39,532 nt of DNA from positions 1-39,532 of IMG/VR virus record IMGVR_UViG_3300032323_000691. One strand, 5' to 3'. The DNA is from a virus. The notes below the pieces were generated by a model. It did no database searches. It saw only the letters and a list, made by a program, of their open reading frames with translations, and was not told where the DNA came from. The translations under genes and the position numbers were made by a program. Positions 1 through 39,532 of this stretch are shown here, piece after piece (the stretch's first letter is position 1; the number at the start of each line of letters is the position of its first letter).

Positions 1-123
1 ATGCCGGAACCGGAGGTTTGTTTGGCCTCTTTGGATCTTTGGCTACGAGTGCTCTCCGCATTTGGGAAAAGCGGCAGGACAACAAGTTTGCGCTAGATAT
101 GCTGGACAAGCAAGCTGCTAGTG
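1..123. repeat. Terminal direct repeat, left copy
   Basis: These 123 bases are repeated exactly at 39410-39532, at the other end of the window. This is what a circular contig looks like when an assembler leaves an overlap, or it could be real terminal redundancy. The overlap lies inside one gene, whose reading frame continues without a break across the join, so the genome is effectively complete. Confidence 0.95.
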
Positions 124-395
124 CTGAAGCCCTAGCCGCTTGGAACGCATTTGCGGCGTCACAGTCCGCATCTGCTGCCGACATGACCGAGAAGGTGTCT
201 CCGTGGGCAGCTAACGTCCGCGCTGTCACCCGCCCCTTCCTGACTATTGGTTTGGTACTTGGCTCCTTCATCAGCTTCTTCCTGATTGAAGACCAATACC
301 TAAAGGTCGAAGCTATCCAGAGCTTTATGATGTTGGCCGGAACCGCCGTGGCTTGGTGGTTTGGTAGCCGGATGACTAGCCTTATTCGCAAATGA
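1..395 (+). CDS. Holin-like protein, 3' part of a gene split by the contig ends
   Basis: The frame is open from the first base (codons begin at base 3) and ends with TGA at 393-395. Joined to 39382-39532, the complete protein is about 140 aa and starts MSVITELLFNAGTGGLFGLF. It has a hydrophobic N-terminal segment, a charged Ala-rich middle that is probably helical, and two further hydrophobic segments near the C-terminus (around VTRPFLTIGLVLGSFISFFL and MMLAGTAVAWWFG). This three-segment layout resembles 3-TM holins of phages and gene transfer agents. The role would be to form inner-membrane holes that release or activate the endolysin. The next gene overlaps its stop by ATGA (392-395), consistent with a lysis pair. 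The holin function is inferred from topology. Confidence 0.6.
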   Translation, partial: AGTGGLFGLFGSLATSALRIWEKRQDNKFALDMLDKQAASAEALAAWNAFAASQSASAADMTEKVSPWAANVRAVTRPFLTIGLVLGSFISFFLIEDQYLKVEAIQSFMMLAGTAVAWWFGSRMTSLIRK

Positions 396-559
396 TCTTC
401 GATAACGACATCGTGAAAGTATTCGCCGTTACCGTAGGAGGTTCCTTGGGGACGATTACACTTACCCAAGTGAATGAAATCGCCGCCTTCATTCTGGTCT
501 TGGTGTCTATTGCCTACACTCTTGCAAAGCTAATCAAGCTGCTTAAGCGCGATGAATAA
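392..559 (+). CDS. Small membrane protein, possible second holin or lysis accessory
   Basis: A 55-aa ORF that starts MIFDNDIVKVFAVTVGG and ends with a basic tail LIKLLKRDE. It has two hydrophobic stretches, about residues 8-24 and 30-48, separated by a short polar turn around TQVNE. Its ATG overlaps the stop of the preceding 3-TM protein (ATGA), and the next gene starts inside its end at 552, so it is translationally coupled on both sides. Small two-TM proteins beside holins often act as antiholins or spanin-like accessories. I do not recognise the family, so function rests on topology and position. Confidence 0.6.
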   Translation: MIFDNDIVKVFAVTVGGSLGTITLTQVNEIAAFILVLVSIAYTLAKLIKLLKRDE

Positions 560-794
560 GAAGGCTATGAAATGCAACGTCCCGCGCCGTGATGTGCAGG
601 GCGGGAAGAAGTTTGTGGTCAAAGCCTGCCAGAATGGGCAGGAGCGCATCGTCCGTTTTGGAGATGCGAATATGACCATCAAGAAGAACCAGCCCTCCCG
701 CAAGAAGAGCTATTGCGCTCGGTCTGGGGGCATCAAGGGCAAGACTAATAAACTTTCCGCCAACTATTGGAGTCGGCGTGCTTGGGACTGCTAA
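552..794 (+). CDS. Small basic Cys-containing phage protein, unknown function
   Basis: 80 aa, rich in Lys and Arg. The recognisable part is the second half: a K-K-S-Y-C-A-R-S-G-G segment, then K-x-N-K-L-S-A-N-Y-W-S-R-R-A-W-D-C at the end. From memory, small proteins with a similar SxCAR...YWSxxxW pattern are common in aquatic phages, with no known function. The start ATG overlaps the end of the upstream membrane-protein gene by 8 bases, which supports coupled translation. It is the first of five tiny basic genes between the lysis genes and the tail nozzle. DNA binding is possible from the charge, but unproven. Confidence 0.65.
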   Translation: MNKKAMKCNVPRRDVQGGKKFVVKACQNGQERIVRFGDANMTIKKNQPSRKKSYCARSGGIKGKTNKLSANYWSRRAWDC

Positions 795-796
795 CC

Positions 797-973
797 ATGA
801 AAGACCGCAACGAACGTCGTTACAAGAACCAAGAGCGTATGCTCTACCGCCGCATGAAGGAGGCTGACGAGGCCATCGAAGCTGCGGAGGACATGATGGA
901 ATACAAGGAGGGCAATAAAATGAACTGTGGAAAACGTAAGTGCGAAATGGGCAAGCGTAAGCCCTGCAAGTGA
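797..973 (+). CDS. Small charged helical protein with Cys-rich tail
   Basis: 58 aa starting at MKDRNERRYKNQERMLYRRM. I chose this ATG because it follows the upstream stop by two bases, whereas a longer version would run back through the previous gene. The first 40 residues are strongly charged and probably form one amphipathic helix. The end holds CGKRKCEMGKRKPCK, with three cysteines spaced among lysines, which could bind a metal or nucleic acid. The downstream gene starts at a GTG overlapping its stop (GTGA). No family recognised. Confidence 0.6.
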   Translation: MKDRNERRYKNQERMLYRRMKEADEAIEAAEDMMEYKEGNKMNCGKRKCEMGKRKPCK

Positions 974-1155
974 AACGCCGCTCAACAGTTAACTCAGCCG
1001 GGGTTTACACAAAGCCCGGTATGAGGAAGCGTCTCTTTGAGTCGATTAAGGCTGGCGGCAAAGGTGGCAAGCCGGGGCAATGGTCCGCGAGGAAGGCACA
1101 GCTTCTAGCCCTTAAGTACAAGAAGAAGGGTGGAGGTTACAAAACTGCCAAATGA
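970..1155 (+). CDS. Small basic protein with KGGKPGQWSARKAQLLA motif
   Basis: 61 aa with a GTG start at 970 that overlaps the previous stop (GTGA). The sequence contains a T-K-P-G-M-R-K-R-L-F-E-S-I-K-A-G helix, followed by G-G-K-P-G-Q-W-S-A-R-K-A-Q-L-L-A and a terminal Y-K-K-K-G-G-G-Y. I recall this motif in many uncharacterised phage and large algal virus proteins (DUF5872-like), but the exact family should be confirmed. High net positive charge suggests contact with DNA or RNA. It overlaps the next gene by ATGA. Confidence 0.65.
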   Translation: MKRRSTVNSAGVYTKPGMRKRLFESIKAGGKGGKPGQWSARKAQLLALKYKKKGGGYKTAK

Positions 1156-1385
1156 AACCCCAACAACGCAGCCTAGCCAATTGGACCCGTCAGGAGTGGC
1201 GCACCCTATCCGGCAAGCCTAGCCTCAAAACTGGCGAACGCTATCTGCCCAAGGCTGCATGGGAGGCTCTTAGTCCCGCTGAACGCGCCGCCACCAACAG
1301 GGCTAAGCGTAAGGGCGTGAAGGCTGGGAAGCAGTTTGTTAAGCAGCCCAAGAAGATTGCCAAGAAAACCTCTAACTACCGATAA
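1152..1385 (+). CDS. Small basic protein with WRTxSGKxSxxTGERYLP motif
   Basis: 77 aa, start ATG overlapping the preceding stop. The N-terminal half has L-A-N-W-T-R-Q-E-W-R-T-L-S-G-K-P-S followed by T-G-E-R-Y-L-P-K-A-A-W; the C-terminal half is strongly basic and ends K-K-I-A-K-K-T-S-N-Y-R. Proteins with this arrangement occur in phages and in large algal viruses, from memory, and have no established function. The preservation of both this motif and the KGGKPGQW motif in adjacent genes suggests a functional pair. A virion-packaged nucleic-acid-binding protein is one possibility. Confidence 0.65.
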   Translation: MKPQQRSLANWTRQEWRTLSGKPSLKTGERYLPKAAWEALSPAERAATNRAKRKGVKAGKQFVKQPKKIAKKTSNYR

Positions 1386-1387
1386 CC

Positions 1388-1531
1388 ATGCCACTCACCA
1401 AGAAGGGTAAGAAGATCAAAGCTGCGATGACTAAGGAGTACGGGAAGAAGCGCGGCGAACAGGTGTTTTACGCTTCCCGCAACAAAGGCACCATCAAGGG
1501 TGTAGATTTCAAGCGGCGTAAGGTATCATAG
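1388..1531 (+). CDS. Very small basic protein with YGKKRGEQVFYASRNKGTI motif
   Basis: A 47-aa ORF that starts MPLTKKGKKIKAAMTKEYGK and ends with TAG at 1529-1531. It carries K-K-G-K-K-I-x-x-A-M-x-x-x-Y-G-x-K-R-G-E-x-V-F-Y-A-S-x-N-x-G-T-I-K-G-V, a pattern I recognise from many tiny phage proteins of unknown function. It starts two bases after the stop of the upstream gene. It completes the block of five small basic genes; 32 non-coding bases separate it from the tail nozzle gene. Confidence 0.7.
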   Translation: MPLTKKGKKIKAAMTKEYGKKRGEQVFYASRNKGTIKGVDFKRRKVS

Positions 1532-1563
1532 ATCGACCTTAACCGCTGGTTAGGGATCAATTT

Positions 1564-3750
1564 ATGGCACGTTACAGCAGCTTTAGTGGCCGAGATACGC
1601 CCATCACGGAGGAAGCCGACATCGGCTTCTCCCGCTTTGGCAATCGCCTTCGTCCTGACCAACTGAAGTCAGGCGAACTTTCCATGTCCGTCAATGGACG
1701 GATGAACGTGGATGGAACGTGGCAGACCCGTCCCGGCGTGGACACGTTTGGCCCCACGATTGGCTCTGTTGACGAGGCTCTTAGCCTTCCGTTCTACCTT
1801 TGGCCGCAAGTGGTTATTGCCTCTGCTACCCGTAGTGGAGCTACGGTGACTATCACCACCTCTGGCAATCACGGCTTTTCATCCTCCTATGCCGTAGCGA
1901 TTGTGGATGTTGGTCCCGGCACGGTGAACCCCAACGGCAACCAGACCATCACAGTTACTGGTAACACTACCTTCACCTATCAGATTACGGGAGCTACTGG
2001 CAGCGAGACCTACTCGGTAAGTGGCACCTCTAAGGCTGGCGGCGCGATTGTTGGTACGGCGTCCAAGAACGGCGCATTTGGCTCCTGCCTGTTCTCCGAC
2101 CCGTCCACCAGCAATACTGAGTACATCATCTTGGCTCTGTTTGATAACGCTATTGCGATTAACATGAGCACTAAGGCAACGACTACGATTGCCTACCCTG
2201 CTGGTGTGTCCATCGCTACGTCGGTGAATATGCTGCAAGCCTTTAACAAGGTGTTCATCTTTCGCGACGGGCAGACGGCTCTTCAATGGAATGGCAGCTT
2301 TAGCGGCAGTCCTTCCTTCACGAAGGTGGCTAATGGAGACTACGGCGCAACCACCTACTTGGATGCATCAAATAACACGGCCATTGCGGATGGTGTCGTT
2401 ACGGTGACGCAAAGCAGCCATGGGCTATTCATTGGTGATCGCGTGTACGTCGTTGATAACGGCAGTACGGCTTTGGTTGAGGGTGGCGAAGGCTACGTTG
2501 TAGCCACAGTTCCCGGCACAGGCAGCTTTACCTTCTACGCAGAACTGCCAGATGCGGCCTCTACGTCTGTTGTGTACGCCAAGAAGCAGCCGTCCCAGCT
2601 TGGCTTCACGCATATGCCTGCGCCTGCATGGGGTGTGTATCACCAGCGGCGGCTCATCGTCCCCTACTTCTACACGACCACGGGCAGCAGCGGCAGCGAG
2701 ACCATCACCAGCCGCAACGTGCGAGACGAGATCCTGCTGTCCGACATCTTCGACTCGGACACCTATGACCGCATCCTCAACCAGCTAAAGGTTACGGCTG
2801 GGGTTGCTGACTATCTCCAGTATGTTCACCCATTTACTGAGGATAACGCTGTTATCTTCAACCGCAATTCGATCCATCTAATGCTCGGGCTGAGCGGGTC
2901 TATTGCGGACATTTCTCTGAAGGAGATCACCCGTGAGGCTGGGTTGGTGGCGCCGAAGAGCGTTGTTACCATCGGCAACAAGCTGTTCTTCCTGTCCGAC
3001 AACGGCATCTACGCCACCCAGTTTGAGGACTTGTACAATCTGCGCGGTGCAGGACTGCCATTGTCTGACCCCATCAACCCGCTAATCAAGCGGATCAACC
3101 CAGACTACGCCCACAACGCAGTAGCCATCTACCACGACAATCGCTACTGGATTGCAGTACCGCTAGACAACAGCACTCGCAACAACGCGATTCTGGTGTA
3201 CAACCTGTTGAACGAGGGCTGGGAGAGTCTGGACATCATCGACAACTCCGGCTGGGATATCAGCAACCTCATCGTCTCTGGGGCTGGCGGCATCAACAAG
3301 CTGTACGCCGTGAATAGCTTTGGCGGTGTCCACGTCATTGACGAACGCCCCGATGCCTTCGACTACATCTACACCCGTCCCGGCAACAACTCGATTCCGT
3401 TTCCTATTGAGTCTGAGGTAACTACACGCCAGTATGTCTTTGGCGACGTTGGGCGTAAGAGCTTCAACTCTTACGAGGTTCATGTCGAAAGCTCTGAGTT
3501 TGAGCCTAGCGATGCCGACATCACTATGATTTCGGAGAACATCGATAAGGAGGCCGAGATGTACTCTCTAGCTGAGAGTCTTGGTGCCGACCTACCCATT
3601 GGCGAGGATAGCTCTGTCCGTGGCCGCATTGGCAATATCCGCGCCTACGGGATTCAGATGAAGTTCGTGCCAACCAAGGGCCGACCCAAACTGCGAATGG
3701 TAAAACTTGAGGCTTCTCAAGCGTTCCGCTCTGTGACAGAAGCTTCTTAA
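1564..3750 (+). CDS. Tail nozzle / tail tubular protein B-like candidate
   Basis: 728 aa. The N-terminus contains a segment reading ...SVNGRMNVDGTWQTRPG..., of the kind found near the start of podovirus nozzle proteins (T7 gp12 type), in which many virion proteins announce a beta-propeller body. Residues about 83-158 form a Thr/Ser/Gly-rich beta-domain (ATRSGATVT..., VNPNG, FTYQI, GSETY) that is also present in the adaptor candidate at 32180-33028; a second similar segment lies near residues 260-335. The remainder reads as repeated beta-strands with WxxxD and NPL motifs. Length fits nozzle proteins. An AGGGA sequence lies about 8 bases before the ATG. The next gene starts inside its stop codon (TAATG). 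Assignment is from pattern, not homology search. Confidence 0.55.
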   Translation: MARYSSFSGRDTPITEEADIGFSRFGNRLRPDQLKSGELSMSVNGRMNVDGTWQTRPGVDTFGPTIGSVDEALSLPFYLWPQVVIASATRSGATVTITTSGNHGFSSSYAVAIVDVGPGTVNPNGNQTITVTGNTTFTYQITGATGSETYSVSGTSKAGGAIVGTASKNGAFGSCLFSDPSTSNTEYIILALFDNAIAINMSTKATTTIAYPAGVSIATSVNMLQAFNKVFIFRDGQTALQWNGSFSGSPSFTKVANGDYGATTYLDASNNTAIADGVVTVTQSSHGLFIGDRVYVVDNGSTALVEGGEGYVVATVPGTGSFTFYAELPDAASTSVVYAKKQPSQLGFTHMPAPAWGVYHQRRLIVPYFYTTTGSSGSETITSRNVRDEILLSDIFDSDTYDRILNQLKVTAGVADYLQYVHPFTEDNAVIFNRNSIHLMLGLSGSIADISLKEITREAGLVAPKSVVTIGNKLFFLSDNGIYATQFEDLYNLRGAGLPLSDPINPLIKRINPDYAHNAVAIYHDNRYWIAVPLDNSTRNNAILVYNLLNEGWESLDIIDNSGWDISNLIVSGAGGINKLYAVNSFGGVHVIDERPDAFDYIYTRPGNNSIPFPIESEVTTRQYVFGDVGRKSFNSYEVHVESSEFEPSDADITMISENIDKEAEMYSLAESLGADLPIGEDSSVRGRIGNIRAYGIQMKFVPTKGRPKLRMVKLEASQAFRSVTEAS

Positions 3751-4094
3751 TGAAGCCCATTTACGAGGCCAAGAGGATTGCCCTTGAGGCCGGGGAAAGC
3801 TTTGAGCAGAACCTAGTGTTCTACCTTGAGCATGGGGTTGTCATCAGTCTGCCAGATAAGCTGCTTATGGGCAGAGCTATTCAACTGAATCTTGGTGAGG
3901 GCGTATTGAATCCGCCTAACCCAGACTGTTGGTTTGTGCATTGCGCTGTTGGTAAAGACTGCGTAGCATGGTTTTGCGACCAAGCCCCCATTAAGCTACC
4001 ATACATAGCATGGCGCAGGAATAGAGATAAAAGTGGTAGACTAAGGGTGTACAATACAAGTGCCTTTGAAAGGCTTGCACGTTTACTTAATTAA
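3750..4094 (+). CDS. Hypothetical phage protein between nozzle and internal virion genes
   Basis: 114 aa starting MKPIYEAKRIALEAG; the ATG overlaps the upstream TAA (TAATG). It contains two Cys-Trp/aromatic clusters (NPDCWFVHCAVGKDCVAWFC) that look like a compact structured core, and an Arg-rich C-terminal third. No family recognised. Position between tail nozzle and the large internal proteins is where podoviruses often keep small virion or host-takeover genes, which is context only. Its base composition is slightly more A+T-rich near the end (4030-4095) than the flanks. Confidence 0.6.
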   Translation: MKPIYEAKRIALEAGESFEQNLVFYLEHGVVISLPDKLLMGRAIQLNLGEGVLNPPNPDCWFVHCAVGKDCVAWFCDQAPIKLPYIAWRRNRDKSGRLRVYNTSAFERLARLLN

Positions 4095-4099
4095 ACATC

Positions 4100-6931
4100 A
4101 TGGGTTCTACTAGAATTTCAGCCGCTCCCCCGCCGCCCGCTCCTGTTGATCCGGGTAAGTCGGCACTTGATTACATCAACGCAATGGCCGATCCGGCCTT
4201 GCAGAACAAGCTGCTTGGCGCAGAACAGCAGTTCCGCCCGCAGTACACGCAGCTCAATCTGCAAGAGATGGAGCAGTATTTGCGTGGTGTTCCCGGCAAA
4301 GATGGACAGCCGGGACAAGCTGGTGCTATTGACATTCTCAGTCAGGTTGCACCGGATCTTGTTAAGGCTCAGGAAACGGCTGATCGTCTTCAGCGTGATG
4401 CAGACATTCGCGCACTCCAGAGTCAAAGTGCTGGCTATCGCTCGGCTATTGAGAATGCCAATCCAGAGATGTTTGCGGCCCTCAAAAGGGCTGGGGAGAT
4501 GGGTGGGCCGACCGATTTCTATAAGGATCTTCAAACCGCGATGTCCAATACGCGGATCTTTGGAGACGTAACGCCTACCTCCGCTGAAGCCTCTTTGGTT
4601 GGTGGAGTCCCACAAGCAAACCTCCAAGGTTATGGGGCTACTACGGGTACTGCTGTTGAACAAGCGGCTGCCCAGCCTGTGTCTTTGCAGGGCTTTCAAG
4701 CAGTTCAAGGTCAGGCTACAATGGCGGGTGCCGCTCCGCAAGTTCAAGCTACCCTGTTGGGTGGTGCGCCCACCATGGAAGCCTTGTCTGCTGGGGCTGT
4801 GCCGATGGTGCAGCAGCAGGGTTATCAGGCTGAACGTGCTGCTGCTCCGACTCTTGGGGCTGCTCCTACCGTACAGCAGCAGGGCTATCAGGCTCAGCAG
4901 ATGCAGGCGGCTCTTCTTGGTGCCGCGCCACAAGTAGCTGCTCAGGGTTATCAAGCTCAGGGTTACGGGGCTGAACGATACGCAGCAGAGCGGGCTGGTC
5001 GCGTTTCTGATATTACTGCTCAACAGGTTGAACAAGGTCAACTTGGTCAGGCGTTGTACTCACAGGCTTTGCAGGCTGGGCCTACGTCTGCCTCTGAGAC
5101 TTTCCGCCAGCGTGCGGCTCAGATGGCTACATCTACGGGCCAACTGTCGCCTGAGGAGCTTCGTAATGCCCAGCAAGCCACCCGTGAAGCCTTTGCCTCC
5201 CGTGGCCTAGAGATGAGCAATCAGGCTATTGCTGCTGAAGCCATGTCCCGTGCAAGTGCCGTGCGTGAACGTCAGGCTCAGGACATTCAGCAGGCTTCTG
5301 CTCTCAATCAGGCTTATCTTGCCGATCTTAATGCTTCCCGTGGGTTTTCTACGGGCGTGTATGGTCAGGACTTGGGCCGTCAGCAAGCCAACCAAGCAGC
5401 TAACTTGCAGGCTGCTCAGGCCAACCAAGGCGCAAATTTACAGCTTAATTTGGCAGATCAAGCTGCCATGAATCAGGCGGCTCAATTTGGAGCCAATGCT
5501 GCAAACGAAGCATTTCGTTTTACCGCTGGAGCCAGAAATGAAGCTGCTCAGTTTGGAGCAGGCGCACAAAATGCTGCGGCATTAGCTAATGCTCAGCAGG
5601 CCGCCCAGTTTGCAATGGCGAATCAGCAGGCTCAAATGCAAGCTGGTACGGCAAACATGGCTGCGTTCAACCAAGCTAGTCAGTTTGGTGCTTCGGCTCA
5701 GAATGCTGCTGCTATGGCAAACGCTGACCGTGCAGCGCAGTTTGCTTTGGCTAATCAGGGGGTTCTCTCCCAGACCAACTTGGCTAACATGGCTGCTGGC
5801 AATCAGGCAGCGCAGTTTGGTGCGGGTGCGCAGAACGCTGCGGCTATGGCTAACGCCGAACAAGCCGCTCGCTTTGCCCTAGCTAATCAGCAGGCCGGAA
5901 TGCAGGCTGGGCAGTTCAACGCCCAGCAGGCTGCACAGTTTGCTCTCGCTAACCAACAGGCACAGATGCAGGCCAACCTAGCCAATCAGGCTTTGCTTGG
6001 TCAGTATGGGTTGTCCAACCAGTCGGCAGCCAACCAGTTTGGTTTGGCTAATATGCAAGCCGCTCAGGAGGCTGCTCAATTTGGTGCGAGTGCTGCAAAT
6101 CAGGGTACGCTGGCTAACCAGCAGGCGTATCTCCAGCAGGCTGCTGCCAACCAGCAGGCCCAGCAGCAGATGATTTTGGCTAACATTGCAGCCCAAAATC
6201 AAGCCGCGCAGTTTGGAGCGCAAGCTGGCAATCAGGGAATATTAGCTAATCAGGATATTGCTATGCGTACTGCGCTGGCTAATCAAAACGCGCAGAACCA
6301 GTTTGGTATGTTTAACGCGGAGCAGCTTACAAACGCTGCAATGGCTAATCGTGCGTTTCAAGCTACTCAACAGCAGCAGGGTATTGCTAATCTTGCTATG
6401 CTGGGTCAGGCGCAGCAGGGAGAGTTGGCTGCTAATCGCGCCTTCCAGAATCAGCTTGTTGGAATGTACGGTGCAGCCTTTGACCCCATGAGTGTTGTGC
6501 TGGGTCGTCCGTCTGGTGCGCTGGGGGTTGGTCAGGGCCAACAGGGTCTTGCTGCCAACATGATGAACACGATGGGTGGTCAGGTGTTTAGTCCTGACGC
6601 TGGTGTTAACCTCGCCCTCCAGCAGAACGCCAACCTTAATAACTACTTGGCTAATACCTACGGTGCGCGTGCTGGTGCTCAGGGTGCGCGTACCGCTGGC
6701 ATCTTTCAAGGCATTGGTAGTCTGCTTGGCTGCTGGGTTGCTCGCGAGGTGTATGGCAACCACAACCCCAAGTGGCTTGCCTTCCGCGAATGGCTGTACA
6801 CTAAGGCTCCCAACTGGTTTGTTGAACTCTACGAGATGTACGGTGAACGCTTTGCTGAGTGGATTAGTGACAAACCGCGCATCAAGAACCTCATCCGCAA
6901 GTGGATGGATAGCCGCATCAAGACCCTCTAA
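4100..6931 (+). CDS. Large Ala/Gln/Asn-rich repeat protein, candidate internal virion (ejection) protein
   Basis: 943 aa in four parts. Residues 1-150 are mixed and start with a Pro-rich stretch. Residues about 160-310 contain imperfect repeats around QGYQA and LGAAP. Residues 458-754 consist of exactly 27 contiguous 11-residue units (hendecads), with common cores such as NQAAQFGAGAQ, NAAAMANAEQA and AQFALANQQAQ; this periodicity predicts a long, right-handed coiled coil or amphipathic helix. The last 75 residues form a separate Trp/Tyr-rich domain starting CWVAREVYG, which I recall from the ends of other phage virion proteins. Neighbours are the nozzle and two further large proteins, the order typical of podovirus ejectosome genes. 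Role in DNA ejection is inferred. Confidence 0.6.
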   Translation: MGSTRISAAPPPPAPVDPGKSALDYINAMADPALQNKLLGAEQQFRPQYTQLNLQEMEQYLRGVPGKDGQPGQAGAIDILSQVAPDLVKAQETADRLQRDADIRALQSQSAGYRSAIENANPEMFAALKRAGEMGGPTDFYKDLQTAMSNTRIFGDVTPTSAEASLVGGVPQANLQGYGATTGTAVEQAAAQPVSLQGFQAVQGQATMAGAAPQVQATLLGGAPTMEALSAGAVPMVQQQGYQAERAAAPTLGAAPTVQQQGYQAQQMQAALLGAAPQVAAQGYQAQGYGAERYAAERAGRVSDITAQQVEQGQLGQALYSQALQAGPTSASETFRQRAAQMATSTGQLSPEELRNAQQATREAFASRGLEMSNQAIAAEAMSRASAVRERQAQDIQQASALNQAYLADLNASRGFSTGVYGQDLGRQQANQAANLQAAQANQGANLQLNLADQAAMNQAAQFGANAANEAFRFTAGARNEAAQFGAGAQNAAALANAQQAAQFAMANQQAQMQAGTANMAAFNQASQFGASAQNAAAMANADRAAQFALANQGVLSQTNLANMAAGNQAAQFGAGAQNAAAMANAEQAARFALANQQAGMQAGQFNAQQAAQFALANQQAQMQANLANQALLGQYGLSNQSAANQFGLANMQAAQEAAQFGASAANQGTLANQQAYLQQAAANQQAQQQMILANIAAQNQAAQFGAQAGNQGILANQDIAMRTALANQNAQNQFGMFNAEQLTNAAMANRAFQATQQQQGIANLAMLGQAQQGELAANRAFQNQLVGMYGAAFDPMSVVLGRPSGALGVGQGQQGLAANMMNTMGGQVFSPDAGVNLALQQNANLNNYLANTYGARAGAQGARTAGIFQGIGSLLGCWVAREVYGNHNPKWLAFREWLYTKAPNWFVELYEMYGERFAEWISDKPRIKNLIRKWMDSRIKTL
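5471..6361 (+). repeat. 27 in-frame hendecad-coding repeats (33 bp each)
   Basis: Within the 943-aa protein, codons 458-754 divide without gaps into 27 units of 11 amino acids. Asn or another small polar residue is favoured at position 1, Ala at several core positions, and Ala-Asn-Gln or Gly-Ala near the middle of each unit. DNA copies differ at many synonymous positions, so this is an old, selected protein repeat and not a recent tandem expansion. Confidence 0.85.
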
Positions 6932-6934
6932 TTT

Positions 6935-8515
6935 ATGGCACGCTTCGGTTCAAACATCAACGCAAGCCTCGGCGCGATCAACTACACGCCCTACCTCCAA
7001 GGTTCCCTTGCTGGTAGTCAGGCTATTGGTCAGGGCATTGCTGGGCTTGGCAAGGGCATTGGTGGTGCCATTGAGGAATATCAAAAAAAGAAGGAGGAGC
7101 GCGATACCTACTCATCCCTGTTTGAGTCTAAGGTTGCCGAGCTTGAGCGTAAGCGTCTAGAGGCTGCTCAGAATCCTCAGGTCTACGGTGACAAGCCACT
7201 TATTACTGAGGAGCAGATCAATTCATTCAAGAACATGGGCGATGCTAAGACCCCTGCTCTAAAGGTGAAGATCGCTGAGATTGAGTCGTTGATTAAGAAC
7301 ATCGACGAAGCTCCTGCTCGCACTCTTCGCACGTTGCAAATCAATCAGGCTCAGCAAGAAGCAGCAAGCAGCAAGGCATTTGGAGAAGCACTCACTTCCA
7401 TTCCAAAGACCAAGGAGGTGGTTACCAAAGTCCCAGAACTTAGTGTAACTAGCAAGGCTCCTAAGTTTACTGGACTTGGTGAGTTCATGTATGGATCAAC
7501 CAAGCAAGAGGCTCCCTCCAAAACTGTAGTTAATCAAGCTCCCGCTGGAGCGGCTGCATTCCTTGGTCAGAACATGAACACCGGGAAGTACGAGTATCTA
7601 AGTGATCGTGCTCAGGGTGTAATTGGTCAGCAAGAGATGACGTTGCAACAGCAGCGTGAGCGTTTGGCTCAGTTGCAGGACATCCTAGATAATGGAACAA
7701 CTCGCACCACTCAGCCTATCTTTAATGCTCCAGCAAAGGTTGAACGTGTTCCGCTTACGCCAACCGAACGGATCAATGTTTCTAATGAGCTTTATGCATT
7801 AAAGACGGCAACCGAGTCTCAGACCAACCAAGTTAATCAGCTCAAGGAGCGAGCCACTACGGCAGAGAAGTTTGCTGGTCAACCGTTGACCAAGCAGGCT
7901 GGCGATCCTGTTCTTGAGAAGGCTGCTAATGCTTTGTCTCAGTTCGATAAGCGCGTTGATGTTCTTAGGCGCGATGTTGAGGTGGCCATTAAGGAACGCG
8001 AAGAAAAGTCTGATGTTGCTCTAACGCCAGATGAGCGTCTTCAGCAGTTCATGTCCAGCTACATTGAGAAGGGTGGACAGATCACTCCAAAGGTACTTGG
8101 AGAAATGAAGCGTGCTGTTGGCGCAGACATGGAACACTTCAAGTTTGGCGATGTTGAGGGAATGCGGATTGGTGATACTGTTAAGATCTTTGAGGGCCAG
8201 AAGCCAATCAGCGTTAGCCAGCGAAAGTACTATGATGAAGCTACTTACAACCAGCTTGTTTCCGCTGCTGCACGCGCTGGCCTTGATCGACTAAGCCAAG
8301 AAGAACGTCAGGTTCTGGTTGAGCTTAACAATCGATACGGCTCTGAAGAGGCTGACCTTGTAACGGGTGTTCGCCGCAAGCGCATGATTCAAGACATTGT
8401 TCGTGATCGTGCTGTTGAGCTTGGGCTTACCCCGAGGCAAACTGAGTTTGTTCCTGCCCCTGCTACGCCATCTAAACTTGGTGCTTCTAGGTTTGGCATT
8501 TCGGTGGTAAAGTAA
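6935..8515 (+). CDS. Candidate internal virion protein, coiled-coil rich
   Basis: 526 aa, starting MARFGSNINASLGAINYTPY. The first 50 residues contain a Gly/Ala/Ile segment (GQGIAGLGKGIGGAI) that looks membrane-active or helical, followed by long charged helical regions rich in Glu, Lys and Gln (about residues 50-130 and 215-370). No enzyme motif is visible. It starts four bases after the end of the hendecad protein and ends seven bases before the next large gene, so the three are probably one translational unit. The order nozzle, then three large alpha-helical proteins, resembles the T7 gp14-gp15-gp16 ejection set, but the sequences are not obviously related. Confidence 0.5.
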   Translation: MARFGSNINASLGAINYTPYLQGSLAGSQAIGQGIAGLGKGIGGAIEEYQKKKEERDTYSSLFESKVAELERKRLEAAQNPQVYGDKPLITEEQINSFKNMGDAKTPALKVKIAEIESLIKNIDEAPARTLRTLQINQAQQEAASSKAFGEALTSIPKTKEVVTKVPELSVTSKAPKFTGLGEFMYGSTKQEAPSKTVVNQAPAGAAAFLGQNMNTGKYEYLSDRAQGVIGQQEMTLQQQRERLAQLQDILDNGTTRTTQPIFNAPAKVERVPLTPTERINVSNELYALKTATESQTNQVNQLKERATTAEKFAGQPLTKQAGDPVLEKAANALSQFDKRVDVLRRDVEVAIKEREEKSDVALTPDERLQQFMSSYIEKGGQITPKVLGEMKRAVGADMEHFKFGDVEGMRIGDTVKIFEGQKPISVSQRKYYDEATYNQLVSAAARAGLDRLSQEERQVLVELNNRYGSEEADLVTGVRRKRMIQDIVRDRAVELGLTPRQTEFVPAPATPSKLGASRFGISVVK

Positions 8516-8521
8516 TGTCCT

Positions 8522-11500
8522 ATGCCCACCTACAGGGTTACCGACAGCAAAACTGGCCGCACACTTGATCTTACTGGGGATAGTCCTCCTACCGAAAAAG
8601 AACTGGAGGAGATCTTTTCTCAGTACTCTGCCCAGCCTAAACAGGCAGAGGACGACAAGATGTCCTCGGTTGCGCGTATTGCCGCAGACGTAGGCATTGA
8701 AACTGGTGGAGCTTTGGCTGGTGCGGCGGCGGGTGCGTCTATTGGTGCTGCTCTTGCGCCTGCTAGCTTTGGTGCATCAGTTCCAATTGGTGCCGCTATT
8801 GGTGGAATCATTGGTGGACTTGGCGGCAACACCATTGTCCAACGTGGACAGATTGAGCGTGGCGAACGTCCTGAGTTTTCCTATGGAGAACTAGCAGCTA
8901 CTGGTCTTTTGTCTGCTATTCCCGGCGGAACTGGGGCTAAAGCTGGAACGTCATTGGCTCGCAATCTTGCCCTACGTTCTGCTCAGGGTGCTGCTCTTGG
9001 TGGCGCGGCTGAGATTACCAAAACTGTTGTTGACCAGAATCGCCTGCCCACCGCCCAAGAGTTTCTTACCGCCACCGTATTTGGTGGTGCTATGGGTGGT
9101 GCTGTTGGCGGCGCAGAGAAGGGAATCAGTAAGGCCGTATCACTAACTCCAGAGGCTAAGCTGGGTAGATTGATGCCTGTCATTAAGCGGGTTGCTGGCG
9201 AACAGTCGGCCCTTGCCTTTGAGGGAGAGGTTGCCATCAGCAATCTTAAGGATGCGCTTGGTAGCATCAAGGACAAGACAGAGCGTGAGCGCATCTCATC
9301 TATTGCATTTGATGTGCTTGAAGGAAGGCCGCATTCCACCAATCTTCCTAAGCCCGTTGCTGATGCTGTTTCTCAGGTTCGTGGAACCATCGATACGCTT
9401 AGCGAAACCCTACAGGATCGTGGCGTTGTTGAGGCTGGAACTGGCCTATACAACACGATTACTGACAACCTAGGTCAGTACATCCGTCGCTCCTATCGAG
9501 CCATTAATAGCGACTGGAAGCCATCTGCTGATGTCTTTAACAAGTGGGTAGACACGAAGGTTCGCGAAGACCTTGAGCAACGCCTGCGTACCCGCATGGC
9601 GAACAACATCATCATTGGCCGCAACAAGATTGTTGAGGGTAAGCCCTTTAACATTCAAACGTATTACAATAAGCTGAAGAGCGAGTTTGAGCCAGAGCTT
9701 CGTCAGAAGTACATCAATGAAGCTAGCCAACTTCTTGATCGTGATAACTCGTTTGCTTTTGCCATTGGTGATACGTCAAAGGTAAACACCAACATTTTTA
9801 AGCAACGCAAGAATCTTGATGCTGTTACTAGAGAGCTACTTGGGGAAATCAAAGACCCTGTGTATGCGGCCAGTAACACCATCAACATGATGACCAAGAC
9901 TCAGGCTGTTCACGAAGTGAACAAGCAGATTCGTTCTGTTGGGTTACAGTCTGGTTTGTTTAGGACCAATGCTCGCCCATTGGCAGATGGCATGGTTCCC
10001 GATGTTGAGCTTTCGGCGGATCAGTCTAACTACAATCCGCTTAAGGGGTTGTACACTACGCCAGAGATTCGCGAGGCGTTTAACAGTATGACCTCCGAAA
10101 CGACCAGCAAACTGGCTGAGCGTTTCGGCATTATTGCTTCAGCCTCTGCTGCGGTAAAGCTACCTAAGACCCTTGGCTCTCTTAAGGGTTATGCCTCAAA
10201 TCTTTGGGGCGGCGCGATGGACACGCTTGCTCAAGGGCATGGTTTGGAATTCTTCCGCACAAACAACTGGAAGCGTGCTGGTCAAGTAGCTGGTTACAAC
10301 CTAGGCTGGATTCGTCCAGACGGAACCGTTGATAACAAAGAGGCTACAGAGTTTTTCAAGTTTGTTAGACGCGAGGGACTGGTTTCGCCCAACGTAGGAT
10401 TTGGCGATTTCATGCGTGCATTTGAGGCTGGAGAAAAGTCATTAGCCTCTGCACTTCCCGGTGAGGTTTTGGATAAAGGCAAGAAGGGGATTCAGCAGCT
10501 TGGTAAAATCTACTCCACGCCAGAAACAGCATCCAAGATATTCAATCTTGCTGGTGAGTTTGCCGATCTTTCCAAGGCTTTCCCAAATCAAAGCAGAGAA
10601 GCCCTGCTTAAGGAAGCGGCAGAGCGCGTTAAGCTAACTACGCAGGACTACGATTCATTGCCGAGATTCCTTAAGGACTTCTCTAGCATTGGATTCCTAG
10701 ATCCGTTTGTTGCCTATACGGCAGACCGATTCCGCGTGGTGTACAACACCTATAAACTGGGGATGAGGGATCTTGCTTCAGATAATGCAGCTCTCCGATT
10801 GGCTGGTGCTAAGCGTCTTGCATCTATGACTGCTGTGCTTGGTGGTGCTGGCTATGTTGCGGCAAACACCAACCTCACTCCCGAACAGGATAAGGCTCTA
10901 CGCAATCGTATGCCCGATTGGGACAGGAATGGCTTTGTGTCCATCTCATCCCCCGGTGCCGATGGATCGTTTAAGTACACCAACCTAAATTACAATCTTC
11001 CACACTCTGCTGCTATTGAAGCTATGTCGGCTGCAATGCGCGGACAGAACCCAGAGGAAGCCTTTAGCAACTTTATGACCAGCATTGGCAACCAAGCATT
11101 TGGTGCCAATCTGTTGCTTGCTCCTCTTTCACAGGTGGTTAGTGGAAAGAATCGATATGGGCTTCCAATCTCTAGCGAGAATGAACCCCTCTATCGACAG
11201 ACGTTTGATCGCTCGCAGTACTTTTTGGATCAAACTATGATGCCTCTTGCGGTGGGCGAAGTTAATAAATTCTTTAATGCGCTAAGCAAGAATGGCGAAA
11301 AGATTGTTACCCCATCTGGCGATACCTACGGAGTTAAGGAAATCATGCTAGAGAACCTTGCTGGTATTCGCGAGAAGACCATTAAGATTGGCGACCGTAT
11401 GCGGCTGAATGCATCTGTAATTAGCCGCAATCTATCTGAGGATCAGATGTCCTATGCATCTGCCAAGCGACGTGCTCTAACTGAGCAAGATGCTCAAGAT

Positions 11501-12034
11501 GTCTATAACACTTTTGAACGGCGTTATCAGAACACGTTTAATCGTGCTGCTGAACTAGTAGCTGATGGCAGGGCCATTGGGCTAGAAGACGATGACTTGG
11601 TTGAGCTAATGAAGGCTGGCCGGATTCCAAGCTCTGTTGCCCTTGGCGCAATTACTGGAGTGTATGTTCCTCCTGCTGTGGAAGAACAGAATCCCACTCG
11701 CGTTATCTACGAGAAGATTGAAAGCCTACCAGAGAATCAACGTAAAGCTGCTGTAGAGAAGGCTGCTCGCGAGAACCCAACCATTGGCCGAAATCTAATC
11801 AACCGCTATCGCCAAGACCTACGCAACAAGGCGTTGAATATCAGCGAAGTGGACAAGCTGTTGTTGTCTCAGGATGAGGCTGATGGAGACCGTGCTCGCT
11901 TCATCTTCCAGAAGATGCAGACGCTACCAGATGACCTGATGCGTACTGCCTACTTGGAAGATCTGCGCAAGAAGCGAGTGATTACTCCTGTGGTTAACGC
12001 GCAGCTTAACCTGTTGATGAACCCGCCCCGTTAG
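8522..12034 (+). CDS. Largest virion protein, candidate ejection protein with glycine-zipper membrane segments
   Basis: 1170 aa. It begins MPTYRVTDSKTGRTLDLTGD, a short beta-type head common in phage ejection proteins. Residues about 55-105 and 185-200 are Gly/Ala-rich (AGAAAGASIGAAL, GAAIGGIIGGLGG), typical of glycine-zipper segments that enter membranes. The rest is long, mostly helical, with no transglycosylase or protease motif I can see. It is the last rightward gene: its stop TAG at 12032-12034 overlaps the stop of the convergent phosphoesterase gene. Size and position match T7 gp16-like proteins; direct homology is not claimed. Confidence 0.5.
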   Translation: MPTYRVTDSKTGRTLDLTGDSPPTEKELEEIFSQYSAQPKQAEDDKMSSVARIAADVGIETGGALAGAAAGASIGAALAPASFGASVPIGAAIGGIIGGLGGNTIVQRGQIERGERPEFSYGELAATGLLSAIPGGTGAKAGTSLARNLALRSAQGAALGGAAEITKTVVDQNRLPTAQEFLTATVFGGAMGGAVGGAEKGISKAVSLTPEAKLGRLMPVIKRVAGEQSALAFEGEVAISNLKDALGSIKDKTERERISSIAFDVLEGRPHSTNLPKPVADAVSQVRGTIDTLSETLQDRGVVEAGTGLYNTITDNLGQYIRRSYRAINSDWKPSADVFNKWVDTKVREDLEQRLRTRMANNIIIGRNKIVEGKPFNIQTYYNKLKSEFEPELRQKYINEASQLLDRDNSFAFAIGDTSKVNTNIFKQRKNLDAVTRELLGEIKDPVYAASNTINMMTKTQAVHEVNKQIRSVGLQSGLFRTNARPLADGMVPDVELSADQSNYNPLKGLYTTPEIREAFNSMTSETTSKLAERFGIIASASAAVKLPKTLGSLKGYASNLWGGAMDTLAQGHGLEFFRTNNWKRAGQVAGYNLGWIRPDGTVDNKEATEFFKFVRREGLVSPNVGFGDFMRAFEAGEKSLASALPGEVLDKGKKGIQQLGKIYSTPETASKIFNLAGEFADLSKAFPNQSREALLKEAAERVKLTTQDYDSLPRFLKDFSSIGFLDPFVAYTADRFRVVYNTYKLGMRDLASDNAALRLAGAKRLASMTAVLGGAGYVAANTNLTPEQDKALRNRMPDWDRNGFVSISSPGADGSFKYTNLNYNLPHSAAIEAMSAAMRGQNPEEAFSNFMTSIGNQAFGANLLLAPLSQVVSGKNRYGLPISSENEPLYRQTFDRSQYFLDQTMMPLAVGEVNKFFNALSKNGEKIVTPSGDTYGVKEIMLENLAGIREKTIKIGDRMRLNASVISRNLSEDQMSYASAKRRALTEQDAQDVYNTFERRYQNTFNRAAELVADGRAIGLEDDDLVELMKAGRIPSSVALGAITGVYVPPAVEEQNPTRVIYEKIESLPENQRKAAVEKAARENPTIGRNLINRYRQDLRNKALNISEVDKLLLSQDEADGDRARFIFQKMQTLPDDLMRTAYLEDLRKKRVITPVVNAQLNLLMNPPR

Positions 12035-13017
12035 TTTAGGGCGCGGCCATTAACGATACGGTAGTTAGCCACCTCGTAATAGCTGCCGTCTAGGGTGACG
12101 ATGGCTGACCCGTGGTTGTAGCTGTTGTATGGGCTATAAGCGGGGTGTAGGTCCGAGAGGCACCCTACGCTCCAAGTGGTGGTCATCGTCCCATCTAGGG
12201 CCGTTTCTGTGTGTTCTGACGTGCGGTGATGGTGGCCGACGATGACGCTCTGCTTGGCCTTGAGGTAGGCTCCGCGAGCAGGATTCACCGGGGGCGCGAA
12301 GCCCTTGTGGAACTCATGCCCATGCATCACGGGCAAGTCACCCAGCATAATGATGCGCTTGTCGGTGACGTACTCGATGCCGTGTTCGTCAAAGTCTAAA
12401 AGGTTTTCCAGCGCGAACTCATTCAGATGAAAGATCTCGGGGGCCTTCGTCATCATGTATGTCTTGTACCTATCCTCATGATTGCCGTCGCGCCACACTA
12501 TGCGAGCATTGGGGAACCGCTCACGAAGGTAGGCTAGTAACTCGTTGGCCGTATCCCGCTCCTGTTTGAAGTTGCGAGCGCGGGGGTCACGCACGAACGT
12601 GGACAGGGAGTGGCAGTCGATGGTGTCGCCGTTGAGGATGATCCCGTCCACCTCCTGCTTCTTAGCACGCTTCACCGCGCACTCAATGGCTTCCTCCGTG
12701 TGGTAGGGGACATGGATGTCCGAGAGGATAGCCACTTTACTCACTCCATCCATGATGAATGGAGACCACTCACGAACGCAAGACTTGGGAATGGTGCGCA
12801 CGGGGGTGGTTGGGGCTTCTAAGTTAACCTTTTCCCTGTGGGCTTTCCCTGTTGCTCCACGGCGATAGCGGATGGCATTACGCACAGCCTCTTGGTTGGT
12901 GAAAACAGTTGGGTTCTCCTTGTAAATCATCCGCGCCAATTGTGCGCTCGGAAGATCGGGGTACTTAGCCAGCATCTCATCGACGATGGCTGATCCAATG
13001 GGGTTTTGTGTGCTCAT
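12031..13017 (-). CDS. Calcineurin-like metallophosphoesterase
   Basis: 328 aa with the full set of metal-binding motifs: D100-x-H102 (SDIHVP), G130-D131-x-x-D134 (NGDTID), G178-N179-H180-E181 (DGNHED), H232-G-H234 and G261-H262-H263-H264. These coordinate two metal ions in this superfamily, which hydrolyses phosphomonoesters or diesters, sometimes nucleic acids. The first 60 residues look like a small helical DNA-binding-type domain (ADEMLAKYPDL...SAQLARMI style), as in other phage homologues. It is the last gene of the leftward operon, and its start ATG overlaps the upstream stop (ATGA). Substrate cannot be read from the sequence. Confidence 0.9.
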   Translation of the reverse strand: MSTQNPIGSAIVDEMLAKYPDLPSAQLARMIYKENPTVFTNQEAVRNAIRYRRGATGKAHREKVNLEAPTTPVRTIPKSCVREWSPFIMDGVSKVAILSDIHVPYHTEEAIECAVKRAKKQEVDGIILNGDTIDCHSLSTFVRDPRARNFKQERDTANELLAYLRERFPNARIVWRDGNHEDRYKTYMMTKAPEIFHLNEFALENLLDFDEHGIEYVTDKRIIMLGDLPVMHGHEFHKGFAPPVNPARGAYLKAKQSVIVGHHHRTSEHTETALDGTMTTTWSVGCLSDLHPAYSPYNSYNHGSAIVTLDGSYYEVANYRIVNGRALN

Positions 13018-13244
13018 TTGGTGTTCTCCATAGTTTTGTCGATAGCTTCCCTAAGATCTTGAGAATGGCTTGGTGCAGGAAAGCCCCATGCCACACCCCA
13101 CGGATAACGGTGAGAGCTTGCGTAGCTACTAAGCCAGTCTAACCTTTTTCTGTCTTTCTGTAGGTCGATAAGTTCATCTTGTCTTACCGCTTTGAAAACA
13201 GGTGCTCCTCGATCCAACTGGTTATTCGGATCAATCCAACTCAC
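13014..13244 (-). CDS. Small KDRxRLDWL-family protein
   Basis: 76 aa with a GTG start at 13244 that is part of the repeated junction GGAGGTGCGTCGTGAG. Centre: Q-K-D-R-K-R-L-D-W-L-S-S-Y; end: D-L-R-E-A-I-D-K-T-M-E. The same pair of motifs recurs in several other small genes of this operon (13241-13585, 14435-14623, 16816-17166, weaker in 13758-14003), so they form a paralogous family. I recall such KDxERLDWLE...LRxAID proteins in many phages, without known function. It overlaps the phosphoesterase gene by 4 bases. Confidence 0.7.
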   Translation of the reverse strand: MSWIDPNNQLDRGAPVFKAVRQDELIDLQKDRKRLDWLSSYASSHRYPWGVAWGFPAPSHSQDLREAIDKTMENTK

Positions 13245-13585
13245 GACGCACCTCCTTCGTTGCGTGCGGCGTCGATGGCGTCATCATTGATGCGGAAGTT
13301 ATCACGAAGGTAATTGTAAGCCCAATGCGAACCTTTACCGTCTTTAAGCCACTCGTACCGCTCCTTGTCCTTCCGCAGCGCGGAGTTTTCCTGAGACACG
13401 GCGAAGAACTGATCGGTCATGTCTTCTAATTGCACTCGCAGCGCGGCGTTTTCGCGTTCTAGCTGGTCAATCCTGTCCGCCGCAGCCTCAAGTCCCACAG
13501 CGTCGTCGTAATATACGCAACGACAATTACAGTCTGCCATAGTCCGCAGCCAGTCGGGCGACCCGGAGCTGATTGGTGTGCTCAC
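13241..13585 (-). CDS. Coiled-coil protein of the KDxERxxWL family
   Basis: 114 aa with GTG start at 13585. Residues 1-25 hold a CNCRC cluster. Residues about 30-75 form a coiled coil (LERENAALRVQLEDM, SQENSALRKDKERY), leading into K-D-K-E-R-Y-E-W-L and a terminal D-A-I-D-A-A-R, the family signature. It ends NEGGAS, where the Gly-Gly-Ala codons are the Shine-Dalgarno and spacer of the next gene. Four-base overlaps on both sides show tight coupling. Function unknown; the coiled coil suggests oligomers or partner binding. Confidence 0.7.
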   Translation of the reverse strand: MSTPISSGSPDWLRTMADCNCRCVYYDDAVGLEAAADRIDQLERENAALRVQLEDMTDQFFAVSQENSALRKDKERYEWLKDGKGSHWAYNYLRDNFRINDDAIDAARNEGGAS

Positions 13586-13600
13586 GTCGCACCTCCTTCC
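13581..13600 (-). repeat. Overlapping gene-junction repeat (SD plus GTG start), one of five
   Basis: Read leftward, this junction is GGAAGGAGGTGCGACGTGAG. Near-identical copies lie at 13240-13259, 13757-13775, 17162-17181 (GGGGGT variant) and 19497-19519 (ATG variant). In each, GGAGGTGC encodes the Gly-Gly-Ala ending of the upstream protein and is also the ribosome-binding site of the next gene, whose GTG or ATG overlaps the upstream TGA. Proteins ending GGAT, GGAS, GGAL or GGAA follow directly. Confidence 0.8.
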
Positions 13601-13761
13601 TTTTTCGTGGCGTCACTGTCAGCTTTGATGATATGTGAATTGGTTAATCGTGAGCCGCGAGTCCAATGTTTCACAACGATGTCGCCATTGGCTTCTGTGT
13701 GTGAATATTCCCACCCCATTGAGAGAAAAAGTTCATACTGCTGCTGCTGTAAAGGACTCAC
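13582..13761 (-). CDS. Small hypothetical protein between junction repeats
   Basis: A 59-aa ORF that I found by reading the gap between two operon genes. It starts with GTG at 13761 (MSPLQQQQYELFLSMGWEYS) and ends TGA at 13582-13584. Both ends are copies of the GGAGGTGCGACGTGAG junction, with GTGA overlaps to the genes on each side, which strongly supports that it is translated. It contains a central beta-type segment ANGDIVVKHWTRG. It ends KKEGGAT, as dictated by the junction. Family not recognised. Confidence 0.75.
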   Translation of the reverse strand: MSPLQQQQYELFLSMGWEYSHTEANGDIVVKHWTRGSRLTNSHIIKADSDATKKEGGAT

Positions 13762-14003
13762 GTCGCACCTCCTTGCGTAGTTTCCATGGCCCGATCAACG
13801 GCGTCCCTTATCGACGAATGATCGCACACGATTGTGTGATTCTGATTACCGTAGGTGTAGTGGATCTTGTAAAGCACCTTGGCTGTAGGGTCACCCATTG
13901 GCTTGTCCAGATCAGGTTCGCCAATGTACATATCAATGACATTGACGTGCTTTTCCATCCACTCGGCTCGCTTTTGGTCGTCTTTCTCGTTTAGGTTTAG
14001 CAT
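13758..14003 (-). CDS. Small hypothetical protein, divergent KDxxRxxW family member
   Basis: 81 aa, starting MLNLNEKDDQKRAEWMEKHV; DDQKRAEWM and the later SSIRDAVDRAMET correspond to the KDRxRLDWL and LRxAID motifs of its neighbours. Between them is a beta-type stretch (VLYKIHYTYGNQNHTIV). The 5' 71 bases overlap the end of the HNH gene in another frame, a longer overlap than elsewhere in this operon; a start further in would remove the first motif, so I keep the long form. It ends TQGGAT at a junction repeat. Confidence 0.6.
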   Translation of the reverse strand: MLNLNEKDDQKRAEWMEKHVNVIDMYIGEPDLDKPMGDPTAKVLYKIHYTYGNQNHTIVCDHSSIRDAVDRAMETTQGGAT

Positions 14004-14358
14004 CTTCTTTGTGTGTTATGTTGTTGTGGCAGGTCTTGCAAACGACCTGTAAATTGTTGGCTTCGCAGAACAGGCGTTCAACGAAGCCGGGGAGGTCTGA
14101 GTAGCTCTTGAGGGAGCCACATTCTACAAGGTGATGTACCTGAGTGGACTTCTGAATGAACCACTCCTTGCACACACCGCATTGGAACTCGTTCTTCTGT
14201 AGCTTGTTCGGTCCCTTGTAGGGGCGTTTAGCTGCGTTGCGAACGTGGTAGTTGACGGGGTAGCGGGTGAAGGCTCGGCGCAGGGCAGAGCGGATGAAGC
14301 CCCAATAGCGAGCCTCTGTCCATGTCCCTGAGCAGCGAGTCTTTGGAGGCTTAGGCAT
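13933..14358 (-). CDS. HNH endonuclease-like protein
   Basis: 141 aa from the ATG at 14358 (MPKPPKTRCSGTW). Zinc-ribbon/HNH pattern: C60-G-V-C63, H75-H76, N101-N102, then C107-K-T-C110-H111-N-N and H116. This is the beta-beta-alpha-metal nuclease core with four structural cysteines, seen in many phage homing or packaging-associated nucleases. The C-terminus is very basic. I prefer this ATG over an upstream in-frame GTG at 14376 because it sits in a TAATG coupling with the micro-gene before it, with GGAGG 11 bases upstream. It overlaps the next gene by 71 bases. Confidence 0.8.
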   Translation of the reverse strand: MPKPPKTRCSGTWTEARYWGFIRSALRRAFTRYPVNYHVRNAAKRPYKGPNKLQKNEFQCGVCKEWFIQKSTQVHHLVECGSLKSYSDLPGFVERLFCEANNLQVVCKTCHNNITHKEDAKPKRERRPKASRVDGKARQCH

Positions 14359-14435
14359 TATTCCATAAGCCTCCACACTAGTTCAACAACTAGTGGAACA
14401 ACTAGGCAAAGGCATAGGATAACTACTAGGTACAT
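14358..14435 (-). CDS. Micro-gene: 25-aa single-TM peptide
   Basis: An ORF read directly from the sequence: MYLVVILCLCLVVPLVVELV followed by WRLME. Its ATG (14435-14433) overlaps the upstream stop as TAATG, and its TAA (14360-14358) overlaps the HNH start as TAATG. The peptide is almost wholly hydrophobic, one membrane span with a short charged end. Exact coupling on both sides in a 78-base space is the evidence that it is real. A 20-base perfect hairpin (14376-14395, stem CACTAGTT/AACTAGTG) lies inside it and could modulate translation of the HNH gene. Function unknown; it may be only a leader peptide. Confidence 0.55.
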   Translation of the reverse strand: MYLVVILCLCLVVPLVVELVWRLME

Positions 14436-14623
14436 TAGGCACGTCCGTTCATTCGCTCAATTTGAGCCATCGTGCTTTCTCTGATGTCTAGAATCTTTAC
14501 GTCCTTGTCGCCGTAAATTTTGAAGAACATTGTGTCAACATTCCGCTCCAGCCAGTCCAAGACCTTTTTGTCGCGAGTTAATTCTTCAAACTGAGTAAGT
14601 GAAATTGTTACTGTTGGTTCCAT
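14435..14623 (-). CDS. Small KDxxxLDWLE-family protein
   Basis: 62 aa from the ATG at 14623 (MEPTVTISLTQFEELTRDKK), chosen because it comes two bases after the upstream stop; longer versions run through the SWIM gene. It contains R-D-K-K-V-L-D-W-L-E-R-N-V-D, the family signature, and a short C-terminal half ILDIRESTMAQIERM replacing LRxAID. Both this protein and the one before it end GRA, from a similar GGACGYGCCTAA stretch at the gene ends. Function unknown. Confidence 0.65.
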   Translation of the reverse strand: MEPTVTISLTQFEELTRDKKVLDWLERNVDTMFFKIYGDKDVKILDIRESTMAQIERMNGRA

Positions 14624-14625
14624 TG

Positions 14626-14898
14626 TTAGGCGCGTCCGTGTACTCGGTTCAATACGGTGTCGGCAAACTCTGTTAAACACTCATGGATATGTTTGCAACG
14701 TGTGGTTTCCGGCTCTCGGAATTTTACAATGACTCCAGTTGCCTCAATGATCTTTCGTTTGTTGTAGGTGAAGTCTTCACAGCTACACTCTCCGTTGCCT
14801 GCATAAGCATTAATGTCCACCAGATATTCTTTCTGGTCTACTGTCTCGGAGGAAACGATGTAGGTTCCTATATCAAATTCCCGAACCGTCATTCTCAT
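14626..14898 (-). CDS. SWIM-type zinc-finger protein
   Basis: 90 aa from MRMTVREFDIGTYIVSSETV. It carries the SWIM pattern C-x-C-x(n)-C-x-H: C38-S-C40-E-D-F and, 28 residues on, R-C68-K-H70-I. SWIM fingers bind DNA or proteins, and short phage SWIM proteins with C-x-C-x-D-F-x...C-K-H-I are known. The start lies within the end of the upstream gene (about 26 bases overlap), with no strong Shine-Dalgarno, so coupling is assumed; an in-frame ATG two codons later is an alternative. It probably acts in DNA metabolism with the helicase and nucleases nearby. Confidence 0.75.
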   Translation of the reverse strand: MRMTVREFDIGTYIVSSETVDQKEYLVDINAYAGNGECSCEDFTYNKRKIIEATGVIVKFREPETTRCKHIHECLTEFADTVLNRVHGRA

Positions 14899-15067
14899 AG
14901 GTAAGATGCATATAGGCATCGACTCCGTTTTTAACGCTCTCGGTGAGAGCCTTATGCCGCTCAAGGGCAGCGAAGAAGTCCTTGGGATTCCCCGTTTCGA
15001 GGGAGGAAAGGACATCGTCCTGACCAGCGGCAAGGATGCGAAGATAGTTGTCTTGAATAGTGTTCAT
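14873..15067 (-). CDS. Small hypothetical helical protein
   Basis: 64 aa from the ATG at 15067 (MNTIQDNYLRILAAGQDDVL), which overlaps the HNH stop as ATGA and so is preferred to longer starts that would lie inside the HNH gene. Predicted mostly helical and acidic, with the segment NPKDFFAALERHKALTESVK. I recognise no domain. It sits between an HNH nuclease and the SWIM protein. Confidence 0.6.
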   Translation of the reverse strand: MNTIQDNYLRILAAGQDDVLSSLETGNPKDFFAALERHKALTESVKNGVDAYMHLTYENDGSGI

Positions 15068-15372
15068 CGTGGAAGCATGTACCCGCGCTCGTATGCCCAT
15101 TGCGGGTATCTGTGGATTCTGTCGTGTGCGGCTCGGCATACGGCGAGCCAGTATTCTGTGTCGTTTAGTCGGCCTCCCCAGCGGCCTTTGCGATGGTGGA
15201 TGTCCGTCGCTAAAGGCATATCGAGGGGCTTTCCTTTGTATTTAACGCCGAGTTCGGCCATGTACACTTCGCAGTAGGGGTGAGCCTCAAGGTAGGCTTT
15301 ACGGAGCTTGGCGTATTCCCGTAGCTCCTTGCTGCGCTTGCTGCTCACCCGCTTGAGAGGAGTGCGTTTCAT
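15064..15372 (-). CDS. HNH endonuclease, small phage type
   Basis: 102 aa. A basic N-terminus with KR-KELREYAKLRKAYLEAHPYC34 leads to the HNH core: D57-I-H59-H60-R-K-G-R, N70-D, W-L-A-V-C79-R-A-A-H83-D-R-I-H87. This matches the small HNH proteins common beside replication genes in phages, where H59/H60 and H83 would form the active site and metal ligand. Only C34 and C79 are visible as possible zinc ligands, fewer than in the other HNH protein here. It overlaps neighbours by four bases on each side. Likely a nicking or resolving nuclease. Confidence 0.8.
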   Translation of the reverse strand: MKRTPLKRVSSKRSKELREYAKLRKAYLEAHPYCEVYMAELGVKYKGKPLDMPLATDIHHRKGRWGGRLNDTEYWLAVCRAAHDRIHRYPQWAYERGYMLPR

Positions 15373-15557
15373 TCTCCGCGCAGCCGACAGGTGATTTCAT
15401 CAATGTGCTCGTTGGAAGCTACCATAGAAGAGTAGAGGTAGTCTAATGCGTTCTCGATGTTATTTTGTAACGCTTGCTCCCTCCCCTCGGCTTCGGCCAG
15501 TTGCTTCCGCAACGCAGCGACTTCACGGTAGAGATCCAGTAATTCTTTATCGTTCAT
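15369..15557 (-). CDS. Small coiled-coil protein
   Basis: 62 aa, heptad-like from residue 3 to about 40 (LLDLYREVAALRKQLAEAEG). It resembles short coiled-coil proteins carried in phage replication operons but has no named family. It starts two bases after the helicase stop and overlaps the HNH start. It might act as a helicase accessory or oligomerisation partner; that is position only. Confidence 0.6.
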   Translation of the reverse strand: MNDKELLDLYREVAALRKQLAEAEGREQALQNNIENALDYLYSSMVASNEHIDEITCRLRGE

Positions 15558-15559
15558 GT

Positions 15560-16819
15560 TTATGTCCTCTCAACGAATTTGGTGTGTGGTGCGAAGAAAG
15601 TCAAGCGTGTCTGCGCTAGGCTACCATCGCGGTTCTTGAGTTGGTAGAGTTCTTGAAGGTACTCCGTCCGATCATAGCCTTGAAGCTGACCCGACTCGTC
15701 CTTGCTAGGGCGATGCAGGGCCAGCACACGGTGGGCGTCCTCTTCGATGGAACCTGTGTCGCGGAAGTCTGTGCGGCTAGGTGGACGATCCTCCCGTTCG
15801 TTGCCACGGTTAAGCTGGGCGGCGACGATCAGGGTGCAGCCGAGTGCCTTCTTCAGCGGAATCATGCTCTTGCTCAACTTGGTCATCCGCTCGTAAGCAC
15901 CGTCTGCGTTGACGCGAATCAAGCCGAGGTAGTCGATGACAACGAGGTCGGGCTTCCATGTTGAGGCCAAGAGACGGCAGCGAGCCTCAATCTGGTCGAG
16001 CGACAAATCCCGCTCGTACACCAGCAGCGGCATATTGCGCAGCTTCTCCACCTCCTTCTTCAGCATCTCCTGCTTGTTCGTAAACTCCATCGAGAGCCTA
16101 CGAAGATTGACCCCGGCACGCTGCGCCCCCATCTGTAGGAGGACAGCCTTGGCCGAGGTTTCTAAGGTGAAGTAGGCCACCTTAAGACCGCGATACAAGT
16201 TGTGCGCGGCAAGCTGGGTCATGAACGAGGACTTACCTGTACTGGTACGAGCACCAACGATGACGTATTCGTGCATCCCAATCGCCCCGGCTGAGTCGTC
16301 AAAGCGCGGCAGACCTGTAACCACCACCTTCTCATTAGCCGTGTTGCCGCTAATCTGTCCGGCGATCCACGACATAGCCTCGTCCACAGTCTCGGGAAGG
16401 CTCACCTCTGTCCGTTCCTCTGGCTTGAGGTGGTTGGGTAGTCCTTCGATAGCTTCCTTGATCTTCGTATAACTCTCCTTGTCATCAATCATCGACAATG
16501 CATCCCGCAGGGCAGGGCGTAGATCGCTGATGATTGCCGCCTCCAACGTGGCTTTGAGAGCCTTCTTGCCGTGGGTCTGGGTGGGTGCAGAGGCTTCACA
16601 GGCAAGCAGTTCCTCGGCTGGGCAAGCGTTGCCCATCTCAAGGAAGATGGACTGCATATCGGTGAGCCGGGAGTTGGTGCGGTTCTCTAGTAGCTGGAGC
16701 CAGATGGCCTTGCGGTCGTTGCTGCTGAACGCATCAGCCTTCAGCCCCTGAGCTACGGCGGTGTCGATGAGGGTAGGCTCAAGCAAGCATGAGCCGATAA
16801 ACACTTGTTCGTGGTTCAT
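15560..16819 (-). CDS. dnaB: DnaB-type replicative DNA helicase
   Basis: 419 aa. An N-terminal helical domain (residues 1-115; EQVFIGSCLLEP) is followed by a RecA-type ATPase core: Walker A G189-A-R-T-S-T-G-K196-S-S, catalytic Glu in F-T-L-E220-T, Walker B D291-L-V-V-I-D296-Y-L, Q335-L-N-R338 and the DnaB signature F-R-D-T-G-S-I-E-E-D (352-361). It unwinds the fork as a hexamer in the cytoplasm. No primase domain is attached. As no polymerase or primase gene is present, it presumably loads host replication proteins. It overlaps the upstream gene by ATGA. Length is close to ordinary phage DnaB proteins. Confidence 0.93.
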   Translation of the reverse strand: MNHEQVFIGSCLLEPTLIDTAVAQGLKADAFSSNDRKAIWLQLLENRTNSRLTDMQSIFLEMGNACPAEELLACEASAPTQTHGKKALKATLEAAIISDLRPALRDALSMIDDKESYTKIKEAIEGLPNHLKPEERTEVSLPETVDEAMSWIAGQISGNTANEKVVVTGLPRFDDSAGAIGMHEYVIVGARTSTGKSSFMTQLAAHNLYRGLKVAYFTLETSAKAVLLQMGAQRAGVNLRRLSMEFTNKQEMLKKEVEKLRNMPLLVYERDLSLDQIEARCRLLASTWKPDLVVIDYLGLIRVNADGAYERMTKLSKSMIPLKKALGCTLIVAAQLNRGNEREDRPPSRTDFRDTGSIEEDAHRVLALHRPSKDESGQLQGYDRTEYLQELYQLKNRDGSLAQTRLTFFAPHTKFVERT

Positions 16820-17166
16820 TGCTTAGCCTCCTTGGCACGGGCGTCGATTGCGGCGCGTAGGTCTGGCGTATCATGATCGATCATCCAGATATGGTCTGTG
16901 TACTCTTTGGTCACAGGTACTGCCCAGTAGCGGGATGTAAGCAAGTCGAGCCGCTCCTTGTCCGCTCGCAGCGCATCAATCTCTTTCCGCGTCTTCTCTA
17001 GCTCAAACTCAGTCCCCCAAAGGGTAGTGCGTAGGATATCCACCATAGTAGCGAGCGCGGCGTTCTCGCGTTCGAGGAGTTGAGCCCAATCAGCGTTTAC
17101 GACTAACGTCTTACCTAAACAGTCTGCTGAATAAGTCCGCTCATCGGTTTGTGGCGTATCACTCAC
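16816..17166 (-). CDS. Coiled-coil protein of the KDxERLD family
   Basis: 116 aa with GTG start at 17166, part of a junction repeat. Coiled coil around residues 30-75 (LERENAALATMVDILRTTL), then A-D-K-E-R-L-D-L-L, an aromatic linker and D-L-R-A-A-I-D-A-R-A. The order coiled coil, KDxERLD, LRxAID is the same as in the gene at 13241-13585, making these two the closest paralogues. It precedes the helicase and overlaps its ATG. Function unknown. Confidence 0.7.
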   Translation of the reverse strand: MSDTPQTDERTYSADCLGKTLVVNADWAQLLERENAALATMVDILRTTLWGTEFELEKTRKEIDALRADKERLDLLTSRYWAVPVTKEYTDHIWMIDHDTPDLRAAIDARAKEAKQ

Positions 17167-17384
17167 AGCGCACCCCCTTCGTCATGGTTGTGAAAGCGTG
17201 CGCGAGCGATGGACCTCATGCGATGAGCAGCCGCGCCATCATCCACCTCAAGGTAGGTGTCAGCGATCTGGCTGAGTGCGTGCCGCGCAACGGCCAATTC
17301 TGTCTCCAACTTGTGAATGACCGCCCGATAGTGGCTCGGGAAGTCATGAGTGTAACGTGTTTCAATCGGTGTATCTGTCTTCAT
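17163..17384 (-). CDS. Small hypothetical protein
   Basis: 73 aa from the ATG at 17384 (MKTDTPIETRYTHDFPSHYR). The helical centre (AVIHKLETELAVARHALSQI) is followed by AAHRMRSIARARFHNHDEGGAL, ending at the fourth junction repeat. The frame stays open upstream to 17549, but that part runs into the nuclease gene and holds a strong palindrome, so I take the shorter form. No family recognised. Confidence 0.6.
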   Translation of the reverse strand: MKTDTPIETRYTHDFPSHYRAVIHKLETELAVARHALSQIADTYLEVDDGAAAHRMRSIARARFHNHDEGGAL

Positions 17385-17493
17385 GTTTTTATGGTGAGCG
17401 TTGTTCGGATGCGCTCCCCCCGTTGCCACAGTCTGCCTAGGCAGATGTTTCTCTACCCCGACATGGAGTCGTTCTTCAGCAGTAGCAGGAAAG
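17385..17493 (-). other. Intergenic spacer with 14-bp palindrome
   Basis: One of the few real gaps in the leftward operon. It contains the perfect palindrome TCTGCCTAGGCAGA at 17432-17445 and a C6 run at 17416-17421. No T-run follows in either direction, so it is not an obvious terminator. It could be an RNA-processing hairpin or an operator between the nuclease gene and the downstream group. Confidence 0.4.
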
Positions 17494-18321
17494 TTAGACC
17501 TGACGCGGATCGAAATACCTCCACCGCCAAAGAGCAAGCAAATGCTCAAAGATTCGCTGACTCCGACTAATCGTGTCCGTATCGTAATGCACTACATCCA
17601 CACGCCCAATCTCGGTGGTGCTGATGTAGATGTTGTACCCCTCAGCGTTGAAATACATCGACCATGCTGGCGTGAGTGCGCCGATGTACGCAGCGATCTG
17701 GATGGGATGGGTTTCGATAGGCTCCACCACCTGTCCCGGTTTGGTGCGCTTGGACTTGAAGTCCGCCACCACAAGCTGCTTGTTGCCTGATGGGTCGGCC
17801 AGACGATTGCCGTGAATGTCCACCGTACCGGCATAGCCAAGCTCAGGATTGACCACAACCGACTCGCATACTTTGTCGGCAATGCCCAGCTTATCCACCT
17901 CGATTACGGCTGGCAAAACGAACTCGCGGATCGGAACCTCACGACCATCAGGCATAGCCACCTTCGTGGTGCCGTCCCAGAGATCATGGTTGGTGTAATA
18001 GGTCTCTAGGCTATTGTGGATTAGCGTGCCGAGGTCAGCAGCACCAGCCGCATCAGCCCCGGCCTTTTCTTGGATGCGCCGTTTGTACTGAAGCATATCC
18101 TCCCCGGCTGAAGGCGTGTCCTCGAAACAGGCCTGAATCACCTGACCGATCTTGTACTCCTCCAACCCCGGAGCAGACAGCATCTTGCAGATGTCGGTTA
18201 CACTAGGCAACAGCTTCTGCTCCTTGATGTCCTTGATGGTGGTCGGACGGGTCGGGTTCTTCGCCCCCTTCTTGGTCTCTTGGTAGTGGCGGGGTTCTCC
18301 TGCCAAGGTATAGGCGTGCAT
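17494..18321 (-). CDS. PD-(D/E)XK (RecB/Cas4-type) exonuclease
   Basis: 275 aa. Motifs of the RecB-like nuclease fold in order: L97-G-T-L-I-H102 (helix motif), G165-T-V-D168-I-H (metal-binding Asp), A-D187-F-K189-S (the D-x-K core), and H-P-I-Q208-I-A-A-Y212 (motif III). This matches phage exonucleases of the Cas4/RecB class that resect dsDNA ends for recombination or degrade host DNA. Start at ATG 18321, TAATG-coupled to the micro-gene before it; SSB is encoded next upstream, so nuclease and SSB may form a recombination pair, though I see no annealase. Confidence 0.85.
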   Translation of the reverse strand: MHAYTLAGEPRHYQETKKGAKNPTRPTTIKDIKEQKLLPSVTDICKMLSAPGLEEYKIGQVIQACFEDTPSAGEDMLQYKRRIQEKAGADAAGAADLGTLIHNSLETYYTNHDLWDGTTKVAMPDGREVPIREFVLPAVIEVDKLGIADKVCESVVVNPELGYAGTVDIHGNRLADPSGNKQLVVADFKSKRTKPGQVVEPIETHPIQIAAYIGALTPAWSMYFNAEGYNIYISTTEIGRVDVVHYDTDTISRSQRIFEHLLALWRWRYFDPRQV

Positions 18322-18422
18322 TAGCGTGATAAGTCTATGATTAGTAGAGCAATGCCGACGACAACAAGTCCTGCTACCGCCGCAACTGCCATGCCCCAGA
18401 GATAAGCGTCATCGTCATTCAT
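18321..18422 (-). CDS. Micro-gene: 33-aa single-TM peptide
   Basis: An ORF read from the gap between SSB and nuclease: MNDDDAYLWGMAVAAVAGLV, then a hydrophobic run and a short end IIDLSR. It has an acidic head, one clear membrane span of about 22 residues and a short tail. The ATG overlaps the SSB stop (TAATG at 18424-18420), and its TAA overlaps the nuclease ATG (TAATG at 18323-18319). The exact coupling on both sides and clear membrane topology argue that it is expressed. No homologue known to me. Confidence 0.6.
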   Translation of the reverse strand: MNDDDAYLWGMAVAAVAGLVVVGIALLIIDLSR

Positions 18423-18988
18423 TAGAACGGAGCCTCCTCGCTGGTTGGCTCTTCAGCGACGTGCAACTCCCCAGCTTGAAGACGTTGAGCAACACGGATC
18501 AGGTCCGATGCCAATCGCCAAACATTGGCTTCTGTAACTAGACTGGTTGAGGTGCCAGTTCCCTCAGCAATCAAAGCATCAACGGCTTTGTTGATCGCCA
18601 TTCCTACGGTCACCCCCTCTACCCTAGAGGGCACAGGAGTGGGCATAGAATCGATTTTACGGGGTTTTGTGGCTTCTGGGGCAATCTCGGTAGGAATATC
18701 ACCCTCAACGGCTTTAAAAACCACCTTATCCCCAAAGACTACACAGGCTTTGCCGTTGTAGTCGTCTCCACGTTTCATGCCGGGGCCACTAAAGGTGGCC
18801 CGACGTCCGTTGATATGCTCAAAGGTCTTGCCAAACGAAGTGGCTTCGACCGTGTGCTGACCGTCACGGAGGGTTGCTTTGAAGATGGTCTTACCCGACT
18901 TCGTAGTGATCGCCTTAGCGTTCACGACATCAGCGGTGACTCCACCTTTGATGTATTCCCCCGGCTGTACTGACAGGATGTTATTCAT
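18422..18988 (-). CDS. ssb: Single-stranded DNA-binding protein
   Basis: 188 aa from the ATG at 18988 (MNNILSVQPGEYIKGGVTAD). Residues 1-95 look like an OB-fold with alternating beta-strands (KTIFKATLRDGQHTVEATSF). A Pro/Glu linker and a helical section follow, and the protein ends E-E-P-T-S-E-E-A-P-F. An acidic tail closing in Pro-Phe is the hallmark of SSB proteins and binds partner enzymes. A TTG seven codons upstream is an alternative start but leaves no reason to skip the ATG. Acts on ssDNA at the fork or in recombination with the adjacent nuclease. Confidence 0.75.
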   Translation of the reverse strand: MNNILSVQPGEYIKGGVTADVVNAKAITTKSGKTIFKATLRDGQHTVEATSFGKTFEHINGRRATFSGPGMKRGDDYNGKACVVFGDKVVFKAVEGDIPTEIAPEATKPRKIDSMPTPVPSRVEGVTVGMAINKAVDALIAEGTGTSTSLVTEANVWRLASDLIRVAQRLQAGELHVAEEPTSEEAPF

Positions 18989-19046
18989 GTGCGTTATGTA
19001 TGCTGACAAAGACTAGAACTACTTATTACTTTGTATTACTATCATC

Positions 19047-19055
19047 TCTATACCA
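19047..19055 (-). promoter_or_regulatory. Possible extended -10 promoter before ssb
   Basis: Read leftward the 67-base A+T-rich gap 19010-19076 contains TGGTATAGA, an extended -10 (TGnTATAnn) element, about 50 bases before the ssb ATG. No -35 match is visible. The pattern resembles TGGTATATT before the scaffold gene. It would give ssb and downstream genes their own transcript. Confidence 0.3.
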
Positions 19056-19076
19056 TATGCTCGCGTTATTGCGTAG

Positions 19077-19307
19077 TTACGATACGCAGAAACGCTTATT
19101 ACCCCTGCGGACAAGGAGATTAGACTTGTACAGGGAGGAGACGACGCGCTCGACGGTGCGTTGGTTCATATGCAAACAGTCTGCAATGTACTTGTCGCTA
19201 CCGAAATAGCCGTCGGGAAAGCCTGCGATGAACGCCAGCACCATGCGCTCGGCATGGCTGATGTCCTTGGCAAGCAGTTGACTGCTGATCCAGAGTCCGG
19301 TCATCAT
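19077..19307 (-). CDS. Helix-turn-helix protein, possible replication or transcription regulator
   Basis: 76 aa starting MMTGLWISSQLLAKDISHAE. The core ERMVLAFIAGFPDGYFGSDK, IADCLHMNQRTVERVVSSLY and LLVRRGNKR reads as a winged helix-turn-helix: helix, short turn, recognition helix (NQRTVERVVSSL), then a beta-wing. It resembles the HTH_36-type domains at the N-termini of phage replication initiators and regulators. It overlaps the upstream gene by ATGA and is followed by the spacer with a promoter candidate before ssb. A role in binding the origin or an operator is possible; it is short and lacks any other domain. Confidence 0.7.
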   Translation of the reverse strand: MMTGLWISSQLLAKDISHAERMVLAFIAGFPDGYFGSDKYIADCLHMNQRTVERVVSSLYKSNLLVRRGNKRFCVS

Positions 19308-19501
19308 GGGTGTGGATCGTCAAGGAGAGGGTCACGGCGACCGTGCAGCAACTCGTGCTGATGGTCGATGAAGGCGAGCAGTTCGCGGCGGCGAAGCATC
19401 ACCTCCTCGTACCACTCTTCCGACATTGGACGCTCTCTGCTGAGGGCCATGGCCGTAAGTTCGCACACAATTGAGCGAGCCTCTTCGATGTGGATGCTCA
19501 T
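19304..19501 (-). CDS. Small hypothetical protein
   Basis: 65 aa starting MSIHIEEARSIVCELTAMAL. Mostly helical, with charged EEWYEEVMLRRRELLAFIDH in the middle and an acidic His/Pro-rich end. The start ATG is in the fifth junction repeat and overlaps the preceding TGA; its own stop overlaps the HTH start. No domain recognised. Confidence 0.6.
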   Translation of the reverse strand: MSIHIEEARSIVCELTAMALSRERPMSEEWYEEVMLRRRELLAFIDHQHELLHGRRDPLLDDPHP

Positions 19502-19710
19502 GCCGCACCTCCATTTCGCTTAGACCGCTCGGCAAGCATGGCGTCGGCCTGCGAGTATGCCCACTCGGCGATTACCTCAGGCTTTATTACAAGCTCTGAT
19601 CCTGCAAGGATCCCCTGCAGCGCAGCCGCTGCGAAGTAGTCGCGGATCATCAAACCATGATGATACGGCACTATCGGAAACGCCGGACCGCCGTCGTTTG
19701 GTGTGCTCAT
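19498..19710 (-). CDS. Conserved phage protein of the NDGGPAFP type
   Basis: 70 aa: MSTPNDGGPAFPIVPYHHGL, then MIRDYFAAAALQGILAG and AEWAYSQADAMLAERSK. The NDGGPAFP start followed by a [M/L]-x-R-D-Y-F-A-A-x-A-L-Q helix is a widespread small phage and prophage protein of unknown function. It ends RNGGAA at a junction repeat. Overlaps both neighbours by four bases. Confidence 0.8.
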   Translation of the reverse strand: MSTPNDGGPAFPIVPYHHGLMIRDYFAAAALQGILAGSELVIKPEVIAEWAYSQADAMLAERSKRNGGAA

Positions 19711-19907
19711 TGCTTGACCTCCAGTTCTTCGATACGCTGTTGAAGCGACTCGATGGTGGCTCGCAGCGTTTCATTCTCAACTATCGACTCGGAGAGTCGT
19801 TCGTCGAGGCTTTGGATGGTATCAATCAGGTTGCTGACGACGTAATCGACGCTTTGGCTGGCGCGGTTGATTAGTGCGTCTTGCTCTCGCGATGTATTCT
19901 TTAGCAT
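19707..19907 (-). CDS. Small coiled-coil protein
   Basis: 66 aa from MLKNTSREQDALINRASQSV. I chose this ATG (19907) because an AAGAAAG sequence precedes it; an upstream in-frame start at 19940 would extend into the hairpin region. The C-terminal half is a regular coiled coil (ENETLRATIESLQQRIEELE). Function unknown; it overlaps the NDGGPAFP gene by ATGA. Confidence 0.6.
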   Translation of the reverse strand: MLKNTSREQDALINRASQSVDYVVSNLIDTIQSLDERLSESIVENETLRATIESLQQRIEELEVKQ

Positions 19908-20006
19908 GTTTCTTTCTTTGTTGGTTAACAGGACAACCACCTAAGCTCCCGCATGGGAGCCACTTGCACCCGTGGGCTTGTCCGATAGGACGGCGGCCTT
20001 TCCCTG
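19908..20006 (-). other. Intergenic spacer with hairpins
   Basis: About 100 bases without a gene. It contains a perfect stem GCTCCC-gcat-GGGAGC at 19945-19960 and a second small stem GTCC-gata-GGAC near 19980. Neither has a downstream T-run in the leftward direction, so an attenuator or RNA-processing site fits better than a simple terminator. Confidence 0.35.
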
Positions 20007-20414
20007 TTAGCTCTGAACGTTTTTCACTTTCCAGACTCCATCCACAGGGTCAAGATAAATCTCGCCCGAAAGTATTTCATTCGCGCAACGGTTGAGGGTC
20101 GCGGTGCTGATGCCAGCGCGTGCGGAGTAGCTCTTGCGTCCGACGTAGCCCTCGGTTGCGGCGCGAGCTAGGGCGTATTCATGGACCACAGCACACGCTT
20201 CTTGCGTGATGCGCGGCATCCCCGGCTTCCACTTGTCTCGCCGCACCATACCCTTGCCAAAGCCTGAGCTTCGACGGGTCTTGGTAAGGATCGGCGCACG
20301 GGTCCGCTTGTCCGCTGACGCTGTCAGCTTAGCCTCTTCTTGCTGCATCTTCTCGATGCGTTCGTGCATACGCTCTGCGAAGCGCACGCAAGATGAGATT
20401 GATGAGTAGCTCAT
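20007..20414 (-). CDS. Hypothetical DNA-binding-like protein with C-terminal HTH
   Basis: 135 aa. The N-terminal 35 residues are helical and charged, followed by a Lys/Arg-rich linker (ADKRTRAPILTKTRRSSGFG). The C-terminal 60 residues (ACAVVHEYALARAATEGYVG, RKSYSARAGISTATLNRCAN) contain a helix, turn, helix with a likely recognition helix ISTATLNRCANEIL, then a short beta-hairpin. This suggests a DNA-binding regulator, but no family is recognised. It is followed by the hairpin-containing spacer. Confidence 0.6.
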   Translation of the reverse strand: MSYSSISSCVRFAERMHERIEKMQQEEAKLTASADKRTRAPILTKTRRSSGFGKGMVRRDKWKPGMPRITQEACAVVHEYALARAATEGYVGRKSYSARAGISTATLNRCANEILSGEIYLDPVDGVWKVKNVQS

Positions 20415-20416
20415 AG

Positions 20417-21106
20417 TTATACGGGGATGACAAAGCCTGAGGTGTCTCGCTTGGCTGCGCCCTTGGCTTTGAGGCCGACGACACAGCCGCGAGGATCGAG
20501 GAATCGCAAGTCTGAAAGGTCACCATCAACCACGTTGTAGCCGTACCAAGTGTCAGGCAGATCACCAGAGAACACGGCTGCAACATTGCCGCCAGCAACC
20601 AGAACCTTGAGAGCATCAATCTCGTTACACTCTGATCGACTGAACGTTAGGTGGTAGTTTGACGGCATCTCTCGCCTCGCATACCTGATAGCACGACGGG
20701 GGTTCTTGGTGTAGTCATAGAAGGCTACGTCACCCATGAAAAGTTGCGGGATACCGAATAGCTCCCAAGGGATGTCAGACGTGCCATTAAGCCGCACACA
20801 AGCCCCAATTCCAATCTTCTGGCATGAGGATGCAAAGGCTTTGATTTCATCAACAAGCTGCTCCCTAAACTCCTTTTGATGGTCGAAGAAGTATTGAGTT
20901 TTGCTAATGCGTGAACGCTGCACGTTGCTGAATGCGCCACGTCCTGCTGTGTAAAGGCACGACGAGATACAGCCTTGTGATGCGTGAGGACAAACGTTGC
21001 CACGCTGGGCAACTTTGTGAGGAGCAAGGTAGAGGATGGCTGTGCGCCAGCCAAAACTCTCGCCTTTGGTAGTCTTACTATCTGACCCTACTGATAGGAG
21101 TTTCAT
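20417..21106 (-). CDS. gp88-like Cys-rich phage protein
   Basis: 229 aa. A cluster N-V-C-P-H-A-S-Q-G-C-I-S-S-C-L-Y-T-A-G-R-G (residues about 38-57) is followed by R-L-N-G-T-S-D-I-P-W and later S-G-D-L-P-D-T-W-Y-G. The CPxAxxxCxxxCLxxxG layout with a downstream RLNGTSD is like the family named after mycobacteriophage gene product 88 and its relatives in many phages, whose function is unknown; three spaced cysteines may bind a metal. The start overlaps the upstream gene by 29 bases. Family call is from memory of the pattern. Confidence 0.65.
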   Translation of the reverse strand: MKLLSVGSDSKTTKGESFGWRTAILYLAPHKVAQRGNVCPHASQGCISSCLYTAGRGAFSNVQRSRISKTQYFFDHQKEFREQLVDEIKAFASSCQKIGIGACVRLNGTSDIPWELFGIPQLFMGDVAFYDYTKNPRRAIRYARREMPSNYHLTFSRSECNEIDALKVLVAGGNVAAVFSGDLPDTWYGYNVVDGDLSDLRFLDPRGCVVGLKAKGAAKRDTSGFVIPV

Positions 21107-21332
21107 TGATGATGTCTTTCAGTTCTTTCTTGATCCTACGAGCATCCTCACCGCGCCACATTGTGGCATTACTGAGGAAATAGTAGATAATGGTGCTAGC
21201 ATCATCGAATCCATACCTGTCATTAACGCTTTCGAGCGTTGACATAGCGTCGAGATATGGCCGCGCCCAAGGATGAACTTTGGGCGTCCACTTCTGTTCA
21301 ATCTCACTAGCGATTTCGTGTATGTTTCTCAT
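21078..21332 (-). CDS. Conserved small phage protein (MRNIxEIAxEI type)
   Basis: 84 aa, starting MRNIHEIASEIEQKWTPKVH. Conserved-looking centre: H-P-W-A-R-P-Y-L-D-A-M, L-x-S-V-N-D-R-Y-G, then I-I-Y-Y-F-L-S-N-A-T-M-W-R-G-E-D-A-R-R-I-K. I recall close relatives in many phages, often next to the gp88-like gene as here, with no assigned function. Its 3' end overlaps the gp88-like gene by 29 bases in another frame. Confidence 0.7.
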   Translation of the reverse strand: MRNIHEIASEIEQKWTPKVHPWARPYLDAMSTLESVNDRYGFDDASTIIYYFLSNATMWRGEDARRIKKELKDIINETPISRVR

Positions 21333-21343
21333 GGCTAGAATGT

Positions 21344-21541
21344 TTAGGCGTTTGCGCGTGCGGTTTTAAAGTCGTCAAGTTCTTCCTCTGTGACGAGGCG
21401 AACGATAGCTCGCTTGCTAGACTTGGGCCAAGGCTTTGGGCCATAGGCGTCAGACATTGCAGCGTCAGCAGTTGGGCCTTCACCTAACAGGCAAAGCCGA
21501 TCAGAGATTGCAGACGGCATTAGTACAACGTAAGTATTCAT
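21344..21541 (-). CDS. Small hypothetical protein
   Basis: 65 aa from the ATG at 21541 (MNTYVVLMPSAISDRLCLLG), one base after the upstream stop. The start of the protein is a beta-strand, followed by an acidic helix and a second beta-strand (RAIVRLVTEEELDDF). It resembles small phage proteins in which a residue-modified cell-surface value (GPKPWPKS) loop joins two beta-alpha units, but no family is recognised. A longer frame to 21754 runs through the neighbouring gene and is rejected. Confidence 0.6.
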   Translation of the reverse strand: MNTYVVLMPSAISDRLCLLGEGPTADAAMSDAYGPKPWPKSSKRAIVRLVTEEELDDFKTARANA

Positions 21542-21542
21542 G

Positions 21543-21959
21543 TTAGATCTTTCCATCGATGATTGCCTTGAGACCCTCGCGGACAATGGACTCAGCATCC
21601 TGACGAGATTGCGCAACCTCAACGGCGTTACGGATCGCGTCCTCAAGGTCGTCTGAGTTAACCTTGTCGTCCTCAAGATCGTGAATCTTGTACTCCATAT
21701 CCTCAATCTTGCCGTCGATTTCTTCGACTGTGGAACGCAACGCACGATACTCAACCAGCGTCACGAAGTTATCCAAGTGATCGAAACCGGGGCTTTTGCT
21801 CACTTCAGCCTCAAGTTTGGCGATGCGATCGCTTAGGCCGATAAGTGCTCCGTTGGTGCGACTATCGATCCGTAGCAGAATCTCGTCAGCGAGTGCATTG
21901 ATGATACGAGCCGCCAAAGTTTGACGCTCGGTGTTCTGTGTCTGTGTATCTGTGTTCAT
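21543..21959 (-). CDS. Coiled-coil hypothetical protein
   Basis: 138 aa, acidic. Residues about 75-105 (VEYRALRSTVEEIDGKIEDM, YKIHDLEDDKVNSDD) form a coiled coil; another helical part lies at 15-55. The end is amphipathic (SRQDAESIVREGLKAIIDG). No enzyme motif. The ATG is followed by a Thr/Gln-rich head. It lies between the endolysin-like gene and small unknowns. Confidence 0.65.
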   Translation of the reverse strand: MNTDTQTQNTERQTLAARIINALADEILLRIDSRTNGALIGLSDRIAKLEAEVSKSPGFDHLDNFVTLVEYRALRSTVEEIDGKIEDMEYKIHDLEDDKVNSDDLEDAIRNAVEVAQSRQDAESIVREGLKAIIDGKI

Positions 21960-21968
21960 GGGTTTATC

Positions 21969-22313
21969 CTATCGTTTGAGCTTGGCAGAGACTTTCCGCC
22001 AATAAGTTGATGTTGCGGACTTCTTGGGACCATTAGGTCCACCGTTCCACACTTTTGCCCTAACCTCGTCTGTCACAGGCCAACCGTACCTTTTGCCATA
22101 GTGGTCCGTATAGATTCGGAACATCTCAGCAGACTTGGTTAGGTCGCGCCTATCGTTTAGCGTGTAGCGCGTTCCGGCGATGCGGTTGACATCCTTGACG
22201 GTGATTTCCCAGATTTGCGCTGGGCCTACGGCTTTGCCGTTATCACCGATTGCGTTGACATTGCCGCCGGATTCGACGGCGACAATGGCGAGGAATAGGG
22301 CAGTAAGGTTCAT
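21969..22313 (-). CDS. Lysozyme / SLT-type endolysin-like protein
   Basis: 114 aa. The N-terminus MNLTALFLAIVAVESGGNVN places the catalytic-type Glu14 in the E-S-G-G motif of soluble lytic transglycosylases. It is followed by A-I-G-D-N-G-K-A-V-G-P-A-Q-I, and later A-K-V-W-N-G-G-P-N-G, the same landmarks as in small phage and bacterial lysozyme-like domains. The hydrophobic stretch just before Glu14 may be the first core helix or a weak export signal. It would cut peptidoglycan glycan strands at lysis. Unusually, it is in the leftward operon, about 17 kb from the holin-like genes. It overlaps the upstream gene by ATGA. Confidence 0.8.
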   Translation of the reverse strand: MNLTALFLAIVAVESGGNVNAIGDNGKAVGPAQIWEITVKDVNRIAGTRYTLNDRRDLTKSAEMFRIYTDHYGKRYGWPVTDEVRAKVWNGGPNGPKKSATSTYWRKVSAKLKR

Positions 22314-22519
22314 GACTCTAACAAGCCTTCGCTTTTGAGGAAGTTGACATACTCAGCAAGCAACGCTTTCTTGTTGCGTGTCTTGCTGCCGATAAACTGA
22401 CGCACGGTCGGCGCAACCGATCCCATTGAGTGCTTCATGCCCAAACTTTCGAGCTTGAGCATGGATTTGAGCACTAGCAATTGGTAGGCTGCAATCTTCT
22501 CTGGAGTGTCGGCGATCAT
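22310..22519 (-). CDS. Small hypothetical protein
   Basis: 69 aa starting MIADTPEKIAAYQLLVLKSM. All-helical, basic, with SVAPTVRQFIGSKTRNKKALLAEYVNFL, which may be a small DNA- or protein-binding helical bundle. It is immediately after the first operon gene (two-base gap; GCCTAACCATG) and is coupled to the endolysin gene. Function unknown. Confidence 0.6.
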   Translation of the reverse strand: MIADTPEKIAAYQLLVLKSMLKLESLGMKHSMGSVAPTVRQFIGSKTRNKKALLAEYVNFLKSEGLLES

Positions 22520-22521
22520 GG

Positions 22522-22872
22522 TTAGGCGACGTTGACGGTCATCTCAGCTTCCTGCGCTTTCTTGAGCCACTTTTCGGCGTTGGCGCGATAGCGTTCCGCC
22601 AAACTGAGCGTCTTAGTTTCGCTAAGCTTGATCCAAGTGCTACGGACGCGCTTGTTTTCAACGATTTTCATGTCTCCAACGAAGCCGCCACGGTTCAGAA
22701 TCTCTGTCACAAGACCGCAAACCTGAGGAGCTTCCAAAGCTGCCAGCTTGGTTTTCTTCTCTGCACGAGCGGCTTTGATTTGATCACGATAGACCGTGAT
22801 CTCGTCACGGGTGAACGAATTGCCGTTATTGACGCGCCAAACGATGTCTTCCTTTTTGAGTACGAGTTGCAT
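22522..22872 (-). CDS. First gene of the leftward operon, hypothetical protein
   Basis: 116 aa from the ATG at 22872 (MQLVLKKEDIVWRVNNGNSF). AAAGGA lies about 8 bases upstream; a longer start at 22914 would cross the hairpin 22909-22923. It contains a basic central helix (YRDQIKAARAEKKTKLAALE) and a C-terminal helical segment. As the first gene after the control region it would be the earliest expressed of the operon. No family recognised. Confidence 0.65.
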   Translation of the reverse strand: MQLVLKKEDIVWRVNNGNSFTRDEITVYRDQIKAARAEKKTKLAALEAPQVCGLVTEILNRGGFVGDMKIVENKRVRSTWIKLSETKTLSLAERYRANAEKWLKKAQEAEMTVNVA

Positions 22873-22981
22873 CTGTCTATCCTTTCTATGGTTTTGCCAG
22901 TTATTAGCCGCCAAGGTTTGGCGTTTAACCCTTGCGCCACGATAAGGCTACTGACTTGCAAGGGAACCCGGCTACGTTCTT

Positions 22982-23018
22982 TTGACGGGGAACAGCCATG
23001 CCGGGGTTAATTGTTAAC
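22982..23018 (+). promoter_or_regulatory. Promoter/operator candidate
   Basis: TTGACG (five of six to the -35 consensus) is followed after 18 bases by GTTAAT (four of six to the -10). The -10 overlaps the inverted repeat GTTAA-TTG-TTAAC (23006-23018), a possible operator. A transcript from here would run rightward into the inverted-repeat region. Assigned by eye only. Confidence 0.35.
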
Positions 23019-23422
23019 GGTTTGAATTTGTCCAAGTGGTTTCATTCGGAGCGGGTTGCTTGGTCAACTCACTCCGCGCTTTCCTTTCGGGTCGGAGAGA
23101 TTCGCGTCTCTCCAGTCGATCAGGTAGCCATACGATGCACCACCCGTAAGCTAATCGACTCGGCCACAATGGCCGCTTGGGCTAGCGTAGCGTCATCAGG
23201 ACTGGTTCAATTTCACCCTACTCCCTCGGCTCGCCTAGCCGATCAGGTTCCGACTCCGTCGCGCCCATCAAGGGACACTCTCGGCTCTTATGTCGTTACC
23301 CCAACCGTCGCGCCCTGTGGCACGCCTTCGACTCTGAAAGAACACCGGAGTTGCCTCCGACATCACCGACTATGCATACGCGAAAGCGCGTGACGATCAA
23401 AATCTTCAGAAATCGTCTTTTT
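23018..23422 (+). ncRNA. Candidate structured non-coding RNA of about 400 nt
   Basis: The region contains consecutive stable hairpins: 23047-23076 (CGGAGCGGGTTG paired with CAACTCACTCCG, one wobble and one mismatch), 23094-23113 (GGAGAGA/TCTCTCC), 23114-23160 (AGTCGAT, TAGC and TACG pairing with CGTA, GCTA and ATCGACT), 23161-23175 (CGGCCA/TGGCCG), 23227-23241 (CGGCT/AGCCG), 23346-23359 (CGGAG/CTCCG) and 23378-23391 (ACGCG/CGCGT). GTCGGAG at 23091 can also pair at long range with CTCCGAC at 23355. It is bracketed by a promoter candidate and a terminator-like hairpin in rightward orientation. Orientation and existence of the RNA are inference; a replication origin rich in secondary structure is the main alternative. 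Confidence 0.35.
23392..23422 (+). terminator. Terminator-like hairpin
   Basis: GACGAT (23392-23397) pairs with ATCGTC (23412-23417) and is followed by TTTTT (23418-23422). The loop is 14 bases and contains TCTTCAGA, which can alternatively pair with TCTGAAGA at 23426-23433. A weak to moderate rho-independent terminator in the rightward direction. Confidence 0.4.
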
Positions 23423-23427
23423 ACCTC

Positions 23428-23441
23428 TGAAGAATTCTTCA
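23428..23441. promoter_or_regulatory. 14-bp perfect palindrome, operator candidate
   Basis: TGAAGAATTCTTCA is a perfect palindrome. A half-site TCTTCA lies 20 bases to its left (23403). No gene overlaps it. It may be bound by one of the HTH proteins encoded in the leftward operon. Confidence 0.4.
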
Positions 23442-23593
23442 TGTAGTGAGGGAGAGACTACGCAAAACCAAGCAATCCGCGCCACTGAAACAACCTCACG
23501 GTAAACGTTAAACACAAGCCAAACCCGCGCCACCAAAGGAGCGCAATCCCATAGAGTCACCAAGAGGTCATCTAAGCAGGAAGGAAGGGCAAT

Positions 23594-23609
23594 TGTTCCA
23601 CGTGGAACA
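23594..23609. promoter_or_regulatory. parS: Perfect bacterial-type parS site
   Basis: TGTTCCACGTGGAACA is a perfect 16-bp palindrome and matches the highly conserved ParB-binding parS sequence of bacterial chromosomes (consensus TGTTnCACGTGnAACA; this exact form occurs in several species). It lies in non-coding DNA between the divergent operons. No ParA- or ParB-like gene is seen in this genome, so if functional it would be recognised by the host ParB. A chance match to a perfect 16-mer in about 39 kb is very unlikely. Confidence 0.85.
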
Positions 23610-23619
23610 CTCCACGCCA

Positions 23620-23670
23620 ACCATAGGCAAGCCAACGCTCCAACCATGCCAGACCATGCGTCAACCATGC
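23620..23670. repeat. Helically phased short direct repeats (iteron-like)
   Basis: ACCATGC occurs at 23643-23649, 23653-23659 and 23664-23670, a spacing of 10 and 11 bases or one helical turn, with a related ACCATAG at 23620-23626. The repeats begin 11 bases beyond the parS site. Phased heptamers of this type are typical binding arrays for replication initiators or architectural proteins. Confidence 0.5.
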
Positions 23671-23693
23671 TCCCGAATCCTTTACCCCACCCT

Positions 23694-23817
23694 CGCGTGC
23701 GTCTGTTACAAACGCGTGCGCGTGCGTGCGTGCGTTATGCGCCCGTGTGCGCGTGTCATGCGCGTGCGTGCGCCTGCGCGTGCGCGTATGCGTGCGCGTA
23801 TAGGGGGGGGAGGGGAG
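23694..23817. repeat. Alternating purine-pyrimidine (Z-DNA-prone) tract and G-run
   Basis: Bases 23694-23802 are dominated by GCGTGC/GCGCGT units with few interruptions, so purines and pyrimidines alternate over more than 100 bp. A run of eight Gs (23803-23810), then AGGGGAG, follows. Such sequence favours Z-DNA under negative supercoiling and can slip during replication. Both strands give open frames of His/Arg/Ala/Cys repeats here, which I regard as non-coding. Confidence 0.75.
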
Positions 23818-23873
23818 CAACGCTTGGCCACGCTGTCGCATATTGATAGGTCCGATTGCCACCTTAAAAAAAT

Positions 23874-23902
23874 TTGCAAATAGGTCTTGACCACTACCTA
23901 AT
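23874..23902 (+). promoter_or_regulatory. Possible promoter for the rightward block
   Basis: TTGCAA and CCTAAT, each four of six to consensus, are separated by 17 bases, with transcription expected to start about 14 bases before terS. An A7 run lies just upstream (23866-23872), resembling an UP element. Weak by sequence alone. Confidence 0.3.
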
Positions 23903-23922
23903 GCCACCTGTAGAACGTTTGC

Positions 23923-24522
23923 ATGGGGAGGAAGTCCAAAGCAATTGTGGAGAGTGTAGGGGAGGCGCAAGCCAACCTTAACCACCGTTACATAGAGAAG
24001 CGTAAGCCTAAGGAGGCAGCGTTAGCCTTGGATATGCTGGCTAATGGGGAGACGTATGCGAAGGTGATGGAGGAGACGGGTATAGGGTTTGTGGCACTAT
24101 CGGCTTTGAGGGCGCGGCATGAGCGGGCTTTGGAGGTGAGGCGCAAGGAGCTTGCGTTAGACGGCTTTGAGATGGCGGAGAGGATGAGGGCGTTGGTGGC
24201 AAAGAAGACGGAGATGTTGATGGAGGATGATGAGGCGTTGATGAAGACGCCGCTTAAAGACTTAACGCTAAGCTATGGCATTAGTGTGGACAAGGGCTTG
24301 CAGGCTCTTGGAGAGCAGAAGGTGGTGGTGGAGCATAGGACGGGGAAGCCGTCGCTTGCTGACGCTATGAAGGCTATTGAGGAGGCTAGGGCAGCTTTAC
24401 GGAATGACACCATTGCAGTACTCACGACCCCTGTTCAGCGAGTGGAGTCCGTCGTTGAAGTGGACAGCGACGATGACGAAGGAGGGGACAATAGCGTGGT
24501 GGAGTCCCGAAGTGAGGATTAA
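23923..24522 (+). CDS. terS: Terminase small subunit candidate
   Basis: 199 aa beginning MGRKSKAIVESVGEAQANLN. Residues about 30-70 (KPKEAALALDMLANGETYAK, IGFVALSALRARHE) look like a helix-turn-helix domain as in many small terminase subunits, followed by long helices (EVRRKELALDGFEMAERMRA) for oligomerisation and an acidic end. It stands directly before terL, the usual place. It would bind the packaging site, possibly in the non-coding region upstream. No clear Shine-Dalgarno lies before the ATG; GGGGAGG is just inside the gene. Confidence 0.65.
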   Translation: MGRKSKAIVESVGEAQANLNHRYIEKRKPKEAALALDMLANGETYAKVMEETGIGFVALSALRARHERALEVRRKELALDGFEMAERMRALVAKKTEMLMEDDEALMKTPLKDLTLSYGISVDKGLQALGEQKVVVEHRTGKPSLADAMKAIEEARAALRNDTIAVLTTPVQRVESVVEVDSDDDEGGDNSVVESRSED

Positions 24523-24530
24523 GGTGGTAT

Positions 24531-26138
24531 ATGTCCCTAGTCTGGAAGCAGCACCCAATACTGACGCCTCCTACGATTGAGGAGATGGCGCGGATGGACC
24601 CCAAGCAGTTGGTCCAACTGTGGGAGCTATTCCATGAGGCCATTGAGAACGCTGAGCGTGATCCCTATCGGTATGGCTTTAAGCTAGCCAATTGGATGGA
24701 GGCGGAGGAACTACTGGCTAAGAAGAATGAGATTCTTGTTAGCGGCGGAAATCGTTCGTCCAAAACGAGTTGGGCTGCTCATGCGGTGGTGAAGGCAGCG
24801 ATTGAGAACGAGGGGTCCGTTATAATGTGCTTCGCCCAAAATGCTGACGTTTCCATCAGACAGCAGCAGTCCGCGATCTACGATGCGCTTCCCGAGGAGC
24901 TTAAGCGCAAAACTCTTGGTACTGAGGAGAATGTCTCCTACACGCGAAAGAATGGCTTTAGCAAGTCGAGCCTCATCCTGCCGGGGAGCAAGAGCCACAT
25001 CATCTTCAAAACCTACGCCCAATACCTGAACAACGACACCATCCTTGAGGGTGCGGAGTTGGGCAGTAGGAAGGCCAAGTGGCTCAATATTGGTACATGG
25101 TGCGACGAGTACCTGATTGGCCCCGAGCTTCTGGCTACGCTGCGGTTCCGTCTGGCTACCCGCAACGCCAAGATGATTGTGACGTTTACCCCTATTGATG
25201 GGTATACGGAGGTAGTGCGCGACTATCTGGAGGGTGCCAAGACGCTGGTGTACAAGGAGGCCGAGCTACTGAACCACCGAAAGGTGCCGTTTCTGCAAGA
25301 GAGCAAGAACCGGAATGCTGGCATCATCTACTTCCATTCCCGCGACAATCCCTTCGGCGGGTACGAGCGTATTGCCGAGGATTTGAAGAACCGTCCTGAG
25401 GACGAGATCCTATGCCGTGCCTACGGTGTTCCGACGAAGAGCAAGAGTACGCAGTTCCCCAACTTCTCGATAGAGGTTAATGTCGTTAAGCATGAGTCCA
25501 TCCCCACCAAGGGACTCACGCGCTACATGATCCTCGATCCCGCAGGACGAAAGAACTGGTTCATGGCTTGGATCGGCGTTGATGAAGCCGGAACGTTTTG
25601 GGTCTATAGAGAATGGCCCGATGTAAACGTGGGAGATTGGGCTAAATGGCATGGGGGTAAGTGGATTGGGGGCGAGGGGTCCAAGGGCTTGGGCTATGGC
25701 ATCAAGGACTATGTAGAGCTTATCGGCAATATGGAAGAGGGTGAAACCATCTTTGAGCGGCTGATTGACCCTCGGCTAGGTGCGGCCAAGTACCAGACGC
25801 AGAACGGAGCTTCGTCCATCATAGAGGATTTGGCTGATGCGGGGCTGACGTTCATCCCTGCTCCCGGCTTGGACATTGAGGATGGCCTACAGGCGTTGCA
25901 GACCAAGATGGCTTACAACCGCAAGGCTCCGATGGATAGCGTCAATCGTCCTCATTTCTACGTTTCTGACCGCTGCCAGAACATCATCGCCGCACTACAG
26001 GAGTACACGGCGGATGGTGGGCCGGATGAGGCGCACAAAGATCCTATCGACGTACTGCGGTATGCCGCGATTGACGGCATCCGCTACGTTGACGACAAGG
26101 CGTTTAACAAGACTCGCAGAACTACAGGAGGCTACTAA
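24531..26138 (+). CDS. terL: Terminase large subunit
   Basis: 535 aa. ATPase: Walker A-like G72-G-N-R-S-S-K78-T79 and Walker B acidic pair in T-W-C-D192-E193. Nuclease (RNase H-like) residues: M-I-L-D336-P-A-G, L-I-D413-P-R and D504-P-I-D507-V-L-R-Y. These are in the order and spacing of phage TerL, the motor that pumps DNA into the prohead through the portal and cuts it. The gene follows terS by eight bases and is coupled to the next gene by TAATG. Length is standard. The exact packaging class (cos or pac) cannot be told from the motifs alone. Confidence 0.93.
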   Translation: MSLVWKQHPILTPPTIEEMARMDPKQLVQLWELFHEAIENAERDPYRYGFKLANWMEAEELLAKKNEILVSGGNRSSKTSWAAHAVVKAAIENEGSVIMCFAQNADVSIRQQQSAIYDALPEELKRKTLGTEENVSYTRKNGFSKSSLILPGSKSHIIFKTYAQYLNNDTILEGAELGSRKAKWLNIGTWCDEYLIGPELLATLRFRLATRNAKMIVTFTPIDGYTEVVRDYLEGAKTLVYKEAELLNHRKVPFLQESKNRNAGIIYFHSRDNPFGGYERIAEDLKNRPEDEILCRAYGVPTKSKSTQFPNFSIEVNVVKHESIPTKGLTRYMILDPAGRKNWFMAWIGVDEAGTFWVYREWPDVNVGDWAKWHGGKWIGGEGSKGLGYGIKDYVELIGNMEEGETIFERLIDPRLGAAKYQTQNGASSIIEDLADAGLTFIPAPGLDIEDGLQALQTKMAYNRKAPMDSVNRPHFYVSDRCQNIIAALQEYTADGGPDEAHKDPIDVLRYAAIDGIRYVDDKAFNKTRRTTGGY

Positions 26139-26530
26139 TGGAACCGATCAATACACCCATCATCGCTCTGGCTGACAAGCTGGGCAAGACCGTCAACGAT
26201 TTGCTGGCTATCAAGAACAGCAAGCTCACTAAGGGCCAGCACTACACGGGCTATGGCAAGAACACCTACTTTACCCCCGAGGGTGTGGCTGAGGTGGAGC
26301 TTGCGCTAGAGATCCCGCTGGCCGTACCGGACAAGCTGAACGGCGTGGTGCTGCATCCTGCCAAGAACCCCGACTGGGTGATGGTAAAGCTGGAGCATAA
26401 GGACGGGAAAATCCCGGTGAAGATCGGGCGCAAATACCGTGGTAAACTTATCGGCAAGCGCATCGTCATTGATGCAATCACAGACGCAAGCGGATCAACT
26501 ACTTACCGTCATGCAGAACTCCGAGGATGA
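26138..26530 (+). CDS. Hypothetical protein between terL and portal
   Basis: 130 aa, start ATG overlapping the terL stop (TAATG). The N-terminal 60 residues (IIALADKLGKTVNDLLAIKN, GYGKNTYFTPEGVAEVELAL) resemble a small winged-helix or Kila-N-like fold that ends in a FTPEG helix start. The C-terminal part is beta-rich and basic (VKIGRKYRGKLIGKRIVID). Not recognised. Its 3' end overlaps the next small gene by 20 bases. Confidence 0.6.
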   Translation: MEPINTPIIALADKLGKTVNDLLAIKNSKLTKGQHYTGYGKNTYFTPEGVAEVELALEIPLAVPDKLNGVVLHPAKNPDWVMVKLEHKDGKIPVKIGRKYRGKLIGKRIVIDAITDASGSTTYRHAELRG

Positions 26531-26714
26531 CCCAACATCTAATCGCGAGTGGCTGAATGAGCAAGTGGACCGTCTGCTTGGGTTTGAGATATTGCATCGC
26601 ACTCTACACGCCAAGTATCAACCCATCGAACCAACTGCTCTCTCCGACAAAACCGGACTCGACCGTAATGCGGCTAAGCGGATTGTAACTCACCTCCGAA
26701 CTATTCTGAAATGA
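26511..26714 (+). CDS. Small HTH-like protein before portal
   Basis: 67 aa from the ATG at 26511 (MQNSEDDPTSNREWLNEQVD). The C-terminal half, PTALSDKTGLDRNAAKRIVT followed by HLRTILK, reads as a helix-turn-helix. I prefer this start to one at 26439, which would lie deep inside the preceding gene. Its stop overlaps the portal start (ATGA). It could regulate late genes or act in packaging; unknown. Confidence 0.55.
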   Translation: MQNSEDDPTSNREWLNEQVDRLLGFEILHRTLHAKYQPIEPTALSDKTGLDRNAAKRIVTHLRTILK

Positions 26715-28801
26715 CCAACGAAGATAACGCTGAAGCCCTGACCTACGTTCAGAATACCCCGAACGTCAAAGCACTTGTCGATGCGTTCGACCGCACGGCG
26801 AATGACCTAGAGTTCTACTTCGACCAATGCCGCGACAGCTATGACTATCGCCGCAACATCTGGCCGGGGAAGTCGGACGATCTTCGTAAGCATGGGCCGG
26901 ATGCGTTCCCGTGGGACGGTGCTGCGGACAACGAGGCCCATGTCATCAACGAGCGTGTCAACCGCTACATCGCTCTGTTCATGTCGGCTATGGCTCGCGC
27001 CAACATCCGCGCCTACCCCGTAGAAACTGGCGACCTTGGCCGCGCTCGTACGGTGAGTGCGTTCCTCAAGTGGATGGTGGCTTCGTACATCCCCGGCTTT
27101 AAGCGGCAGATGGAGCTTGGAGCCAACTACTTGTTGGAGCGTGGGCTTGTTGTCACCTACGTTGGCTGGCAGCGCGAAGACCGCACGTTTAAGCAGACGC
27201 TGACGCTCGATCAGTTGATGGCTATTAGCCCAGACGTCGTGAAGATGATTCTGGAAAAGCAGAATGACTCGCAGATGGTTGCGCTGCTTCAAGCCCAGTT
27301 TAACGGCATCCCCGAGAAGAAGGCCAAACGTATCCTTAATGACCTACGCAAGACTGGCCGCGCCGAGTTCCCGGTGGTTCGCCGCAGCGTTGATCGCCCT
27401 TGGGTGCAGGCCGTTGCGCCGGATGGCGATGTTCTGTTCCCTGCCTATGCCACCGATCCCCAGCGTGCCCCGTATTGCTTCTGGCGTGTGCTAATGACCG
27501 CGCAGGAATTGCGGAACAAGATTAGCAGCGAAGGCTGGGACAAGGATTGGGTGGAGTACGTTATCGAGAACTGCAAAGAGGCGGGAGACCCCCTCCGACT
27601 TGAACGGCGTAATCAGTTCACTTACACCACCGTGACGTACGATGCGTCGGAGTTGTATGAGGTCATCTATGGCTATCAGCGACTGATTGACGAAGAGGAC
27701 AACTCGGAGGGGATCTACTGCACGGTGTTCCATCGCGAGGTGTTTGGCAAGCAGGAAGTTCCAGATCACGCAAAGTTTGAACTGATGAACGGATACGAGG
27801 ACTATCCGTTTGTCGTTACCAAGTTGTCCGAGGACAACAAGCGTCTCTACGATATTCAGTCTGTGCCGGAAATGCTGAAGGGCATTCAATGGCAAGTGAA
27901 GACTGAGCGCGATAGTCGCACCGACCGTAATAGCTTGGCGACGATGCCGCCGATTATGCATCCGGTGGGTAACGCTCCGTCTGATTGGGGACCGGGACGC
28001 TATATCCCTTACCGCCGCGCTGGCGAGTTCCAGTTTGGTCCTACGCCTCCGTACAATCCCGGCAGCGTAGAGATGGAGCGCACGCAGCTTGAGCAGGCCG
28101 ACAAGATCCTTGGCCTCGATGTCAACAATCCGCTGTCTGGCGTGCAGCAGCAGTACTTCGTAGACAAGTTCCTTACGCACGTCCGCGACGTGCTGCGCCT
28201 AGCCTACAAGTGCTTCCAGCGGTTTGGTCCCGATCAGGTGTTTTTCCGTGTTACGGGTGTCTCTGATCCACAGCGTTTTAACAAGGGCGACCCGAATGAA
28301 AACTTTGACATCATCATCAATTACGATGTGATGCAAACCGATCCCGATAATGTCGAAGCGCAAATTGCTCAGTTTTCTACGCTACTTCAGTTGGACCGGA
28401 ATGGGCGCATGGACGTGGATATGCTTCTCGAATTGGCCGCAGCCGCCATCAATCCGGTTGTTGCTGACTCCATTCTACGTCCTGCTGGGCAAGCGGCAGA
28501 CCAAATCACGAAGCAAGTTACGGATGACCTGTCCAAGATCTATGCAGGCATCGAGGTTGGCGCACGCCCGAACGGTGCGCAAATCGCGCTGCAAGTGATT
28601 CAGTCTTACATCCAGCAGCCTGACGTTAACCAGCGTTTGCAAAACGATCAGCCGTTCCAGACCCGTCTCCAGAAGTACAGCCAGCAGTATCAGTTCCAGA
28701 TGACGCAGGCTCAGAATGCCCAGATTGGTCGCATCGGTACGGCTCCTGCCGCGATGGGCGAGACCAATACGCAGGCCATGCAGCAGACTCCTAGCTACTA
28801 A
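26711..28801 (+). CDS. Portal protein
   Basis: 696 aa. N-terminal landmarks of large podovirus-type portals: R-R-N-I-W-P-G-K-S-D-D, G-P-D-A-F-P-W-D-G-A-A-D and I-N-E-R-V-N-R-Y (residues 48-93), then a body with alternating helices and beta-strands, a proline-rich segment around WGPGRYIPYRRAGEF and a Gln-rich C-terminal barrel-like tail. It would form the dodecameric vertex through which DNA enters and leaves. Position after terminase and before scaffold and capsid genes is the usual order. The next gene overlaps its stop (TAATG). Confidence 0.88.
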   Translation: MTNEDNAEALTYVQNTPNVKALVDAFDRTANDLEFYFDQCRDSYDYRRNIWPGKSDDLRKHGPDAFPWDGAADNEAHVINERVNRYIALFMSAMARANIRAYPVETGDLGRARTVSAFLKWMVASYIPGFKRQMELGANYLLERGLVVTYVGWQREDRTFKQTLTLDQLMAISPDVVKMILEKQNDSQMVALLQAQFNGIPEKKAKRILNDLRKTGRAEFPVVRRSVDRPWVQAVAPDGDVLFPAYATDPQRAPYCFWRVLMTAQELRNKISSEGWDKDWVEYVIENCKEAGDPLRLERRNQFTYTTVTYDASELYEVIYGYQRLIDEEDNSEGIYCTVFHREVFGKQEVPDHAKFELMNGYEDYPFVVTKLSEDNKRLYDIQSVPEMLKGIQWQVKTERDSRTDRNSLATMPPIMHPVGNAPSDWGPGRYIPYRRAGEFQFGPTPPYNPGSVEMERTQLEQADKILGLDVNNPLSGVQQQYFVDKFLTHVRDVLRLAYKCFQRFGPDQVFFRVTGVSDPQRFNKGDPNENFDIIINYDVMQTDPDNVEAQIAQFSTLLQLDRNGRMDVDMLLELAAAAINPVVADSILRPAGQAADQITKQVTDDLSKIYAGIEVGARPNGAQIALQVIQSYIQQPDVNQRLQNDQPFQTRLQKYSQQYQFQMTQAQNAQIGRIGTAPAAMGETNTQAMQQTPSY

Positions 28802-29010
28802 TGCAAAAGCAAGACAACCTCGATAGCCTAGTTCACATCGACGCATACGTTGAATTCCTTGATGGAATCTACGCCTTGCGCGAATCGCTGATTCAGCAGC
28901 TTCACGACGTATCCTCCGACCGCATCCAACAGATTAGCGGTCGAATCCTCCAATGCGACGACATCCTCCAGATGGGTGGATACCATCGTATCGTTTCTCG
29001 TAGAGGGTAA
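28801..29010 (+). CDS. Small hypothetical protein after portal
   Basis: 69 aa starting MQKQDNLDSLVHIDAYVEFL, coupled to the portal gene by TAATG. Predicted helical, with LRESLIQQLHDVSSDRIQQI as the main helix. No family known to me. It is the last gene before a 220-base spacer with repeats and a terminator-like structure. Confidence 0.6.
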   Translation: MQKQDNLDSLVHIDAYVEFLDGIYALRESLIQQLHDVSSDRIQQISGRILQCDDILQMGGYHRIVSRRG

Positions 29011-29018
29011 TTTCATTA

Positions 29019-29062
29019 TCTGAATAGATAAAACGTACAATCTGGATAAATAAAACGTGAAA
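29019..29062 (+). repeat. Two tandem 22-bp repeats before the capsid operon
   Basis: Two adjacent copies of a 22-bp A+T-rich unit, TCTGrATAr-ATAAAACGT-(4 variable), matching at 18 of 22 positions. They begin nine bases after the previous stop codon. Two helical turns per unit suggests a regulator binding the same DNA face twice. Confidence 0.7.
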
Positions 29063-29071
29063 TAAAAGAAA

Positions 29072-29108
29072 CCCCTAAAAGAAAGGGGGAGTGTGAGGGG
29101 GATTTTTT
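29072..29108 (+). terminator. Terminator-like hairpin with alternative arms
   Basis: CCCCT at 29072-29076 can pair with AGGGG at 29084-29088 (seven-base loop) or with AGGGG at 29096-29100, the latter followed by GATTTTTT. The second pairing is a plausible rho-independent terminator between portal and scaffold genes; the first would compete with it. Confidence 0.45.
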
Positions 29109-29180
29109 GGTCGTGTCAAGCCTATTCGACATGGCCTGCAATTTTCTCTGTTAGCTCCTTAGTGGGTCTTTCGTAAAGCA

Positions 29181-29189
29181 TGGTATATT
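29181..29189 (+). promoter_or_regulatory. Extended -10 promoter candidate before scaffold/capsid genes
   Basis: TGGTATATT is an extended -10 element (TGnTATAnT) 45 bases upstream of the scaffold ATG, after the terminator-like hairpin. No -35 is visible. It would restart transcription for the highly expressed scaffold and capsid genes. Confidence 0.35.
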
Positions 29190-29233
29190 CCCACTATCGC
29201 CAACGCGAGGCGTTAAAACGCGGAAAACCAACA

Positions 29234-30331
29234 ATGTCCGATGAAGCTACGTCCGTCGCCGGGGACGCTAAACAAGCGGTGGTGTCAGAAAAGTCTAACA
29301 TGACAGCGAGCCAATACGCAGTTCGCCGTCTAGGTGAGTTGAAGGCTAAGCCTGACGGGGCTTTGAATCCCGCCAGCCGCACAGCCGAACAGCCCACCAG
29401 CCAATCCGCGCCAGCGGAGGAGGAACAGCAAGAGCAGGCGAGCAACGACCAAGCTCAGGCTCAACCGACTCCGACTAGCAAGGACGTTCCTTCACAAGTT
29501 GAACTCTCGGAACTCTCCGATGAGGAAATCCAAGAACTCGCTCAGAAAGGCAAGTCTGGCCTGCTCAAGCGCATTGCGGAACTTACAGCCAAGCGAAAGC
29601 TAGCCGAGGAAAAAGCAGCGCAGTTGGAAGCCTACATGGCCCAACAGCAGAACAACAAGCCCCTTGAGCCGAAGGTCGAGAATAACCCCTACGCCAACAT
29701 CTCCTCTATGGAGGATCTTGGGAAGAAAGCCCAAGAGGTAACTGATGTTGTTGAGTGGGCAGAGGATATTCTGGATCGCGCTGAACACCTCGGCTTTGAA
29801 GATATTGCCGCTACGGTGGATGGGCGCGAACTGACTAAGGCTCAGGTAAAGGAGACGCTTCGCAACGCCCGAAAGGCTCGCGACAAGTTTCTCCCAGCGC
29901 AGAAAAAGGAGATCGAAGCTGGTATCCAGCGCAAGGGTCTTCGTTCTGCTTTTGAGCAACAGGCGGTCAAAGAGCTTGAGTGGCTTGCCACCCAAGAGGA
30001 CAATGACATTAAACGCCAGTTCTTTGCAATGCTTAACGATCCGCGCCTCAAGGGCATGGAAGAAGCATTGCCGGATGTCGCTCCTCAACTGCCCTACATC
30101 TTGGCCCATGCTGCCAACTCGATGTATGGCCGAAAGTTGATTCCGATGGACAACAAGCCGTCGCCAAAGTTGACGCCTCCCGGTTCCCCCTCCGCTGCTG
30201 CGGCTGCGGGTGATCGGACGCCATCTGCTGGTGAACGCAACGTGAAGGAAGTGTCTAAGCGATTGGCAGACTCAGGTAGCGTAAGTGACTTCATCGCCCT
30301 TCGTGCAGCACAACTCTCTAAACGCAAGTAA
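29234..30331 (+). CDS. Scaffolding protein candidate
   Basis: 365 aa from MSDEATSVAGDAKQAVVSEK. Strongly acidic, Gln/Glu/Ala-rich and largely helical: a disordered head (residues 25-90), a coiled-coil core (LAEEKAAQLEAYMAQQQNNK near 130-150) and basic residues at the end (VSDFIALRAAQLSKRK). This composition and the position just before the major capsid gene are those of scaffolding proteins, which shape the prohead and then leave. I chose the ATG at 29234 as an upstream in-frame ATG at 29180 overlaps the promoter candidate. Confidence 0.75.
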   Translation: MSDEATSVAGDAKQAVVSEKSNMTASQYAVRRLGELKAKPDGALNPASRTAEQPTSQSAPAEEEQQEQASNDQAQAQPTPTSKDVPSQVELSELSDEEIQELAQKGKSGLLKRIAELTAKRKLAEEKAAQLEAYMAQQQNNKPLEPKVENNPYANISSMEDLGKKAQEVTDVVEWAEDILDRAEHLGFEDIAATVDGRELTKAQVKETLRNARKARDKFLPAQKKEIEAGIQRKGLRSAFEQQAVKELEWLATQEDNDIKRQFFAMLNDPRLKGMEEALPDVAPQLPYILAHAANSMYGRKLIPMDNKPSPKLTPPGSPSAAAAAGDRTPSAGERNVKEVSKRLADSGSVSDFIALRAAQLSKRK

Positions 30332-30343
30332 CCTACTACTACA

Positions 30344-31327
30344 ATGGCTTTTTCTAATACCTACGATACGACCAATCCGGGTTCCGCTGTTTCCAACCGC
30401 GAAGACCTTCTCGATGTCCTGACGATCCTCGCTCCTGAGGAGACTCCGGTTCTCTCGTCTGCTGCTAAGTCCAAGGCGTCCGCTACCTTCGTGGAGTGGA
30501 CCGTTGACAGCCTCTCGGCTCCCGTGACTACGGGCGTTGCCGAGGGTAGCGATGTCACCGTCTTCACGGACAAGTTCGCCAACCGCGCTCGTCTGGGTAA
30601 CTACATCCAGAAGTTCCGTCGCGACTTCATGGTGTCGGACCTCCAGAACGCTGTTGATAGCGTTGGTCCGGCCAAGATCGCTCAGGCCGAGGCCAAGGCT
30701 GTCCGCGAGATCAAGCGCGACATCGAGGCCACCCTGTGCTCCAACAACGACCGCACGGTCGAAGACGGTGCTGGCACGCCCTACGGCCTGCGCGGCCTCG
30801 GTGACTGGATTGACTCGGCTGGTCCGGCGGATGTTCCGTCCACCTACCGCACCCCGGCTGGCTCCATCCATGGTTCTGGCACGTTCAACGAGACGGTGTT
30901 CAACAACCTCATTACCTCGATCTACCGTGTTACGGGTACGTCGAACGGTCTGACGTTGGTTGCTGACACGGCCCTCCGTCGCGTCATCAGCGACTTCGCT
31001 CGTACCTCCGGTAGCTCGGACTACTCCGTGCGCCGTGTGGCTTACGAGGGCGGCGAGGCTTCGATCAAGCTGTCGGTTGAACTCTATGAGTCCGACCACG
31101 GCATCGTGTCCATCGTCAACATGAACCCGGACTGCGCTCCGGACACCACGAACAAGGACACGGGTTACCTCGTCAATCCTGAGTTCTACGGTGTTGCGGA
31201 ACTCATTCCGCTTGGTAGCACCCGCCTGCCGAACCTCGGCGGTGGCGAGCGCGGCTATGTTGACTGTGCCCTGACGATGCTGGTGAAGCATCCCGGTGCG
31301 CATGGTAAGATCACCACGCTCAGCTAA
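30344..31327 (+). CDS. Major capsid protein, SU10-type
   Basis: 327 aa. The opening SAVSNREDLLDVLTILAPEE, then T-P-V-L-S-S-A-A-K-S-K-A-S-A-T-x-V-E-W, is the signature of the SU10/DUF5309-like HK97-fold capsid family; the body has the long helix (AKIAQAEAKAVREIKRDIEA) and many beta-strands. Codons strongly favour C-ending synonyms, unlike neighbours, as expected for the most abundant protein. It lies 12 bases after the scaffold gene. It forms the icosahedral shell. Confidence 0.85.
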   Translation: MAFSNTYDTTNPGSAVSNREDLLDVLTILAPEETPVLSSAAKSKASATFVEWTVDSLSAPVTTGVAEGSDVTVFTDKFANRARLGNYIQKFRRDFMVSDLQNAVDSVGPAKIAQAEAKAVREIKRDIEATLCSNNDRTVEDGAGTPYGLRGLGDWIDSAGPADVPSTYRTPAGSIHGSGTFNETVFNNLITSIYRVTGTSNGLTLVADTALRRVISDFARTSGSSDYSVRRVAYEGGEASIKLSVELYESDHGIVSIVNMNPDCAPDTTNKDTGYLVNPEFYGVAELIPLGSTRLPNLGGGERGYVDCALTMLVKHPGAHGKITTLS

Positions 31328-31349
31328 CATCAACTAGGAGTCTACTCAC

Positions 31350-31820
31350 ATGGCTAAACTTACGATTAACGAAGCGGCGGCGGGTTTTACGCACAAGATT
31401 GCGTTCGACTACATCGATCTCCAGCGCACGGGGTTCCTTAGCACCATCGGTGCGGCGAACCAGTTTAAGGCTGGTAAGCTCGGTCCCGGCGGCATTATTG
31501 ATACGGCTGTTCTCTATCAGGTCGTTGATCCGGCTGGCGCGTCCAACCTGACCATTGACTTCGGTGTCACGGCTGCTGATCCGGACGAGTTCATTGATGC
31601 TGGCGACGTTGACGCGATGACGCAAGTCATCTGGAACACGGGCGATGCCTTCGTTGGCACCGACTCGGGTAGCGCGACGACCTCCAATGTTGTGAACGGC
31701 TACGCCAATAACACGGCGTCGGCGGTTGACCTGTTGGTTGAGTTCAACGGCACGGTGTCTAGCCTCACGGCTGGTAGCTGGGTGCTGGCTTGGCGTCAGA
31801 TGGAAGTCCCCACCTCGTAA
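31350..31820 (+). CDS. Head decoration-like protein
   Basis: 156 aa. Preceded by a good ribosome-binding site (AGGAG, 9 bases upstream). Beta-rich with a Gly/Ala/Thr-rich composition and a final strand SLTAGSWVLAWRQM. Its place directly after the major capsid gene and the similar codon use point to an abundant head protein, perhaps a decoration or head-fibre subunit. It could instead be a major tail-type beta-sandwich. The gene is followed by the strongest terminator in the window. Confidence 0.6.
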   Translation: MAKLTINEAAAGFTHKIAFDYIDLQRTGFLSTIGAANQFKAGKLGPGGIIDTAVLYQVVDPAGASNLTIDFGVTAADPDEFIDAGDVDAMTQVIWNTGDAFVGTDSGSATTSNVVNGYANNTASAVDLLVEFNGTVSSLTAGSWVLAWRQMEVPTS

Positions 31821-31840
31821 AGACTTCTTGTGTTAGAATA

Positions 31841-31871
31841 AGCCACCCTCTTAACTGGGGGTGGCTTTTTT
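31841..31871 (+). terminator. Strong rho-independent terminator after capsid genes
   Basis: AGCCACCC (31841-31848) pairs perfectly with GGGTGGCT (31859-31866), with a ten-base loop and T6. The start codon of the next gene follows immediately at 31872, and the GGGGGTGG of the 3' arm is the only Shine-Dalgarno-like sequence before it. A TAGAAT -10-like sequence lies just upstream (31834-31839, preceded by TGT). Confidence 0.85.
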
Positions 31872-32180
31872 ATGCACATCAAAGTAGCTACGCCCGAAAT
31901 TACTCGGGAAGAAATCGATAACGAGCTTCGCAAAGAAATCATCCGCAGCCTTGAATTTGAGAAGGCTACGGAAGCGGAGCGTGTTAATCTAGCGCAAGCA
32001 CAGGCTTCAATGATTAAGGGCCACAAGGCCATCCCCGGCTTGGGCAAATGCGTAGGCGTAATGCCTGCGCGTGAGTACTTCCGGCTTATCAAGAAGTATG
32101 GCTATCCTGCGGTACATAGCCGCGAGTTTATGTCCTACTTCAACAAGAAGATGCCAGAGCTTTCGCCCAATAAAGCGTAA
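31872..32180 (+). CDS. Small hypothetical head-tail region protein
   Basis: 102 aa starting MHIKVATPEITREEIDNELR. The first half is a charged helix; the second half, KAIPGLGKCVGVMPAREYFR, LIKKYGYPAVHSREFMSYFN, looks like a small folded domain that I associate with short phage proteins of unknown role in this genome position. Its start is at the end of a strong terminator. It overlaps the next gene by one base (TAATG). Confidence 0.6.
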   Translation: MHIKVATPEITREEIDNELRKEIIRSLEFEKATEAERVNLAQAQASMIKGHKAIPGLGKCVGVMPAREYFRLIKKYGYPAVHSREFMSYFNKKMPELSPNKA

Positions 32181-33028
32181 TGACCAACCGCACCTACACC
32201 GACCTGTTTGAGCTTATCAAGTCCCTTTCGGGAGTTGATGAATTTGCGCCTACAGAATCCACGAAGATTCTAGCGATGGCTAACAGGCGTCTGCGGCAAG
32301 CCTATGATTCCTGCGATGTCTGGCCGCGCTATATGCGGCTGGATGCTCGCCCTGCCCCTAGCGGCATTGTGCCGTACAGCTACGACTCTGCCAACGGCAC
32401 CCGCATGGCTTCCTCTGCTACGCGCAGCGGAACCACCGTCACCTTTGTAACGGGTGGTGTGGACTTTGATGTAGTAGTGGGACAAAATGTCACAGTATCT
32501 GGTTTGTCGGGTAGCGTTAGCCCCAACGGAACCTACGCGATTTCGTCGGTGGATGGGCAGACCGTCACCTACGAACTGGCTTCTGGCACGGGCACCGAGA
32601 CCTACACGGGCACGGGACTGCTTACCCCCGTGACGATGCCTGACATCGAAATCTTCATGCGCCTGCACGACCGCAACCCTGTGCAGGGCGTTGGCGGCTG
32701 GGAGTATGACTTCTTCGTAGATACGAACGGTGCTAACATCGTCGGCAACTACCCCGAACTCGACGGCTTCTTTGTCACCTATAAGGGCATCTGGGATGGT
32801 CCTTATACCACGGCATCTGCTACCATCCCCCAAGAGTGGTTCTACTACGCCGCGCACGCTACCTATGCTGATTTCCTCCGCATGGATGGTCAGACGGACA
32901 AGGCACTAGCTGAAGAGGCTGTTGCCCAGATGTATCTCGACACCGAGCTTAGCAAGGTGGCCCAGCAGCGTAATATGAACAACCTGTTCCGCCGCATCTC
33001 TACCTACACCTCCCGTCAATCTCGCTAA
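32180..33028 (+). CDS. Head-tail adaptor / tail tubular A-like candidate with inserted beta-domain
   Basis: 282 aa. The start TYTDLFELIKSLSGVDEFAP, then ANRRLRQAYDSCDVWPRYMR, and the helical end (YYAAHATYADFLRMDGQTDK) are features of podovirus adaptor proteins (T7 gp11 type) that connect portal and nozzle. Residues about 75-150 are an inserted beta-domain (ATRSGTTVTF, VSPNGTYAI, VTYEL, GTETYTGTG) also present in the nozzle candidate at 1564-3750. The adaptor role is inferred from the helical frame and gene order. Confidence 0.6.
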   Translation: MTNRTYTDLFELIKSLSGVDEFAPTESTKILAMANRRLRQAYDSCDVWPRYMRLDARPAPSGIVPYSYDSANGTRMASSATRSGTTVTFVTGGVDFDVVVGQNVTVSGLSGSVSPNGTYAISSVDGQTVTYELASGTGTETYTGTGLLTPVTMPDIEIFMRLHDRNPVQGVGGWEYDFFVDTNGANIVGNYPELDGFFVTYKGIWDGPYTTASATIPQEWFYYAAHATYADFLRMDGQTDKALAEEAVAQMYLDTELSKVAQQRNMNNLFRRISTYTSRQSR

Positions 33029-33029
33029 C

Positions 33030-33344
33030 ATGAACAACTCCCTTGTAGTCAACCTCTATCCCCAGCCGACTGGCGAAGCCGATCAGCGGATCACCGTAAG
33101 CACGACCCCCGTTAGCCTTAACGCCAACTGGACCTCATCCAAGACCAAGTACATTTTGGTTGATGTCCAATCTGCGGATGTCTTGGTGACGTTCGACGGC
33201 TCTACGCCGTCAGCGTCCAATGGGCATCTGTTCAAGGCGGGTGTTCAGCCTTTCTTCTGGAACAAGGAAACGGCCCGTCTGGCGCAGTTTATTCGCGCAG
33301 GAGCAAGCGATGCCGCTGTACAGGCAACCCCTTTCTCGATTTAA
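33030..33344 (+). CDS. Small beta-rich protein, tandem paralogue A
   Basis: 104 aa. It pairs with the next gene: Y-I-L-V-D-V-Q-S-A-D-V-L-V-T-F-D-G-S-T aligns with H-V-L-V-Q-V-T-G-G-D-I-R-V-T-F-D-G-T-T, with a similar length and end. Such small beta-proteins in head-tail regions may be tail-sheath-like or fibre-base parts. No known family. Starts two bases after the adaptor gene. Confidence 0.65.
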   Translation: MNNSLVVNLYPQPTGEADQRITVSTTPVSLNANWTSSKTKYILVDVQSADVLVTFDGSTPSASNGHLFKAGVQPFFWNKETARLAQFIRAGASDAAVQATPFSI

Positions 33345-33347
33345 ACC

Positions 33348-33674
33348 ATGCCTAACGCACGCATCGTCAATACCCCGTCGCAGGCTATTCCGCAGAATGG
33401 CACGACGCACAAGCAGCGCACGGTTAGCTCGACGGCTGTAGCCTTCCTTGATTGGACGCTGGCTACGGATACGGAGCACGTTCTGGTACAGGTGACCGGA
33501 GGAGACATTCGTGTTACCTTCGATGGAACCACCGATCCTACGGCTTCTAAGGGCTTCCGGCTTCCGGCTAATAGCTCGGCCTACTGGACGCGCACAATGG
33601 TGCTTAAAGCCCGTGCAATCCGCGAAGCCTCCACCGATGCCGTGATTGAGGCGCAGGAACTTAACTACCTCTAA
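33348..33674 (+). CDS. Small beta-rich protein, tandem paralogue B
   Basis: 108 aa. A duplicated and diverged partner of the previous gene (shared core around L-V-x-V-x-x-x-D-[VI]-x-V-T-F-D-G-[ST]-T, followed by an aromatic-rich half and A-x-[FI]-[IR]-x-[AE]). It starts three bases after it. The duplication suggests two chains of one structure, such as alternating subunits. Function unknown. Confidence 0.65.
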   Translation: MPNARIVNTPSQAIPQNGTTHKQRTVSSTAVAFLDWTLATDTEHVLVQVTGGDIRVTFDGTTDPTASKGFRLPANSSAYWTRTMVLKARAIREASTDAVIEAQELNYL

Positions 33675-33676
33675 TA

Positions 33677-35410
33677 ATGGACATTTTCAAAACGCTGTTG
33701 TTGGACACTCCCGTGTCCACAGTAGTTACTGGCACCGTAGCCGTTAATCAAGGCGGCACGGGGCTGACTACTACGCCCACGAATGGCCAGCTTTTGATTG
33801 GCAATGGTACTGGCTATACGCTGTCCACGCTTACCGCTGGAAGGGGAATCACCGTTACCAACGCATCTGGAGCCATCACTCTCGCTGCAACCAACAACTT
33901 GGTGGCGCAGACCCTTACTGCCGTTGTAACCAACGATGAGTCGGTAGCAATCACCAAGGGTCAGGTGGTTTATGCCTATGCCGCTACGGGCAACCGTATG
34001 TCGGTTAAGCTCGCAAACAACAGTTCCGACGCCACTTCTTCCAAGACGGTTGGTGTGGTTAGCGATGCTAGCATTTCTGCTGGCGGCACCGGAACCATCA
34101 CTTTGGTTGGTGTGGTTGATGGCCTTAATCTTGGCAGTTATTCGGATGGTGATGCCGTCTATCTTGGATCTACTGCTGGCAGTATTACCAACGTAAAGCC
34201 ATACGCTCCCAACCACATGGTGTTTGTTGGCATTATTGAACGCGCCAACAACGGCAATGGTCAGCTTTATGTTCGCATCCAGAACGGCTACGAACTGAAC
34301 GAGATCCACGATGTTCAAATCACGGGAACCCCTGATGCGGGTTCTATGATTATTTACGACAAAACCAACTCGCTTTGGAAGAACGCTACGCTGACGGCTG
34401 GCACTAACATTGCCATCACCAACGCCGATGCTTCTGTTACCGTTGGTCTCACCGGACAGGTTGCCATTGCCAATGGCGGCACGGGAGCCAGCACGGATAG
34501 CGGTGCGCGAAGCAACCTTGGACTTGGCAACGTAGAGAACACCGCGCTGTCCACTTGGGGCGGCAGCACAAACATCGTTACCCTCGGCACCATCACTACG
34601 GGTACTGTGCCTGTAGCGCGAGTTAGCGGACTGGCTACGGTGGCTACATCGGGCAAGTACTCGGACCTTACTGGTCTTCCTACGCTCGGCACGATTTCGT
34701 CTCAGGACGCCAGCAGCGTAGCCATTACGGGCGGATCTGTTAACGGAACGTCCATTGGGGCTTCTAGTGCCTCTTCCGGCGCGTTTACGACGCTTTCTGC
34801 CTCAAGTACGGTGAGCGGCACGGGTTTCTCCACCTACCTTGCCTCGCCCCCCGCAATTGGCGGCACCGCTCCTGCGGCTGGTAAGTTTACAACCCTTGAG
34901 GCTACGGGTGTTACCACCGTCTCTGCTGGCACCGTTTCGGCCCCAGCCATCACCACGACGGGAGACACCAACACGGGCATCTTCTTCCCTGCGGCTGATA
35001 GTATGGCCTTTACGGAAGGTGGTACGGAAGTCTTCCGCATCGAGTCTAATGGACGGATGGGTGTTGGGCAAACGTCCCCGGCAAGCAAGTTTGACCTGTC
35101 TGGCAACTACGCATCCAACATCACGGCTATGGCCGCTTTGGACGTAGACTGCTCAACGGCCAACTACTTCACCAAGACCATCAACGGGGCTTCGACGTTC
35201 ACGTTCAGTAATCCCCCTGCAAGCCGTTCATTTGCGTTTGCACTTGAACTCACTCATACTTCCGGCACCATCACTTGGCCGACCTCTGTGAAATGGCCCA
35301 AGGACACGGCACCAACCCTAACCACGGGCAAAACCCACATCTTCATCTTTGTCACCGACGACGGCGGCACGCGCTGGCGCGGAGCTTCCCTAGTAGACTA
35401 CGTTAACTAA
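33677..35410 (+). CDS. Tail fibre protein
   Basis: 577 aa, rich in Thr, Gly, Ser, Asn. The start (NQGGTGLTTTPTNGQLLIGN) and later IANGGTGASTDSGARSNLGL are typical phage tail-fibre repeats, and TGIFFPAADSMAFTEGG a fibre segment. The C-terminal ~85 residues, from NYFTKTINGASTFTFS to TRWRGASLVDYV, form a beta-domain also found at the end of the second fibre gene (38793-39380), where it would serve as a common tip or trimerisation unit. It would bind host receptors. The N-terminus starts MDIFKTLLLDTPVSTV, a probable tail-attachment segment. Confidence 0.82.
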   Translation: MDIFKTLLLDTPVSTVVTGTVAVNQGGTGLTTTPTNGQLLIGNGTGYTLSTLTAGRGITVTNASGAITLAATNNLVAQTLTAVVTNDESVAITKGQVVYAYAATGNRMSVKLANNSSDATSSKTVGVVSDASISAGGTGTITLVGVVDGLNLGSYSDGDAVYLGSTAGSITNVKPYAPNHMVFVGIIERANNGNGQLYVRIQNGYELNEIHDVQITGTPDAGSMIIYDKTNSLWKNATLTAGTNIAITNADASVTVGLTGQVAIANGGTGASTDSGARSNLGLGNVENTALSTWGGSTNIVTLGTITTGTVPVARVSGLATVATSGKYSDLTGLPTLGTISSQDASSVAITGGSVNGTSIGASSASSGAFTTLSASSTVSGTGFSTYLASPPAIGGTAPAAGKFTTLEATGVTTVSAGTVSAPAITTTGDTNTGIFFPAADSMAFTEGGTEVFRIESNGRMGVGQTSPASKFDLSGNYASNITAMAALDVDCSTANYFTKTINGASTFTFSNPPASRSFAFALELTHTSGTITWPTSVKWPKDTAPTLTTGKTHIFIFVTDDGGTRWRGASLVDYVN

Positions 35411-35412
35411 TC

Positions 35413-36540
35413 ATGGACCCGAACGTAATTAAACTTGCAATGGGTGCGGCTGGGGCTAGTGGAGGCTCTGCTGGTCTATATTCTTGGGGAGAGGGAGCTA
35501 GGGGTAAACTTGGACTTGGTAATACTACAAATTACTCGTCCCCAAAACAAGTAGGCACTCTTTCAGATTGGTCAACTTTACATGGTGGACAAACTTTTTC
35601 AGCAGCACTTAAGACAGATGGTACTATTTGGTCTTGGGGTGGAAACAGTAGTGGACAATTAGGTATTGGAAATACAACAGATCGTTCTTCTCCAGTTCAA
35701 ATTGGATCTAGTACGGATTGGAGTAAAATAAGTGGAGGGTACCAAAATTGTCTTGCCATTAAGACAAATGGAACGCTATGGGCTTGGGGATTTGGATTTT
35801 ATGGTCAGCTTGGCCTTGGTGAGGCTGGAGCTTATGCAAGCAAAAGCTCTCCAACCCAAGTTGGCGCATTAACAAATTGGTCAAAATTAGGGGTGGCTGG
35901 TTCGGGTTCTTTGTCGTTGCATTGTGGAGCTATAAAAACAGATGGAACGCTTTGGACATGGGGGTATAACAACAAAGGACAACTAGGTCTTGGCGATACC
36001 ACAACTCGCTCTTCTCCGACTCAAGTTGGTTCACTTACAAATTGGAATCAGTTATCTTACGGTGGGGATTTTTCAGCGGCTCTTAAAACTGATGGAACCA
36101 TTTGGACTTGGGGGTACAATTCTAATGGGCAGCTTGGGTTAGGTGATACAACAAACCGTTCATCTCCAGTACAAGTTGGCTCTAGTACAGATTGGAGTTT
36201 TATTGCTTGCGGAAGGCGAAGTTGTTTTGCTATTAAAACAAATGGAACACTATGGGCTTGGGGGTATAACGGTGGAGGACAACTTGGCGTTGGGAATACC
36301 ACTCATCGTTCATCACCAGTTCAAGTTGGAGCCTTAACAAATTGGTCTAGCATTTCTGCTTCATCTTTTGCTATAGCGATTAAAACAGATAAAACTATCT
36401 GGTCGTGGGGATACAACAGTGTTGGTCAGCTTGGTCAGGGGGACGTAAGCGGCAGATCCTCGCCAGTTCAAATTGGAGCATCTTCAAACTGGAAGGGAAT
36501 ATCTACTGGATTTAACCACGCATTTGGCATTTCCGAGTAA
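35413..36540 (+). CDS. RCC1-type seven-bladed beta-propeller
   Basis: 375 aa. After a short head MDPNVIKLAMGAAGASGG come seven copies of a ~51-residue blade, each with W-[STA]-W-G-x-N-x-x-G-Q-L-G-x-G-[ND]-T, SSPVQVG and AIKT[DN]GT[LI]. This is the RCC1 repeat, seven blades forming one closed propeller. In phages such propellers sit beside fibre genes and may act as receptor-binding or carbohydrate-binding tips. The gene is visibly more A+T-rich than both neighbours (poly-A/T synonymous codons), suggesting recent acquisition. Role as an adhesin is inferred. Confidence 0.85.
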   Translation: MDPNVIKLAMGAAGASGGSAGLYSWGEGARGKLGLGNTTNYSSPKQVGTLSDWSTLHGGQTFSAALKTDGTIWSWGGNSSGQLGIGNTTDRSSPVQIGSSTDWSKISGGYQNCLAIKTNGTLWAWGFGFYGQLGLGEAGAYASKSSPTQVGALTNWSKLGVAGSGSLSLHCGAIKTDGTLWTWGYNNKGQLGLGDTTTRSSPTQVGSLTNWNQLSYGGDFSAALKTDGTIWTWGYNSNGQLGLGDTTNRSSPVQVGSSTDWSFIACGRRSCFAIKTNGTLWAWGYNGGGQLGVGNTTHRSSPVQVGALTNWSSISASSFAIAIKTDKTIWSWGYNSVGQLGQGDVSGRSSPVQIGASSNWKGISTGFNHAFGISE

Positions 36541-36584
36541 GATAAAAGTCTTTACCTTACGTTGTTAGCTGTCAGAAAGGCTAA

Positions 36585-38357
36585 GTGAGCAACAACTTGC
36601 CTAAGAAACTTCACTTCCTTTCTGGTCTTCCTCGTTCTGGCTCGACGGTGTTAGCTGCGATTCTTAACCAGAATCCGCAAGCTCATGTCACGACGACCTC
36701 TGGGCTTGGCCTTGCGCTTGAGTCACTAGCCATTGGCTGGCACAAGCATGAGCTTCTTGGAAAGAACGATCCGAGCCGCACCAAACTGGCATTGGCAATG
36801 CGCTCAGTCATTGATTCGTTCTTTGAAACGGATAAGCCAGTAGTGATTGACAAGGGACGCGGGTGGCCGATGCCAGAGGTTCTGTCAGCAATGGAACAAG
36901 TGCTTGGACAACCTCCTCGCATCGTAGCAACCGTTCGCAGCGTTCCAGACTGCATGGCTTCGTTTGTCCGCGTAGCCAAGCCATCCAACTTGGATGAATT
37001 TGTTAACAACGACGGATTAGTGAAGCACCTCAAGGCAGCGTATCAATCGCTGCACGATGGCTATTCCCTTCGACCGGAGTGCTTCCTGTTCGTGGAGTAC
37101 GAAGACCTACTCGCTGATCCGCGCACCCAGCTTAAGCGCATCCACGACTTCCTCGGCCTCGATCCATTTGAGTATGACCTAGAGCGCATTGACGGCTCTA
37201 CCGTCAAGGAAGACGACGAGGGACTGCATGGCGTAGCTGGCCTGCACGACATCAAGCCCAAGCTGGCTCGGCAGCACAATGAGTCGGCCAAGGATGTTCT
37301 TGGCTACCACTACGGTCAGTTTTGTCAGCCTGAGTTCTGGCTTTCTAAGCCGCGCACCATCGCACCCATTGACGACCTCGACCTACAGCTTGCGGCGTCC
37401 ACAATGGGCAACTTTGACGAGGGCAAGCGCATCGCCGAGAAGCTGAAGGTGGAACGCCCCAATGACCACCGCGCAGCCTACAACCGGGGCTGGTATGAAC
37501 TGCGAGATGGCAACATCCAAGAGGGCTACAAGCTCCTGCATCGTGGACGCAAGGTAGGGGTTTTTGGCAACAGTCAGCCGAATACTCCGCAGCCTGAGTG
37601 GGATGGGAGCAGCGGCAAAACTATCTTGCTTCAGCTAGAGGGCGGCTTGGGAGATCAACTCCATCAGGTGCGCTACACTTGTGAACTCCGCGCAAAAGGC
37701 TTCAGCCCCATTGTTAGCTGCTCTGGGGAGCTTGTTTCGTTTATTGCGTCTACGGATCTAGCCGATGCCGTAGTGCAGCATGGGGCAGAGTACGGGGTCT
37801 ATCACGACTACTGGATGGCTGGGATGTCGTCCCCGATCTATCTGAACATCGGGAAAAACACGATTCGCGGAGACTCCTACATTCACCAAGACTTCACCGT
37901 CCAAGGCAAGAAGCTGCGGGTAGGTCTGCGCTGGTCAGGCAACAAGACCTTTGAGGCCCAGCACCACAAGCTGTTCCCGGCCCACCTGTTCTTTGATGCC
38001 GTCAAGCGGGATGACATTGAGTTTATCTCCCTTCAACGGGATGCCGACCTAGAGCACAAGCCTAGCTGGGTGCAGGACGTGCCCCTTCAGACGTGGCATG
38101 ATACGCACAAGGCCGTAAGTTCCTGCGACCTCGTAATCAGTAGCTGTACATCAGTAAGCCACTTATCCGCATCAATGGGTGTCCCCACTTGGGTTGTCAT
38201 TCCAATTATGGGGTATTATCTGTATGCCGAACCCGGCGACCATACGCCCTATTACGACTCCATGCGGTTGTTTCGCCAGCAGAAGTACGGCGACTGGACC
38301 CACCCCTTTGAACGGATTAAGAGCCTAAACTATTCCCATGAACTACTGTCTTGTTGA
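36585..38357 (+). CDS. Sulfotransferase fused to a TPR/glycosyltransferase-like domain
   Basis: 590 aa with GTG start at 36585, preceded by AGAAAGG five bases upstream. Residues 8-240: sulfotransferase with PAPS-binding loop L15-P-R-S-G-S-T21 and the 3'-phosphate motif V117-R-S...S126. Residues ~265-320: TPR-like helices (NRGWYELRDGNIQEGYKLLH). Residues ~348-590: a GT-B-type, GT9-like half with G-G-L-G-D-Q-L-H-Q and, from 445, G-L-R-W-S-G-N, then I-S-S-C-T-S-V-S-H-L-S-A-S-M-G-V-P-T-W-V. Together they could sulfate or glycosylate a carbohydrate or tail-fibre target. Neighbours are adhesin genes, so modification of virion or host surface sugars is likely; substrate unknown. Confidence 0.8.
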   Translation: MSNNLPKKLHFLSGLPRSGSTVLAAILNQNPQAHVTTTSGLGLALESLAIGWHKHELLGKNDPSRTKLALAMRSVIDSFFETDKPVVIDKGRGWPMPEVLSAMEQVLGQPPRIVATVRSVPDCMASFVRVAKPSNLDEFVNNDGLVKHLKAAYQSLHDGYSLRPECFLFVEYEDLLADPRTQLKRIHDFLGLDPFEYDLERIDGSTVKEDDEGLHGVAGLHDIKPKLARQHNESAKDVLGYHYGQFCQPEFWLSKPRTIAPIDDLDLQLAASTMGNFDEGKRIAEKLKVERPNDHRAAYNRGWYELRDGNIQEGYKLLHRGRKVGVFGNSQPNTPQPEWDGSSGKTILLQLEGGLGDQLHQVRYTCELRAKGFSPIVSCSGELVSFIASTDLADAVVQHGAEYGVYHDYWMAGMSSPIYLNIGKNTIRGDSYIHQDFTVQGKKLRVGLRWSGNKTFEAQHHKLFPAHLFFDAVKRDDIEFISLQRDADLEHKPSWVQDVPLQTWHDTHKAVSSCDLVISSCTSVSHLSASMGVPTWVVIPIMGYYLYAEPGDHTPYYDSMRLFRQQKYGDWTHPFERIKSLNYSHELLSC

Positions 38358-38781
38358 GAACGGCATCATTGCCGATGGCCCTCGCGCACTACCAAAAGCG
38401 TGGCGCAATATCTCTGGCCTCGATTTGCTGGACAATGACAGCTTGCGTGAGCTTGGTTGGCTTCCTGTGCGTATTAGCGAAGGCGATGTGCAGGAGAAGT
38501 TTGAGGGTTCCATATTCGCCATCATGCCGCATGAGGTGATTGAGACCAAGCTGTGGCGTTCGTATACGGCTGAAGAGAAGGCTGAGATTGACCGTCAAAA
38601 GGCTCAACAGATCCGCCGCGAGCGTAACGCTAAACTGACTGAAAGCGACTGGACGCAGCTTAACGACAGTCCTCTCGACAGCCCCGGCAAGGTGGCGTGG
38701 ACTACCTATCGGCATGACCTTCGCGACGTTCCCCAGCAGGCAGGATTCCCGCATAATGTAGTTTGGCCCACAAAGCCTTGA
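38338..38781 (+). CDS. Tail fibre assembly chaperone-like protein
   Basis: 147 aa overlapping the previous gene by 20 bases. The head has N-G-I-I-A-D-G-P-R-A-L-P-K and the end the standard pattern R-x-x-R-N-A-K-L-T-E-S-D-W-T-Q-L-N-D-S-P-L, W-T-x-Y-R-x-x-L-R-D-V-P-x-Q-x-G-F-P, V-V-W-P. This is the C-terminal module of phage tail-assembly chaperones (Pf13/APC-like) that help fold and trimerise fibres. It is placed between two fibre genes, as expected. Confidence 0.85.
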   Translation: MNYCLVENGIIADGPRALPKAWRNISGLDLLDNDSLRELGWLPVRISEGDVQEKFEGSIFAIMPHEVIETKLWRSYTAEEKAEIDRQKAQQIRRERNAKLTESDWTQLNDSPLDSPGKVAWTTYRHDLRDVPQQAGFPHNVVWPTKP

Positions 38782-38792
38782 TATACTAGGCC

Positions 38793-39380
38793 ATGGCTCA
38801 AATTCAAAAAGGCACCACCTACGGGACGACCTCGCCGTCGAACCTAGTTACTTCGACGAATCTCAACGATCACGTTGATGATGCGGTGCTTTTGCCGGGA
38901 GCCATTACGGACCAGACGGCTAAGACCGTCCTTGCCTCTGCCGACACCATCCTAGTCCATAGCTCAGCCGATACGGCTCTGCGCAAAACTACGGCTGCTC
39001 AGGTGTTTGCCAGCCCCCTTCCTATTGGCTCGTCTACGGCCAATTCCGGCAAGTTTACGAGCCTTGAGGCTACTGGGCAGTACAAGGGTTCGGTTACGGC
39101 TATTTCCCTGCTGGATATCGATTGCTCGGCTGGCAACTATTTCACGAAGACGATTAACGGCAACTCCACCTTCACCTTCAGCAACGTACCCAGCGGCGCG
39201 TATGGCATGATTGTGGAGATCGAGAATACGTCAGGCACGATTAGCTGGCCTGCTTCCGTTAAGTGGCCGAATGACACGGCTCCTACGCTTAGCACAGGCA
39301 AAACCCATGTTTTCGTGTTTATCACGGACGACAGCGGCACCCGTTGGCGTGGCGTGGCTCAGGTGAACTACGTTACTTAA
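38793..39380 (+). CDS. Second tail fibre or fibre-tip protein
   Basis: 195 aa. The N-terminal 90 residues form a head and shaft (MAQIQKGTTYGTTSPSNLVT, SSADTALRKTTAAQVFAS). The C-terminal ~100 residues (NYFTKTINGNSTFTF, SGTISWPASVKWPNDTAPTL, TRWRGVAQVNYV) are homologous to the end of the long fibre at 33677-35410. It may be a short auxiliary fibre or a swap module of the receptor-binding tip. It is followed one base later by the holin-like gene. Confidence 0.8.
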   Translation: MAQIQKGTTYGTTSPSNLVTSTNLNDHVDDAVLLPGAITDQTAKTVLASADTILVHSSADTALRKTTAAQVFASPLPIGSSTANSGKFTSLEATGQYKGSVTAISLLDIDCSAGNYFTKTINGNSTFTFSNVPSGAYGMIVEIENTSGTISWPASVKWPNDTAPTLSTGKTHVFVFITDDSGTRWRGVAQVNYVT

Positions 39381-39381
39381 C

Positions 39382-39532
39382 ATGAGCGTAATCACCGAAC
39401 TCCTTTTCAATGCCGGAACCGGAGGTTTGTTTGGCCTCTTTGGATCTTTGGCTACGAGTGCTCTCCGCATTTGGGAAAAGCGGCAGGACAACAAGTTTGC
39501 GCTAGATATGCTGGACAAGCAAGCTGCTAGTG
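39382..39532 (+). CDS. Holin-like protein, 5' part of the gene split by the contig ends
   Basis: ATG at 39382; MSVITELLFNAGTGGLFGLF then SLATSALRIWEKR. From 39410 the DNA is identical to bases 1-123, and the frame continues there to the stop at 395. This supplies the true start of the 3-TM holin-like protein described at 1-395. It begins one base after the stop of the fibre gene. Confidence 0.8.
   Translation, partial: MSVITELLFNAGTGGLFGLFGSLATSALRIWEKRQDNKFALDMLDKQAAS
39410..39532. repeat. Terminal direct repeat, right copy
   Basis: Exact copy of bases 1-123. Shows that the window can be closed into a circle of 39,409 bp. Confidence 0.95.

Follow-up and report, generated by a model that had tools for sequence, protein, structure and literature searches.

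A chromosome-type parS site without parA or parB on a podovirus-like phage genome and its possible use through host ParB

Why should a phage in which neither ParA nor ParB can be found carry a chromosomal centromere, letter for letter, in its only long non-coding region? The question is raised by the window, the whole stretch of DNA analysed here (39,532 nt), which is a podovirus-like genome of 39.5 kb. The 16-bp perfect palindrome TGTTCCACGTGGAACA lies at positions 23594–23609. It is the longest perfect palindrome of the window and is present as a single exact copy, with no other match at three mismatches or fewer in a scan of the whole window. It agrees at 16/16 positions with TGTTNCACGTGNAACA, the 16-bp palindrome with a CACGTG core that defines chromosome-type parS, and is identical to parS2/parS3 of Pseudomonas aeruginosa and to the parS of Pseudomonas putida. 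An earlier note on this DNA had equated the palindrome with a conserved bacterial parS, and the 16/16 match to the published parS2/3 sequence bears this out. In P. aeruginosa, parS2 and parS3 are perfect palindromes and the highest-affinity targets of ParB (PMC4368675; also PMC4820964), and one site of this type together with parAB stabilised an unstable plasmid (PMC4368675). The parS listed for P. putida is the same 16-mer (PMC7022226). Assuming independent bases, the expected number of chance matches to TGTTCCACGTGGAACA is 8.9e-6 for the whole window and 2.3e-7 for the gap that contains it. A chance origin was rejected on the per-window expectation and on the exact-only pattern in relatives described below.

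The window carries an exact terminal repeat of 123 bp, recognized by sequence identity (left copy at 1–123, right copy at 39410–39532), which is either a true repeat or the overlap of a circular assembly. The genome is complete or nearly complete. The site sits inside a gap of 1,008 bp (22915–23922) between divergent blocks of leftward early and rightward late genes, and is thus non-coding and outside genes, as had been claimed. This is the sole long non-coding gap; the remaining gaps of more than 60 bp are each shorter than 180 bp. The leftward early genes include a DnaB-like helicase, an exonuclease, an O-like initiator, GP88 and a metallophosphoesterase. The first of them beyond the gap (22522–22914, minus strand) has no assigned function and is found in parS-positive and parS-negative relatives alike. 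On the other side, a small gene directly 5' of the large terminase gene is a putative TerS (23923–24522, plus strand), named for its position beside TerL and kept in all relatives, with no family match in Pfam or PHROGs. TerL itself (24531–26138, plus strand) matches phrog_2 (E 4e-17). We used TerS as the position anchor, relative to which the parS of the window lies at -329.

Other elements share the gap. A conserved G-rich tract, AGGGGGGGGAGGGG (23802–23815, plus strand, -121 of TerS), is separate from parS. A run of G7 or longer is present at this tract in 83 of 91 relatives, and the cultured phage C75C1 has the tract too. It often reads TATAGGGGGGGGAGGGG, about 120–315 bp 5' of TerS, and is similar to the start (TATAGGG) of T7-type promoters, but a phage RNA polymerase was not among the genes seen. 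The tract is possibly a late promoter or a packaging element. Two alternating purine–pyrimidine, Z-DNA-like tracts (GCGTGCGTGC..., at 23712–23735 and 23775–23802, within 23712–23802) adjoin it, and nothing indicates that they take part in parS function. The earlier note had described phased repeats and structured DNA near the site: the alternating tracts are real, whereas the 'phased repeats' are only weak direct repeats. An AAAAAATTTGCAAAT element at 23870–23883, just 5' of TerS, is conserved in about one quarter of relatives and is possibly related to a promoter. Elsewhere in the window, in the late region amid virion and tail genes, a protein with RCC1/beta-propeller repeats (35413–36540, Pfam E ~1e-73) is unusual for a phage.

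Partition genes were sought by whole-record family searches and by Pfam/PHROGs scans of most window ORFs. These retrieved no ParB (whole-record TIGR00180 and PF02195) and no ParA (whole-record PF13614) in the window, no integrase (whole-record PF00589, and PHROG/Pfam among the ORFs scanned), and no lysogeny or plasmid genes. Neither the ParB nor the ParA gene of a complete ParABS system or phage-plasmid was therefore detected, nor the integrase of an integrating temperate phage. The profile searches and ORF scans of this complete genome agree with the original description of a phage without ParA or ParB, and a phage-encoded ParB homologue, which the note had named as evidence against its reading, was looked for and not found. 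A phage-encoded ParB, ParA or Noc-like protein as reader of the site was rejected, as profile searches found none. Among other records, ParB scored above cut-off in none of 50 parS-positive records and in none of 50 records mostly with canonical parS, where three weak sub-threshold matches were obtained (three records are common to both sets). PF13614 matched one of the 39 records searched (L003). Integrases were detected in 0/39 parS-positive vs 4/32 control records, a weak comparison that was left out of the argument. Whole-record family searches can overlook genes, and PF00589 missed an integrase, in L010, that PHROGs detected.

To what extent is the site kept by relatives? We scored 92 distinct TerL-relative loci for parS, the window and the distant L089 included. 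The exact 16-mer is present in 16 and absent from 76, and L089 carries it though its TerL is only 42% identical. Of the 91 homologous gaps that could be aligned through TerS, 15 contain an exact site, none a site with one to four mismatches and four a site with five mismatches, while shuffles of the same gaps yielded no exact site and about two with four mismatches. Best matches in the parS-negative relatives being at the level of shuffles, the idea that they retain decayed sites was rejected. Elsewhere in the genome, none of 30 other relative records, some of them nearly complete, carries a sequence within one mismatch of TGTTNCACGTGNAACA. The flanks are 62–89% identical, or cannot be aligned at all, whereas the site itself matches at 16/16 positions. 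Across five independent positive pairs with flanks 62–89% identical, the joint chance of an invariant site at the flank rate is ~7e-12, rising to ~1e-6 with the higher flank identities given by BLAST; both are rough estimates, since flanks of weak homology align poorly. Exact sites without near-misses, set in diverged flanks, identify a sequence under selection, as is proper to a chromosome-type parS.

The presence of the site is scattered. L151, which has parS, can be aligned with L152 and L154, which lack it, at about 80% in the flanks, and only the site itself is swapped for a purine-rich filler. On the TerL tree, the parS label shows no more clustering than shuffled labels do, and the starred branches require at least 11 changes, so that clade-specific inheritance was rejected; as the tree was built on TerL, a recombined gap is scored as a gain or a loss. 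The earlier note had treated absence of the palindrome from the same place in close relatives as evidence against its reading. The outcome is divided: 76 of the 91 relatives have no site, including L122 and L123, whose TerL is 99% identical, and the other 15 have it exact and at the same place, with no degenerate copy in the set. The absence of intermediate forms is best read as a functional site being gained and lost, and not as a lack of function. The site is dispensable, since so many relatives do without it, some of them nearly identical in TerL, and its frequent gain and loss argues that any benefit is conditional.

Beyond these relatives, exact TGTTCCACGTGGAACA was retrieved from at least 120 IMG/VR stretches, against 1, 10 and 54 stretches for three control palindromes (complete scans). 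Many IMG/VR records are fragments, and some host DNA may be included. Among the matches listed, the palindrome falls in non-coding sequence (no ORF of at least 80 codons over its centre) in 45 of the 120 parS stretches and in 2 of the 54 stretches of a control (Fisher p = 7e-7), and 13% of positions drawn at random from the parS set are non-coding. Of 13 parS-positive contigs identified independently via TerL, only one is among the 120 listed, so such contigs are probably many times more numerous in reality. The canonical Bacillus-type TGTTTCACGTGAAACA is present in at least 119 IMG/VR contigs, and 17 of the 119 listed have two or more copies. Four records (L351, L378, L397 and L344) hold three to five canonical copies in short stretches, with no ParB above cut-off; such clusters may represent stronger orphan centromeres, or else host DNA.

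In other lineages, parS lies close to TerL, head–tail adaptor or capsid genes. The phrog_371 lineage offers a second view of gain and loss. In the capsid region of L032 and L037, whose capsid proteins are 66% identical, parS lies just 3' of the capsid gene. A comparison of 80 relatives placed the exact site 51–58 bp 3' of the capsid stop, past an ordinary terminator, in L478 (same contig as L032) and L481. Variants at the same place keep the arms intact and have a changed central CpG (TGTTCCACATGGAACA, TGTTCCATGTGGAACA and TGTTTCACATGAAACA); those of L480 and L485 differ from TGTTCCACGTGGAACA at one position, and those of L482/L483 differ from TGTTTCACGTGAAACA at one. In other relatives of the lineage, the conserved CCTGACAG and CTGACA motifs enclose short spacers of unrelated sequence. 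Across L478–L491, the stretch 35–60 bp after the capsid stop is a hot spot for exchange of small elements. Gain and loss at a fixed place thus recurs in this lineage, although its core variants would also be compatible with a hairpin.

Which cell would read the site? The cultured relative C75C1 (MCP 65% and TerL 44% identical) has no parS, and its host is not stated. The sole genome match was a TerL at 40% identity on a 10-kb contig of an Opitutae MAG. In the order of this MAG, Opitutales, 64 of 87 genomes carry TGTTNCACGTGNAACA, nearly all in the exact GG form and mostly in one or two copies, up to three, and the reversed parS pattern occurs in two genomes. The parS of the MAG itself lies in mnmG, a usual oriC-linked neighbourhood. 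The chromosomes of this candidate host group thus use the 16-mer of the phage as parS, at very low copy. These matches point weakly to Opitutales as a plausible host group, beta- and gammaproteobacteria being equally possible.

An exact tag that is either letter-perfect or absent suggests that the phage borrows or sequesters the chromosome-segregation machinery of its host. Binding of host ParB to the phage parS is very probable. We are evenly divided on whether the 16-mer is a functional chromosome-type parS that, without parA or parB, is used through host machinery, and put forward positioning or retention as its use more tentatively, at somewhat less than even confidence. ParB is a CTP-dependent clamp. 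Upon entry of the phage DNA, host ParB would load at parS and spread, as it does from parS introduced into other DNA, and the coated genome would resemble a chromosomal origin region to the cell. Host ParA could then tether the phage genome to the nucleoid and move it, and the genome could also receive host SMC. The likeliest gain would be that an unintegrated genome is retained and well positioned during a slow or carrier-type infection. Retention or positioning is favoured because one parS with ParAB achieves it for a plasmid; as no lysogeny or plasmid genes were found, the value of partitioning to this phage is uncertain. A partition system made of the centromere only, as the earlier note envisaged, is a plausible reading among several.

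Retention or positioning being the likeliest use, its main rivals are titration of ParB, which is nearly as attractive, and silencing of late genes. Under titration, the parS copies of the replicating phage would draw host ParB, and SMC with it, off the one to three chromosomal sites, stalling segregation and the cell cycle. With so few sites in candidate hosts, a single phage genome would compete at about 1:1 and a whole burst would overwhelm the host; the site could lie anywhere in the phage genome, and lysogeny genes, of which none was found, are not required. However, one site per genome makes a modest sponge, and several bacteria cope without ParB, which is non-essential for example in P. 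aeruginosa and P. putida (PMC7022226), so that the gain to the phage is doubtful. On balance, we consider titration rather unlikely to be the explanation.

Alternatively, parS might act as a silencer that senses copy number, where ParB spreading from the site represses the TerS/TerL promoter early and is diluted by phage replication, which relieves the repression. Spreading of ParB/KorB is known to silence nearby genes (PMC7333895; PMC4820964), the site lies 329–606 bp 5' of TerS in the 15 positive relatives, and the sites of other lineages adjoin TerL, head–tail adaptor or capsid genes, as noted above. Against this, the gap is the sole long non-coding space, so that the position may be neutral, and most relatives do without the site. 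Moreover, the site keeps no constant spacing to TerS or the other elements: its distance to TerS and the G-tract varies by hundreds of bases, which fits a loading site and argues against a steric mechanism or a tight operator. Silencing is accordingly judged unlikely.

ParB clamps or SMC loading might also make the phage DNA mimic the chromosome and guard it from defences that sense foreign or small DNA. The scattered gain and loss would suit an arms-race trait dependent on host defences, but no known defence has been shown to be blocked by ParB, and such a shield appears improbable. Similarly improbable, and slightly more so, is that the palindrome merely resembles parS and serves a phage-encoded regulator as operator, or forms an RNA hairpin or terminator. 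Palindromes can serve as operators or hairpins, and the phrog_371 variants with an altered central CpG, intact arms and the same place would suit such a role. Yet that lineage has a separate true terminator 5' of the site, and in the window no terminator is called at the palindrome, which lies in the middle of the gap, 329 bp before TerS. A tie to a neighbouring early gene was rejected, as no early gene of the window that was tested tracks the presence of the site, and parS-negative relatives show no other palindrome at a constant position. The unrelated control palindromes are rare and coding. A chance match or neutral remnant of host DNA, for which only the shortness of 16 bp speaks, is scarcely credible in view of the 15 exact sites and none with one to four mismatches in 91 gaps, the lack of exact sites in shuffles, the lack of a host gene around the site and the several independent flank contexts among positives.

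An orphan centromere read by host ParB would differ from the nearest described systems. The chromosomal ParABS of Pseudomonas has the identical 16-bp centromere (TGTTCCACGTGGAACA), a single copy of which acts given ParA and ParB; here the site is on a phage without parA or parB, and any ParA or ParB must be those of the host. The phage-plasmids P1 and N15, mycobacteriophage RedRock and cyanophage Mic1 likewise have a phage centromere and need no integrase, but they encode ParA and ParB, and their own parS differs from the chromosomal 16-mer. Lacachita-type Staphylococcus phages, also without integrase and with an incomplete partition set, are the mirror image, having a ParB gene without ParA (PMC10286716), whereas the window has the site without either gene. 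In engineered lambda-parS/CFP-ParB and P22-parS phages, ParB provided by the cell gathers on a phage parS and becomes visible as foci while infection proceeds; these are man-made tags with heterologous ParB (PMC13190303, PMC4697819), and the natural case would use host ParB. The Corynebacterium prophage CGP3 is also positioned by a partition-like system, AlpC, although this is a phage-encoded actin-like motor (PMC4446434) and not the host centromere code. We retrieved no earlier description of a chromosomal parS on natural phages that lack ParB from the open full-text literature, a scope outside which most subscription papers fall, so that a prior mention is possible.

Chances seem even that hijacking of host ParB by a centromere alone is a widespread strategy, in which many unrelated tailed phages carry an orphan parS, repeatedly gained and lost, to plug into or disrupt segregation and SMC. 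If host ParB is recruited, phages would be exploiting the bacterial centromere code itself, and the window would be a natural example of partition acting only in cis. This would shed new light on the ways in which phage genomes persist or compete in a cell without integrating, and host ParB foci would mark infecting genomes in vivo without engineering. The 16-bp element would thereby become a trait of host interaction that can be tested in hundreds of metagenomic phages.
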